A DNA stretch of 64,000 nt from Rhododendron vialii (taxonomy: Eukaryota > Streptophyta > Magnoliopsida > Ericales > Ericaceae), in contig NC_080559.1 in the NCBI RefSeq assembly GCF_030253575.1, forward strand, positions 29,042,501-29,106,500, read 5' to 3'. This document shows, piece by piece, positions 1 to 64,000 of this stretch. Position numbers and translations under genes: made by a program. Under the pieces are notes generated by a model. The model did not search any database and was not told where the DNA came from. It worked only from the letters and a program-made list of their open reading frames with translations. The first letter of the stretch is position 1, and every line of letters starts with the position of its first letter.

Positions 1-3000
1 TGCTGCAGGGTGAAGGTCTGGTGGTTAAGGGGTACGAGGATCGTAGCAGGAAGAAGGAGAGAGGTAAATCAGTTTCGGGGCGTGGGAGGTCTTAGTCAAA
101 GGCTAGGTCCAATGGCACGTTGAAGTTCAAGTGTTACAGGTGTCATGAACCGGGGCACATGAAATAAGACTGTCCGCAGAGGGGAAAAAGAACTGACTGG
201 AAGAATGAGGGAAAGGTAGGGGAGAGGAAAGATGGATCATCAATTTCTGCAAAACGTTGTGGAGTTTGAATCAGATGACGGTGATATGATTTCGGTCTCA
301 GCTGGTCCGAATGACATGGCAGACTCGTGGATTTTGGATTCAGCATGTTCGTTTCACGCGTTTCCTAACAAGGATTGGTTCAACACCTACAAGTCAGTGG
401 ATTGTGGTAATGTTCTTGTGGGTAACGATGCATCGTGTAAAGTCATAGGAATAGGCCCAATAAAGATCAGAATGTTTGATGGTGTTGTGAGAACTTTGGG
501 GGATGTTAGACATGTTCTAGATTTGAGAAAAAATTTGATTTCGTTGGGAACCTTAGACTCTTACGACTGTGGGTATAAAAGAGAAGGTAGAGTTATGAGG
601 GTAACGATGGGTGCCATGGTGATTATGAAGGGTTTCAAGGTTCCTAGAAATATCTACAGGTTGGTAAGGAGTACAGTTGTAGGTGGAGTTACTGTCACTA
701 GAACGGATGATACTGATGATACCATGCTTTGGCATATGCGGTTATGACATATGGGACAGCGTGGAATGTTAGGGCTGCATAAGAAGAATCTTCTAAAAGG
801 GGTTAAATCGTGTAAATTGGATTACTGCAAGTTTTGTGTTCTAGAAAAATAGTATAAGGTGCAGTTTAGGAATGCAACTCACAGAACGAAAGAAATTCTT
901 GACTACGTTCATTCAGATGTTTGGGGGCCAGTGAGGGTAACTTCGAAATGATGATCTCTGTATTTTTTAACCTTTATTGATAATTTTTTGAGAAAAGTTT
1001 GGGTGTATTTCATGAAACACAAGTCTGAAATCTTTGCTAAGTTCAGAGTGCAAAAAGCTGAAGTGAAAAACCAAACAGGGAAAAAGATTAAATGCCTCAG
1101 GACAGATAATGTGAAGGCATTCAAAAATGGGCATTTTCTGAAGTTTTATGAGGAACAGGAGATTCAGCGACACTTTACAGTTCGGAAGACACCACAGCAA
1201 AATGAGGTGTCAGAAAGGATCAATAGAACTATAACAGAAAGGGCATTGTGTTTGAGATTGAATCCGGGACTTTCGAAGTTTTTTTGGGCAGAAACAGTGA
1301 GTACGGCATGCTTTGTTATGAACAAATTACCGAGTGCTGCTTTGGATGGGAAGGTAGCTGAGGAGATGTGGACAGAGAAAGAGGTTGACTACTCAATGTT
1401 AAGAATATTTGGGTGTCCGGCCTATGTTCATGTTCCCAGTGATGAGAGATCAAAGCTTGATGCGAAGTCCAATCAGTGCATCTTTCTTGGTTATGAAAAA
1501 GGGGTAAAATAATACAAGGTTTGGGATCCAAAGACAAAGAAAGTGGTGATCAGTAGGGATGTGGTATTTGATGAGGATGGTCAAGGCACATCAGAAGATT
1601 CAAAATTCTGAGTCAGAGGAAGTGAACAGCAGATAACATGGCATACAGATTGAGCTGGAAAGTTTTGATATAGGTGATAAATAGCTAGATGAACAGCAGT
1701 AACAGGAACAGCAGCAAAGCTTGGCCGTTAGGACTGGGAGAACCAAGCGCACTATCAATCCACCAGTAAGGTATGAGTTTGAGAACTTGGTTTCTTATGG
1801 AGAACCAAGGGCACTATGTATTGACTATTACTAGTGGAGATTCATCTAATTTTCAGGATGGTATCATGAGTTCTGAAAGTGACAGATTGATGGAAGCCAT
1901 GGTGGATGAAATTGAGTCTTTGTGTAAGAATAAGATTTGGGAGTTGAAAGAATTGCCTAAGGGAAAGAAGTCAGTGTATTGTAAGTGAGTATACAAACGG
2001 AAAGAGACAGTAACAGAAAAGGAAATGGAGAAGTTCAAGGCTCGATTAGTCGAAAAAGAGTATTCACAGAGGAAGGAGATTGATTTTGATGAGGTCTTTT
2101 CTCCAGTGGTGAGACATACGTCAATCAGAGTTATCTTGGCATTAGTGGCTAGCTATGATTTGGAATTGGAGCAGATAGATGTGAAAATGACATTCCTCCA
2201 TGATGATTTAGAGGAAGTCATATACATAGAGCAGCCTGAGGGGTTCAAACAGCGAGAGATAGAGCATCTTGTTTGTAAGTTGAAGAAGTCACTTTATAGG
2301 CTAAAACAATTTTCAAGACAATAGTACAAGAGGTTTGACTCTTTCATGATATGGATTGGATACACACGCTGTGAGTATGATTGTTGCGTTTATATTAAGA
2401 GTCTTGATAATGATTTCTATATTTTATTGCTTCTTTATGTGGATGATATGCTGATTGCTACATAGAGTATGTTTGAGGTAAACAGGTTGAAGTCTTTGTT
2501 GGGTAAAGAGTTTGACATGAGTGATTTGGGAGCGGCTAGGAAGATACTTGGGATGGAGATTTGCAGAGATCGGTCAGCTGGTAAGTTGTGGTTATCTCAA
2601 AAGAATTATGTGGTGAAAGCGTTGCAGAGGTTTCGTATGGATAATGCCAAACCGGTCAGCACTCCATTGGCAAGCCATTTCGGATTATCTTCAGCTTTGT
2701 GTCCGGTGTCAAATGAAGAAATTGAGAATATGTCAAGGGTGCCTTATGCAAGTGCAGTGGGTTGCTTAATGTATGCAGTGGTTTGTATAAGACCCGATTT
2801 GGCACATGCGGTTAGCACAATCAGCAAGTACATGGCCAATCCAGGCAGAGAGCATTGGAAAGCAGTCAAGTGGATGTTCAGATACTTGAGAGATACTTCG
2901 GATCGCGGGATTATGTTTGGTAGGGAACGGGATCAGATTTCAGTTGTGGGGTATGTGGATGCGTATTATGCTGAGGGGTTGGATGACAAAAGATCTACAA

Positions 3001-3842
3001 CTGGTTATGTGTTCACACTTGTGGATGGGTCTATTTATTGGAGATCCATGGTACAACCTCTGGTGGCTTTATCTACTACTGAGTCTGAGTATATGGCGGT
3101 GACTGAAGCTGCTAAAGAAGCATTATGGTTGAAAGGGTTTGTTAAGGAGCTTGACATAGATCAATGTGGAGTTGAGTTGCATTATGACAGTCAGAGTGCC
3201 ATTTATTTGACAAAGCATCAGGTGTATCATGCACGAACCAAGCATATCGACGTAAGGTTTCATAACGTGAGAGAGTTGATTGATGCATGTGATTTAATAT
3301 TGGAAAATGTGTACACTTTTGAGAATGTAGCTGATATGTTGACAAAGACGGTTCCTGCAGACAAGTTCGAGCATTGCTTGGACTTATTTAATATCTTCAG
3401 GTGCTAGAAAAAGGGAAGCATCCCCCCAACCCATTGGAATGTGATGGTTATGTTCTGAAGAGGTGAGAGTATATTCGCCAAGGTGGAGATTGTTAGAAAG
3501 AAGGCCAGATACCGGAGTAAAGCGTAGCCAATGATTCAGTGAAAGTAGACTGGGCCCAAGCGTTCTGTAATTTGGGGGGTGAGCGTAGTCCCCTGCAGTA
3601 TGGTACAGTATTGTACAAGGGTATTTTTTTGGATATAGACCAAATATTCAGTTAGGGCTAGAATAGAGTAGGTATAAATACTCTATGTTGTAAACCATAT
3701 TTCGTACTATGATAACAAGAACAGTAGCCACTCTCGCTCCCGTGGACGTACCCAATTTTGGAGAACCAAGTATACCTCTGTGTTGATTTTTTTACTATTT
3801 TTATACTCGTAAATTGTGCATATGCGTGTCACGATCCTAACA
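1..3842 (+). mobile_element. Ty1/Copia retrotransposon, broken, 5' end outside window
   Basis: This is a fossil Copia element of the TNT1-94-like (Tork) type. Its parts appear in the usual order: a CCHC zinc knuckle of gag near 127-175, a protease-like stretch near 325-730, integrase near 770-1510, reverse transcriptase near 1880-2460, RNase H to 3406, a purine-rich tract just before 3491, and a 3' LTR at 3491-3842. The conserved blocks resemble those of the element on the minus strand at 59689-64000, and the two LTRs share a block around the promoter end, so both belong to one lineage. The reading frames are interrupted at roughly half a dozen or more places, so this is an old inactive copy. 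The 5' LTR lies to the left of the window, so age cannot be estimated from LTR divergence. Confidence 0.93.
3491..3842 (+). repeat. 3' LTR of the left Copia element
   Basis: The LTR begins TGTTAG and ends CTAACA, the expected inverted termini, and follows a purine-rich tract (AAGGTGGAGAT). A TATA-like GTATAAATACTC lies near 3670. A block near 3730-3770 (GTGGACGTACCCA) is shared with the LTR at 59689-60003, which supports common descent of the two elements. Confidence 0.85.
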
Positions 3843-4317
3843 CGGACACTTTCGAAACTTCATGTCGAGACAAAAGGAAAACATCATACTGTCATTTCCT
3901 AGGTAAGTCATTTTATGCCGAATGGTGGAAAATAATTTACATCGGGAAATATTTTCCTTTTTTTTTGTCAAACCAAACACCGAAAAATATTTTCCCTGTT
4001 TTTTGTCCAATCAAACACCGGAAAATAGGTAAAAAAAAATTACATTGAAACAAACGGAGCCCTAATTGCATGATTTTACATTTTTTTTCCTTCATTTTTT
4101 TTTATGGTTCTCATAATGGAAGTCGATGGTTTGGGTTCATAAGCAAAACAAGAATATGTTTGTTTGAGAAATGAAACTCAGATGACACATCCACGTGCTT
4201 GTGGAGTCCAGTACTGGACCACTATGGATTGGATCGTTGCTGATACATTGGACTGTCGGTGACAACCCTTTTGATTTGCAACGTGAAATTACACGCACAG
4301 AGTGACAAAACACTCCA

Positions 4318-4365
<48 letters not shown>

Positions 4366-5100
4366 TTCTCTTAATCTGGGTTCCCACCCACTCCAAGTAT
4401 TTTTCTCTTAATCTGGGTTTCCACCCAAGAATCATTTCGTTCACCTACTTTTAAACGGTTTAATGGAGGGTGAATATGAGATTAAATTCTTTCCACTGGC
4501 GGTGGAAAATCTCACTTTTTCACCATCGCATTTTTCGGTCTTATCGTGTATTTATTGTTGATCTGAACCGTTCATCTTGTAGACCGCACATAGTAGTGTA
4601 TCCATGCAAAAGATAAACTTGATCGGACATCGATAGGAATATCAAAAATTGAAGTTTGCTTTGTAAAATAGATAGTTTATCTTTATTAATAGTGACAGAA
4701 ATCAGATCATCCATTTTATAAACCAAAATTCAAATTTTGATATATCTATCGACTTCCGATCAAACAGATTTTTTTGCAAGACAATATTATATTGCAGGTT
4801 TTAAAATATAAACGGTTTAGATCACAACAATAGACACTCGGTGGAGCCCATAATAGATAGTGGTGGAAAAGTAGAATTTTACACCGATGATAGATAAAAT
4901 TTATTCTCGGTGAAAATTATTCTTTTTGTGATTGGTGAAAATTATGTGAATCCCACCATAAACAAACTTATTATTACCAACAAGTGTGGATTTTGTAAGC
5001 CCTACAAAATTTTTACAAATCACAAAGAAAGTAATATTCACTTAGAGGGTGAATATTTATTTTTGTACCACTGATACAAAGGAAATCCAATTTAAATTCT
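3843..5100. other. intergenic DNA with a MITE-like inverted repeat
   Basis: No gene is supported here. A (CT)n tract lies at about 4320-4359. An imperfect inverted repeat spans about 4466-4923, with arms that share the motif GGTGGAAAA and a central pair of AACGGTTTAGATC / GATCTGAACCGTT type, consistent with a decayed non-autonomous DNA transposon. The stretch 4131-4195 is similar to 11799-11865 downstream of the second UGT gene. Confidence 0.55.
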
Positions 5101-5542
5101 CTCCACCAGGGTTGGAAAACCCCAGGTCCCCAGTTTTCCTCCAAACCAATAATATGCTGCCACTTTATCAAATTGTACCAGGAAATGGAAGAAACACGTG
5201 CTTGGTGGTTCAGTCCTCAAACTTGAATTATAAACCTTTTTTCAGTACTACTCCTACTAGTACTACTCCTGCAAGCTAAAAACTAAACTAATGAAAAGGT
5301 TTTCTTTTCTTTTCTCTTTTAACGAGAACCGATCAGAAAGTTTAAGTATTTAACCTCCGAGATCTTTTAACCTACAACCTGATAACCCTTTTTTTTCAAT
5401 GATCAGAAGTGTTCGTGTCACTTTACGTGTTCATCGACTATTTCTCTTCCTAGTCGATCAAAAATAGGTCATTCATGTCGGAACTACGGGATTTTAAAAA
5501 AAATATTATTCATGTTATATGACTATATTGATACGTTGTCTA

Positions 5543-5838
5543 TAGAGCAGATACTTGATTATAAAAACCCTAGAGACAACTATTAATTATGACCCTTAAG
5601 ATAAAATGATCAGAAAAAGTAAGATATTCGCATCGGTTCAAACGGATTAAACATTGGAGCATTTAAATTTTTTAGACTATTTATATATTAAAAAATATAG
5701 TTAAAAATTAAGTATTTTAATTTTCAATCCATTTGAACCGATGCGGAGATTTTATTTTTTTAATCATTTTATCCTAAGAGGTCATAATTATTTTTTGTCT
5801 ATAGGACTCTCATAAATTATAATCAAGTATCTGCTCTA
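5543..5838. mobile_element. MITE nested in the fold-back element
   Basis: The ends are TAGAGCAGATACTTGATTA and its complement ending ATCTGCTCTA. The arms remain complementary for roughly 60 bp and include AAAATGAT / ATCATTTT. It lies between the two arms of the 5101-6365 element. A flanking TA at each end would fit a Tc1/mariner-type target, but TA is short enough to occur by chance. It is about 296 bp long with no coding capacity. Confidence 0.75.
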
Positions 5839-5885
5839 GTTTAATTTATGAGTATTTCAATTTGGCAAAAAAAATAAAATAAATA

Positions 5886-5995
5886 AAGAGCAGATACTTA
5901 ATTATGAAAGCCCTAAAAATAAAAATTAATTACGACATTTCAAAATAAAATGATTAAAAAAATAAATATCTTCTCATCGGTTCAAATCAATATAT
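5886..5995. mobile_element. half copy of the 5543-5838 MITE
   Basis: This stretch repeats the left arm of the preceding MITE, starting GAGCAGATACTTAATTATG and running through AAAATGATTAAAAAA to CATCGGTTCAAAT. The right arm is missing, so it is a truncated second copy of the same family. Confidence 0.6.
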
Positions 5996-6378
5996 ATAGT
6001 CATATACCATGAAATTTTTTTTTTTTTAAATCCCCTAGTTTTGACGTGGCTGACTTGTTTTTGATTGGACTAAGAAGAAACATAAATCAAGGCAATTGTA
6101 AATTAATCCGAATATTTCTGACCGTTGGAAAAAAAACTTTTTGATCGGTTCTTGTTAAAAAAAAAAAAAAAACTTTTTCATTGGTTAAGTTTTTGGCTTG
6201 CAGGGATAGTACTAGTAGGAGGGAGGAGTACTGTAACTGTAGGTTTAACCCAAGTTAGAGAACCGAACCACCAAGCACGTGAGTTTTCCATTTTCTGGTA
6301 CAATTTGATGACGTGGCAGAATATTATTGGTTTGGAGGAAAACTGGGGTTTTCCAACCCTGGCGGAGGAGGAATATTT

Positions 6379-6587
6379 CAGTGCCGAGCGGGTATTGCCG
6401 ACGTGGCACCGCTCGACAAATCCGAGCCGTCCGATATATTTTTGGACGGCTCGGATTAAAACACTCTCTCTCCTTTCATCTCAATATTTTCTCTCATTTT
6501 CTCTCTTCGAATTTGAGCCATCCAAACACATAATGGACGGCTCTGATGTGCGAGCAGCACCACTTGGTACCCGCGTGGCACTGAAAA
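6379..6587. mobile_element. MITE upstream of the first UGT gene
   Basis: Terminal inverted repeats start AGTGCCGAGCGGGTA on the left; the right end is complementary (TACCCGCGTGGCACT). Inner arms include CCGAGCCGTCC and GGACGGCTC. The flanks GAATATTTC and GAAAATTTT could be a decayed 9-bp target duplication, which would suggest a Mutator-like origin. It inserted next to the right arm of the 5101-6365 element. Confidence 0.65.
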
Positions 6588-6612
6588 TTTTTTCCTCGCG
6601 GAGAGAATTTAG

Positions 6613-6759
6613 AGAAATGCTAAGTACAAAGAAAATAGACAAAGAATTGACCCTTAAAGTGTACATGAACGGCTCAGATGCACTGCACACTGAATCTAAG
6701 CTGTTTATGTACATTTTAAAGGTCAATTCTTTGCTTATTTTCTTTGTCTCTAGCACTCC
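6613..6759. mobile_element. small MITE-like inverted repeat
   Basis: The ends AATGCTAAGTACAAAGAAAA and the complement of TTTTCTTTGTCTCTAGCACT match with a few differences. The arms continue through GAATTGACCCTTAAA / TTTAAAGGTCAATTC and GTACATGAACGGCTC, giving an almost complete hairpin of about 147 bp. It lies 250-400 bp before the first UGT start codon. Confidence 0.65.
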
Positions 6760-6774
6760 ACTGAAATTTATTCT

Positions 6775-6963
6775 CAATCCAATTATAATAGTACAAGATA
6801 CAAAACATTCATAGCCACCGACAAGAGAAACCTACCAAGACAAGGAGTACTACATTAAAGACACCTAAATTCCAATCCAATTATAATAGTACAAGATACA
6901 AAACATTCATAGCCACCGACAAGAGAAACCTACCAAGACAAGGAGTACTACATTAAAGACACC
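6775..6963 (+). repeat. tandem duplication, period 98 bp, before the first UGT gene
   Basis: A 91-bp block starting CAATCCAATTATAATAG and ending ATTAAAGACACC occurs at 6775-6865 and again, apparently without any change, at 6873-6963. The second copy abuts the (CT)n leader of the UGT gene starting at 7012, so the duplication lies in its proximal promoter or 5' UTR. The lack of visible divergence implies a recent event. Confidence 0.9.
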
Positions 6964-6969
6964 ACTGCC

Positions 6970-6972
<3 letters not shown>

Positions 6973-7004
<32 letters not shown>
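6973..7004 (+). promoter_or_regulatory. (CT)n leader tract before UGT gene 1
   Basis: About sixteen CT dinucleotides end eight bases before the ATG at 7012. Similar tracts precede three other UGT copies in this cluster. Pyrimidine-rich stretches near the transcription start are common in plant promoters and leaders; a regulatory role here is inferred from conserved position only. Confidence 0.5.
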
Positions 7005-7007
<3 letters not shown>

Positions 7008-7011
7008 GGTC

Positions 7012-8096
7012 ATGGAGGACGCCATAGTTCTATACCCATCTCCGGCCATTGGCCACCTTATAGCCATGGTAGAGCTTGGAAAACTTTTACTGACCCAGTA
7101 TCCTTCTTTGTCTGTCAAGATCCTCATCACCACACCACCCTACGATACAGGCTCCACTGCTCCTTACATAAACAGTGTCTCCGCAACCAATAATTCCATC
7201 ACCTTCCACCGCCTCCCCACCATCTCTCTCCCTCCCTCCGTCTCTCCCCTCCGCGAAACCCTATCCTTTGAACTCCACCGTCTCAACAACCCTCATGTCC
7301 ACCAGGCTCTCGTATCCATCTCCAAGACTTCCGCGGTTCGTGCCATTTTCATCGACTTCTTTTGCACTCCGGCTCTGTCCGTTGCCGCCGAGTTGAACGT
7401 CCCCGCGTACTTCTTCATGACTCCTAGTGCTTCTAACCTCGCTGCCTTCTTCTACCTCCCTTTCATCCATCGGAACACCACCAAAAGTTTGAAAGATCTT
7501 GACATTAATCTTGACATCCCGGGCTTGCCACCTATACCGGCCGGCGACATGCCGAATCCAATACTCGATCGGAATGATAAAGCCTATGAGTGCTTCTTCA
7601 ATGTATCAACCCAGCTCCCAAAATCAGCCGGAATTATTGTTAACACGTACGAGTTACTCGAGCCAAGAGTGGTCAAAGCAATATCGGACGGTCTTTGCGT
7701 GCCTGATGGACGTACGCCACCACTTTACTGTATTGGACCATTAATTGCAAGTGATGATCAAACCGGTGGAAATGTTGGCTCCCACGCTTGTTTAACGTGG
7801 TTGAACTCACAACCGAGTCGAAGTGTTGTGTTTCTCTGCTTCGGTAGCCGGGGGTTGTTTTCAACGGAGCAGTTGAAGGAGATAGCTACAGGGTTGGAGA
7901 GAAGTGGGCAGAGATTCCTATGGGTTGTCAGGAGTCCTCCGTCCGAGGACCAAACCAAGCGATTCTTGGCACCACCTGAGCCTGACTTGAACGTTTTACT
8001 GCCTGAAGGTTTCTTGGAGAGCACTAAAGAGAGGGGACTTGTGGTGAAGTCATGGGCTCCCCAGGTGTCCGTGTTGAATCACGGCTCGGTGGGTGG

Positions 8097-8127
<31 letters not shown>

Positions 8128-8433
8128 CTGGAAGCAATATGTGCGGGTGTGCCAATGGTGGCTTGGCCGCTCTATGCGGAGCAGAGGTTTAATAGGGTGC
8201 TTATGGTTAAGGAGCTGAATGTGGCTTTGCCAATGAAGGAATCACTGGAAGACAGGTTTGTGAGCGCAGCCGAGGTGGAGAAGCGAGTTAAAGAATTAAT
8301 GGACTCAGAAGAAGGAAACTCCGTGAGGATGCAGGTCTTGAAAACGAAGGCTGCTGCAATAGCGGCAATGAGCGAGGGCGGGTCATCTAGAGTTGCCTTG
8401 TCAAATTTGGTTGAGTCATGGACCAGAGGCTGA
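7012..8433 (+). CDS. UDP-glycosyltransferase, UGT88-like (GT1), gene 1 of cluster
   Basis: This 473-residue protein is a family 1 glycosyltransferase (UDPGT fold), which moves a sugar from a UDP-sugar to a hydroxyl of a small acceptor such as a flavonoid, chalcone or other phenolic in the cytosol. The N-terminal YPSPAIGHL block carries the catalytic His15, and Asp115 in the IDFFC block is the expected partner. The 44-residue plant donor box (PSPG) spans residues 348-391, with WAPQ at its start, HCGWNS at 366-371, Trp at box position 22 and a final Gln, the pattern linked to UDP-glucose. The MVELGK and QPSRSVVFLCFGS blocks match UGT88A/UGT88F-type enzymes. One oddity is FGSRG at 277-281, where its paralogues have Met, Leu or Thr in place of Arg. 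There is no intron, no signal peptide and no membrane segment. The ATG at 7012 is the first in frame, and an AATAAA lies at 8497. The acceptor cannot be told from sequence. Confidence 0.95.
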
Positions 8434-9238
8434 GACAACCCAACCGACTTCATGGCTTGGTTATTAGTTCAGTGTGTGTTCGCAATACAACTGAACAATA
8501 AAGTTGAACTACCAAGACTCCGTCTTTAGGTAGTCGAACCTGGGGGGGCCTGCTGCATGTGCACCTTCCAGGCCGTCCATTCGGCCATCTAATGGTCCAG
8601 ACATGTAAGTCACATGTGAAGTAGTTTTCAAATAATTTGCTTCTTGTTTTTGATTTTTTGTTTATGTGCATGTTTCTGATAATTTGTCTTTGCTTCTTCT
8701 GTTCCATGTCTCAAAAAAAAAAAAAAATACTGTATTAAGTTCCAACTGGCACAATAATGTCACTGTTAAATAATTATTTATGCACAGTAATGTATTGATC
8801 TCTCGTTCGTTTTTCTTATCGAGCCCTTCATGTTTTTGTATAATTTGATGTGCTTAGAGCATCTCCATCAAGTCTTCTGTCACATTTGTAACAAATTATC
8901 TTTTGCTGACACTGCCGGCTTACAGAATTTTTCTCCCTTTTTATTGGTGCTTTTAGCAAGAAATATATCGATCCTTGTGCATGCTTTATACTCACTCTGC
9001 CCCATCTTGTTTGTTCAATTTTGTTATTCATGTCATTCTTTAAATGCTTATATTTTACAATTTATAATGTTTTTCATAATTTAAAAAGTTTGTATTATAG
9101 ATCTAATCGAGAACTATTAAATAATATTCATATTTGAAAGATATAAGCAATTGAAAACTGATATAAATATCAAAAAAGGATAGAGAATATGGGATGGAGG
9201 GAGTATGTCGAGACATAGGTAGAGAGCCAATGCAATTA

Positions 9239-9276
<38 letters not shown>

Positions 9277-9555
9277 GGTGTATGCTCAGAAATTGTATTG
9301 AGACGATATGGGAAGACAAAATATCAATGGAATAGCTTCATTTTTGTGATCATATGTCCATATATGCCCAAAAGCGTGGTCGATAAAATAGTTATGGATT
9401 TCTGGCTTTTATAGGAGCTGGGTAGGTCGTTATTTTAATTTGGATTTCTAGTGTGAAGACTTGCAGTTTACTAACTAACTTCTTTTTCTTTTTCTTTCTT
9501 GAGAAGGACCGGTACCTTACTTTATTGAATATGTGTTTCTAGTAGGTTATTCTTA
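8434..9555. other. intergenic: 3' region of UGT gene 1 and AT-rich spacer
   Basis: A polyadenylation-type AATAAA is at 8497-8502, 64 bases after the stop. The rest is AT-rich with a GA microsatellite at about 9244-9273. I see no supportable gene; the short open frames have no recognisable domain. Confidence 0.6.
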
Positions 9556-9923
9556 GTTTCCGTTCGGCTAAATAAGTCAATTGACTTATTTTTTTGTTCT
9601 TATTAATTTTTTTTTTGTATTTGTTAATTTTTCGTTAATTTGTTAGGGATTATTACACTGTCATGACAAAAGGAATCTAAAAAGTAAAAAATTATGATCG
9701 ACATTCAATTTTTTTTGAATAAAGACGAAAAAATTGGTTTACTGACTTATTTTTGTCTTTATTTAAAAAAATTAAGTTTCGATCGTAATTTTTTACTTTT
9801 TAGATTTCTTTTATCATGAAAATGCAATAATTCCCAAAAAATTGCAGAAAAACTAATAAATATGAAATTTTTTGAATAAAAACAAAAAAATAAGGCAATT
9901 GACTTATTTAGCCGAACGGAACC
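9556..9923. mobile_element. Tourist-like MITE (PIF/Harbinger type), copy A
   Basis: The terminal inverted repeats begin GTTTCCGTTCGGCTAAATAA and, on the opposite strand, GGTTCCGTTCGGCTAAATAA, matching for about 35 bp. TTA lies on each side (9553-9555 and 9924-9926), the 3-bp target duplication of PIF/Harbinger elements. At 368 bp with no coding capacity it is a typical MITE. A sister copy lies at 45034-45396. Confidence 0.88.
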
Positions 9924-9926
9924 TTA

Positions 9927-10106
9927 GTACGTAGCATGTTTCAAGTCCCATTTGATGTTCCCATTTGGTTTTTTTTTTTTTTTTTTTTTGTGAGTTGATC
10001 AGTGATGGATTTGGTTAGTCTTATACAAAAGTACTATTATTACATGTATGTATTTATATGCAAAGATGAAGCTATTCTATCATCTCAATATAATTTCTCA
10101 CCATAC

Positions 10107-10147
<41 letters not shown>

Positions 10148-10216
10148 AATAGTCATCGCAAGTAACCGAGTATCCGTGACCTTGTCTCTGTATATCTCTT
10201 TCTACAGACAGCAGTC
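9927..10216. other. upstream region of UGT gene 2
   Basis: This holds a poly-T run near 9968-9989 and the (CT)n tract at about 10109-10145, which ends 71 bases before the start codon at 10217. No other feature is evident. Confidence 0.5.
10109..10145 (+). promoter_or_regulatory. (CT)n tract before UGT gene 2
   Basis: About eighteen CT repeats lie upstream of the ATG at 10217, in the same place relative to the gene as the tracts before copies 1, 4 and 5. A leader or core-promoter role is inferred from position. Confidence 0.45.
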
Positions 10217-11308
10217 ATGGAGGATGCTGTAATTCTATACCCATCTCCGGCCATCGGCCACCTTATATCCATGGTAGAGCTTGGAAAGCTTATACTTACC
10301 CACTCTCCTTCTCTCTCTATCATGATCCTCGTCACTCCCCCACCATACAATGCCGGCTCCACTTCTCCTTACATCAACCATGTCTCCGCAACCACCAGTT
10401 CCATCACCTTCCACCACCTCCCCGCCGTCTCTCTCCCTCCCAACAACTCTCCCCACCACGAAACCCTAGCCTTCGAACTCCTCCGCCTCAACAACCCTAA
10501 CGTCCACCAAGCCATCACATCCATCTCCAAGACTAGCACAGTTCGTGCCCTTATCATGGACTTCTTCTGCTATCCAGGCCTCTCCGTTGCTGCAGATTTT
10601 AACCTCCCTGCCTACTTCTTTTTCACTTCCGCTGCTTGTAGTCTTGCTGCTTTCCTTTACGCCCCCGTTATGCATCGGACCTTTACCAAGAGTTTTAAAG
10701 ATCTCAACACTAATCTAGACATTCCCGGTTTGCCACCGATGCCCTCGGCTGACATGCCGAAGCCGTTGCTCGACCGGAACGATAAGGCCTATGAGGCCTT
10801 CTTGAATTCGTCAACCCACACGACGAAATCAGCTGGGATTATTGTCAACACGTTTGAATCGCTCGAGCCAAGAGCCATCAAAGCAATTTCGGCCGGTCTC
10901 TGTGTGCCGGACGAGGAACTTACCCCGCCACTTTATTGTATTGGACCACTGGTTGCAGCCAATAATCAGGCTGGCAGCGACGATGGCAGCTCGAATGAGT
11001 GTCTAACGTGGCTGGACTTGCAACCCAGTCGAAGTGTTGTGTTTCTCTGTTTTGGCAGTATGGGGTTGTTTTCGGCAGAGCAATTGACTGAAATTGCTGT
11101 TGGGTTGGAGAGAAGTGGGCAGAGGTTCTTGTGGGTGGTTAGGAGCCCGCCATCGGAGGACCAAAGCAAACGATTCTCACCACCTGAGCCCGACTTGGAC
11201 GTTTTACTCCCAAAAGGTTTCTTGGACCGGACGAAAGCGAGGGGGCTTGTGGTGAAGTTATGGGCTCCCCAGGTGGCCGTGCTGAATCACGCCTCGGTTG
11301 GTGGGTTT

Positions 11309-11340
<32 letters not shown>

Positions 11341-11638
11341 AGCACTGTGCGCGGGGGTGCCGATGGTGGCCTGGCCGCTCTACGCGGAGCAGAGGTTGAA
11401 TAGGGTGGTTATGGTGGATGAAATGAATCTGGCTCTGCCGATGAAGGATTCAAAAGACGGGTTTGTGACAGCGGACGAAGTGGAGAAGCGAGTTAGCGAG
11501 CTGATGGACTCGCAAGAAGGGAAATCGGTGAGGATGCAAGTCTCGAAAATGAAAGCCGCTGCAGAGGCAGCCATGAGCGAAGGCGGGTCGTCTCGAGTTG
11601 CGTTGTCCAAATTGGTAGAGTCATGGACTCGAGGCTGA
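10217..11638 (+). CDS. UDP-glycosyltransferase, UGT88-like, gene 2 of cluster
   Basis: This is a 473-residue GT1 enzyme, the closest relative in the window of the gene at 7012: same length, same MEDA start and extended blocks in common, so the two form a tandem pair. The catalytic His15 (PSPAIGHL) and Asp115 (IMDFFC) are present. The PSPG donor box covers 349-392 with HCGWNS, Trp at box position 22 and a terminal Gln, pointing to UDP-glucose. The loop preceding the box reads FGSMG, the common form. The gene is intronless, and AATAAA lies at 11657, very close to the stop. The likely role is glucosylation of phenolic metabolites in the cytosol; the acceptor is unknown. Acceptor-side residues at 120-200 differ from gene 1 (for example CSLAAFLYAP against SNLAAFFYLP), so substrate range may have diverged. 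Confidence 0.95.
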
Positions 11639-12081
11639 GACAAATAGAGCAGAATCAATAAAACAGTTATTTTGTGCCGGGTTGAAGCCCCTGTGGTAGA
11701 TGTATTGTTACGGTATTTGAATAAAACTAAGGTTTTGAAATACTACCCTCTGCATGCATAATTTTGGTCTTTTAACTTGGAGAAGCAGTAAACGTTTTGG
11801 GTTCGTCGGCAAAGCAAGAAAGCACAAATGGTTTGGGAAATGAATCTCAAATGAGGCGTCTAAATGGTTCAGATTTCACCCCAGCATGGATGTTTGCTTG
11901 ACGTTTTACTTTTTTTATGTTCTGTATTTTGATTTTCTGTATCCGAGGTTGTTTGAATCAGTACTTGTTTTATGTTATGTATTTGATTTTCTGTAACTAA
12001 GGTTGTTTAAATCAGCATACGCACGCGCCGCCGGCTCATCTTTTGTTACCGTTAACTAGCGGAATTTGATTTGAGTCCTGC
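11639..12081. other. 3' region of UGT gene 2
   Basis: AATAAA at 11657 is the likely polyadenylation signal. The stretch 11799-11865 is about 80% similar by eye to 4131-4195. No gene is seen. Confidence 0.5.
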
Positions 12082-12453
12082 TACTGGTACAGATTTTTAT
12101 GCACAGATTGTGCACAAATTTTGTGATGGGGCCCACCATGAGTCCCACACAAATGATCCGAGCCGTTCATTAAATGTAAAATATTTTTTCAGGAGTTCCT
12201 GTAGAAAATTAGCTCAATCTAATACCTATAAGTGCTCGATCTAATCATATAAATTTTCATTCAGATTTTCGGGTAATGAAAAGTTAGATATTTAGATCAA
12301 GCATTTATAGGTATTGAATTGAAATGATTTTTTACAGGAATCCTTGAAAAAATATTTTACATTTAATGAACGGCTCGGATCATTTGTGTGGGATCCGTGG
12401 TGGGCCTCAAAAAAAATCTGTGCATAATCTGTACACAAAAATCTGTACCAGTA
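12082..12453. mobile_element. MITE, 372 bp, between UGT genes 2 and 3
   Basis: The ends are TACTGGTACAGATTTTTATG and the complement of ATCTGTACCAGTA. The arms are complementary over most of their length, with ACAAATGATCCGAGCCGTTC on the left matching GAACGGCTCGGATCATTTGT on the right. Nearly the whole element is one long hairpin. It has no coding capacity and the superfamily is not clear. Confidence 0.82.
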
Positions 12454-13983
12454 AAATTTTTGATTTGATTTTCTGTAAAACTCCGTATAAACTGGCTCCA
12501 TGAGACTAGAAGTGATAATGAAAGTGACCTAATTTTTATGAAAGAAAAAGATGGAGTATATGCAGCTTGCTGGGGCCTGCAGTTTCCTTTCATACCGTTG
12601 ACTGTTCGCTTGTGCTTGCAGTCTTTGCTGTGGGCCTATAACGAATTTTGTGGCTGCTTTATGGGAAAAATTTTCAGAATGAGTACCACGTGATGCTTGC
12701 TAAGAGTATTTAAGCTGTCTATTACGGTTTTTAAAATATAGGATTTGGAAAGAGAAAGATGAGAAAAAAACTGTTAGGGTGAGAAGAAAGAGAAAATTTC
12801 AATTTTAACCGTTCAAAAGTGTATTAAACGATTTAGATGTATCAAGTAGGTACATGTGAAGCGGATAAAAAAAAAAAAAGTAGGTACATGTGAAATATAC
12901 CAATCCCGCCCTGAAAAATTTAGCCCTTTATGGAGTACTATTGATTGATACTCCTTCAGAAATTTCCTTGGTGTGCTTTCTTTCTTTTTTTTTTTTTTTT
13001 TGGGTCAAACTTGGTGTGCTTTCAAGTCTCCCCAACTTTGTCAAATTTTGTGGAAAAATTGGCCGACAATATCATTTGTTTTATCCTGTTAGGTGGCTGA
13101 TTTTTTAACTTTTTTTTTTGTTAACACAATTTTCCTATAAATGTATTTTTTTTTGCAAAAATACACTTACAGATGAATGACGTTAACTAAAAAAAACGAA
13201 TGGCAAAATCATTTCCCTCTTATTATTACTACAATTGTATATAATGAGGAAGTATCCGGCTTCTCTGCAGTCAACTACAGATAAATGTGTACAGTCCAAT
13301 TTGAACCATTTATATTAACAATTAATGGTTTGAATCTTCTACCGGTAAGAGTAAATTATTAATCGTAAAATATTAAAAATAAATCTAGACCATTGAAAAC
13401 GCTAACTGACAATTGCGATCACTTGAACCAATGGTCTAAACCTAAACTGAAGACAAGCCAGATTCAATGCGGAAAGAACAAGTGTCATCGGTCTGAAAGC
13501 TTTGTCCACCATATATAAAAGATGAAGATAAATAAAGAATGATATTTTTTATATTTATCTTATCAGTCCGGATCAGGGAAGGGATTTCAGACGGAGCGTT
13601 TCGTGCGGACCTCGCGTCTCAGCTATTGGAGTGTGTTTTTAATGGTCCAGATCTACTGATGGTTTATGACCGGTCATAAATGGTTTATGACCATCAGCAG
13701 ATTCGGACCATTGAAAATACAATCCAATGGTTGATAACATGGTCCACACAAAACATAATATTCGGGATCCTTTACCTGATCGGGAGTGTTTATCAATCCA
13801 CAAAATTGGTATACTTCAAAGTAAGTAAAGTCAAGGAGAATACTATCGAATTTGAGATACTTAATGCGTCAATTTATTGAAATAAAAATGATTCTGGACA
13901 TTCTAACCTCGAATTAAAGGTTTGGAAAAATGACACTTCAAAATGTATTTCGATAATTAATTTTTATATTTAGCCGATTCGTA
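12454..13983. other. intergenic DNA before UGT gene 3
   Basis: This is AT-rich spacer. A small inverted repeat at about 13632-13722 (TGGTCCAGATCTACTGATGG against CCATCAGCAGATTCGGACCA) may be a decayed MITE. No coding sequence is supported. Confidence 0.5.
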
Positions 13984-14086
13984 CAAAACATTAACCAAAG
14001 CTTCGAAGACTTAAACACCGATCTTCATTTTCCGAATTTACCCCCGATTCCAGCAGCCGATATGCCGAGTCCGATGCTCGAAAGAA
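13984..14086 (+). repeat. 103-bp copy of UGT gene 3 coding sequence in its own upstream region
   Basis: These 103 bases match 14616-14718 inside the coding region of the gene at 14151, in the same orientation, with only two substitutions and no gap. The source encodes residues near 156-189 (SFKDLNTDLH through DMPSPMLERN). Flanking bases do not match, so both borders are sharp. The copy ends 64 bases before the start codon. It looks like a templated insertion made during break repair, and could be transcribed as 5' leader if transcription starts upstream. Confidence 0.92.
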
Positions 14087-14150
14087 CACTCTGCTACAAC
14101 TCTCTTCCTCTCTGAACCACACCCCGAACAAACCACCAATCTCAGTCCCA

Positions 14151-15566
14151 ATGTCAATGGCAGCCATTGTAGTCCTGTATCCATCTCCAGGCATCGGCCA
14201 CCTCATCTCCATGGTAGAACTAGGCAAGCTCATCCTCACCCGCCACCCTTCCTTCTCCATCACCATCCTCACCACCACTACTTCCTTCAACACCGGCTCC
14301 ACCGCCCCTTACCTCCGCCGCGTCTCCTCCACCACTCCCTCCATCACCTTCCACCACCTCCCCCTCATCCCTCTAGACCCTGCCTCCTTCCCCTCCACGG
14401 AAGCCATCACCTTCGAGCTCCTCCGCCTCAACACCCCCCACGTCCGCCGCTCCCTCCTCTCCCTCTCCACCACCACCACCATCGCCGCCTTCATCATCGA
14501 CCTCTTCTGCACCCCCGCTCTCCCACTTGGCTCAGAACTCAACATCCCCACCTACTACTTCTTCACTTCCGGCGCCGGTTGCCTCGATTGCTTCCTTTAC
14601 TTACCCACCATTCATCAAAACATTAACCAAAGCTTCAAAGACTTAAACACGGATCTTCATTTTCCGAATTTACCCCCGATTCCAGCAGCCGATATGCCGA
14701 GTCCGATGCTCGAAAGAAACTCCACAGAATACGAATGCTTCATTGATTTCTTCAACCACATGCCCAAATCCGATGGGATTATTGTGAACACGTTCGAAGC
14801 ACTGGAGCCGAGAGCTGTTAAAGCAATCTCGGATGGATTGTGTGTTCCTAACGGTGTTACCCCGCCGGTCTTTTGTATAGGGCCGTTAATTGCCTCCGGT
14901 GAGGACCGTGGCGGTGGTGACGTGGAGGAGTGTTTGACGTGGCTGGATACGCAACCGAGTCGAAGCGTTGTGTTTCTGTGTTTTGGAAGCTTGGGTTTGT
15001 TCACAGGGGAGCAATTGAAGGAGATTGCAATCGGGTTGGAGAGGAGTGGGCAGAGGTTTTTGTGGGTGGTGCGGGCTCCACCCACGCAAACCCCGGTGCT
15101 TGTGGCATTGCCCGACCCGGATTTGGATTCGTTGCTCCCGGACGGGTTCTTGGACCGGACGAAGGAGAGGGGGTTGGTGGTCCAGTCGTGGGCCCCGCAG
15201 GTGGCGGTGCTGCAGCATGACTCGGTAGGTGGGTTCGTGACTCACTGCGGGTGGAACTCGGCGTTGGAAGCCGTGTGCGCTGGGGTTCCGATGGTGGCGT
15301 GGCCGATATACGCGGAGCAGAGGCTGAATAGGGTGCTGTTGGTGATGGAAATGAAGCTGGCCTTGTGGATGAACGAGTCGGAAAGCGGGTTTGTGATGGC
15401 AGAGGAGGTGGAGAAGCGAGTTACTGAGTTGATGGATTCAGAGGAAGGAAAGGCAGTTAGGGACCGAGTCAAGGCAGCGAGTGAGGGCACAAGGGAAGCT
15501 ACGAGTGAAGGCGGGTCGTCCCGAGTTGCGCTGGCTAAGTTAGTAGAGTCATGGAAGCAGAGTTGA
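14151..15566 (+). CDS. UDP-glycosyltransferase, UGT88-like, gene 3 of cluster
   Basis: This is a 471-residue intronless GT1 enzyme. The N-terminal YPSPGIGHL block puts the catalytic His at 17 and the Asp at 117 (IIDLFC). The PSPG box runs 347-390 with HCGWNS, Trp at position 22 and a final Gln, predicting UDP-glucose as donor. The protein starts MSM; the second ATG, at 14157, has the better plant start context (AATGGCA) and may be the one used, which would shorten the protein by two residues. It is the most divergent member of the left-hand trio, with its own acceptor-side blocks (SGAGCLDCFLYLP) and a serine/threonine-rich stretch near 105-110. Its leader lacks the long (CT)n tract of its neighbours and instead follows a 103-bp duplicate of its own coding sequence. 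The reading frame is GC-rich relative to the flanks. The acceptor is unknown, probably a phenolic. Confidence 0.94.
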   Translation: MSMAAIVVLYPSPGIGHLISMVELGKLILTRHPSFSITILTTTTSFNTGSTAPYLRRVSSTTPSITFHHLPLIPLDPASFPSTEAITFELLRLNTPHVRRSLLSLSTTTTIAAFIIDLFCTPALPLGSELNIPTYYFFTSGAGCLDCFLYLPTIHQNINQSFKDLNTDLHFPNLPPIPAADMPSPMLERNSTEYECFIDFFNHMPKSDGIIVNTFEALEPRAVKAISDGLCVPNGVTPPVFCIGPLIASGEDRGGGDVEECLTWLDTQPSRSVVFLCFGSLGLFTGEQLKEIAIGLERSGQRFLWVVRAPPTQTPVLVALPDPDLDSLLPDGFLDRTKERGLVVQSWAPQVAVLQHDSVGGFVTHCGWNSALEAVCAGVPMVAWPIYAEQRLNRVLLVMEMKLALWMNESESGFVMAEEVEKRVTELMDSEEGKAVRDRVKAASEGTREATSEGGSSRVALAKLVESWKQS

Positions 15567-16472
15567 GTTGACCCACATGGTCACAATCTAGCTTGGTTGG
15601 TGAAAAAGAATATTTGAACTAATGGCTCCCTTGCCAATGAGCTACCAGTTGTAAGTGGCTAGTGATCAGTTTAATAACAAGAAATGATATAGCTGTTGTG
15701 TTTAATGGTGGAATTTAATATCTTGTAGCAATAACATTAAACAGAGATATCTGGATTCTTGCTCTCTTCCTGCCAAAATCTACAACTCTGTTCCTGCCAA
15801 AGTTAGGGGTTCATCCGCTGCTTGGCCCGGCATGGCTCCCCCATTTGTGGTGGTGGCTCATAGTCCGTTGTTCCACACGGCGGCTTCTGTTCTGTCTTGC
15901 TCGGAGTCGACGGCGAGGTAATAAGGTGTGCGGTTGGGCTGGATTTTTCCCCCTTTCGGTCTTCTTTCCCGTTTACCGGCTGTTTCAGTCCGGGTGGTCT
16001 CCGATCTGGGTCCCCCCAGATTCGGCTTGTGCCGGCGGCTGGTTCAGTGGCGATGCGGCGTTTTCCGACAGCGGCAGCTGAGTTGCGGGTGTTGGGGGTC
16101 TTCGTAACAGCACTGGTTTGGTCGTTCTGGGCCGTCAACAACAGATTGGGTGTGATGGAGGGTCGCTTTGTTTTAGTCGGCCAGTTGGCCGGTGGCCGGT
16201 TTGGTCTGTCCATGAGGCTGTTTCTCCCTTTGCGCTTGTATTCTGTTTGTTGTTTTAGATTACATTTGCTCTTTGTTGTGTAATGGTTTGTGCTGGGATT
16301 TCTTTTGAGATCTTTCTGTCTTGTCCCGGACGGAATTCTCATATCGGCACCTAGTGTTGATTTGTTTTTGCAGGGTGTCTTAAGGTCCCGAATTAGATAG
16401 TTTGGTGCACTCCTGTATTTTACGATGTAATCTTCGCCTTTGAATGAAACATTGACTGATTAAAAAAAAGAG

Positions 16473-16511
<39 letters not shown>

Positions 16512-16794
16512 CGGTGGAATATTCCTTATGGGATCTTTGAATCCCCTCGGTTGTAATTGCTGTACATAGATAGGACTTTCAAAAGGTCATTTTTTATTCT
16601 TCTTTTGGTCTTGCATGACCTAGTAGTTTAGGATTTCCTTTGTGGATGAGTTTGCATTCTTTGTTTGGACTTTCAATGAAAAGTACAGTTACCGAAAAAA
16701 GAAATAAATAAATAAAACATTGTTGAGCCAAAGAGTGTTCAAGGCTATGATGAATGGTGAGTTTTCAAACTAGTAGTCTTGGAGAATAACCCCA

Positions 16795-16832
<38 letters not shown>
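15567..16832. other. intergenic: GC-rich stretch with retroposon-like tails
   Basis: From about 15790 to 16470 the sequence is GC-rich, unlike its surroundings, and ends TTGAATGAAACATTGACTG followed by an A-rich tail and (GA)n. A second similar tail (CTTTCAATGAAAAGTACAG then A-rich) ends near 16715. Both resemble 3' ends of retroposed non-LTR elements. The open frame at 15897-16283 shows no domain and I do not call it a gene. A (TA)n tract covers about 16797-16831. Confidence 0.4.
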
Positions 16833-16835
<3 letters not shown>

Positions 16836-17212
16836 TCATTTTCAAATAAGGTGGTCTTTATTTTAGTTAAAATAAGGACTTCTCAATTTCTCCCATTTTC
16901 CTTTTGAATTTTGATGATCCAAGCCGCTCAATGTGTTCAGAATATGATTTTAAGGGTATCCGCGATGAATCGGCAAAACAAAAGACCGGGAAGGTCTTCA
17001 TCCGAGCAGTTTTAATTTGAACCGTTTGATAAAAAATAAACAAAAACTGCTCGGATGAAGCCCTTCCCGATCTTTTTTTTTTGCTGATTTCTCGCGTGTA
17101 CCTTTAAAATCACGCTCTGAACACATTGAGCGGCTCGGATCATCGAAATTCGATTAGGAAAGGAATGTCCTTATTTTATTAAGTTAAGGTGGTCCTTAGG
17201 AGAAGGGGACTC
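16833..17212. mobile_element. MITE embedded in (TA)n repeats
   Basis: An inverted-repeat element of about 380 bp is flanked on both sides by (TA)n. The arms pair over AAGGTGGTCTTTATTTT, GCTCAATGTGTTCAGA and the central AACTGCTCGGATGAAG / CTTCATCCGAGCAGTTT, giving a nearly full-length hairpin. Insertion into, or expansion of, TA repeats at both borders fits a TA-targeting element. Confidence 0.72.
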
Positions 17213-17905
17213 TATATATATATATATATATATATTAGAGCTAGTTTAGCTGAATTTGTTTCATCTTCATTTTGGTTCTTTTATCTATTCAAAATAAATA
17301 AATAAATGGTTCTTTTAGGTTCGTCTGTGTAGACTGCAATAATGCTCCTCCACCTATTATATAGACAAAAAATACAACATGCCATTAGAATTGGAAGAAT
17401 GGGGTGTCTTATTTCCGTAGTACCAAAAAAAAAAGAGCACGGTAGAGTTTGGAGGGATTTTGTATTCTAAATTTATTTTTGATCCTCTATTTTTAGAAAA
17501 TCAAATTTACTTTTGGAGGACCAAATTCTAAAAAAAACGATAGGTCCCTCAAGGATTCTCTCAAAAAGTACAAAAAGTGAAGAAAAAAAAGAATAAATTA
17601 CAAAATCTCTTCTCAATGTATCAATATCATCTTCTATTTTGGAGGAATAGAGGTGAATTGAAAATGCCCCGATGAACATTTGAGTTCTCAAAAGTTCTTT
17701 TTTACGCAAGTTCGTCTGTCGGCTATGGAGCTGACTTCGCCGAAGTGATTCTTTTTGAATTATATTATGATGATAAAAAGTTCAAAATAACGTTCTTGAA
17801 AAAATCCGTCGGAGTGCAATACTTTCAGCATGCGAAGACCAATCAAGAAAAGAACGCAAACAAAAAAGACATAAAGTACATTCATAGTTAATACCAATAT
17901 TTAGG
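17213..17905. other. AT-rich spacer
   Basis: After the right-hand (TA)n tract I see no gene or clear repeat. The minus-strand open frame near 17473-17709 has no recognisable domain. Confidence 0.5.
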
Positions 17906-18259
17906 TTGCGTTTTTTTTGAATTTAACTTAAATCTGTGAGTTTTGTTCTTATTTAAATTTTTTTCGCGTTTGTTTGTTTTGTATCAAATTTTAGTGGGTT
18001 ATTGATTCATCTCAGCGAGAAGAATCGAAAAAATACTATTTTTTTACTTTTACCCAAGTGGTTAAGTATTTTGAGAAATGACCATCTTTTAACAAAAAAT
18101 GTCAATACTCAGGTAAAAGTAAATTTTTTTACTTTTCTAATTTCTCTCGTTGAGACAAATCAATAACTCACAAAAGTTTGACGTAAAATTAACAAATTTG
18201 AAAAAAAAAATTATATAAGAACAAAACTTTCTAATTTAAATTAAGTTCAAGAGAATGCA
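17906..18259. mobile_element. MITE-like inverted repeat
   Basis: The left arm (TTGCGTTTTTTTTGAATTTA, then GAGTTTTGTTCTTAT and GGGTTATTGATTCATCTCAG) is repeated inverted at the right (ACAAATCAATAACTCAC, ATAAGAACAAAACTTTC, AAATTAAGTTCAAGAGAATG). It is about 350 bp with no coding capacity. The target duplication is not clear. Confidence 0.7.
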
Positions 18260-18588
18260 GCATTTCTATACATCACAACGGAAAAAATCTAACATCCCAA
18301 CGAGATTGGCATCCCGACCGGGCCCTGACATTCATTGCCCTCCCGGGAAAAAGAACAACTTTAGGAATAGCTTAATACTGCAGTTTCACATCGTTTGCCT
18401 GACCACATGTTCCTGCAAGATCCATACACTTCAGTGTAAACCTCACATGAATGTGTGATTATAAAGTAGTCCGAAGCACCACATAACAGTACTTCTTGAC
18501 TATTGTATAATTTCACCTACATGGTTGCACCTGTTGCACATGCATCAATTAGGCTTTTCCTTCTCTCGTTCAGTCTACGCACACTTTA
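18260..18588. other. spacer before the second Copia element
   Basis: No gene or repeat was recognised. Its last five bases (CTTTA) are the left target-site copy of the Copia insertion. Confidence 0.45.
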
Positions 18589-19582
18589 TGTTAGAGATTT
18601 TCAAAATAAAAGAGTCGTCGGTTTTGGTTTTGTAAATTTCCTTTGTTTCCTTAGAATGCTTGTTTTCCTCTTTGTGAGCTTTGTCCCACATTGGTTAGCT
18701 GAGAGATGTTGGAGTGGTATATATTAGGAAACATTCCTAATGTAAGTAACGAATGATCTAGTGTGGTGTAGCCCTTTCGTGCTTCGCACCATACCGGCTC
18801 TGCCAGTACACACACGCACGCGCGCGCGCGGCGTGGGCTGTGGCGCTTTAGCAGCGCACTTTACACGTCAGCGCTAGGCACCTTATTGGCGTCATTTCTT
18901 ATTGCGAGTTGGCAGTAAGGTGGCGCTGACGTGGATGACGCGTGTCACACGCGTGGCAGGTGAGTCACACGGGGTGGTTCCGATCGGGTGCGACTCGTGA
19001 GTACAAGTGCGCTGGTCCGTGGAGTTGCGATCGCAACTGTCGGCCGCGAATAGGCTCGATCCAACGGATTGGATCAAATCCGATTGAGTGTGAGTGAAAC
19101 AGCACACCAGTTCGGTGTGACTGATCGATCTAGATCGTAGGATCTGATCCAATGGTCAGACTAGATCGGTTGCATACCCATTCTCAATGGGTGCGTAGTG
19201 GCCTATAAATAGACCACTACTTAGCAGAATCCAGTGCTCATATACACACAAAAAATCCGAAATTCCACATTTCTCTCTATATTTCCTAGCATTCATTCTG
19301 CATTCTGTTTTGCTGCAGAAAACAGAACGCAGTGGTTCTCGGTTCTTATTTCTGTTCAGCGGTATTCTGTCCGTTTTGTTAGTGCAAACGCAAACAGAAA
19401 GAACTTCGAGTTCGGGCTTCGATTTATCTTGAAGGCAGATTTGCTGTAACCCTTTTCATACCATCTGGTGGGGGCAAATACTGTCTTTAGGAAAGCGACA
19501 TAGTCGTGACTCGAAGCGTGTTTCAGATTTGGTGGAGATTTCGCCAACAGTTTAGAATTTGCAGCAGCCAATTTTTTCAACA
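18589..19582 (+). repeat. 5' LTR of the second Copia element
   Basis: It starts TGTTAGAGATTTTC and ends TTCAACA. A TATA-like CTATAAATAGACCAC lies near 19203. The stretch near 18780-18840 is rich in CA and CG dinucleotides. The LTR is 994 bp, 47 bp shorter than its partner, mostly because the 3' LTR carries an internal 67-bp tandem duplication. Confidence 0.9.
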
Positions 19583-19869
19583 ATCTAAAGACAGTACTTG
19601 CGATGGCGATGTCTCTACAGAAAATGACACAAGACTTTCTAAAACTGGAGCGGTTTAAAGGTGGGAATTTCAGGCGTTGGCAGAAGAAGATGCACTTCTT
19701 GCTAACGACCCTGAAACTGGTGTATGTTCTGACTACTCCGAGTCCGGAGATACCCGAAAATCCAGATGAAGAAACTATGGAGCAGGCTCGTGAAAGGGGC
19801 AAGTGGGAGAATGATGACTACATCTGTAGATGACACATCCTCAATGCACTGTCGGATTCACTATTCGAC

Positions 19870-21513
19870 GTGTATCAGAATTCAATGACGGCAAAGGAAC
19901 TTTGGGATGCACTTAACGATAAGTATCTTTCTGATGACGCTACAAGTAAGAAATTTCTTGTTAGTCAATTTATGAATTATCGCATGGTTGATACAAAGCA
20001 GGTCATTGATCAGTTGCATGAGATTCAGTATATCCTCAATCAGTTTAAGGTTAAGAACATGCATATGGATGAATCTATTGTTGTCTCTCTGTTATTGACA
20101 AACTGCCTGCATCTTGGAAAGATTACAAAAAGGAAATCAAACATAAAACCGAGGAACTTACTCTTGATCAGTTGGCCCAACACCTTCGGGTGGAGGAAGA
20201 GACAAGGCGTCAGGAGGGTAAGGATAATTCTACTTCTAAAGTACATGTGGTGGAAGAAAGTTCCAACAAGAAACGCAAAAAACAGGGACGGTGATAAGTC
20301 TTCTGGTAAGTGGAAGAAGCAGAAGCGGGATCCTACCGACACTAGTTGCTGGCATTGCGGCAAACCTGGGCATCTTAAGAAAGATTGCAAAATTCTGAAA
20401 AGGAAGAACTCTGGTGGAAATCCAGGAGCATCTGGGGCAAAGAATTCTAAATTCATTGCTGTTGTTTCCGAGGCAAATATCCTTGATGATGCTGGAGGTT
20501 GGTGGGTTGATTCTGGTGCGACAAAGCATGTCTGCAATGACAAGAGGTTCTTTACTGAGTATAATCCAGTTGCAGATGGTACCGTTCTGTTCATGGGAAA
20601 TGCGTCAACTGCATCAGTTAAGGGAAAAGGCAAAGTGGACTTGGAGTTCACTTCTGGCAAGACGCTGACTCTTACTGATGTGTATCATGTACCGAAAGTT
20701 AGGAAGAATCTCGTGTCTGCAAGTCTACTTAATAAGTATGGTTTTAAAGTAGTGTTTGAGTCGGGCAAAATTGTTATGTCCAAGGGTGGTGTGTTTGTTG
20801 GCAAAGGCTATGTAACCGAGGGGATGTTTATGCTTAATATTAATAACACAGTTGTTTCTGTTTATATGCTTGATTCTTTTTCTTTATGGCACACTCGTTT
20901 AGGACATATCAGTACAAGAAAAATGGATTGCATGATTAAATCAGGACTAATTCCTAAATCTGAAAATGATATGGTTGATAAATGCAAGATTTGTTTAGGA
21001 TCAAAGATAACCAGATTGCCATTTCCTAAAATTGAGCGGACTTCTTCATTAATTGAATTGATTCATAGTGATGTATGTGATTTTCATAACACTCCAACTA
21101 GAGGCGGAAAACTTTATGTGACAACATTCATAGATGATTATTCGAAATTTTGCTATACCTATTTGCTTCATTCCAAAGATGAAGTACTTGATAAATTTGT
21201 TGCATATAAGGCTGAAGTTGAAAATCAATGTGGTTTGAAGATAAAACGTCTTAGGTTTGACAGGGGTGGTGAATATCACTTCCCTGATTATTGTGAATCA
21301 ATAGGGATAATTCATGAAGTAACTGCACCTTATACACCACAACAGAATGGAGTGGCCGAAAGGAAGAATAGAACTTTATTTGAGATGGTGGTTGCTATGC
21401 TAAGCAATGCAGGATTAAGTAAAGGTTTGTGGGGCGAAGCCATACTTACCGCTGCTTATATCCTAAATAGAGTACCTCTCAAAAAGTCTAACATTACTCC
21501 ATATGAACTCTGA
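19870..21513 (+). pseudogene. gag-protease-integrase open stretch of the second Copia element
   Basis: This is the longest open stretch of the element (547 codons). It holds the distal part of gag, the zinc knuckle, the aspartic protease motif DSGA, the GAG pre-integrase region (LWHTRLGH) and the integrase core, including the TPQQNGVAERKNRT block. It is a fossil of a polyprotein, not a host gene. Confidence 0.85.
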
Positions 21514-24103
21514 TAAAAAAGGAAACAAAACTTGAGTTATTTTAAGACTTGGGGATGTAGGGCGATTGTGAGATTGCCTGGACCTAAAAGGAAGAAACTG
21601 GGTCCAAAAGGAATCGAGTGTGTATTTCTTAGATATGCTTTGCACAGTTTAGCATATAGGTTTCTAGTGGCCGAGCCTAATGATGTTGTGTCCATCAACA
21701 CCATCATTAAATCTCGAGATGCAGTGTTCTATGAAAATAGATTTGACAGAATTCCAAGGTTAAAATCTAGTAAATATTTGGAATCTAATAAAGATTTGGA
21801 AGAGTTTCCTTTGATGTCCGAAGAGGACAACGAGCCTTTAGAGGTTCCAGTTGAAGGAAATGAACCTGAGGAACAAGTTGAATTGAGAAGGAGCAAACGA
21901 GTTCGGACAGAGAAAACGTTTGGTCCTGATTTCATAGTTTATCTAGTTGAAGGCACTAGAGAGACTTCATGTGCTCACACTGTATTTTCACTTCACGTTG
22001 AAAATGATCCTTTGACATTTGAGGAAGCAATAAAATCGCAAGACGTGGCTTTCTGGAAAGAGGCTATCTAAGATGAGATGGACTCTATCATGGGTAATAA
22101 TACATGGGTTCTGGCAGATTTACCACCTGGTTCTAAGCCAATTGCTTGTAAATGGATTTTCAAGAAGAAAATAAAAATTGATGAAACTATTGATAAGTTC
22201 AAGGCCAGACTTGTAGTCAAAGGTTTTACCCAGAAAGAAGGTATTGATTACTTTGATACCTATGCCCCGGTTGCTAGAATCTTAACAATTAGAGTTTTCA
22301 TTGCTCTTGCTTCTATGTACAAGTTTGAGATACACCAAATGAATGTCAAGACTGCATTCCTTAATGGTGAGTTAGATGAGAAAATCTATATGAAGCAACC
22401 AGAGGAGTTTGTTTGTGCAAGGTTATGAGCACAAAGTTTGCAAGCTTATAAAGTCTCTTTACGGACTTAAGCAAGCACCGAAGCAATGGCACGAGAAGTT
22501 TGACAAAGTGGTTGTGTCAAATGGTTTTACAATACACCAATCTGATAAGTGCGTGTATAGTAAATTTAATGGCAAACGAGGAGTCATTATCTGTTTGTAC
22601 GTAGACGATATGCTTATTTTTGGTACAGACCAAGAGAGCATTCAGAGTACAAAAGTTTTTCTTTCTGCTAATTTTAGTATGAAAGATATGGGTATTGCTG
22701 ATGTAATATTGGGTATAAGAATTAAAAGAAGTGGTAGTCACTTGATTCTATCCCAGGAACATTACATTGAGAAGATTTTAATGAAGTTTAATCACTTTGA
22801 AAGCAAACCGGTGTCTACTCCGTATGACTCTTAATCACCATTGGATCTTAATGAGGGGAGAGCGGTGTCACAACTAGAGTATTCTAGAGTGATTGGCAGC
22901 TTGATGTATGCCATGACAAGTACAAGACCGGACATTGCATATGTGGTGGGGAGACTTAGTAGGTATACTAATAATCCTGGGCATGTGCATTGGCACGCAG
23001 TATATAGAGTACTGCGGTACCTTAAAGGGACTATAGATTATGGAATAATCTATAGTGGATATCCTTCGGTTCTAGAAGGATACACTGATGCTAATTGGAT
23101 TACTGAGCAAAATGATCACTCGTCAACGAGTGGTTGGGTGTTTACACTTGGTGGAGGGTCAATCTCCTGGGGATCTAAGAAGCAAACGTTGATAACAGAC
23201 TCGACCATGGCAGCCGAGTTTGTAGCATTAGCTTCTGGTAGTAAGGAGGCAGAATGGCTGAGAAATCTGTTGCTGGAAATTCCAGTGTGGCCTAAGCCTA
23301 TGCCACCTGTATCGCTGCATTGTGGTAGTCAAGCTACGTTATCGTGAGCGTATAACCAAGTGTATAATGGAAAGTCCAGGCATATAGGACTTAGACATAG
23401 CAGCTATGTGAGACAATTGATTGTTGATGGGGTGATAACCATTGATTTTGTTAAGTCAAGTCAAAACTTGGCGGATCCTTTTACGAAAGGCCTTGCAAAG
23501 GATTTGGTATTGAAAACATCAAGGGGAATGGGACTTTTGCCCAATTAGTTTAATCACACCTGGTGGAAACTCAACTCAACCGGTTGACACTCTCAATCTC
23601 TTGAGTTCAATGAGAAACTACATCATATGTCGTGATTGAAAACACTTTAAAGCTATTTTACACATTCTAAGGTAAAGTGTTTTGTACCTATAATGTGATA
23701 CAAAGGAGGTTGAACTACTTAGTTCTTAATAGATTGTTTTGTGCTAATGTTATAGGAGCACTGATAACGATCTACCTATGTGAATGTGGAGGTGGTGCCG
23801 CTTCCTATAGGTCACAGGGGCTAGACCTTAGAGCGTTCATGAAATCAAGATAAAAGACCCAAGGCCAATTCACGGGTCAACCGATTGGGATATCTGCATT
23901 ATTTAGAGGATTATGTGTGAGACACGTCCGGTTGGTCGACAGAGGACAACTAGTTCAAAGACACGTCTACTATGCTGCCCTGACCAGCTTTGATAAGTTT
24001 TACTAAGTGAATAGTTCAAGTCGCAAGACACTATTTATGTATGCATAAACCTTGTAATAAGAACCGAGAATATTTCATCTGTATTTCGAAAATGGTGGGG
24101 GAT

Positions 24104-25144
24104 TGTTAGAGATTTTCAAAATAAAAGAGTCGTCGATTTTGGTTTTGTAAATTTTCTTTGTTTCCTTAGAATGCTTGTTTTCCTCTTTGTGAGCTTTGTC
24201 CCACATTGGTTAGCTGAGAGATGTTGGAGTAATATATATTAGAAAATATTCTTAATGTAAGTAACTAATGATCTAGTGTGGTGCTTCGCACCATATCGGC
24301 AGAGTCGGTACATACTAACACACGCGCGCGTGGGCTGTGGTGCATTGTGGCGCTTTAGCGGCGCACTTTGCACGTCAGCTCTTATTGCGAGGTGGCAGTA
24401 AAGTGGCGCTGACGTGGATGACGCATGTCATAAGCGTGGCAGGTGAGTCACACGGGGTGGTTCCAATCGGGTGCGACTCGTGTGTACGGGTGCGCTAGTC
24501 CGTGAAGTTGCGATCGCAGCCGTCGGCCGCGAATAGGCTCGATCCAACGGATTGGATCAAATCCGATTAGGTGTGAGTGAAACAGCACACCAGTTCGGTG
24601 TGACTGGATGTGATTGATCGATCTAGACCGTAGGGTCTGATCCAACGGTCAGACTAGATCGGTTGCATACCCATTCTCAATGAGTGCGTAGAGGCCTATA
24701 AATAGACCACAATTTAGCAAAATTTCAGTGCTCATATACACACAAAAAATCCGAAATTCCACATTTCTCTCTACCACGATTTAGCAAAATTTCAGTGCTC
24801 ATATACACACAAAAAATCCGAAATTCGACATTTCTCTCTATATTTCCTAGCATTCATTCTGCATTCTGTTTTGCTGCAGAAAACAGAACGCAGTGATTCT
24901 CGGTTCTTATTTCCGTTCAGCAGGTATTCTGTCCGTTTCGTTAATGCAAACGCAAACGGAAAGAACTTCGAGTTCGGGTTTCGATTTATCTTGAAGGCAA
25001 ATTTGCTATAACTCTTTGCATACCATCTGGTGGGGGCAAATACTGTCTTTAGGAAAGCGACATAGTCGTGACTCAAAGCGTGTTTCAGATTTGGTGGAGA
25101 TTTCGCTAACAATTCAGAATTTGCAGCAGTCAATTTTTCCAACA
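24104..25144 (+). repeat. 3' LTR of the second Copia element
   Basis: It starts TGTTAGAGATTTTC after a purine tract and ends TTCCAACA, followed by CCTTA. A 67-bp unit at 24707-24773 is repeated in tandem at 24774-24840. The LTR ends 213 bp before the start codon of the UGT pseudogene at 25358, so an LTR promoter region of the same orientation now lies directly upstream of it. Confidence 0.9.
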
Positions 25145-25162
25145 CCTTATACATATCAAAAG

Positions 25163-25262
25163 TGACATGTACAAAGAAATTTTACCCGAAAATTACTAGA
25201 AATGCATTATTTATAACCAATCATAAAATAATATATTTCAGGTAAAATTTCTTTACACGCAT
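25163..25262. mobile_element. small MITE-like hairpin before the UGT pseudogene
   Basis: ACATGTACAAAGAAATTTTA followed by CCCGAAA is matched inverted by TTTCAGGTAAAATTTCTTTA near 25236. The ~100-bp hairpin lies between the 3' LTR and the (CT)n tract. It is too small for a firm family call. Confidence 0.5.
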
Positions 25263-25320
25263 CCCTCCGTACATATACTTGGAACAACATCGCAAAACCA
25301 TAGCACTGCAAACTTAAAAG

Positions 25321-25323
<3 letters not shown>

Positions 25324-25354
<31 letters not shown>
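25324..25354 (+). promoter_or_regulatory. (CT)n tract before the UGT pseudogene
   Basis: About fifteen CT repeats end three bases before the ATG at 25358, as in the related gene at 28751. The tract is retained although the gene is broken. Confidence 0.45.
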
Positions 25355-25357
<3 letters not shown>

Positions 25358-26764
25358 ATGGAGGACACCATCATACTATACCCATCTCCAGGAATGGGCC
25401 ACCTAGTTCCAATGGTGGAGCTAGGAAAGCTCATACTAACCCACAACCCTTCATTCTCCATCATAATCCTCATCACCACCGCACCGTTCGACACCGGCTC
25501 CACCTCCTCTTACATCAAGCGCGTCACCGTCGCCACTCCTTCCGTCCACTTCCACCACCTCCCCACCATCTCTCCTCCTTCCACCACCTCCTCGGACAAC
25601 ATCGCTGCACTCGCCTTCGAACTTCCTCGGCTTTACAAATCGAATCTCGACCACGCACTTCAAACAATGATCTCCCAAAAATCAAGACCCAAGGCTTCTA
25701 TAATTGACTTGTTTTGCAATTCCAGTTTTGAAGTCTGCACAAACCTTGACATACCCACTTACTACTTCTGCGCCTCTAGCGCTAGTAGCCTCTCTGCACT
25801 CCTATCACTTCCAAAAACTCATCAAATTCTCTTAGAGAAAAACAAAGACCCAAACACGTCTATTGAATTCCCGGGAGTTCCACCAATCCCTACTCCTGAT
25901 TTGCCTGGGCCTTTCATTGATACTGAGGGAATTGCTTATAAGAGTTTCATTGGCACCGCAATAAACATGGCAAAATCAGCAGGAATCTTGACAAATACTT
26001 GTCACGCATTCGAGCCGAGAGCCGTCAAAGCGATATCCGATGGGCTCTGCACTCCGAATTTGCCACCTCCGTCGGTTTATTGTATCGGACCGATAGTTGC
26101 GAACAGCGGCGAGGATCACGAACACGAGTGTTTGAGATGGCTCGACTCGCAACCGAGTCGAAGTGTTGTGTTTCTCTGTTTTGGTAGTATGGGGTTGTTC
26201 AAAGCAGAGCAATTGATGGAAATGGCAATTGGGTTAGAAAAAAGCGGCCACAGGTTTTTATGGGTAGTGCGTAGTCCACCCGCAGATGGCGAAACCAAGA
26301 GCATTTTAGCAGAGCCAGATTTGGATGTGTTGTTGCCTAATGGGTTTTTAGATAGAACTAGAGGCAGGGGATTGGTGGTTAAGAAATGGGCACCACAAGT
26401 GGCCGTGCTGAGTCATGACTCAGTGGGTGGGTTCGTGACTCACTGCGGGTAGAACTCGATACTAGAAGCGTTGAGCGCCGGGGTGGCAATGGTGGCGTGG
26501 CCATTGTATGCGGAGCAGAGGTTTAACAGAGTTCTTTTGGTGGAGGAAATGAAGGTGGCTCTGGCACTGGAAGAGTCCGAAAGCGGGTTTGTGAGCGCGG
26601 ACAAGTTGGAGAAGCGTGTGAGAGAGTTGATGGACTCAGTGAATGGGAAAGGGGTGAGAGAACACGTTACGGAAATGAGAGACTGTGCTAAGGCAGCAAG
26701 GGGTGACGGAGGGTCGTCTCGTATTGCTTTGGCCGAGTTGGTTGAGTCCTGGAAAAACAGCTGA
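25358..26764 (+). pseudogene. UGT88-like glycosyltransferase pseudogene, single nonsense codon (gene 4)
   Basis: This is a full-length 469-codon UGT88-like frame with one in-frame TAG at 26450-26452 (codon 365). It falls exactly at the Trp of HCGWNS, position 22 of the PSPG sugar-donor box, where TGG became TAG. The reading frame continues unbroken on the far side to 26764. His15 and Asp117 are kept. A second departure is GVAMVAW in the donor box, where all other copies have GVPMVAW. The product would stop within the donor site and lack the C-terminal helix, so it should be inactive. Its closest relative is the gene at 28751, with which it shares its first 33 residues. The single stop and otherwise intact frame point to recent loss. 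A sequencing error, or an allele segregating for TGG/TAG, remains possible. A Copia 3' LTR ends 213 bp upstream. Confidence 0.88.
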
Positions 26765-28434
26765 TACCGAGTTAACTCGGGTTTGGTCTCAGTCATCAAG
26801 AGTCAAGCAGATCATCCTCCACATATCTTCAAATTTGTCTGATTTATTCGAGTTTCATAAAATATTAAGGGTTTCGACTAGTAGACAACGGACAAATATG
26901 TCTCCTCGAAATAATGTTGGAAGATTTTTTTTTTTTTTCTACTTGATATGTAGAAAAAATACTCCAGTCTATTATTTGTAAATGAAAACTTGTACACGTA
27001 TGTTGAATTACTGATAGATTACGCAGTAGATTGTAAAGCCAAGTTGTTCTTGCAAACTACTACTCATGTTCAATAACATGTTAAAAATCCAATGGTTCTG
27101 AATTCAGTATTCATCATGGAGGAAGTAACATATCCCGCATTTTTTTGTAAAATTGTGTCTAAAATACCTTGACCAACCAATCGAGGAGAGGGAAAAAATC
27201 CGAAAGCACACATGAAAAGATACTCAAGAGATTATAGTTGGTTGGCTCGAGTTTTTCCCATTTCTAGTCCTTTTTAGTGTTTATATTGTTCATAACTCAA
27301 AATGATTAACAAAGTGTAAGATAAGTGTCACATGTAACAAGCATTTCTCGAAAGGAAAGTCTGAATACACAATTGTTTTGGAAGATACCAATCCTGAAAC
27401 ACAGTAGACAAGTCTTAGGATGAGTTTAGAAATTGGAAAAGATAAAGAAAAGAAGAAGAAGCAGAGAAAATATCAACTTTTTAATGTTGTTTGGTTCTAA
27501 TTTAAAAGGAACAACCAGTTAAAAGACAGAGGAGATGGACAAAAAGGTTCTTTCTCACTTTCTTTGTTTATGTCTTATCTTTCCTTTCTTATTGTCTTTG
27601 ACTATTTGGTAAGCCAACCAACTAGTTAGGTTCTGCTAAACCAGACAATGGAGAACCGTAGGTGGATCTAGACAATATCTAACCTTAACTAGACCAGAAG
27701 TATCTTTTGCCATAAATTTGGCATGTTAACATATGCATGACCCTAAATAGAGTCATTTTATACCCGTCGAGAATTCTCAGGTTTATCAAGGGGAGTGTTC
27801 TTGAGTTTTGTTCCTGAACCTTTGGCTCACACAGCATCCGCAGGCTCTGATTGGGCTGGGGATCATATAGATGGATAGACGGTTCAACACTGGTTATATA
27901 TTGTTTGTTTTGGGATTAAATTTCAGGCAAGGGCAATTGCACACTGACTATCACACCAGAGAAGATGAGGAAAACCTGGAGAAATTCCCAAATTAAGAAA
28001 CAATTGCTCTGTCCTCAACTTCACTGCAAGATCGAGCCACCGTATATTTGGTCGGTTTTCGGCCACTTTTGGAACCGAACCGGTGTAATGGGTTTTATGT
28101 TTTCACAAACCGCAACCGACTAATTTTGATCGGTTCAGTAGCTTTTTGTCCGGCTTGGTTAGGCTGGTTTCATCGGGTGGTCGGTTTGGAATGTCGTGCT
28201 TTACCCGAGGATCAAACCAAACACACTCACACACGCATTAATTTCCTGTGAGAAAATTTTCCACTATTTAATTAAACTTAAAAATAATTTACAAAAAACT
28301 CTCGCCAAAAAACTAACTAATGCAAAAATAATTCATTTGGCTTATTAGCCGAACAACCCCTAAGCTGTCCAGGGGTTAGTTGAGGAATTCTGTTGGTGGT
28401 TGTTGAGCTCAGCTGAGGGCTGTTAGATAGTACT
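26765..28434. other. intergenic spacer between UGT genes 4 and 5
   Basis: AT-rich sequence with no supported gene. The stretch around 28310-28361, ending GGCTTATTAGCCGAACAACC, resembles the right end of the Tourist-like MITE family found at 9556 and 45034, so a decayed end of that family may lie here. Confidence 0.45.
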
Positions 28435-28437
28435 TTA

Positions 28438-28622
28438 GGCGCCATTCGTTTTGGGATTTCGGATTTTTGGATTTTTAAGTAAAGAGCGTAGAGAGAAATC
28501 GAATAATAATTGAAAATATAGATAATAATTGGAAAGAGAGAAAAAGAAAAATGAGTTAAATAATTGAAGAAAAATAAGATAACGATTAGAATTCAAAATT
28601 CAAAACTCAAATCGAACGGGTC
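28438..28622. mobile_element. Tourist-like MITE upstream of UGT gene 5
   Basis: Imperfect terminal repeats (GGCGCCATTCGTTTTGGGAT on the left; AAACTCAAATCGAACGGGTC on the right) are flanked by TTA on both sides (28435-28437 and 28623-28625). The TTA target points to PIF/Harbinger. The element is 185 bp and lies about 130 bp before the start codon at 28751, inside the likely promoter. Confidence 0.65.
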
Positions 28623-28717
28623 TTACCGCTTTTGATTACAGTAGTTGGTGGTTACAATTATAAAGAGAATCCTTATTAGTTAGGCACGTATTTAATTGCT
28701 CTGGTCTACACAATACA

Positions 28718-28719
<2 letters not shown>

Positions 28720-28750
<31 letters not shown>
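28720..28750 (+). promoter_or_regulatory. (CT)n tract abutting the ATG of UGT gene 5
   Basis: About fifteen CT repeats run directly into the start codon at 28751 with no spacer. This is the closest placement in the cluster and makes the pyrimidine tract the immediate context of the initiation codon. Confidence 0.5.
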
Positions 28751-28752
<2 letters not shown>

Positions 28753-30154
28753 GGAGGACACCATCATACTATACCCATCTCCAGGAATGGGCCACCTAGT
28801 TCCAATGGTGGAGCTAGGAAAGCTCATACTAACTCACAACCCTTCATTCACCATCACAATCCTCGTCACCACCGCACCATTCGACACAGGCTCCACCTCC
28901 TCTTACATCAGCGGCGTCTCCACCGCCACTCCTTCCATCCTCTTCCACCACCTCCCCACCATCTCTCCCCCCTCTTCCCTCACCCCCTTCGAACTCACCT
29001 TCGCACTTCCCCGGCTTTACAACTCAAACCTCCGCCACGCCCTTCAAACACTCATCTCCCAAGATTCAAGACCCAAAGCTTCTGTGATTGACTTCTTTTG
29101 CAATCCCAGTTTTGAAGTCTTCACTAGCCTTGGCATACCCACTTACTACTTCTTCACCTCCGGCGCTGGTGGCCTCTCTGCACTCCTAGCAATTCCAACA
29201 ACTCATCAAACCGTTGTTGACAAAATCAAAGATCCAAACACGTCCATAGATTTCCCAGGAGTTCCACCAATCCCCACTCCTGATCTGCCTGAGCCTTACT
29301 CTGATCTTGAGGGAATCCCATATAAGAGCCTCTTTAGCGCCGCAATCAGCATGCCCAAATCATCGGGAGTCTTGACAAACACCTTCATTGAATTCGAACC
29401 GAGAGCTGTCAAAGCGATATCTGACGGTCTATGCAATCCGAGTTTGCCAACTCCACCGATTTATTGTATCGGACCGATAGTTGCGAACAGCGGCGAGGAT
29501 CAGGATAACGAGTGTTTGAGATGGCTGGACTCGCAACCGAGCCGAAGTGTCGTGTTTCTCTGTTTTGGAAGTACGGGGTTGTTCAAAGCAGAGCAGTTGA
29601 TGGAAATGGCAATTGGGTTGGAAAAAAGCGGCCACAGGTTTTTGTGGGTAGTGCGGAGTCCACCCACAGATGGCGGAACCAAGAGCAGTTTAGCGAAACC
29701 AGAGCCAGATTTGGATGTGTTGTTGCCTAATGGGTTCTTGGACAGAACTAGAGGCAGGGGATTGGTGGTTAAGAAATGGGCGCCACAAGTGGCCGTGCTG
29801 AGTCACGGCTCAGTGGGCGGGTTTGTGACTCACTGTGGGTGGAACTCGATACTAGAAGCGGTTGGAGCTGGCGTGCCTATGGTGGCGTGGCCGCTGTACG
29901 CGGAGCAGAGATTTAACAAGGTTTGTTCGGTAGAGGAAATGAAGGTGGCCCTGGCGTTGGAAGAGTCAGAAGGTGGGTTTGTGAGCGCGGACGAGTTGGA
30001 GAAGCGAGTGAGAGAGTTGATGGACTCGGAGAGAGGGAAACGGGTTAGAGAACGGGTCATGGAAATGAGAGATGGCGCCAAGGCTGCATTGGGTGAGGGA
30101 GGGACGTCCCGGGTTGCATTGGCCGAGTTGGTCGAGTCATGGAAAAAGGGTTGA
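28751..30154 (+). CDS. UDP-glycosyltransferase, UGT88-like, gene 5 of cluster
   Basis: This is a 467-residue intronless GT1 enzyme. His15 (PSPGMGHL) and Asp114 (VIDFFC) form the expected catalytic pair. The PSPG donor box is at 343-386, with HCGWNS, Trp at position 22 and a final Gln, predicting UDP-glucose. Within the box the usual Cys of EAxCAGVP is Gly (EAVGAGVP), and the loop before it is FGSTG rather than FGSMG; neither is a known catalytic residue. It is the intact sister of the pseudogene at 25358 and shares with it SGED-type and KAEQLMEMAIGLEKSG blocks absent from genes 1-3. The pair thus forms a second subclade of the cluster. The ATG at 28751 is preceded directly by a (CT)n tract. 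Likely role: cytosolic glucosylation of a phenolic acceptor, not identifiable from sequence. Confidence 0.95.
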
Positions 30155-30747
30155 TTTTAAAGAGTCAACTCGGGGCTTGGTCTCGGTCAAGGTGCATGAC
30201 ATCTCGTGCAACTCAAAATTCGAAATTCGAGGAATAAAATGGCATCAAATTCGGATCGTAGTCATAAACTCACCATGTTATCGGTTGTTACTTTAGGGAA
30301 AGGGACAGAAGATTTTGAGTAGTTCTCTTCTTTTCGGATTAAAGAAAAGGTAGATTCTCCGGCATCCAATGGCTCAGATTAGGGGTAGAGATTTATTTAG
30401 GAAATTGATATTCACTTTTTCTTTTGTTATCTGTAACTTTTTTTTTTTTGTTTTCTAGTGTTTAAGTGTTTGTATATTATTTTTTGTTAAAAGATGAAAA
30501 AAAGGATATGGAGAGCAAAAAAATGAGTGTGAATATCAATTCCTTGCGGATAAAAAAAAATATCAATTTCCTTAATTTGATATTGTCCGAGGTATGTTGT
30601 CCCAAATGAGAAAGAAACATATGAGAAATGTTCCAAATTCGTAACTCCTGTCTGTAGTTTGTAACTCCTGTTTATTAGAAAGACCCAATTGGGGGTGGCC
30701 CTCGCCCCATAGCGAACCTTTCGTTCCGTCTTGCTCTCCTCTCCCGG
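30155..30747. other. 3' region of UGT gene 5 and spacer
   Basis: AT-rich DNA without a recognisable gene. No strong polyadenylation signal stands out. Confidence 0.4.
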
Positions 30748-30966
30748 GGCCGGATCCGGTCAAATTTCCTCCAAATAGTTTGGTCAAGTTTTTGCATTTG
30801 AGCCGTATAAAAGTATTTTGAACGGTCCAGATTTATTCGTGATGTTTTGGAAATTTTGTAATTAAAATTGTTGCCGAACAAATCTCGGCTGTTCAAAACA
30901 CTTTTGGATGGTTCCGATTCAAAAACTTGACCAAATTGGTCGAGGAAACTTGACCGTATCTGACCC
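30748..30966. mobile_element. MITE-like inverted repeat
   Basis: The left arm (CCGGTCAAATTTCCTCC, then TTTGGTCAAGTTTTTGCAT) is matched inverted at the right (ATTCAAAAACTTGACCAAAT, GAGGAAACTTGACCG). The element is about 219 bp and its central part also pairs (AAAGTATTTTGAACGG with CTGTTCAAAACACTTT). No target duplication was resolved. Confidence 0.72.
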
Positions 30967-31038
30967 ATCCTAGACTAGGAAAGAATAAAACCGTTTTACT
31001 TTCTGCACGGTTCTTAATAAGTTTCTATATCTATCTAT

Positions 31039-31890
31039 GGGGCTGTTTGATAAAACTGAAAACTGAAACTGAAAGCTGAAAAATTAAGTACTGGAAACTG
31101 AAGGCTGAAATTTTTAAGCTGAAAAGCTGTTTGATAAATATATTAAGTACTGAATTAAAAAAATGATGAATTAATTTTGTTCCAATTCTATCTTAATTTA
31201 CTAACGGTCACAATATACTTTTGGTAATGGTGGTGGAGTGGTGGTGGGGGAGTGGTGGAGGTAGTAAGAGTGCTGGTAGTGGTGGTGGTGGAGTGGTGGT
31301 GGTGGTGGTGGAGTGGCGGTGGTGGTAATGGTAGTGGAGTGGTGGAGGTGGTGGTAGGAGCGGTGGTGTGTGGTGGTGTAATGATGGTAGTGGTGGAGTG
31401 GTGGTGGTGGTGGTGGAGTGGTGGTGGTGGTGGTGGGGGAGTGGCAGTGGGGGTGATGGTGGTGGAGTGGTGGAGCGGCGGTGGTGGTGGTGTATTGATG
31501 GTAGTGGTGGTGGTTGTGGTGGAGCTGGTGGTGGTGATGTGGTGGTGGTGGTGGAGCTAGTGGTGGTGGTGGTGGTGGTGGAGGGAGTGGTGGAGGGAGT
31601 GGTGATGTGGTGGAGGAGGAGTGGTGGTAGTGGAGGTGGTGGTAGTGGAGTGGTGGAGGTGTTGGTGGAAGTGGTTGTGGTGGTGGTATGACGGTTGAAT
31701 GTAAGTACACAAAAATTCAGTCAGAATTAAGTAGCTCAAAGCTACTTAATTTTTTTCAACTTTTTAGCCTATATTTTAAGTGGTACTTAATTTGTTAAGT
31801 AATATGAAATGTAGTTATCAAACCTACTGAATCACTTATTACTTAATTGATTCAGTATTAAGTGCTGAATTTAGGTTATCAAACAAGCCC
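31039..31890. mobile_element. hAT-like non-autonomous element carrying a GTGG-rich expansion
   Basis: The ends GGGGCTGTTTGATAA and the complement of TTATCAAACAAGCCC are the GGGCTGTTTGATAA-type termini seen in many plant hAT-like MITEs, and inner arms repeat AAGTACTGAATT / AATTCAGTACTTAAT-type blocks. Between the arms lies about 470 bp of GTGG-rich DNA. A clean 8-bp target duplication is not seen, so the superfamily is a judgement from the termini. Confidence 0.68.
31221..31688. repeat. GTG/GTGG-rich microsatellite, about 470 bp
   Basis: An imperfect array of GTG and GTGGAGTGG units fills this stretch. It gives long open frames on both strands (Gly/Val/Trp-rich one way, His/Pro/Thr-rich the other) that are artefacts of the repeat. 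The strand asymmetry (G-rich on plus) could allow G-quadruplex formation. Confidence 0.92.
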
Positions 31891-33470
31891 TATCTCCACT
31901 AATTATCACTTATTACATGAAAATTCTTGGAAAATAATAATGTTAAAATTGTTTTTATTGGTGTCAAAATTCTACTGCACAAAAGACTTATATCATGTGC
32001 AGTGTACAAATTTTTTATGCACTGAATTTTTGACACAAACAAAAAAAAAATTGACAATATCACTACCCAAATTTTTTCTCAAAACTCAACCAAACAAAGC
32101 GTACATTACAATTACTTCACAGTTTCTCCTTCACTTTGTTCCCTTCCCTTCTCTTCTCTGTTAACTTTTTTATTTTTACAAAACAAATTCTCGCAAACGA
32201 TGAAGAAAAAAAAGGGGGGCTCTCAGCTAAGGGTCATCATCGGGTCGGTCCAGCCCGTCAAGTCACTACCCAAGCCCGCCTATGCGCTAGGCTGGGCTGA
32301 GCAGGCTTTTTCTTTTTTGCTGGTCAGGTTACATATCATAAATTGAAGCCCATACCCAGCCCACGGGCTAGCCCAATTGACGGGCTGGCAGGCCAAAAGC
32401 CGAGCGGGCTGGAATACTACTTTTCTTTGGGGGAAAATGACGGCCAAAGATATTTTTTGATAATCAATACCCATCAAAGACATTTTCAGCATTAACAATT
32501 GTTCTTAGCATGTCCTTGGAGGGTATTAATTATCAAAATACGTCATGGGCTGTCATTTTCCCTTTCTTGGGCTACTGCTGGGCAATAAAATTTTGTTGGG
32601 CTTAAATTTCCTTGGGCTACTACTGGACAATGTCCAGAAAGTTAGGCATAAACTAAACTAAGGGAAAAAAGAAAGGATTTTGTGGGATTTCGGGCCCGTG
32701 GATGGGCTATTGGGTGGGTACCATAGGCGGGCTTGTGGGCGGGCTCAAGAGCAGGGCCTACGGGCAGGCTGAGTAAAAATGCATAGGCCCAAGCCCGCCC
32801 ATTACAAACTACGGGTTGGGCTAGCCCACCCGTTTCACGGGCTCAGGCCAGATGACAGCCCAATAGGCCGGGCGGACTTAGAGTGGGTCGCAGGCCTTCG
32901 AACTAAATGATGGCCCTTACTCTCAGCCAATAGCAAACAGGGCCTGGACTAATGAAATACTACATGGGTTGTGGCTTGACATTGTATCTTGCGGCCCAGA
33001 TATTAGCAGATACTCGTCTTGGTTGAATTTTTACATGAGTGATCCGAGCCTATTGGTCCTTAGGAAATAGCTTTTTCTAGGGCTAATGAATGAATCAATT
33101 TGATGGGGCAATTTTTTATTTTTTTTTGAATCAAGCTGCTCAAGCTCGACTTATGTTTGACTCATTAAAAGTTGTTTGGAGTTGACTTATTACAAAAACA
33201 AATCAATCTCAAATAATTTTTCTTTTCACTTTCAAGCCTTTTTAATCAACATTGAATATCCAACTACTCGGCTCAATAAATTCATATTCTAGTATAATCT
33301 AACAAAATCAAGCTAGTTAAGAAAATTGAAGTATTTTAACTAGTTTGCGATCTTACGTACGTGCTCTAGCTACTGGAATTTATTTGATATGGGAATGGGA
33401 AATAATTTTTACACTCCACCCTTTTACAATTCACATACCTTTTTTTGTCTTTTATCATCATGAATTTACA
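31891..33470. other. intergenic: includes GC-rich GGGCTGGGC-type repeat
   Basis: About 32235-32905 is rich in AAGCCCGCC, GGGCTGGGC and GCCCACGGGC motifs, a pattern common in decayed plant hAT-type non-autonomous elements built from short GC-rich words. Exact ends were not resolved. The rest is AT-rich with no gene. Confidence 0.45.
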
Positions 33471-36400
33471 ATGTTGTCATTGGATGTCTTTATCATCGAG
33501 CTAATGGACTTTTTGGCCTCTTTTATTGGGCTTTGCCTCTTTTGGAGTGTTTTTGGGTTTCACTGTATAATTTGGGCTTTTAGGCTCTTCGGGTGTTATG
33601 GACTTTATTCTCATTTGTATGCATTTCAACTTTTGGTTAGATTTTTTTCTCTATTTTTCTTAATAAAATGTTACTCTTGCCAATAAAAAAAAGTATATTG
33701 AAAAAAGGGCAACATTATAAATTTACTAGCGAATGAGTCTGTGCCTGAAGGCATGACACAATACGTACCGGACACTACTAATTAAATTACCCTTTTATAC
33801 TTCTAACCAACCCGATAACGAACCAAACGTTTTTAGGAAAAGATTTTGTAAATAAGCTTCAAACAAACATCAAATCAATTTCAAGCAAGTGAATTTAAAA
33901 AAAAAGAAATACTACCAGTTACAACTACTAACAAAAACAAAGCTGCTCAAGTTTTGCAAAAAAATAATGATCACAACCAAAGCCAATTAAACTCGATCAA
34001 CCATGCGGCTTCTACCTTGACGTCTATGCAATAGAAAACCTATCTCAGTTTACTCTCTTAAGCCGCAGCAACCCACAACAAAAATATAACCCTACCTCAA
34101 ACGTTTCTTCAGTCCAATAAACTGCCCACGTTCAAAGTTAAAACTTATCTACTCTAATTACACAATCAACCCAACATTATTCTTCCATGTTAAATAATCA
34201 CTTGTAGGGGAAGAATTCCCGATTTAACACAACTTAGAATTGAATAAGGCTAACTGATGCCAAAAATAAGCGGCCCAAATATAACACATACTCACGTATA
34301 CACATTCAAATTAGATTAACCTTATCGAGCAAAACAAAATATAATTTATTCGAGTTTAGATGAATTTTTGAAATAAAAGTAGTATAGACTAAACAATAAT
34401 TTTTTTATTATAAAGGAGTTTGAAAAAGAAAAATGAAAGATTTAATTATTCGCATAAAAAAATATTATATTTTTTTCTTCAAAAAATGGGATGTTACACT
34501 TTCAACCTCCATAACTTTTGCAAAATGTGCATAGAGCAGTTTTAACATTCAATCAATTAAGTTATATACCAAAAACTTGCATATTTCATCAATGCTAAGT
34601 AAGAGTGAATCCTAATAACAAATGAGCATGTGCCTGAAGACACTTATTCAAAAGCATTGACCAACGGCCAGGACTCACTCAATTTTTAAAAATTCTACCA
34701 CCACACAAATACTCACACACCCACTCAACATAGGATCATCAAAATTTAGTGCATTGAATTTCAAAACAATCAAGCAATTTTAAGTTAGGGAATACAAATC
34801 AAAGAAACTGACTATAGTACAATTGCATGTGCTAAGGCTCACACTAACCTAAACCAACTACTCTATTTTACTATTGACATAAGCTATCTAACAAAGGACC
34901 CAATAACTCCATCTCCAAGATCATTGATACCTGAAAAAATAAAAAATCACACTCATGTTAAGATGAGAGGCAAAATATGGTTTCTTTTATACTTTATTTC
35001 ATGGAAGAATTGCCATAGTCAAAGAATGCAAATCAATCTTGTGTATTTGATGTATATTATAGAAAACCGGAGGGGCCATATTACTTTTGAGGCTAATGCT
35101 CGTGTGTTTTAGAGAGAAGTCATACAATCAACTTAGGTGAATAAAGGAAGCTTGCATTCAGAAATCATGTTTTCATCCTTCTTGAGCACATTATACTTTT
35201 TGTTCTATGTTAAATAGGACATGAGGTCTAATAATCTTTGCATTCTAAAACTAAAAGCAGAACTAACATTTGGTGGATTATCAAAAGAGGTCATGGACCT
35301 GCTTAAGACATAGATGGTTGTGCAGTGGGAGCTAATAATTGAAAGCTGTTTTTCATGTTATTTTTCATGTTACACCAGCAGTTCCAAGCCCAAATGCACA
35401 TCAAGTCTTAACATAGGATATATTTTCGATGTTAACCAAATAATTGCTAATGTCACGTGTTGGACACTCTAGGGATGTGCAGCACGTCGAGGACACCTGA
35501 GACAAATATGAGGTGTGCCCATTAAATTTTAATGTTTGTAATCATGGGACACGCTGACACGCAGGGGACATGACAGGCTGATTTTATAATTTTTTTAATA
35601 TTTATCAAGTAAAATATTTTTACTCCCACAGCAATGGGACACAAAAGTAATATGTACATTTGCGTATGTATATAGGCATGTAAAATCAGCCGATAATGCA
35701 CATGGCTAGGAGTCTCATCCTAATTAATTAGTGACTAAATATAGGTTTGCATAACTAAAAAAAATAGAAAATTTTGCCAATCAAAAAAAAAAAAAGTAGA
35801 AAATTTTCGTGTACCTAGTCATGTTCGTGTTCCTTGTAAAAAAGCATTTATCAAAGAGTCGAGTATGTTATAAGAAGAACTGATAATTATGAAACAATAG
35901 GGAATAAAATCATGATTGGTGGAGTAGCACATAAAGGAAACTTTGATCAGGACACCACCAACACTGAGTAATATCTGGTAAAACGGATCTACTCAAATCA
36001 AACCACTAAAGGGACATCTGATAAGAACACAAAATTACACATAACAAAACAAAAGAGAGGAAACAGAAAATGAAAGAAAAGAGAAAATAAAGCATAGGAA
36101 GAGATAGTCCTTCGGTCGGGTAAGTGAACATCACATTAGATTCTTATGGGTGAGCAAAGTCAAACGCACCATCATGAACTCCCATTTTGAACCCAAAGTC
36201 ATACACACCTAATGAATTTCCATTTTGAAAGGAAATAAACAAATTCCACTTATAAAATCCATTTTAACAGAAGTATACCCAATAATGATTAACTTCGGGA
36301 GTTTGCGTAAATGCAAACAACCAAACACAGAATGCAATAGCAATCAGCACTGCGTGCGTGTGCGTGTGTGCACAAGTAAAAAAAATCATCCTCAAATCTA

Positions 36401-38261
36401 AAGTGTCTCTTCGCCAATTCTAGAGCATGAAATATGGACAAAGAAACAGAAGCCACGCATAATGCAAAACTCAATGAATCGGAAAGCCGCATTTAGAAAA
36501 ACTTTCAGGACCCAGAAGATAGAAATAATGACTTCAATTAAGCTCAATTAGCTTACCAGATATAAAACTTTGCTACAGAAAAATGAGTACAGTTTGAAAA
36601 AGGCATACATTTCTCCTAGTCTTTAGTCCTGTATGGCCAACAAATTCCCCTACCAAATTAGTTCTCCTTTGGTAAAATTCCCAGTATTGGAAACAACTAA
36701 TACTTGTCAATTCCTCTTCATTTGCCTTTTGTCGGCCCCACCATCTTGGAAACTCGCAAGGAAATTGCCGCTTATCTACCAAAACCTCATCAACTAAATA
36801 CATGCTCAACAAAATCCACAACAAATTCCACAAAGTGATTCAAAACCCACAAATCATCAGTCCAAAGAAACTACACTCGCTTTACAAACCCACAACAAAT
36901 TTCGCAAAAAGTATTCAAAGGTAATAATAAAGAATGAAGAGGGCATCCTAATTATGCTTGCAAAAAATACAAACCTCAACTAAAGGAAAATAATAGAAGG
37001 TATTCCATAATTGAAGGATTAAGCTTCACAAACTCAACATGATCGAATGATTTGATTGCTTTTTTACCGACCTTGATAAAAGGTTTACAAACTCAACAAA
37101 AAAAGCCCTAATGTTGGAAAATCGAATGATTTGATCAAAGCTTTTTACCAGCTTGGGGATTTTTTTAGAATTGTTGAATTAAGTGAAGCTGCCACCGATT
37201 GGAGTGGAAGAGATAATGGCAGATGGCTCCGATGACGATTCAGAAGAGTTTGTAGCAGCGGCGCCACTTCCAACCGGATCATCATGAAACTCCGTCGAAG
37301 TTGAAATCGCTGAAAATGAAGTCGTAGTCGCCTGATACTCTTAAGATGGGTTGAGACTGCCTTGTAGAGAGCAGGGATGTCAAAGGAGATTTGAAATTTG
37401 AACACATCTGTTTTGAAATTGCAATATTGAGGCCTCTTTTGAAGGCTGGCATACATGGGAATTAGCTATCCACGGCTGAAATTTGGTATCGAAAACTTAA
37501 TTAATTGTGTCAAATTACCATATTAGGAGTCATAATCTTGTTTCTTTTCTTTGTTTTAAATTTTGATTTACATTCTAAAACTCAAAAATAGAAAAGATAT
37601 ATATAAATCTACCATATAAGGAGCCATATATTATTTCATTTTTTATTTACCTTTGATTTTTCTTATATAATTCGAAAATAAGAAATGAGAATAAGATTAT
37701 AAATAGTCATTTTAGTTGTATCTTTCTATTTATCTTTGATTTCCCTTCTAAAATTTGAATAAGGAAATATCGAAATAAGATCTACCATATAAGGAGCCAT
37801 ATATTATTTCCTTTTTTATTTACCTTTGATTTTTCTTATAAAATTCAAAAATAAGAAATGAGAATAAGATTTTAAACAGTAATTTTAGTTGTTTTCTTTC
37901 TATTTATCTTTGATTTCCCTTCTAAAATTTGGAAAGAAGGAAATATCAAAATAAGATTAGGAAACAGTAATTTTAGGTTTCCTTTCATCCTTCTCCCAAA
38001 TATTCAACTTACCAAATATACCAATCCTTCTCCCAAATACTCGAAAATATTTACCAATCCAACGGTCCAAAATATAAACAACCCTCCCATATTATATAGA
38101 TTATATAGATGTGAATAAAGACAAAATAAGAGTGTGGATGGTTAAAAATAGAGTGTTGAAATCACTACCATATGGGAATAAACAAAGGGAAATAATTCCC
38201 ACATTTCCCTTTTTACAATCCACACTTCTTTTTTTTGTTTCCATTCACATAAATTTACAAG
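33471..38261. other. long AT-rich gene-poor stretch
   Basis: No confident gene is present. A stretch ending TTCTTAATAAAATGTTACTC then A-rich at about 33690 resembles a non-LTR retroposon tail. Two short similar passages (near 33730 and 34620, both with GTGCCTGAAG) suggest a decayed repeat. 37561-37985 holds two copies of a ~180-bp AT-rich block (each with ACCATATAAGGAGCCATATA). A 53-codon Ser/Thr-rich open frame on the minus strand at 37182-37340 is discussed as a finding. Confidence 0.4.
37595..37985. repeat. tandem AT-rich repeat, two units
   Basis: The block beginning ACCATATAAGGAGCCATATA and continuing through TTACCTTTGATTTTTCTTAT, AGAAATGAGAATAAGATT and TTTAGTTG occurs at about 37610-37780 and again at about 37785-37960, with minor changes. 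It is a decayed tandem duplication with period near 177 bp. Confidence 0.7.
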
Positions 38262-38273
38262 GTTACCCTTGAA

Positions 38274-38471
38274 ATTTTAAAGGGTTTGGCAAAGTGGGTA
38301 TGAGAAAACAATAAATGTTTGACTATAAGGTTGCTTGTTCGAATCTCACAGAAGCCAATAGTCTCAAACCTTGGGGCCGTTGAGGTTTATGCCCTGTTAT
38401 TACCTTCAGGCCCCCGGACCTAATCGAAATGCGCATAAGCTAACCTAGACATCTGGTTATCAAAAAAATAT
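38274..38471 (+). mobile_element. tRNA-derived SINE
   Basis: A box A-like TTGGCAAAGTGGG lies near the 5' end and a box B-like TTGTTCGAATCTC about 45 bases later, the split promoter of RNA polymerase III. The 3' end is a GGTTATCAAAAAAA-type tail. It is flanked by a 12-base direct repeat with one difference, GTTACCCTTGAA (38262-38273) and GTTGCCCTTGAA (38472-38483), the mark of target-primed insertion. Size about 198 bp. Confidence 0.82.
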
Positions 38472-38483
38472 GTTGCCCTTGAA

Positions 38484-39219
38484 TGTGTACAAAATGTATT
38501 GAAAAAAGAACAACATAGTCAATTCACACAGATACAAACAAAAAAAAAGGTTATGTATAAAAAAGTAAGTGTGAAAATCATTTCTCTAAACAAACTAAAA
38601 TTCAGATGGTTTTTCAAAATAGTTAAATTTTCAGATCAACTTGAATAATTCATTACTCTCATTTCGCAGCCATAAAAATACACAATATACGCAGCTAAAT
38701 TTTCATCGGACCTGATTATTCTCTTTTATAGAAGCAAAATAAAACTGATAATTCAAAAATGAAATATCTGATTTAAAAAATGGGGAAAAAGTGGAATGAA
38801 ACAAGGATATATAAAGGGACAAGGAAGAATGAGTCATCACGTGAGTGGGTAGCCCAAAAGATGGAACCCGTGAAGATAAAAGCAGAAAGCACTGATTCAA
38901 TTAATAGACAGTAGTACTACTAGCTAGCTTACAAAAATGAAATCAAATTGGCTTGGTGGCGAATGAACCAATCCGATCCCAGCAGAACTTTTGGAGTTTT
39001 CTGTGATCCGATCGACAAGTGCACTATTACCACCCTCGGATGCTTCACTTTTACTTTGGATAGCTACCCCGTGACATAACACCAATGATCGATATATACT
39101 GTACTGGTACATAGTATATATATACGTTCCAATATAAAATCGATTACGAATGTTATCGGAGCTGTTCGATACACATGAAGCTAATACGTTTGGGATTCCC
39201 GCATATAATATGATTACGA
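38484..39219. other. AT-rich spacer
   Basis: No gene was recognised. The short minus-strand open frames near 38703-39112 have no domain. Confidence 0.4.
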
Positions 39220-39860
39220 AATAATTATATCAGATGATCATTTTAGGTATTTAGGCTCAATTATTAGTAGAGATGAAGATATTGCTGATGATGTGACCCA
39301 TAGGATCCAAGTGGGGAGGCTCAAGTGGAGGAGAGCTACTAGTGTACTATGTGACAAAAGGATACCCACAAAATTGAAAGGAAAATTCTATGAAACTGCC
39401 ATAAGACCAGCGATACTTTACGGTACAGAATGTTGGCCTATTAAGAAGCAACAGGTGAGCAAGATGAGTGTAGCGGAAATGAGAATGTTGAGGTGGATGT
39501 GTGGTAAGACTAGACAAGACATGATTAGAAATGAAACGATTCGTGAGATGGTAGGTGTAGCACCTATAAAGGAGAAGTTAAGGGAAAATAGGTTAAGGTG
39601 ATTTTGGCATGTCCACTGTAAACCAGAAGATGCAGTAGTTAAGAGAGCGGATGTGATAGCTTTAGGTAGCAATGCTACGGGAAATGGTAGACCAAAATTG
39701 ACATTAGATACTGTTGTGCGCAAAGATATGAGTATAATGGGTTTGTATAAACTAGTGACCCTTGACAGAACTTAATAGAGGAAAATGATTCATGTAACCA
39801 ACCCCAAGCGATTGAGACATAAGGCTCGGTTTGATTTGGTTTGATTATATATTCATACTT
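39220..39860 (+). mobile_element. LINE remnant, C-terminal end of RTE-type reverse transcriptase
   Basis: The + strand encodes FRYLGSIISRDEDI, then the AIRPAILYGTECWPIK and VAEMRMLRWMCG blocks and a VGVAPIKEKLRENRLR block, the conserved C-terminal part of RTE-clade non-LTR reverse transcriptases found in plants. Only the end of the protein is present, as expected of a 5'-truncated LINE. The frame is interrupted at 39599-39601, where a TGA replaces the Trp codon of the usual RLRWFGHV block, and again further on. About 640 bp are recognisable. No poly-A tail is clear. Confidence 0.88.
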
Positions 39861-40228
39861 TCATATGAGTGCCAATTATTTTGGGTGACATAAACATTAA
39901 TTAGGTGTTTATTTTTTGCTAGCCAGATATCCGAGTCACTTACGCGTTCCTCAATTAACTTTGAATGATCAATCGACCTCACCGTTTACTAGCGGGGCAG
40001 TGTTCCATAGTACTACTATATACCATTATTTGCGTCCCAATATATCTATGCACATAGATAGACGGACATATCAGCCCAACGTCTTTTTGGTCTCATTTTA
40101 GTTGGTTGCAGATGAGGTTTTGGTGTTTGTAACTATGTATGGATTAGTTAAGACAAAAAATAAGAAGAATGCCTAGGTTGAATGGATGATGGAAAGTAAT
40201 ACTATCTGAGGTCATATTTTACATGTTA

Positions 40229-40356
40229 GGTTGAGTTCCGCTGAGATTTTTGAGCTTTTTTTGTTTAGTATTTATTAAATTTTTTTTCTTTACGTTTATT
40301 AATTTAAATAAGTACAAAATAAATAAAAACCAAAAAATTCCTTAGCGGAACTTAAC
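40229..40356. mobile_element. small MITE-like inverted repeat
   Basis: GGTTGAGTTCCGCTGAG on the left is matched by CTTAGCGGAACTTAACC on the right, with an AT-rich centre, for a total of about 128 bp. A target duplication was not found. Confidence 0.65.
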
Positions 40357-40843
40357 CAAAAGTTATCATGCAGAATGTTTGTTGGGATGTGGAAATTTAA
40401 ATGTTATTATGAGTGGAGTCTCAATTTAACTACAAAAACTGTTCTGACTCGTTTTGACCCATGTGATTCGGTTAATTCAAGAGCACGTAAGTTGATCCAG
40501 CCAATAAATTGATAAAGACTTTGCATATATGTGTCAGAGGAGACGTCACAGATTAAAAAGATAGATGGAGTATAAAACAAACAGTACTCTCCTATATAAA
40601 ACAAACAGTACTCCTATATACCAAACCACTAATGAAAAGACATTACTGAATAAAAACATGTTTTTTTCTTATTTGGTTATTACATTTCGAAAAAAAAAAA
40701 AAAACAATATTGCTTGGAACAGCCAAATGAAACCCCATTTCTACATAATCCTCACATCCTTATTAACCTATCAAACAAAGAGTTAAAAAAAAAAAAATAC
40801 AAATATTATGTAGAGATCGAATCAACAATCATCAGAAACGCTT
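40357..40843. other. 3' flank of the ABCG gene
   Basis: AT-rich DNA downstream of the minus-strand ABCG stop. ACAAACAGTACTCCTATATA-type words occur twice near 40576-40622. No gene is seen. Confidence 0.4.
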
Positions 40844-42613
40844 TCACTTCTTGGACCTCGAAACCCTTCTGATCAAAACCAACCACCAAAGCACCCGATA
40901 GAACACAAAGAACCCAATCAAGATGCTAATATTTTTCCATCTTTGCCCTCCATGAAGCCCTCTCTTTTCCAACACATCACGTCCACTGACCATGCACGTC
41001 TTGTTCTCATCAAACCATATCAAACACTTTGACACCAGACAAGAGTACTCATTAATCAAAAGGGCATCAAGGGCATACTTGTACATTGATAAATAATGCA
41101 TGAAAAGCCAGTACTTAGGCAAGCTCTCCGTCGATATGAAGTAACCGGAAAACAGAAAGAAACAGCCGAGAAATATCGTGAGAAGCGAAGTTCCAGCAAT
41201 GTAGTTCGGAGCGAAAGAGCTCAAGAAGAGAACAAATGAGTTGGCCATCAGAACAATAACCCAAATCACCAAAACAAAGTAAGCAAAAGCTAACCAAGTA
41301 GAACAAAGACCCACAAGAAAATAAACCGAAACCGAATATAGAACAGCTATGGCCAGCAAATAAGGCATGAAAACAAGTGTGTTGGCGATGAGGTATGAGG
41401 ATAGTCTGTAGACCCCACTTGAGGTTTCCCTAAGGAGAATTGGCCTCTCATTGAGGAAAATTGGGAGGGTTTCAGTTGTGGAGGAGAGAAGGAAAGTGAG
41501 AGTGAATGCAAATAGGCCTAATCTCTTCTCAATTCCATTCTTGTCAAACCCAATGTTAATGTATATTGTACCTAAAACAAGTCCCACCACAAGTGCTTCC
41601 AATGTGTTTGTTAATAGTAGTTGTTTTGTTCTGAAAATGATCTTGCAAAACCTAGTGTACAGAGTGAGGATCTCACGAACCCTTGAGCTCTTATATCTGA
41701 TGGAGGAGGAAGTTGTAATTTCACTAGGAGGTGGTGGTGGTGGTGAAGATGTTTTGGGTTTTGGTTCAATATCTTCAATTTGGTTAAGTATTTCCATGGC
41801 ATACTCCAAGGCATTGAGCTGTTGAGGGACGGTTTTGCCCTTGGATAGTAGAAACCCTTCGAGTGAGGAAACTGCACCATGGTGCACAACGGCTCCTTTG
41901 GATAGAAGGAGAATTCTGTCAATAGTGGAAAGAATCTTGAAGCTCGGCTGGTGGATGGATAGGATCACGGTGCGGTGACGGGAGTCCGCGACTGACCGGA
42001 GGGTGTGGATCACGTTGAAGGCCGAAGCACTATCAAGCCCTGATGTGGGTTCATCCAGGATTAAAACCCCGGGGTCGTTTAACAGACTCAGCCCAATTGA
42101 GACGCGGCGGAGTTCACCGCCGGAAAGACCGTGGGCCAGCCTTGTGTGGGCCTGGTGGGTAAGTCGTAGCTCGGAGAGGAGGGAGGAAACAATGGAGGAG
42201 ATGTTAGGGTTTTTAGGGTTTAGGAGGGTGGCTGAAAAGGCGAAGGTTTCGGAGACGGTGAGGAGAGGTAGGCACGCGTCATGTTGAGGGACATACGCCG
42301 AGATTTTCCGGAATACGGAAGGGAGGAGGGGGGAGGAGTTGAGGAGGAGAGAGCCACTTGTGGGGGATGTTTTGGCAGCTAGAATGTCTAGCAGTGTGGA
42401 TTTTCCGGCACCGCTTGGGCCAACGATGGCTAGGATTTGGGAGGGGTGGGCGGAGAGAGAGACGTCGCGGAGGATGTAGGTGGGGGGTGGTGCGGTGCAA
42501 GGTTTGAAGAGGAAGCTGGTAGTGGTGGATTTGGTGTAGGATATTGAAAAGGCTGTTATTGTGTAGGTTCTGGTGTTTTGAGTTGGTGGTGGTGGTTGGG
42601 AGGGGTGTTCCAT
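40844..42613 (-). CDS. ABCG half-size transporter (WBC type, ABCG4/8/10-like)
   Basis: This is a 589-residue, intronless half-transporter with the ABCG order of an N-terminal nucleotide-binding domain followed by a membrane domain. Walker A GPSGAGKST is at 65-73, the Q-loop Gln at 110, the signature LSGGE at 163-167, Walker B VLILDEP with DEPTSGLD at 183-194, and the H-loop His in SIHQP at 221. A proline-rich linker (about 290-296) precedes six likely membrane helices from about 340 to the C-terminus, with a Cys-bearing loop (SCLVSKCL) before the last. Such proteins dimerise in the plasma membrane and export lipids, hormones or phenolics; the substrate is not predictable here. The frame is open further upstream to 42748, but that extension has no ATG; the first in-frame ATG is at 42613, and the length then matches the intronless Arabidopsis ABCG4/8/10 group (I recall about 577-590 residues). 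Confidence 0.94.
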   Translation of the reverse strand: MEHPSQPPPPTQNTRTYTITAFSISYTKSTTTSFLFKPCTAPPPTYILRDVSLSAHPSQILAIVGPSGAGKSTLLDILAAKTSPTSGSLLLNSSPLLPSVFRKISAYVPQHDACLPLLTVSETFAFSATLLNPKNPNISSIVSSLLSELRLTHQAHTRLAHGLSGGELRRVSIGLSLLNDPGVLILDEPTSGLDSASAFNVIHTLRSVADSRHRTVILSIHQPSFKILSTIDRILLLSKGAVVHHGAVSSLEGFLLSKGKTVPQQLNALEYAMEILNQIEDIEPKPKTSSPPPPPPSEITTSSSIRYKSSRVREILTLYTRFCKIIFRTKQLLLTNTLEALVVGLVLGTIYINIGFDKNGIEKRLGLFAFTLTFLLSSTTETLPIFLNERPILLRETSSGVYRLSSYLIANTLVFMPYLLAIAVLYSVSVYFLVGLCSTWLAFAYFVLVIWVIVLMANSFVLFLSSFAPNYIAGTSLLTIFLGCFFLFSGYFISTESLPKYWLFMHYLSMYKYALDALLINEYSCLVSKCLIWFDENKTCMVSGRDVLEKRGLHGGQRWKNISILIGFFVFYRVLWWLVLIRRVSRSKK

Positions 42614-43345
42614 GGAGGAGGTGGTGGAGATGGGAGGAGGGAGAAAGGTTGAGTGGAAAGAGAAGTGAGAGTGTGGGGTGGAGTTGTGTTGGTGAGTGTG
42701 ATCTCCATGAGTTTGAATTTTGTGGAGTATAATGGTAGGGGAGGGCAAGAGGTTTCAGAAATACTGTAAATTGTTTTGGGGAGGGCCCATAAGTAGATCA
42801 AGAAGTTACTTGTTTCTTAATAAACACGTTACCATATAAATTAATACTTATAAAAATACAGTACCATGCCGTAGGTTGTTATGCCGCTTATCCTTGCTCT
42901 CTTCGATCTTTGCAAACATTATAGTCACATAATAATAAAATTTCTCTTTCTTTGTCGTTCAAAAAAAAAGAGTAGGGCCTCTTAATCTTCAATGTTTTGT
43001 TCTCTTCCTTTTTCAAAAAAAAAATTTCAAAAAATTCCCTCTAGATTTCTTCTATTTCTAACATTTCTCTTTCTATCTCTCTCTACTTATTACTCTTACT
43101 ATTTTTCAAAAAAAATTTTAAAACACAAACTAAACAAAGCAAAATTTTTTGGGTAAGTGGAGAATTTATTGAACAAAAGGATCTAATATATTAAAGGGGC
43201 ATACCCCCGTGAGCAACAAAATAAAAACTAACTACAAAAACGGAGACAGCGCGCTATTAGAAATGTGTATAGACCCCCATCACCTATACACTCTCCACTT
43301 TACCCAAACTAAGCCTAGCAGACCAGATCTCATACATCAAAAATA
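42614..43345. other. promoter side of the ABCG gene
   Basis: On the minus strand this is the upstream region. It is AT-rich with CT-rich stretches near 43075-43085 and no certain TATA box. No gene is seen. Confidence 0.4.
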
Positions 43346-43564
43346 CGTCTAGGCGGTTGCCGCACTACACCGTGTAGTGCGGTCAATCCAACCGTCCATC
43401 TCGGTATGGACAGCTCGGATTTAATCCGAGCTCCTACTCGTCCGTGTCATCGATTGTTTGGATCCCAATCCGAACCGTCCATTGCCGAGATGGACGGCCG
43501 GATCGACCGCACTACACGTGTAGTGCGGGGGGTGCACCATAGCACCCCCAGGTACCGTCTAGGC
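43346..43564. mobile_element. Mutator-like MITE with 9-bp target duplication and palindromes
   Basis: The 9-base direct repeat CGTCTAGGC stands at 43346-43354 and, without change, at 43556-43564, the target length of Mutator-like elements. Between them both arms carry palindromes: CCGCACTACAC-C-GTGTAGTGCGG at about 43360-43382 and the perfect CCGCACTACACGTGTAGTGCGG core at 43507-43528, in inverted arrangement with matching inner arms (CCAACCGTCCATCTCGG). A central palindrome AGCTCGGATTTAATCCGAGC is near 43410. No coding capacity. Confidence 0.78.
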
Positions 43565-43886
43565 AAGCACCACAAAGCACAGTATGGACTTATTGATATA
43601 ATTTTTTGTGCAATATAGATCTTATTTGATAGATCTTGATGAGATATTTTCAATGGTGTAAAGAAAAAATAAAAACTTATTTTTATAAGTACATTATTTT
43701 TAAGTTTGAAAATTGTAAATGAGTAATTAGTATTTTTAAACCTTTAGCGAAACAGGACCTTAATACGGTGTCAATGTTGATAACAATTTTAGTGTTCAAA
43801 ATCTTACCATCAGCCTAATTATCAGAAATTAGTACATCTTCAGTTGCTTATGAAAAAGAGTCTACCTTATGTCCATATTCATTAAT

Positions 43887-43926
<40 letters not shown>

Positions 43927-44394
43927 TGTCCATATTCATTAATGTCCCCTCTCTTTCTCTCTCACATGCAAATATATCATGTAGCAGCATGTACGTACTA
44001 GTTGGTTGCACAAGTGGACGAAGGCAATCACGGACGGTCATCCATTTTAATGCAAGCCCGTCGTCATGTGTAGCCTCTTGGCTCTTGCTTCCTGTTGTTC
44101 CTAGACTAGACAACTAAGCTTCGTATTTTTACGGAGTATTTTTTTTTGCTTATATTGTATACATTAGCATGGATTAATGAGATTTTAGGGTTAGCACAAA
44201 AAGATTCAGATGCTATTCATAATCCTAACTCTTAAAATCCATCTTTTATGGGACTCAAACCGAGGTCTCCACGTAGACCAGAAACCCTAACTATTTTGTA
44301 TTAGAGTATGGGAAATTATTGTACTTTGCAATCTGAACTAAGGCGCGGCCTATAGATAGTGGATTAGTGGGTCAGAATTCGTGTTCACGGACGT
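43565..44394. other. intergenic with duplicated (CT)n block
   Basis: TATGTCCATATTCATTAATG occurs at about 43870 and again at about 43926, each followed by a CT-rich tract, a small tandem duplication. No gene is supported. Confidence 0.5.
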
Positions 44395-44900
44395 AGCCGG
44401 CCCAACTGCTTTCTAATTGGTCTACTTATGCGGCTCTAGGTCAGACCTGCCAACCACCACGTGTTCAAATTAACCTCAGAGACAGTAGCTAGCTAGCTCC
44501 TTTTCAGCTGTGATGATATACAAATATCCTTGGTCGCCACGGTTTGTTTTATGTGTTATCTCACCAAATTCCATCTTCAACTCAAAACCATGGCGTGAGA
44601 CAATTTAATTGACATGGTTTTTATACTTTGATCCAAGTCAAAGGCAATAATATATTTTCAGATAAAAGGCGTTCGGATATTATACATATATTTTATTAGG
44701 TTCAAATATGGCTCAAGATATTAGACATATGAAATGAGTGTTCGACTCTATCAATACAAACTTACATATGCTAACAAATGATCAAACTGTTTGACTTTGA
44801 GCTCGTGTTTGATCGTTAAAACTTCTTAAACTAGTTTGTTGCTTAAATTAATAAAGCTTGCACATTCTTGAAGCTCTTTGATGCCGAATGAAAGTAGTAT
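44395..44900. repeat. left copy of a segmental duplication upstream of the LEA_2 gene
   Basis: This stretch matches about 51240-52020 in order and orientation. Shared words include TTCTAATTGG, TGCCAACCACCA, TTTTCAGCTGT, TCACCAAATTC, ACTCAAAACCAT, ATCCAAGTCAAAG and AATTAATAAAGCTTG, with many changes and gaps between. It lies about 1.2-1.7 kb upstream of the intact LEA_2 gene at 46147; the right copy leads into a LEA_2 fragment. Confidence 0.75.
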
Positions 44901-45033
44901 ATCATTCAAGAAATAATTTATTTAGTTTGTATTATTTTGATAGGGAGACTTGCAATTTTAGAAATAGATATTCTTCTTTTATTTAGTTTATTTAGTTGCT
45001 TTTTAATAATTTCACTGTCAAGAAGAATAGTTA

Positions 45034-45396
45034 GGCCTCGTTCGGCTAAATAAGTCAGTTTTGTCCTTATTCAAAAAAAATTAGTATTTTTTAGTTATTC
45101 GTCAATTTTTTAGAAATTATTGCATCGTCATAACGTCATGACGAGAGGAATCTAAAAAGTAAAAAATTATGATCAAAGTCCAATTTTTTTAATAAAGACG
45201 AAAAAATTGGCTTATTGGCTTATTTTTGTCTTTATTAAAAAAAATTATGTTTCGATCGTAATTTTTTACTTTTTAGATTTCTCTTATCATGATGATGCAA
45301 TAATCGCCCAAAAATGACGAAAAACTAACAAATACGAAAAAAATTTAAATAAGGACAAAAAAATATGCCAGTCGACTTATTTAGCCGAACGGGGCC
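45034..45396. mobile_element. Tourist-like MITE, copy B
   Basis: The ends GGCCTCGTTCGGCTAAATAA and the complement of TTATTTAGCCGAACGGGGCC are flanked by TTA at 45031-45033 and 45397-45399. Internal sequence (ATCTAAAAAGTAAAAAATTA and its inverted partner) matches copy A at 9556-9923 along most of its length. It lies about 750 bp upstream of the LEA_2 gene at 46147. Confidence 0.9.
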
Positions 45397-45399
45397 TTA

Positions 45400-46042
45400 A
45401 TTTCTAATTTCACAGCTTTTTTTTCTCTATTTCCTAGTGTGTAGGATTTTTTCCTACTATAAATTGGGTTATAAGCGTTAGCGCAATTTTATTTATTATT
45501 ATTATTGAATAAAAATAGTCTAAAAGAAAGTTTCTCAAAATCTATCTTATTTGTGATTATCCTTGTCCCACGCTCATCTTTATTTTCATACGTCTTCTCT
45601 ACATCACTTATTAAATTTTCAACCTAACTCGAGCAAATTACTATCCTGCTCACTCAATTTATGATGAATAAAGAATTTTAAACTACTCGAGATGAGCTCT
45701 TAATTAGTAAATAAACTTAAACATTTCTTAAAACTCCTTTTATTTTCAATCTGAACTCGAGCAATCGCCACTCAATTCGTTCGGCTCGTTTATCACCTTG
45801 TCCTTCCCAAAAAAATAAAAAAAAAAACATTGACCTTAATTTTACAAAGTCAAAATATCGAAGACATGTTGGGAAAAAGGGCGCCTAATTTCCGTTGAAG
45901 GTCCAACATCCGGTCCTCTTTTCAACTTCAACCCTCACATGTTCAAAATAGTTAGGTCTCATTCCTATCCTAATCATCTGTTACTACTCCACTCATCACC
46001 AACTTCCCTCCATCTCACTTCAAAAACCATCTCACAAACTGC
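45400..46042. other. upstream region of LEA_2 gene A
   Basis: AT-rich promoter-side DNA. No further gene or clear mobile element was recognised. Confidence 0.4.
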
Positions 46043-46050
46043 TATATAAA
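46043..46050 (+). promoter_or_regulatory. TATA box of LEA_2 gene A
   Basis: TATATAAA lies 97 bases before the start codon at 46147, a usual distance for a plant gene with a leader of about 65-75 bases. Confidence 0.6.
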
Positions 46051-46146
46051 TCCGAGTCGTATCCACCTATCCTTCCAAATCCATCTGATCAAACGAAGAA
46101 AACCCACCAAAAGAAACAAACAAACAAACAAAGCCAACGAAACAGA

Positions 46147-46770
46147 ATGAAAGATCAGGCGGTTCAAATGGCCATCGCCATTCTGGAATCGGCCGCGGCA
46201 GATCACACCGAGGAGGCCCCGAAAAAGAAAAGCCCGTTCAAGAAATATGCCCTGATCGCTCTCGCCGTCCTCGTCTGCGTCGCCGTCACCGTCACCCTCG
46301 GTCTGGTAATCCTCCGCGTGAAGACCCCCAAGTTCCGTCTGGCCTCCGTCGCGGTTAACGATCTCAGTTTCACCAACACTACCACCTCGGCCTCGTTTGA
46401 CATCAGCCTTGACGCGGTTTACGCCGTCAAGAACCCGAATTACGGCCCGTTCAAGTATCGGGGCGCTTACGTTAATTTATTGTATCGGGGGAAAAGGGTG
46501 GGGAAGGCTCGGATAGTCGAGGGAAAGGCCAAGGCTTTGTCCACTGCGGAGGTGGGCTTCAGAGTGAGCGTGAGTTCTCGGGATTTATGGGCGGGTTCGG
46601 ATTTGGGTCTGGATATCGGGTCGGGTATGGTTTGGTTGAGTGTTGGATCCCAGTTGAGAGGGGAAGTGGAGTTTATTAAGGTGATCAAGAAGGACAGAAA
46701 ACCTGAGATGAGCTGCACCATGGCTGTTAATTTAGTGGATAAAGTTGTTCAGAACATGAAGTGTGCCTAG
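46147..46770 (+). CDS. LEA_2/NHL-type single-pass membrane protein A
   Basis: This 207-residue intronless protein has a short acidic then lysine-rich N-terminus (EEAPKKKSPFKK), one membrane segment at about 34-56, the family motif RVKTPKFR at 57-64, and a LEA_2 domain after it with NPNYGPFKY at 96-104. These are marks of the Arabidopsis 'LEA hydroxyproline-rich glycoprotein' (NDR1/HIN1-like) family, type II plasma-membrane proteins linked to defence and stress. The C-terminal domain would face the apoplast. The start ATG follows an A-rich context (AACAGAATGA) and a TATA box 97 bases upstream. It is homologous to the gene at 58754 (both have KTPKFR and a GPxKY motif), and a decayed copy of its 3' part lies at 52048-52235. 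A precise role is not deducible. Confidence 0.93.
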   Translation: MKDQAVQMAIAILESAAADHTEEAPKKKSPFKKYALIALAVLVCVAVTVTLGLVILRVKTPKFRLASVAVNDLSFTNTTTSASFDISLDAVYAVKNPNYGPFKYRGAYVNLLYRGKRVGKARIVEGKAKALSTAEVGFRVSVSSRDLWAGSDLGLDIGSGMVWLSVGSQLRGEVEFIKVIKKDRKPEMSCTMAVNLVDKVVQNMKCA

Positions 46771-47474
46771 CTCATTTGCCTAGACTCTTGCATATTCCTA
46801 GAAGGTTAAGGGTTCGAATCTCCGAACTTGTGTGTTTGTAGTTTTTCTTTAGAGGGCTCTTCTTTTTTCTTCTTTTTTTCCTTTTCTATGATAGGCTTAT
46901 TTCTTTTATCAGTTGAATTGTCGGACTTTGTTACCTCATGGACACACACAATTGATGTAGTGTCTCGTAATTTATATTTTGTAATTCATATCTGACGTAA
47001 TAATATCTCCTATCAATTCTTAAAAAAAAAAACAAAAATATTCTCAAGGAATTATTCCTGATTGGTCCTATGTGGATGGACTACACCCCAACAAGTCCCA
47101 GCCAAATTAGTTTAACAAAGCCCATACCCCAAAAGATCATGTCACTAAATTTATAGTGGAAAAAAAAGAGCCTACACTCCCAAAAAAATCAATTTTTTTA
47201 TACTTAATATTACATTCATTATTGGACTTGTTTTATAAATCTCGTCGAGTAGATTTAAATATTTTTTTTTCAAAATCGGATGTATAAAAAAAAAAGTTGT
47301 AAGAATTTTAAGAATTAAAATAGAGAGAGGGAGAGGGGCAAAAGAAGTGAGAGATAGAGGACCACAGAAGAGAGAAAGAGAGAGACGCGGATGCATATAC
47401 TCCAAAAGAGAGGTGCATGTGCATTTGTTTTGAGCGTCTCGCGAGCCAATATTGTAAAAAACACATGCCTCAGA
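46771..47474. other. 3' region of LEA_2 gene A
   Basis: GGTTAAGGGTTCGAATCTCC near 46804 resembles a polymerase III box B, but no box A or insertion borders accompany it. No gene is seen. Confidence 0.4.
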
Positions 47475-48790
47475 ACTAGGGGTTTTAAATAAGCAGGTTT
47501 GAGCCAAATTGGATAAATTATATGTGAGTTGGGTGATTGACCTATTTAGAGCTCATATTTAGAGCTCAGTTGTTATTATCATAATTACTCATACACAATC
47601 CGACCCATTTATTTAAAATGAAACCCGACATATCCATTAACCCAACTCTAGATATATTAAAATGTAAAATAACTAAAACACCCATGTACACTGAAATGAC
47701 CATATTATCCATGCACATCTAAATGACCAAATTATCCCTATACACTAAATGACCAAATTATCCCTATACACTAAATGACCAAATTATCCATGTACAATAA
47801 AATGACCATATTTACCCTTGTACATCTCAAATGACTAAAATATCCTCTCTTTTTCAGATGGCCTTATATTCACACAAGAAAATAAAAATGAGTAATTACA
47901 ATTACTCATTTTTAACATCTAGTAAAAAATGATTTAAATGAGTTGACTATTGACTAGAAAAAAAAAAAAGAAAAAGAAGAAGAAGAAGAAGAATTGACTA
48001 TTGCCAACTCCAAAAAATTTCTTAAAAAATAAAAAAATAAAAAAACTTTTCAAACAGGCTGCTCGGGGCACGGCTCAACTCTTTAGTAACTGAGGCGAGC
48101 CTAAGCTCGAGTTTTTGGCTCATTTATTAAACAAGCCAAGCTCGACAATCCAAAGTTTGGCTCATCTTGCAAAAGTTCGGCTCGTTTGTATGAGCTCGGT
48201 TTGTTTGAACTCAAGCTCGAGTTTTAAGCTCGTTTCATAAAGAAACGGAGCTCAAACACTACGAAACTTGACTCGGCTCGTTGACACCTCTACTCAAACA
48301 AGACATCAAACACCTTGTAGGCACCATCTCTGCATACTGATAGTAAAACGAACACATATACAATGAATTGACAAGCTGAGAGGAATCAGCGTCAAAGTAC
48401 TCTTCCTTTGGCTAAATATTGCTGAGATCATTCACGATGGCGGTGAGCTCGAATTCTCCATTGTAATCGCCTCCACGGATTGGCTTTGACAAGTGCCCCA
48501 CAGTGTGTCTGTGGATTTGATTTTGACGACCTCAGTGGAGGAAGAATGAGATTCAGTGGGGTAATTTCAATTTATATCATATTTTTCCAATTGTTTTTTA
48601 GTGGGTTATGTTGCTGACTTATTGGGTCATTTAAGTTGACCTAATTAAAGTTCAATTAGACCCAATTAATAAATAGATTAGATGGATTGGACCTTTTCTG
48701 ACCCAACTAATAAATGGGTTAGGTTGGGTTTATTTTTTAGTAGATGAGTTTGGGTTGATTAATGAGTATGGGTTCAATTTGTCACCCCTA
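47475..48790. mobile_element. possible hAT-like non-autonomous element with internal minisatellite
   Basis: The left end (TAGGGGTTTTAAATAAGC) and right end (GGTTCAATTTGTCACCCCTA) have the TAGGGGT...ACCCCTA form common to hAT-like plant elements. Inside are a degenerate minisatellite and, at about 48055-48292, a stretch of GCTCGAG/GGCTCG words ending TCGTTGACACCTCTA, probably another nested hAT-like piece. Borders and nesting order are tentative. Confidence 0.4.
47668..47845. repeat. degenerate minisatellite, period about 28 bp
   Basis: AAATGACCAAATTATCC followed by CTATACACT or a variant recurs about six times. Two adjacent units are identical and the outer ones diverge. Confidence 0.8.
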
Positions 48791-49260
48791 CTCAGAACCT
48801 ACACAACATTGAACTTAGGCCCCGCTCCAATTTCAAAAATAAGTATCTATTTTTAAATTTAAAAATAATGAGTTTACCGAAATTAAAAAATATACAATAT
48901 GGATATTATTTAATAGATTTCGATCAATGAGATCTTTTGAATGATATAAAAAAGACAAATGCTAAAGGGTGACCGGGTACGTGGGTCCAATTGGTCAGCT
49001 TTCCAATTCTCCCTGTACTGACAATGACATCACAAATACTTTTAATATGTTTTGCAAATTTAACCTTAGTTTTGTAACTAATAACAAAATAACCAATAAC
49101 CCAATCAGAAAGAAAAAGTAATGTGCGCCATTCCCCAAGCATTTTCCCCCTTTTTTGCCTCTTTTAGACGCTATATATGCACAGTAATTTCTTTTTCACC
49201 TTTTCTTCTTCTAAACTCTATGTTTCTCCATCTCTTAAACTTGTTTTGATCGACAGGAAG
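48791..49260. other. AT-rich spacer
   Basis: No gene or clear repeat was recognised. Confidence 0.4.
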
Positions 49261-49741
49261 TAGGGATGGCAATTATCTCTGATCCGTTCCCGCCTCTGAC
49301 CTCCCCGCCCCAATCCGAGCGGGTATTCCCCGATCCAATAGGCAAATGGGGTGGGTATGGTATTTGCTTCCCCCACCCCGTTTTAACCGGATCCAAACCT
49401 GATTATAGATATTTATATTTTTGTATGTATATTTCAAAATAAATTTCATTGTTTTGATATAATAAGAGCAATATACCAATTAATAAAATACTAATTTATG
49501 TCTTTATTTTTTTTAAAAAAAAAAATCCAACTCTCATCAATCATCAATATCTTGTTTTTTTTTTTTTCAAAACACTCTAAAAAGAACAAAACTAGTCAAA
49601 TTATTATGGTGAATGGGGAACCGATTTTCTCTCGACCCCAACACCTCCCCGATTTTTTCCACTCCGACTCCGATCCGATATAGAACGGGGCAGGTTTGGG
49701 AAACGCTAAATCCAACCCGATCCGCCCCATTGCCATCCCTA
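49261..49741. mobile_element. hAT-like MITE, 481 bp
   Basis: The ends TAGGGATGGCAAT and ATTGCCATCCCTA are perfect inverted repeats of the type widespread in plant hAT-like elements. The 8 bases outside are ACAGGAAG and ATTGGAAG (six of eight equal), fitting an aged 8-bp target duplication. Inner GC-rich words (CCCCGCCCC, ACGGGGCAGG) are typical of this group. Confidence 0.85.
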
Positions 49742-50571
49742 ATTGGAAGGTCGGAGAGCTTTCTATTACACCTGACGTGCTTCAAAAACTTTTTTGGCGT
49801 TGTTCGAGTTCTCACTTAATTATGCACTTACGAGCTGATTTATTTGTGGCTTGGTGTTTAGGCATTTCTATGCACTTTTGGTGTTGTTCAAGTTCTAAAA
49901 TACAAGATATTTGGGTTCAGGTGTAGTTCATCTGATTTGTGTAAATTTGGCTTGGAAACTCTGACTTGGACTTGTCAACCACCTCAAAAAGAAAAGCAGT
50001 TGTGCTACCCGTTAGCCGGACCGGCGATACAAGTTAGACTCGCATAACTCAATAAGAACTCGTATAACTGTTTACTTTTCGTGTCGATCCGTTAACATGA
50101 AATGACGCGAATAGAATACAACTCTTGATAATTAGCTTGTCGAGACAAACTAACAATTCATAAACTTTTACGCAAAAATAAAAAAAAATTAAAAATTGTA
50201 AAACTAACAAATACGAAAAATTTAAATAAAGACAAAACAAAATGCCAAGTTGATTTTTTTTTAAAGGAAATTGGCTTGTTCGTTTTGGGTTTTGAATGAG
50301 ATTAAGTGGAGAGAAATAAATACAAAAATATATTGAAAATCGATGTAGGAGTTTTACATCCCCAAACGGAAAAAGAAAAGAAAAAGAAAAGAGAAAGGGT
50401 AAAGACATGTCAATCAAAAGAAAAGATAAAGACAGATGCCAATAAAAAAAACAAAAAGAGAAGAAGGTCAAAATTGTAAGCAGAAAAGGTCACCCATTGT
50501 TTGAGGGTATAGTTGTCAATTAAAAATACATTGGTAAGCACGTGGCCGGTCTTTTCTTCCTTGATTGGGAA
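49742..50571. other. spacer with a Tourist-like MITE fragment
   Basis: About 50185-50255 (AAAACTAACAAATACGAAAA onward to ATGCCAAGTTGA) matches the right part of the Tourist-like family at 45034-45396, so it is probably a truncated copy. Otherwise no gene is seen. Confidence 0.5.
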
Positions 50572-50704
50572 TAGGGCTGCAAACGAGCCGAGCCGAGTTT
50601 TAGAGTGTTCGAGCTCGGTTCGCCAAAAATTTAGTTGGCTCGAGCTCGGCTCGAGAAGTATTTACAGAGCTCGAGCTCGGCTCGCTCGGCTGGTTTATGA
50701 AACA

Positions 50705-50744
<40 letters not shown>

Positions 50745-50924
50745 GTTGAGCTCGCGAGCCAATTCGAGCCGAGTTTCGACTAGCTCGAGCTCGGCTGGTT
50801 TACGAAACGAGCTTAGGACTCGAGCTCGAGCTCGTTCGTTTGTGTCTCGAACCGAGCCGAGCCGAGCCGTTGTCGAGCCGAGCTCCGAGCCGCTCGCGAG
50901 CGGCTCGGATCGTTTGCAACCCTA
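50572..50924. mobile_element. hAT-like MITE, 353 bp, rich in GAGCTCG words
   Basis: The ends TAGGGCTGCAAACGA and TCGTTTGCAACCCTA are inverted repeats with one difference. The 8-bp flanks ATTGGGAA (50564-50571) and ATTGGAAA (50925-50932) agree at seven of eight positions, a hAT-type target duplication. The interior is dominated by GAGCTCG, CGAGCCGAG and similar words on both strands, with a central (TA)n. Confidence 0.88.
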
Positions 50925-51239
50925 ATTGGAAACTAAGAAGTTCATGTCTTTTGTGGTTTAAAAAAGTAAAAACAGTCAAGAGTTTTAGAAAAATAACCGG
51001 TGCATAGTAGCATTGGTTAGCCGGACCCTATAAAAAATATTTAAAAAATATTTTCATAAATATATTATTTTTAAGTTTAAAAATTAAAAATAAATATTTA
51101 TTTTTAAAAAAAATAAAGTGGAACATGGCCTTATAAGAGAAGGATCTCCCAAGTCATGAACTAAAAAATAAGACCGGCCCAGCATTATCCCATATCAAGG
51201 GCTTATTCCTAATGAGTTTGCGGGCCTAGCCCAAAACCA

Positions 51240-52020
51240 TTCTAATTGGAAGTTTGGAATTACTCGTCCCTCTCGGTCAGTCGTGCCATTGTGCCAACCA
51301 CCAGTGTTCAAACTTCAAACTATAGCTCTTTCTTTCTTTTCTTTTTGTGCAATTGTAGGGTGTCCCGGACAACTTGTATGCATTTTGGACTAGTTTCTAC
51401 AGTCCCTAACTCCCACAGCTGGTTCATACGCTTACACGTGGTGATAAGGTGACTCCAAAAGAGTTTCTTTCAAGAAAAATCGAACATAGGACTTTAGAAG
51501 AAAACAAACCCTTAACTCCTAAGCCAACACCAATAGGCAAACCGTTTGGGTTTTGCATAGCTCATTTTCAGCTGTAATGATAAAAATCCTAGGTCTCTGG
51601 TACATGGGTTATATCACCAAATTCTCGATAGAACTCAAAACCATTGCGCGAGACATTAAAATTGATACGGCTTTTGTACTTTTATCCAAGTCAAAGACAA
51701 TAATGTGTGAGATAAAGGCATTGGGATAGGAAATTGATATTCGCGCTCGTCTTCTTACTGATGGCGCTCCACTTTGTTTAGTAACTTCATGTTAAAATTG
51801 GAGCGTCATCAGTAAAAAGTGAAACGCGAAAGTCAGTTTCCTTGGGATATATATATTTTTGTTTGAATCTATCGATGAATAGGCTAACAAACTTACGAAA
51901 CTGTTTGAAATCGAGTTTGTTTTTTGCTATTAGAGATAAATTAATGAAGCTTGAACATTTTGTAGCCCATTAAGTATCAAACCAAGTTCGAATACCATTC
52001 GGCTCGTTCACTTTATCATA
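51240..52020. repeat. right copy of the segmental duplication
   Basis: This stretch is colinear with 44395-44900 (see that entry) and leads straight into a LEA_2 fragment. Compared with the left copy it lacks the Tourist-like MITE, the proximal promoter and most of the coding region, so about 1.7 kb is missing between its last upstream match and the fragment. Confidence 0.72.
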
Positions 52021-52047
52021 TAATAGATCTCGGGCTGTATCAAGCGA

Positions 52048-52235
52048 TTCGAATTTGGGTCAGGATATTGGGTCGGGTGTGGTTGGGCTTAGTGTTGGGT
52101 CCAAGTTGAGAGGAGGGGGGGGGGGGGGGGGGGGGGAGGTGGAAATTAGGAGTATTAACTGATCAAGAAGGACAAAACTTCTGAGATGATGATATGTGCT
52201 ATGGTGGTTAAACTTTGTTCAGGAAAAGAAGTGTG
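52048..52235 (+). pseudogene. LEA_2 gene fragment, decayed 3' part
   Basis: The sequence matches the last ~190 bases of the gene at 46147-46770: GGTCAGGATATTGGGTCGGG, then AGTGTTGGGTCCAAGTTGAG, then TGATCAAGAAGGACAAAACT and TCTGAGATGATGATATGTGC, each alignable to 46600-46760. The alignment is interrupted by a run of 22 G at 52115-52136 where the parent has GAGAGGGGAAG, by small deletions, and by the loss of everything upstream. It is a dead remnant of a tandem duplicate. Confidence 0.88.
52115..52136 (+). repeat. homopolymer run of 22 G
   Basis: A run of 22 G sits inside the LEA_2 fragment where the intact paralogue has a short G-rich stretch. The exact length is uncertain because such runs are hard to sequence. 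Confidence 0.85.
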
Positions 52236-52237
52236 AC

Positions 52238-53155
52238 TAGCTAGCTAGTCGCAAATGGTTAACCTCTGTTGTATTGTGGTACTCTCTCTGTCCTACTTTG
52301 TCCTTTGCGAGGGAATCCTACTTTGTACTTTGTTTGTTCAATATATTTTTTTTTGTCCCAAAATATTTGTTTATTTCAAAAGTTGAAGTACTAATTTTAT
52401 TTTATTTTGCCCTTCTCTTTTGTAGTATTAAATTGTTAAAAATCTTTTTCATGAACAATGATCAAAACCATCCATTTTGTAGATTCCACAAAGAAGAATA
52501 TTTATGGAAAATCTGTATGATTGAACATTAGTTGACATATAGTAAAATGTATTGATGATATAGGCATTTTATGTTCAAAATCATACATGTATGTGTTATA
52601 AAGCAAAATGCACATTGTTCATATAGTTATTGAAATTCAATTAATCAAACTTTTTTTTTCGTAGATGATTTCTCTGCGGAATCTACGATATGAACTATTC
52701 CGATCAATGTTTCAGATCCCTAATTAAAGCCCAAAAACGGAGTATGGATCGAACATGCCTGCTCCAAGTCCACACAACTTTGGCTATAACAACATATAGG
52801 TACCATGTGATGTCATCCAAAGGAAAAACGTAAAGAGAAAACCAGCAAAATTCCACATTATAAGGAGAAGTCCGTTACAAGGCATTTTGCTTCTAGGACT
52901 TGATTGCTAGGAAATGACTAGGAAGGGACATAATATGAGTTGGACAAGGAGCGGTCAGAAGATTGTTGTGGTGTCTCATTATTTGTAATTGACGGTGAAT
53001 ATTGTAGTTTTATTGTATAGTTAGTGTAATTTACAAACATTAACCGGGTCAAATTAATATTTGAAATAAAAAATCAGATAGTATTACTTGTTTTCCAACT
53101 CAATGACAACATATTCTTGACGTCACCAAAAACTGTAGCATTTCGGGAAGGGGGA
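52238..53155. other. spacer between the LEA_2 fragment and the triplicated region
   Basis: AT-rich DNA; no gene recognised. Confidence 0.4.
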
Positions 53156-53176
53156 GGGGGGGGGGGGGGGGGGGGG
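53156..53176 (+). repeat. homopolymer run of 21 G at the edge of a fold-back element
   Basis: A run of 21 G, preceded by GGGAAGGGGGA, directly precedes the left end of the fold-back element. It is the second such run within 1.1 kb. Confidence 0.85.
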
Positions 53177-54256
53177 TGCCACCGCCCCTAAGGGCCGGCA
53201 GCTTGCTGCTATGCTTCAAACTGTGCCGTTTCAAGTACAAATGAAATGACACCATCTCCTTCATTTAATCCTTGTTTGGCTTGTCCTTCCCACCACACCA
53301 TATTTGATGATTTTGTGGGGTTCATTTTGGATCCCAAAAAATTATTCAAACGGGAAGTTGTTCTTAAAATATTTTTTTATGGGTTCATGTAAAAAATTAG
53401 TTCAATTCGACATCCGTAAGTGCTTTTTCAGCATCCTTAGAGACCTTACGAATTCTGAAAAAACTTCACTGATATCATATTGAGCTAATTTTTTTTCGAG
53501 GAACCAATGAAAAGTATTTTAAAATTAAGGAACAGTTTGAATCATCTCTGTGGTTCCCAAAATGGGCCCCAAAATAAATCAATTAATAATCTAAAATTGA
53601 GTGTTCAGTTGTTAATCTATGACTTTTTAAGACTTCATAGGGCCCCTAAGAATGTTAAAAAAGTCCTTACAGATATCGGATTTTGCAATTTTTTTACAAG
53701 AATTCATAAAAAAATATTTTAAGAATAATTTACGATTATAATCATTTTTTTTAAACCTGAAATGGGCCCCACAAAATTATGAAACAACATGCCCATTTAT
53801 TAATTGATTGAGATCATAGCCGTAAGGGCTTTTTAGATTATTGATTGATTTTTTTGTGGGGCTCATTTCGGGGACCACAAAGATGATTCAAACTGTTTAT
53901 TAGTTTAAATTAAGAATACTTTTCATTGGTTCCTCAAAAAAAAATTAGCTCAATTCAATATCAGTAAAACTTTTTCAGAATTCGTAAGGCCCTTACCTAT
54001 GCTGAAAAACTCTTACGGATATCGGACTGAGCTACTTTTTTACACGAACCCATAGAACAAAATTTTAAGAATAACTTGTGGTTTGAATCATTTTTTGAAA
54101 TCCGAAATGGACCCCGCAAAATCATTAAACATGATGTGGTGGGAAGAACAAGCCAAACAAGGATTAAATGAATAAGATGGTGTCATTTCTTTTGTGCTTG
54201 AAACGGCACAGTTTGAGGCATAGCAGCAAGCTGTTGTCCCTGAGGGGCAGCAGCCC
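53174..54256. mobile_element. fold-back (long TIR) element, copy 1
   Basis: The left arm (CAGCTTGCTGCTATGCTTCA, then CTGTGCCGTTTCAAG and CCATCTCCTTCATTTAATCC) is repeated inverted at 54090-54256 with few changes, an arm of about 180 bp. The interior also pairs with itself (AATGGGCCCCAAAA / TTTTGTGGGGCTCATTTC type blocks), so nearly the whole ~1.08 kb can fold. There is no coding capacity. Mutator-like or another fold-back type is likely. In the two tandem copies that follow, the first ~77 bases of the left arm are missing because the duplication breakpoint lies within it. Confidence 0.85.
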
Positions 54257-55093
54257 ATCGATACTCAGTTTCGACCCATATATCTATAATTTGTGAATCA
54301 AATAGCGCGTACAACAGATCATAAGAAAATAAGTAAAACATTCAGAAATTTTACGCACACAACTTTAAAACTCAATTCGGTTGTGTCCAAAACCGTTTCT
54401 ATGTGTCTATCGAACAAACGCGGATGCAATCGTATTTTAAAGTTGTGTGCATAGTAATGTTCTACTAAAACACATCAAGGACAAACCCCAGAGGATAGTA
54501 TCAAACTAAACGATTGGCATATATCGAGAAGAGTGGAAGACTTTCGTATTACCAACCTCTTGAGACTTGGCAAGATAACCGTGTTGTGAGCTTTACATCC
54601 GGGAAAAACAAATCCCCATTAAGCCCATACCTATTTCCTCTTTCATTTTCAGCGTCGAAGCTTCTATCACCATTTTCCAACACTCCAAAATATCTGAAAA
54701 ACTTACCCACAAAAGTCAAGATTCAAAGCTGCCACCTAACACCTTTCTGTACCTTCAAATATTCGTTTCCCTCTCTCTCCTCTCTCTCTCTCTCTCTCTC
54801 CTCGAACACATTCTTCAAAGGAAGGCGTTTCTCTAACTTCCTTCCTTTGCCCACAACTTGCATGTACACACCCGATGTAAGATAGTACTTATATTCCCCA
54901 TCTATAAATAGAGCCCCCCACTTTCCATTAACATCCACAAACAACATTCATCAGCACTGCTACAGAGCAAAAGCCAAAAGAAATATATCTTCTTAGTTAA
55001 AAATCCTTTAAACTCAGCCCTTCTACTTGATTATCTTTCCTCTGTTTCACTCTCTAGATTGCTATGGCAGAGGGGCAGAAATCAGGATATGAC
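53251..55093 (+). repeat. tandem unit 1 of 3 (promoter triplication)
   Basis: The unit of 1843 bp runs from inside the left arm of a fold-back element through the promoter and 5' leader of the LEA_2 gene to its tenth codon. It is followed head-to-tail by units 2 and 3. Apart from the length of a (CT)n tract the three looked identical wherever I compared them, and the encoded open frames (a 71-codon and a longer spurious one) are letter-for-letter the same. Confidence 0.95.
54902..54909 (+). promoter_or_regulatory. TATA box, promoter copy 1
   Basis: CTATAAAT, within TCTATAAATAGAGCC, lies 162 bases before the ATG at 55064. The same box recurs at 56749 and 58592. Confidence 0.7.
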
Positions 55094-55111
55094 ACCATCT
55101 CCTTCATTTAA
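55064..55111 (+). pseudogene. truncated LEA_2 start, 15-codon decoy frame (copy 1)
   Basis: The first ten codons of the LEA_2 gene at 58754 (MAEGQKSGYD) are followed at the duplication joint by TISFI and a stop. If promoter copy 1 is used, the transcript would open with this short frame before reaching the downstream units. Confidence 0.9.
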
Positions 55112-56613
55112 TCCTTGTTTGGCTTGTCCTTCCCACCACACCATATTTGATGATTTTGTGGGGTTCATTTTGGATCCCAAAAAATTATTCAAACGGGAAG
55201 TTGTTCTTAAAATATTTTTTTATGGGTTCATGTAAAAAATTAGTTCAATTCGACATCCGTAAGTGCTTTTTCAGCATCCTTAGAGACCTTACGAATTCTG
55301 AAAAAACTTCACTGATATCATATTGAGCTAATTTTTTTTCGAGGAACCAATGAAAAGTATTTTAAAATTAAGGAACAGTTTGAATCATCTCTGTGGTTCC
55401 CAAAATGGGCCCCAAAATAAATCAATTAATAATCTAAAATTGAGTGTTCAGTTGTTAATCTATGACTTTTTAAGACTTCATAGGGCCCCTAAGAATGTTA
55501 AAAAAGTCCTTACAGATATCGGATTTTGCAATTTTTTTACAAGAATTCATAAAAAAATATTTTAAGAATAATTTACGATTATAATCATTTTTTTTAAACC
55601 TGAAATGGGCCCCACAAAATTATGAAACAACATGCCCATTTATTAATTGATTGAGATCATAGCCGTAAGGGCTTTTTAGATTATTGATTGATTTTTTTGT
55701 GGGGCTCATTTCGGGGACCACAAAGATGATTCAAACTGTTTATTAGTTTAAATTAAGAATACTTTTCATTGGTTCCTCAAAAAAAAATTAGCTCAATTCA
55801 ATATCAGTAAAACTTTTTCAGAATTCGTAAGGCCCTTACCTATGCTGAAAAACTCTTACGGATATCGGACTGAGCTACTTTTTTACACGAACCCATAGAA
55901 CAAAATTTTAAGAATAACTTGTGGTTTGAATCATTTTTTGAAATCCGAAATGGACCCCGCAAAATCATTAAACATGATGTGGTGGGAAGAACAAGCCAAA
56001 CAAGGATTAAATGAATAAGATGGTGTCATTTCTTTTGTGCTTGAAACGGCACAGTTTGAGGCATAGCAGCAAGCTGTTGTCCCTGAGGGGCAGCAGCCCA
56101 TCGATACTCAGTTTCGACCCATATATCTATAATTTGTGAATCAAATAGCGCGTACAACAGATCATAAGAAAATAAGTAAAACATTCAGAAATTTTACGCA
56201 CACAACTTTAAAACTCAATTCGGTTGTGTCCAAAACCGTTTCTATGTGTCTATCGAACAAACGCGGATGCAATCGTATTTTAAAGTTGTGTGCATAGTAA
56301 TGTTCTACTAAAACACATCAAGGACAAACCCCAGAGGATAGTATCAAACTAAACGATTGGCATATATCGAGAAGAGTGGAAGACTTTCGTATTACCAACC
56401 TCTTGAGACTTGGCAAGATAACCGTGTTGTGAGCTTTACATCCGGGAAAAACAAATCCCCATTAAGCCCATACCTATTTCCTCTTTCATTTTCAGCGTCG
56501 AAGCTTCTATCACCATTTTCCAACACTCCAAAATATCTGAAAAACTTACCCACAAAAGTCAAGATTCAAAGCTGCCACCTAACACCTTTCTGTACCTTCA
56601 AATATTCGTTTCC

Positions 56614-56647
<34 letters not shown>

Positions 56648-56940
56648 CTCGAACACATTCTTCAAAGGAAGGCGTTTCTCTAACTTCCTTCCTTTGCCCA
56701 CAACTTGCATGTACACACCCGATGTAAGATAGTACTTATATTCCCCATCTATAAATAGAGCCCCCCACTTTCCATTAACATCCACAAACAACATTCATCA
56801 GCACTGCTACAGAGCAAAAGCCAAAAGAAATATATCTTCTTAGTTAAAAATCCTTTAAACTCAGCCCTTCTACTTGATTATCTTTCCTCTGTTTCACTCT
56901 CTAGATTGCTATGGCAGAGGGGCAGAAATCAGGATATGAC
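55094..56940 (+). repeat. tandem unit 2 of 3
   Basis: This unit is 1847 bp, four more than the others because its (CT)n tract (about 56626-56646) has two more repeats. It includes a fold-back element truncated at its left end (to 56099), the promoter, the leader and ten codons. Confidence 0.95.
56749..56756 (+). promoter_or_regulatory. TATA box, promoter copy 2
   Basis: CTATAAAT at the same offset (162 bases) from the copied ATG at 56911 as in the other two units. Confidence 0.7.
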
Positions 56941-56958
56941 ACCATCTCCTTCATTTAA
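56911..56958 (+). pseudogene. truncated LEA_2 start, 15-codon decoy frame (copy 2)
   Basis: It is identical in sequence to the frame at 55064-55111: ten LEA_2 codons, then TISFI and a stop made by the joint. Confidence 0.9.
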
Positions 56959-58783
56959 TCCTTGTTTGGCTTGTCCTTCCCACCACACCATATTTGATGA
57001 TTTTGTGGGGTTCATTTTGGATCCCAAAAAATTATTCAAACGGGAAGTTGTTCTTAAAATATTTTTTTATGGGTTCATGTAAAAAATTAGTTCAATTCGA
57101 CATCCGTAAGTGCTTTTTCAGCATCCTTAGAGACCTTACGAATTCTGAAAAAACTTCACTGATATCATATTGAGCTAATTTTTTTTCGAGGAACCAATGA
57201 AAAGTATTTTAAAATTAAGGAACAGTTTGAATCATCTCTGTGGTTCCCAAAATGGGCCCCAAAATAAATCAATTAATAATCTAAAATTGAGTGTTCAGTT
57301 GTTAATCTATGACTTTTTAAGACTTCATAGGGCCCCTAAGAATGTTAAAAAAGTCCTTACAGATATCGGATTTTGCAATTTTTTTACAAGAATTCATAAA
57401 AAAATATTTTAAGAATAATTTACGATTATAATCATTTTTTTTAAACCTGAAATGGGCCCCACAAAATTATGAAACAACATGCCCATTTATTAATTGATTG
57501 AGATCATAGCCGTAAGGGCTTTTTAGATTATTGATTGATTTTTTTGTGGGGCTCATTTCGGGGACCACAAAGATGATTCAAACTGTTTATTAGTTTAAAT
57601 TAAGAATACTTTTCATTGGTTCCTCAAAAAAAAATTAGCTCAATTCAATATCAGTAAAACTTTTTCAGAATTCGTAAGGCCCTTACCTATGCTGAAAAAC
57701 TCTTACGGATATCGGACTGAGCTACTTTTTTACACGAACCCATAGAACAAAATTTTAAGAATAACTTGTGGTTTGAATCATTTTTTGAAATCCGAAATGG
57801 ACCCCGCAAAATCATTAAACATGATGTGGTGGGAAGAACAAGCCAAACAAGGATTAAATGAATAAGATGGTGTCATTTCTTTTGTGCTTGAAACGGCACA
57901 GTTTGAGGCATAGCAGCAAGCTGTTGTCCCTGAGGGGCAGCAGCCCATCGATACTCAGTTTCGACCCATATATCTATAATTTGTGAATCAAATAGCGCGT
58001 ACAACAGATCATAAGAAAATAAGTAAAACATTCAGAAATTTTACGCACACAACTTTAAAACTCAATTCGGTTGTGTCCAAAACCGTTTCTATGTGTCTAT
58101 CGAACAAACGCGGATGCAATCGTATTTTAAAGTTGTGTGCATAGTAATGTTCTACTAAAACACATCAAGGACAAACCCCAGAGGATAGTATCAAACTAAA
58201 CGATTGGCATATATCGAGAAGAGTGGAAGACTTTCGTATTACCAACCTCTTGAGACTTGGCAAGATAACCGTGTTGTGAGCTTTACATCCGGGAAAAACA
58301 AATCCCCATTAAGCCCATACCTATTTCCTCTTTCATTTTCAGCGTCGAAGCTTCTATCACCATTTTCCAACACTCCAAAATATCTGAAAAACTTACCCAC
58401 AAAAGTCAAGATTCAAAGCTGCCACCTAACACCTTTCTGTACCTTCAAATATTCGTTTCCCTCTCTCTCCTCTCTCTCTCTCTCTCTCTCCTCGAACACA
58501 TTCTTCAAAGGAAGGCGTTTCTCTAACTTCCTTCCTTTGCCCACAACTTGCATGTACACACCCGATGTAAGATAGTACTTATATTCCCCATCTATAAATA
58601 GAGCCCCCCACTTTCCATTAACATCCACAAACAACATTCATCAGCACTGCTACAGAGCAAAAGCCAAAAGAAATATATCTTCTTAGTTAAAAATCCTTTA
58701 AACTCAGCCCTTCTACTTGATTATCTTTCCTCTGTTTCACTCTCTAGATTGCTATGGCAGAGGGGCAGAAATCAGGATATGAC
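56941..58783 (+). repeat. tandem unit 3 of 3, continuous with the intact gene
   Basis: This 1843-bp unit again begins within the fold-back arm (element to 57946) and ends at codon ten, but here the coding sequence continues (GACGGCCACCCATTGG), so this is the original downstream end of the locus. Confidence 0.95.
58592..58599 (+). promoter_or_regulatory. TATA box of LEA_2 gene B (promoter copy 3)
   Basis: CTATAAAT, 162 bases before the ATG at 58754. A CT-rich tract lies about 100-140 bases further upstream. Confidence 0.7.
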
Positions 58784-59383
58784 GGCCACCCATTGGCACC
58801 CGTCAACGGTTATGCCCGAAGCGACGCGGAGGCAGCGACTACTAATACAGAGGAGCTCCGCCGCCAGAAGCGGAAGAAGTATTTGATATACTTCGCAGCA
58901 TTTGTGGTATTCCAAACTCTTATCATAGTCCTGTTTTCGTTAACTGTGATGAAAGTAAAGACTCCCAAATTCCGGGTCCGCTCTTCTTCTTGGATTAACA
59001 TGGTCGACGTCCAACAAACTTCGTTTACCCTCAACATGAATGCTGAATTCGGGATCAAGAACACCAATTTCGGTCCATACAAGTACGACAGCACCATGGT
59101 CTACTTCCAGTACAACGGTATTCAAGTTGGGAGTGCCGTTATTCCCAAGTCAAAAGCCAATTTCCTATCTACCAAAAAGATCAATGTCCCAGTGGACCTC
59201 TCATCTGCCAATCTATCGGGCAATACTTCGAATTCTGAATATTTGACTCTGACGAGCACGGCCAGATTGAGCGGGAAGGTGGAGCTGATGCTCATCTTCA
59301 AGAAAAAGAAAGCCGTGAACATGGATTGCATCATGGATGTCAATACCAGGACCAGAGAGCTCCTGAATATCGTTTGCAAATGA
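58754..59383 (+). CDS. LEA_2/NHL-type single-pass membrane protein B
   Basis: This 209-residue intronless protein is of the same family as the gene at 46147. The N-terminus (1-41) is hydrophilic and ends in a basic cluster (RRQKRKK), then comes one membrane segment at about 42-64, the motif KVKTPKFRVR at 67-76, and a LEA_2 domain with NTNFGPYKY at 103-111. It is expected to be a type II plasma-membrane protein with the LEA_2 domain outside, in the NDR1/HIN1-like group tied to defence and stress. The full gene is the third of three tandem copies of its own promoter and start; the upstream two are truncated after ten codons. The ATG is preceded by TTGCT and a TATA box 162 bases upstream. A Copia LTR begins 306 bases after the stop. 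Confidence 0.94.
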   Translation: MAEGQKSGYDGHPLAPVNGYARSDAEAATTNTEELRRQKRKKYLIYFAAFVVFQTLIIVLFSLTVMKVKTPKFRVRSSSWINMVDVQQTSFTLNMNAEFGIKNTNFGPYKYDSTMVYFQYNGIQVGSAVIPKSKANFLSTKKINVPVDLSSANLSGNTSNSEYLTLTSTARLSGKVELMLIFKKKKAVNMDCIMDVNTRTRELLNIVCK

Positions 59384-59688
59384 TAGTTTCTTAAGCTGCG
59401 TGCTTTGGAAATTATTTTTTGTCCTTTTAATTTTATAACCATATGTATTTTTGTTTCTCATAATTATATTGGGGACAGTACGTTCGTGTTTGATGTATTA
59501 TAGCGAGGCTGTAGTCCCCCTACTGTGGTAATTTTCTTTGTAATTTTCTTTTGCTTATTGAATGGATTTGTATTGGTAGATTTATCTGTCTTGATTCTCG
59601 ATCTTGAATGCTTCAGAGTTGACTGCTTGTGAAAGGAAGTTTAGGGTTGTATAAATTATCCAAAAAAAAAAAACTTTAGGGTTGTGTT
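59384..59688. other. 3' region of LEA_2 gene B
   Basis: Likely 3' UTR; the stretch near 59555 (TTGCTTATTGAATGGATTTG) is typical of plant 3' ends. It runs to the edge of the Copia LTR at 59689. Confidence 0.5.
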
Positions 59689-60003
59689 TGTTGTAACGAA
59701 CGCTATGAATGCAAGCTAAGAACGAGAAATTGAAAACTAAACAAGAAATCACAAAGACACAAGATATACGTGGTTCCCCAAGATGGGTACGTCCACGGGC
59801 GAGGAGAGAGAGGATTCACTAACCAACGTGAAGAAGAGATACAAAGAGCCGGCTATAATCCGTAACTCTAGAAAGGCCACAATATGAAAGCCCAAAAGAT
59901 AATTTCTAGAAGTACCCCAAAAGCCTTATTTATAATAGGCTACAAAAACGGGAACAACATAATTAACCAATGTGGGACTAAAGAATACAAGGCATTCCTA
60001 ACA
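59689..60003 (-). repeat. 3' LTR of the right-hand Copia element
   Basis: On the minus strand it begins TGTTAGGAATGCC after the purine tract and ends GTTACAACA, a length of 315 bp. The block with GTGGACGTACCCATCTTGG is shared with the LTR at 3491-3842. It lies 306 bases after the stop of LEA_2 gene B. Confidence 0.85.
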
Positions 60004-60069
60004 ATTCTCCACCTTGACTTGAATTCCACTGAACCAAATCACCAAATATAGCTATCCCCTTCTAACCTC

Positions 60070-62721
60070 TCACTCGCCAAATGCCCCCGAGGGGCGATCA
60101 ACTGCAAATACCAAGCAATGCTTGAACTTGGCAACCGGAACCGGTTTAGTCAACATATCTGCTGGGTTATCTGCCGTACCCACTTTCTTCACCTCAACTT
60201 GCTTCTGTGAGATGATATCCCGAACGAAGTGATACCTGACATCGATATGCTTAGTTCTCTCATGATACATCAGATTTTTAGTCAAATGTATAGCACTCTG
60301 CGAATCACAAAATACTGAACTCACACCCTGTGCAAGACCAAGCTCACAAAGCAAACCTCTCATCCACAATGCCTCCTTCACAGCTTCAGCAATGGCCATA
60401 TACTCCGCTTCTGTTGTAGACAGCGCAACTGTAGCCTGTAAAGTAGCTTTCCAACTAATGGCACTTCCGGACAGAGTAAAGACATAACCTGTCAGAGACC
60501 TCCTCTTATCGTGGTCACCGGCAAAATCCGAATCAACATAACCAACAGCATGATCACCAGAATTGACAATCCCAAACAATAGACCAACACCTGCAGTTCC
60601 GCACAAATACCGTAGTATCCATTTCACAGCCTCCCAATGTGCCTTTCCTGGACGCCCCATATAACGACTAACGACACTAACTGCATGTGAAATATCAGGA
60701 CGAGTACATACTATGGCGTACATAAGGCTCCCAACTGCGCACGAATATGGAACCTGAGACATATACTTCTCCTCATCCTCCGACTGTGGTGACAACTCAG
60801 CTGAAAGTCGAAAGTGTGCTGCCAAAGGGGTACTGACTGGCTTCGAGTTCTGCATGGCAAAGCGCTCAAGTACTTTAAGAACATAAGACTTCTGATTCAA
60901 AAATAATTTGCCAGCTACTCGATCTCTGCAAATCTCCATACCCAAAATACGTTTTGCCACACCCAAATCTTTCATCTCAAATTCACCACCTAACTGTTGT
61001 TTCAACCTGTTGATTTCTGACACACTCTTGGCAACAATAAGCATATCATCAACATACAATAGTAGATAAACAAATGAACCATCTGGAAGTTTTCGAAAAT
61101 ATACACAACTGTCATACTCACTCCTAGAATATGACTGGCTTATCATAAAAGTATCAAACCACTTATACCACTGCCTAGGGGATTGTTTGAGACCATACAA
61201 AGACTTACGAAGTAAACAAACGTGATCCTCCTTACCAGAAACAACAAATCCCTCAGGCTGACGCATATAAATCTGTTCCTCAAGCTCGCCATGCAAAAAC
61301 GCAATTTTGACATCAAGTTGCTCTAACTCAAGATCATAACATGCAACAATAGCAAGCAAAGTGCGAATGGAACTATGTTTTACAACTGGTGAAAATACCT
61401 CATTGTAGTCAACACCTTCCTTCTGGCTGTATCCTTTCGCCACTAGCCGAGCTTTAAACCGAGCGTCTTCTACCCCTGGAATACCTGGTTTGCGCTTGAA
61501 GATCCACTTGCATCCAACAATCCTCTTCCCTTTCAGCGGTTCTACTAACTCCCATGTCTGATTCTTCTGAAGAGACTCAATCTCCTCATTCATAGCAACA
61601 AACCACTGTGCAGACTCAGCGCTCAAAATAGCTTCCGTATAGCTTGAAGGCTCCTCATACTCAACTGTTTCAGCAACTGATAAAGCATAGGCCACCATCT
61701 CAGAATAAGCCGAATACCTTTCAGGAGGCCGAATCTCCCTCCTTGGCCTATCTTTAGCAATAGTGCGTGGTTGCTCAACTAATGCATCAACCTCTGTGTC
61801 TGAACTCTTGAACTCCTCTTCAATTGGCTTCTCAATGTGCTTCTTCCCTGAGTCGGAAGATTCACCCAAAAACTCCACCTGCTTTGGAACACTATGTTCT
61901 TGAACTGTATCATCAACCTGCTTAGACCCCTTAATCAGATAATTTTCATCAAAAGTCACATCCCTACTGATCAAAAACTTCAAATCATCAGAGCACCATA
62001 ACCTGTACCCTTTGACACCTGCTGCATAACCCAAGAAAATACACTTCTTGGCCCGTGGCTCCAGTTTACCTTCATTCACATGAGCGTAAGCTGGACACCC
62101 AAAAACACGCAACATAGAATAATCAGCCGGATGACCTGACCATACCTCAAACGGAGTCTTACACTCAATAGCAGTCGACGGAGACCTGTTCACCAAATAG
62201 CATGTTGTGGAAACGACTTCAGCCCAAAATTCTTTGCCCAATCCGGAATTGGACAACATACAACGTGCCTTCTCCAAAAGAGTCATGTTCATTCGTTCAG
62301 CCACACCATTTTGCTGAGGGGTTTTTCTCACAGTGTGATGCCTCACAATGCCCTCATCACTGCAAAATCTATCAAACTCGCCAAGACAAAACTCCATACC
62401 ATTATCAGTTCTCAAACGTTTTATTTTCTTACCAGTCTGATTCTCAATCAAAGTTTTAAACTGTTTGAATGTATTAAAGGCGTCACTCTTATGTTTCAAT
62501 ATATACACCCAAACCTTACGAGAGAAATCATCTATAATACTCATAAAATATCGAAAACCACCTTTAGAAGTTACCTCTGCGGGACCCCAAAGATCCGAGT
62601 GAAAATAATCCACCGTGCCTTTGGTGCGATGAACAGCTGTACTGAATTTTACCCTGCACTGCTTGCCGTAGACACAATGCTCACAGAAATCCAGTTTCTC
62701 AATTTTCTGGCCACATAGCAA
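60070..62721 (-). pseudogene. integrase-reverse transcriptase-RNase H open stretch of the right-hand Copia element
   Basis: This is an open stretch of 883 codons with the integrase core (TPQQNGVAERMNMT block), the Copia reverse transcriptase (KGYSQKEGVDYNEVFSPV, then YVDDM) and RNase H (ALSTTEAEYMA, DSQSAIHLTK). It is the polyprotein remnant of a mobile element, not a host gene; no initiator is implied by its upstream limit. Confidence 0.9.
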
Positions 62722-64000
62722 ACCCTATTTGCTCAAAACTGTCATCCCCCTCTCGCTCATATGCCCAAGGCACATATGCCACAAACGAGTCAAGTCTGAA
62801 TCTGAAACCTTGGATGAAGCAACCGTTGCTGCAGCACCTATAACTGTACTGCCCTGGAGTGTATAGAGGTTACCACGCTTCTGACCCTTCATCAGTACTA
62901 ATGCACCCCTTGAGACTTTCAAAACTCCACCTTCACCGAGGAATTTGCAACCATGAGAATCAAGAGCACCCAGGGATATAAGATTTTTCTTCAAATCCGG
63001 AACATGTCGAACCTCAGATAAAGTCCTAACAATACCGTCATGCATCCTAAGCTGAATCGTTCCTGAACCAACAGTCTTACAGGCCATGTTGTTGCCCATC
63101 AAAACTGTACCACCATTGACCGCCTCATAAGTAGAAAATCACTCTCTATGCGGACACATATGGTATGAACATCCAGAATCTAGAACCCACTCGGTATTAG
63201 AGCGAGAATCGCCCTCTGTAACTGATAACACATTATCTGACTCATCTGAACTTTCAGCAATTCCAGCAATTACTTTACCCCTTTTCTGGTCTTCTTTTTC
63301 CTTCTCCTTGAGTTTTAAACAGTCACTTTTCCAGTGCCCGGGTTTCTTGCAATAATTGCACTTTCCCTTCTTCTTACCTGATGATCTGGATCTTCCCCTA
63401 TTACTCGACTCCACCCTTTCTGTTGTTCTTCCCCTAACAAACAAACCCTCCGCATGTGCATCACCCTCACCTGACACTTTTTTTCCTCAATTCTTTCGAA
63501 TATAGGCTGGCCTTAACATCCTCCATGGATATCGTGTCTTTGCCATACAATAGGGTTGTAACAAAGTGCTCATACGAAAGTGGTAAAGAACATAGCAAAA
63601 TTAGGGCTTGGTCCTCATCCTCAATTTTACTATCAATATTTTTCAGATCCATAATAATACGGTTGAACTCGTCTAAATGATCTTTAACAGGTATACCTTA
63701 TCGCATACGAAACGTATAAAGACGTTGTTTGAGATATAACCTGTTGGTGAGCGACTTCGTCATATATATGCCTTCCAACTTCAGCCAAATTCCTGCTGCT
63801 GAAGTTTCTTCTTCCACCTCGCGAAGAACGTCATCTGCCAGACTCAACTGAATAGAACTCAGAGCTTTGGCATCCGTATCATCCCAATCTTCCTCTTTGA
63901 TTCCAGAACTAGTCTTGCCTAACAAAACCTTGTGCAATCCTTGTTGGGTTAACAAAGCCTTCATCTTTACTCTCCAAAGACTGAAACTGCTGCTCTGCCC

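Follow-up and report, generated by a model that had tools for sequence, protein, structure and literature searches.

An apparent recent tandem triplication of a fold-back element, promoter region and coding start upstream of a LEA_2 gene in Rhododendron vialii

A complete LEA_2 gene on contig NC_080559.1 of Rhododendron vialii is preceded by three head-to-tail units of 1843, 1847 and 1843 bp. They lie in the window, the whole 64-kb stretch of DNA that we analyzed (GC 39.5%, no N). Each unit opens with a fold-back (terminal inverted repeat) element whose right end precedes the TATA box by about 650 bp; the intervening sequence includes a CT tract, and the TATA motif is followed by a leader and a start codon (55064, 56911 and 58754). 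If transcription starts 33 bases after the TATA motif begins, then the leader is about 129 nt long and contains no ATG. The features of the locus are as follows.

53246 to 55088, plus strand: unit 1, 1843 bp, with the fold-back element minus its outer left tip, the promoter, the leader and the first codons
55089 to 56935, plus strand: unit 2, 1847 bp, with (CT)12 where the others have (CT)10
56936 to 58778, plus strand: unit 3, 1843 bp, continuous with the complete gene
53173 to 54256, no strand assigned: the only full copy of the fold-back element, about 1.08 kb, with approximate ends taken from the match to a relative
55089 to 56099, no strand assigned: element copy 2, without the outer left tip, starting within codon 9 of truncated gene copy 1
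56936 to 57946, no strand assigned: element copy 3, without the outer left tip
54780 to 54799, 56623 to 56646 and 58470 to 58489, plus strand: the CT tract, as (CT)10, (CT)12 and (CT)10
54902 to 54913, plus strand: TATA motif of unit 1; the others begin at 56749 and 58592
55064 to 55111, plus strand: truncated start 1, MAEGQKSGYD followed by TISFI and a stop, 15 amino acids
56911 to 56958, plus strand: truncated start 2, with the identical 15-amino-acid reading frame
58754 to 59383, plus strand: the complete LEA_2 gene, an uninterrupted frame of 209 amino acids
53246 to 53250, plus strand: microhomology ATGAC at the left breakpoint, repeated at 55089 to 55093, 56936 to 56940 and 58779 to 58783

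Comparing the units with one another bears out the head-to-tail arrangement and unit lengths that a sequence-only reading had described. Units 1 and 3 are the same at all 1843 bases, and unit 2 matches both after 4 bases are removed from its CT tract, the sole site of difference as had been claimed. The TATA box, leader and first ten codons do recur in every unit, and only the last gene copy is complete, with copies 1 and 2 stopping after 15 codons. That reading was also right to place fold-back sequence in each unit, but it counted a single arm where both arms are present. The last base of the repeated block is the end of codon 10 (58783). When the 64-kb window was compared with itself on the plus strand, direct repeats of 300 bp or more at 95% or greater identity turned up nowhere else, which sets the array apart locally. 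Positions 52500-60000 were searched against Rfam without any match reaching the gathering score.

ATGAC is common to all four boundaries: the left edge of the array, which falls inside the left arm of the element, both joints between units, and codons 9-10 of the gene. It is the longest exact match at the joints, where there is no long homology, and this is the pattern of a microhomology-mediated tandem duplication. A match of 5 bp or more at a random joint has a chance of about 0.5-0.6%. Because ATGAC occurs at every boundary, the boundary position can be moved within 5 bp. Only the element at unit 1 has the outermost ~70 bp of its left arm, which lie to the left of that unit; they are missing from units 2 and 3. 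A run of 21 G residues lies directly to the left of the array.

Long inverted repeats are known to stall replication. The left breakpoint of the array lies inside an inverted-repeat arm, and the rearrangement may have begun when the DNA broke or a replication fork stalled at the fold-back element. Template switching or end joining would then have linked this site, through microhomology, to codons 9-10 of the gene and created one tandem copy, and later unequal exchange between identical units could have added the third. The identical ATGAC at both joints is expected if the third unit arose by such an exchange.

A similar array could also result from an assembly or polishing error in which a single unit was written three times, an alternative that the sequence-only reading had raised. 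The identity of the units apart from the CT tract, the G run adjoining the array on its left, and the use of gap closing and short-read polishing in this assembly (PMC10338486) are all compatible with an error of this kind. However, the array spans only about 5.5 kb, and the HiFi reads reported for the haplotype A assembly average about 18 kb, more than three times this length, at roughly 60x (PMC10338486). Haplotype A has only 5 gaps by the same account and the window is free of N, the CT tract is not equal among the units, and both joints have the same microhomology. A mis-join from another locus was rejected, since a genome-wide search with the promoter stretch 57940-58460 (3/3 candidates scored, very common words skipped) matches the three units only; the missing fourth match also argues against an assembly error. 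We consider such an error very improbable, and the array is very probably a real, young rearrangement in haplotype A of R. vialii.

The youth that had been proposed for the triplication agrees with the identity of the units. With 0 substitutions over 1843 bp on at least two branches, the 95% upper limit is about 3/(2 x 1843) = 8e-4 changes per site on each branch, but this bound gives no firm age because short-read polishing could even out unit differences, and near identity may therefore overstate how young the array is. Taken as a rough guide, plant substitution rates place 8e-4 per site at around 100,000 years in order of magnitude.

The complete gene belongs to the LEA_2 / NHL-like group, with a Pfam LEA_2 match (PF03168, E = 7.6e-6) over residues 101-192 that scores 26.7 bits, above the curated cut-off of 25.4. 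In NHL proteins a membrane-spanning segment precedes the LEA_2 domain. Inspected by eye, the translation of the gene shows a hydrophobic stretch. The gene heads a local cluster with relatives at C3:29110708 (90%), 29122702 (85%) and 29114657 (75%), and two further relatives are found on C8 (75% and 74%). A codon tree of six genes places it as the sister of 29110708 (support 97, dN 0.067, dS 0.294).

We report here that the focal LEA_2 protein has changed faster than its sister. When three outgroups are used in turn, it has 14, 15 and 15 private changes versus 0, 2 and 1 in the sister (p = 0.0002, 0.0016 and 0.0005). Leaving out the first 20 columns gives ratios of 11:0, 8:2 and 9:1 (p = 0.0009, 0.058 and 0.011); the counts are small, and the three tests overlap in data. 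Nucleotide counts show a weaker excess (36:22, 37:17 and 36:20; p = 0.066, 0.0065 and 0.033), which is not significant with any of the three outgroups when the first 20 codons are omitted (p = 0.17, 0.33 and 0.53). The dS values to 29122702 are similar for the focal gene and its sister (0.41 and 0.44), so the focal excess lies in amino acids. We infer that most of this protein change is older than the triplication. Import of the coding start from elsewhere was also considered but is improbable: the family has a variable N-terminus, and four of the five relatives that were compared have the same first bases, ATGGCAGA. Similarity to the paralogs starts at 58790, only 7 bp beyond the breakpoint, which is probably a coincidence.

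The promoter that was tripled may itself have been acquired by this gene. Upstream regions of 400 bp were compared by local alignment with CT runs masked, and 100 mononucleotide shuffles were made for each comparison. The focal region scores 20, 21, 24, 28 and 28 against the five relatives, where the shuffle maxima are 34, 31, 30, 30 and 27; a single comparison (C8b, 28 versus 27) exceeds its maximum, by one point. As judged from these alignments, a result new here, the tripled promoter has no clear similarity to the promoters of the five relatives, which is not proof of none. Among themselves, 29110708, 29114657 and the C8 pair clearly resemble one another over the same 400 bp (scores of 81-144 versus shuffle means near 20). 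Because the sister retains the promoter type seen in less closely related genes, replacement of the focal promoter is likely; gene conversion of the gene body alone would look the same. The promoter of 29122702 (para2) has no similarity to that of para1 (20 versus a shuffle mean of 19.9) or to those of the other three relatives, so promoter turnover is not unique to the focal gene. The focal promoter is older than the triplication.

The arms of the full element (53184-53427 and 54005-54248) have 244 nt each and are 86% complementary. Relatives are widespread, with at least 141 matches genome-wide when 40 of 1090 candidates were scored and an element matched on both strands is counted separately. 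Among the matches listed are a near-full-length copy at C10:33557515-33558599 (90%) and a partial copy at C12:123533 (90%), and, by eye, copies spaced about 1.84 kb apart occur among them only at the array locus. The element has G-rich ends, with its left end at the G run. Inspection by eye of the window copy, and of those relatives whose ends were examined, revealed no target-site duplication. The element is consequently given no superfamily, although MULE and hAT types were considered.

Transcription from the upstream promoters, if they are active, would yield an RNA that encodes 15 amino acids and then enters the ~950-nt hairpin formed by the element of the next unit. The sequence 55089-56040 folds at -464 kcal/mol (z = -33; mean of -194 and sd of 8 for 20 shuffles), and it contains one AATAAA, at 55416, which is 352 bases past the first truncated start. 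Such a hairpin RNA would be expected to be diced or ended early and not to be translated into LEA_2 protein. Read-through from unit 1 would produce a leader of 3.8 kb with 48 ATGs, versus none in the native leader. The hairpin, the AATAAA and this leader together make it more likely that the upstream promoters yield short, diced or early-ended RNAs; these promoters may also simply not fire.

A less likely but serious rival is that the last gene is activated, its expression made stronger, broader or otherwise enhanced by stacked promoters or repeated enhancers. Each unit has an intact TATA motif and leader, unit 3 continues without interruption into the gene, and additional enhancer copies at 1.8 and 3.7 kb upstream could add to its expression. 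Directly before each ATG is a pyrimidine-rich stretch ending in AG, which could allow splicing into the last leader, and upstream transcripts may be spliced past the hairpins in this way. However, among the 70 GT sites within the repeat period that follows unit 1's start, the best is a weak donor (2.2 bits on a donor matrix), and transcripts that start upstream must pass the 48 ATGs and as many as two long hairpins on the way to the gene.

The closest known layout is that of wheat Vrn-A1a, in which the proximal promoter and exon 1 are reported to be duplicated around a fold-back element with high basal transcript levels (PMC13065874), a precedent that favors activation. This duplicated region with its inserted element is also reported in PMC8626038 and PMC3095301, the wheat VRN1 element insertion is described in PMC9676936 as well, and the spring foldback element is given as 222 bp (PMC3095301). 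In both Vrn-A1a and the array, a proximal promoter and a coding start are duplicated together with a fold-back element at one gene. The array differs in having three near-identical 1.84-kb units and a much larger element of about 1.08 kb; its breakpoint at codon 10 cuts off the upstream copies, and the two genes are unrelated. The strength of Vrn-A1a as a precedent for activation is lessened in that its expression reportedly may stem from disturbance of a repressor site by the element and not from the duplication.

A second comparison points in the opposite direction. The Arabidopsis FWA promoter has tandem repeats and a SINE and is silenced; its repeat structure varies among species, and in A. 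lyrata more repeats appear to go with stronger silencing, as described in PMC3431836. Both FWA and the array have tandem direct repeats with transposon sequence over the transcription start, which is predicted here from the TATA motif. In contrast to FWA, the array has 1.84-kb repeats that cover the first ten codons of the gene as well as a long inverted repeat, and its silencing is only putative. The FWA repeats are much shorter than these units.

Other systems share parts of this anatomy. Cis-elements in transgenes, especially tandem repeats, are reported to be prone to noncoding RNA, 24-nt siRNA and RNA-directed DNA methylation (RdDM), with this outcome for 3/6 elements tested (PMC11500991). 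Rearranged copies such as maize Muk, which acts on MuDR, and Arabidopsis PAI give rise to small RNAs that silence their relatives (PMC3431836). The array is unlike Muk and PAI in that its fold-back is a short noncoding element in the promoter region, with arms that match the element and not the promoter. Muk RNA is reportedly of hairpin origin. The C. elegans rcan-1 rearrangement likewise repeats a promoter region and first exons and makes truncated copies, with lowered expression, and truncated copies with new tails are predicted in both cases; the rcan-1 locus as described has inversions and two complete copies, whereas the array is plainly head-to-tail with one complete copy (PMC7058356). 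By analogy, the array could be viewed as the anatomy of Vrn-A1a multiplied and combined with the repeat structure of FWA, and it could act in either direction.

With somewhat better than even confidence, we favor a young tandem triplication of microhomology origin with dead-end upstream RNAs and a net effect that is likeliest neutral to repressive. The last copy, with its native upstream sequence, would make the protein, and the repressive side of this effect would come from small RNAs and from methylation across the three units. A wholly neutral array, with silent remnants upstream and a last copy that functions as before, is a tentative but serious reading, and nothing found here speaks specifically against it. 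The last frame is open, unit 3 keeps 1843 bp of native upstream sequence, and selection is not required for a young rearrangement. It is improbable, in our estimation, that the locus is a new FWA-type epigenetic switch near its origin, in which the upstream promoters transcribe the next hairpin to produce a self-feeding siRNA supply whose strength is set by unit number. If true, the switch would determine the state of a stress gene that changes fast and whose promoter is a new acquisition.

The mechanism of origin is ordinary; the anatomy is unusual and has a known parallel in wheat. The locus illustrates that promoters can be reshaped by a non-autonomous element and that a stress-gene paralog may come under an unrelated promoter. 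Related plant layouts diverge in outcome, with Vrn-A1a expressed and FWA silenced, and the array offers a nearly time-zero case in a wild shrub for which the second assembled haplotype is a possible control. It would let one test whether unit number, the hairpin or the position of the breakpoint decides between expression and silencing, and its importance will grow if unit number controls this outcome.

A Ty1-copia-like LTR retroelement lies about 300 bp beyond the stop of the focal LEA_2 gene. It occupies positions 59686-64000 on the minus strand and continues past the end of the window to C3:29106904. Its LTRs are 318 bp each and are unlike at 2 of the 318 sites, and a reading frame within the element (60070-62721) has RVT_2 and integrase matches. 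The element is young. Elsewhere in the window (18589-25144), direct repeats spaced approximately 5.5 kb apart flank copia-like reading frames on either side. These repeats, which are 92-98% alike, are probably LTRs.

UDP-glycosyltransferase-like genes are clustered at 7012-30154, where a 300-nt stretch is present in five copies. The single cluster member tested (the copy at 28751-30151) gave a UDPGT match, and the frame at 25358-26452 is, at 364 aa, shorter than the other frames there. The left end of the fold-back element carries a run of 21 G nucleotides (53156-53176); among the relatives whose ends were compared, some have shorter G-rich ends.

Upstream of the focal gene, at a distance of about 12 kb, there is a second, more distantly related LEA_2 gene (46147-46770, 207 aa; Pfam match E 4.5e-8). 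On another contig, C8, two near-identical LEA_2 genes are spaced approximately 19 kb apart (L021, C8:11983365; L022, C8:12002462). They differ by a dS of 0.014, and their upstream regions are also near-identical to each other. This pair is a recent whole-gene duplication within the family of the focal gene.
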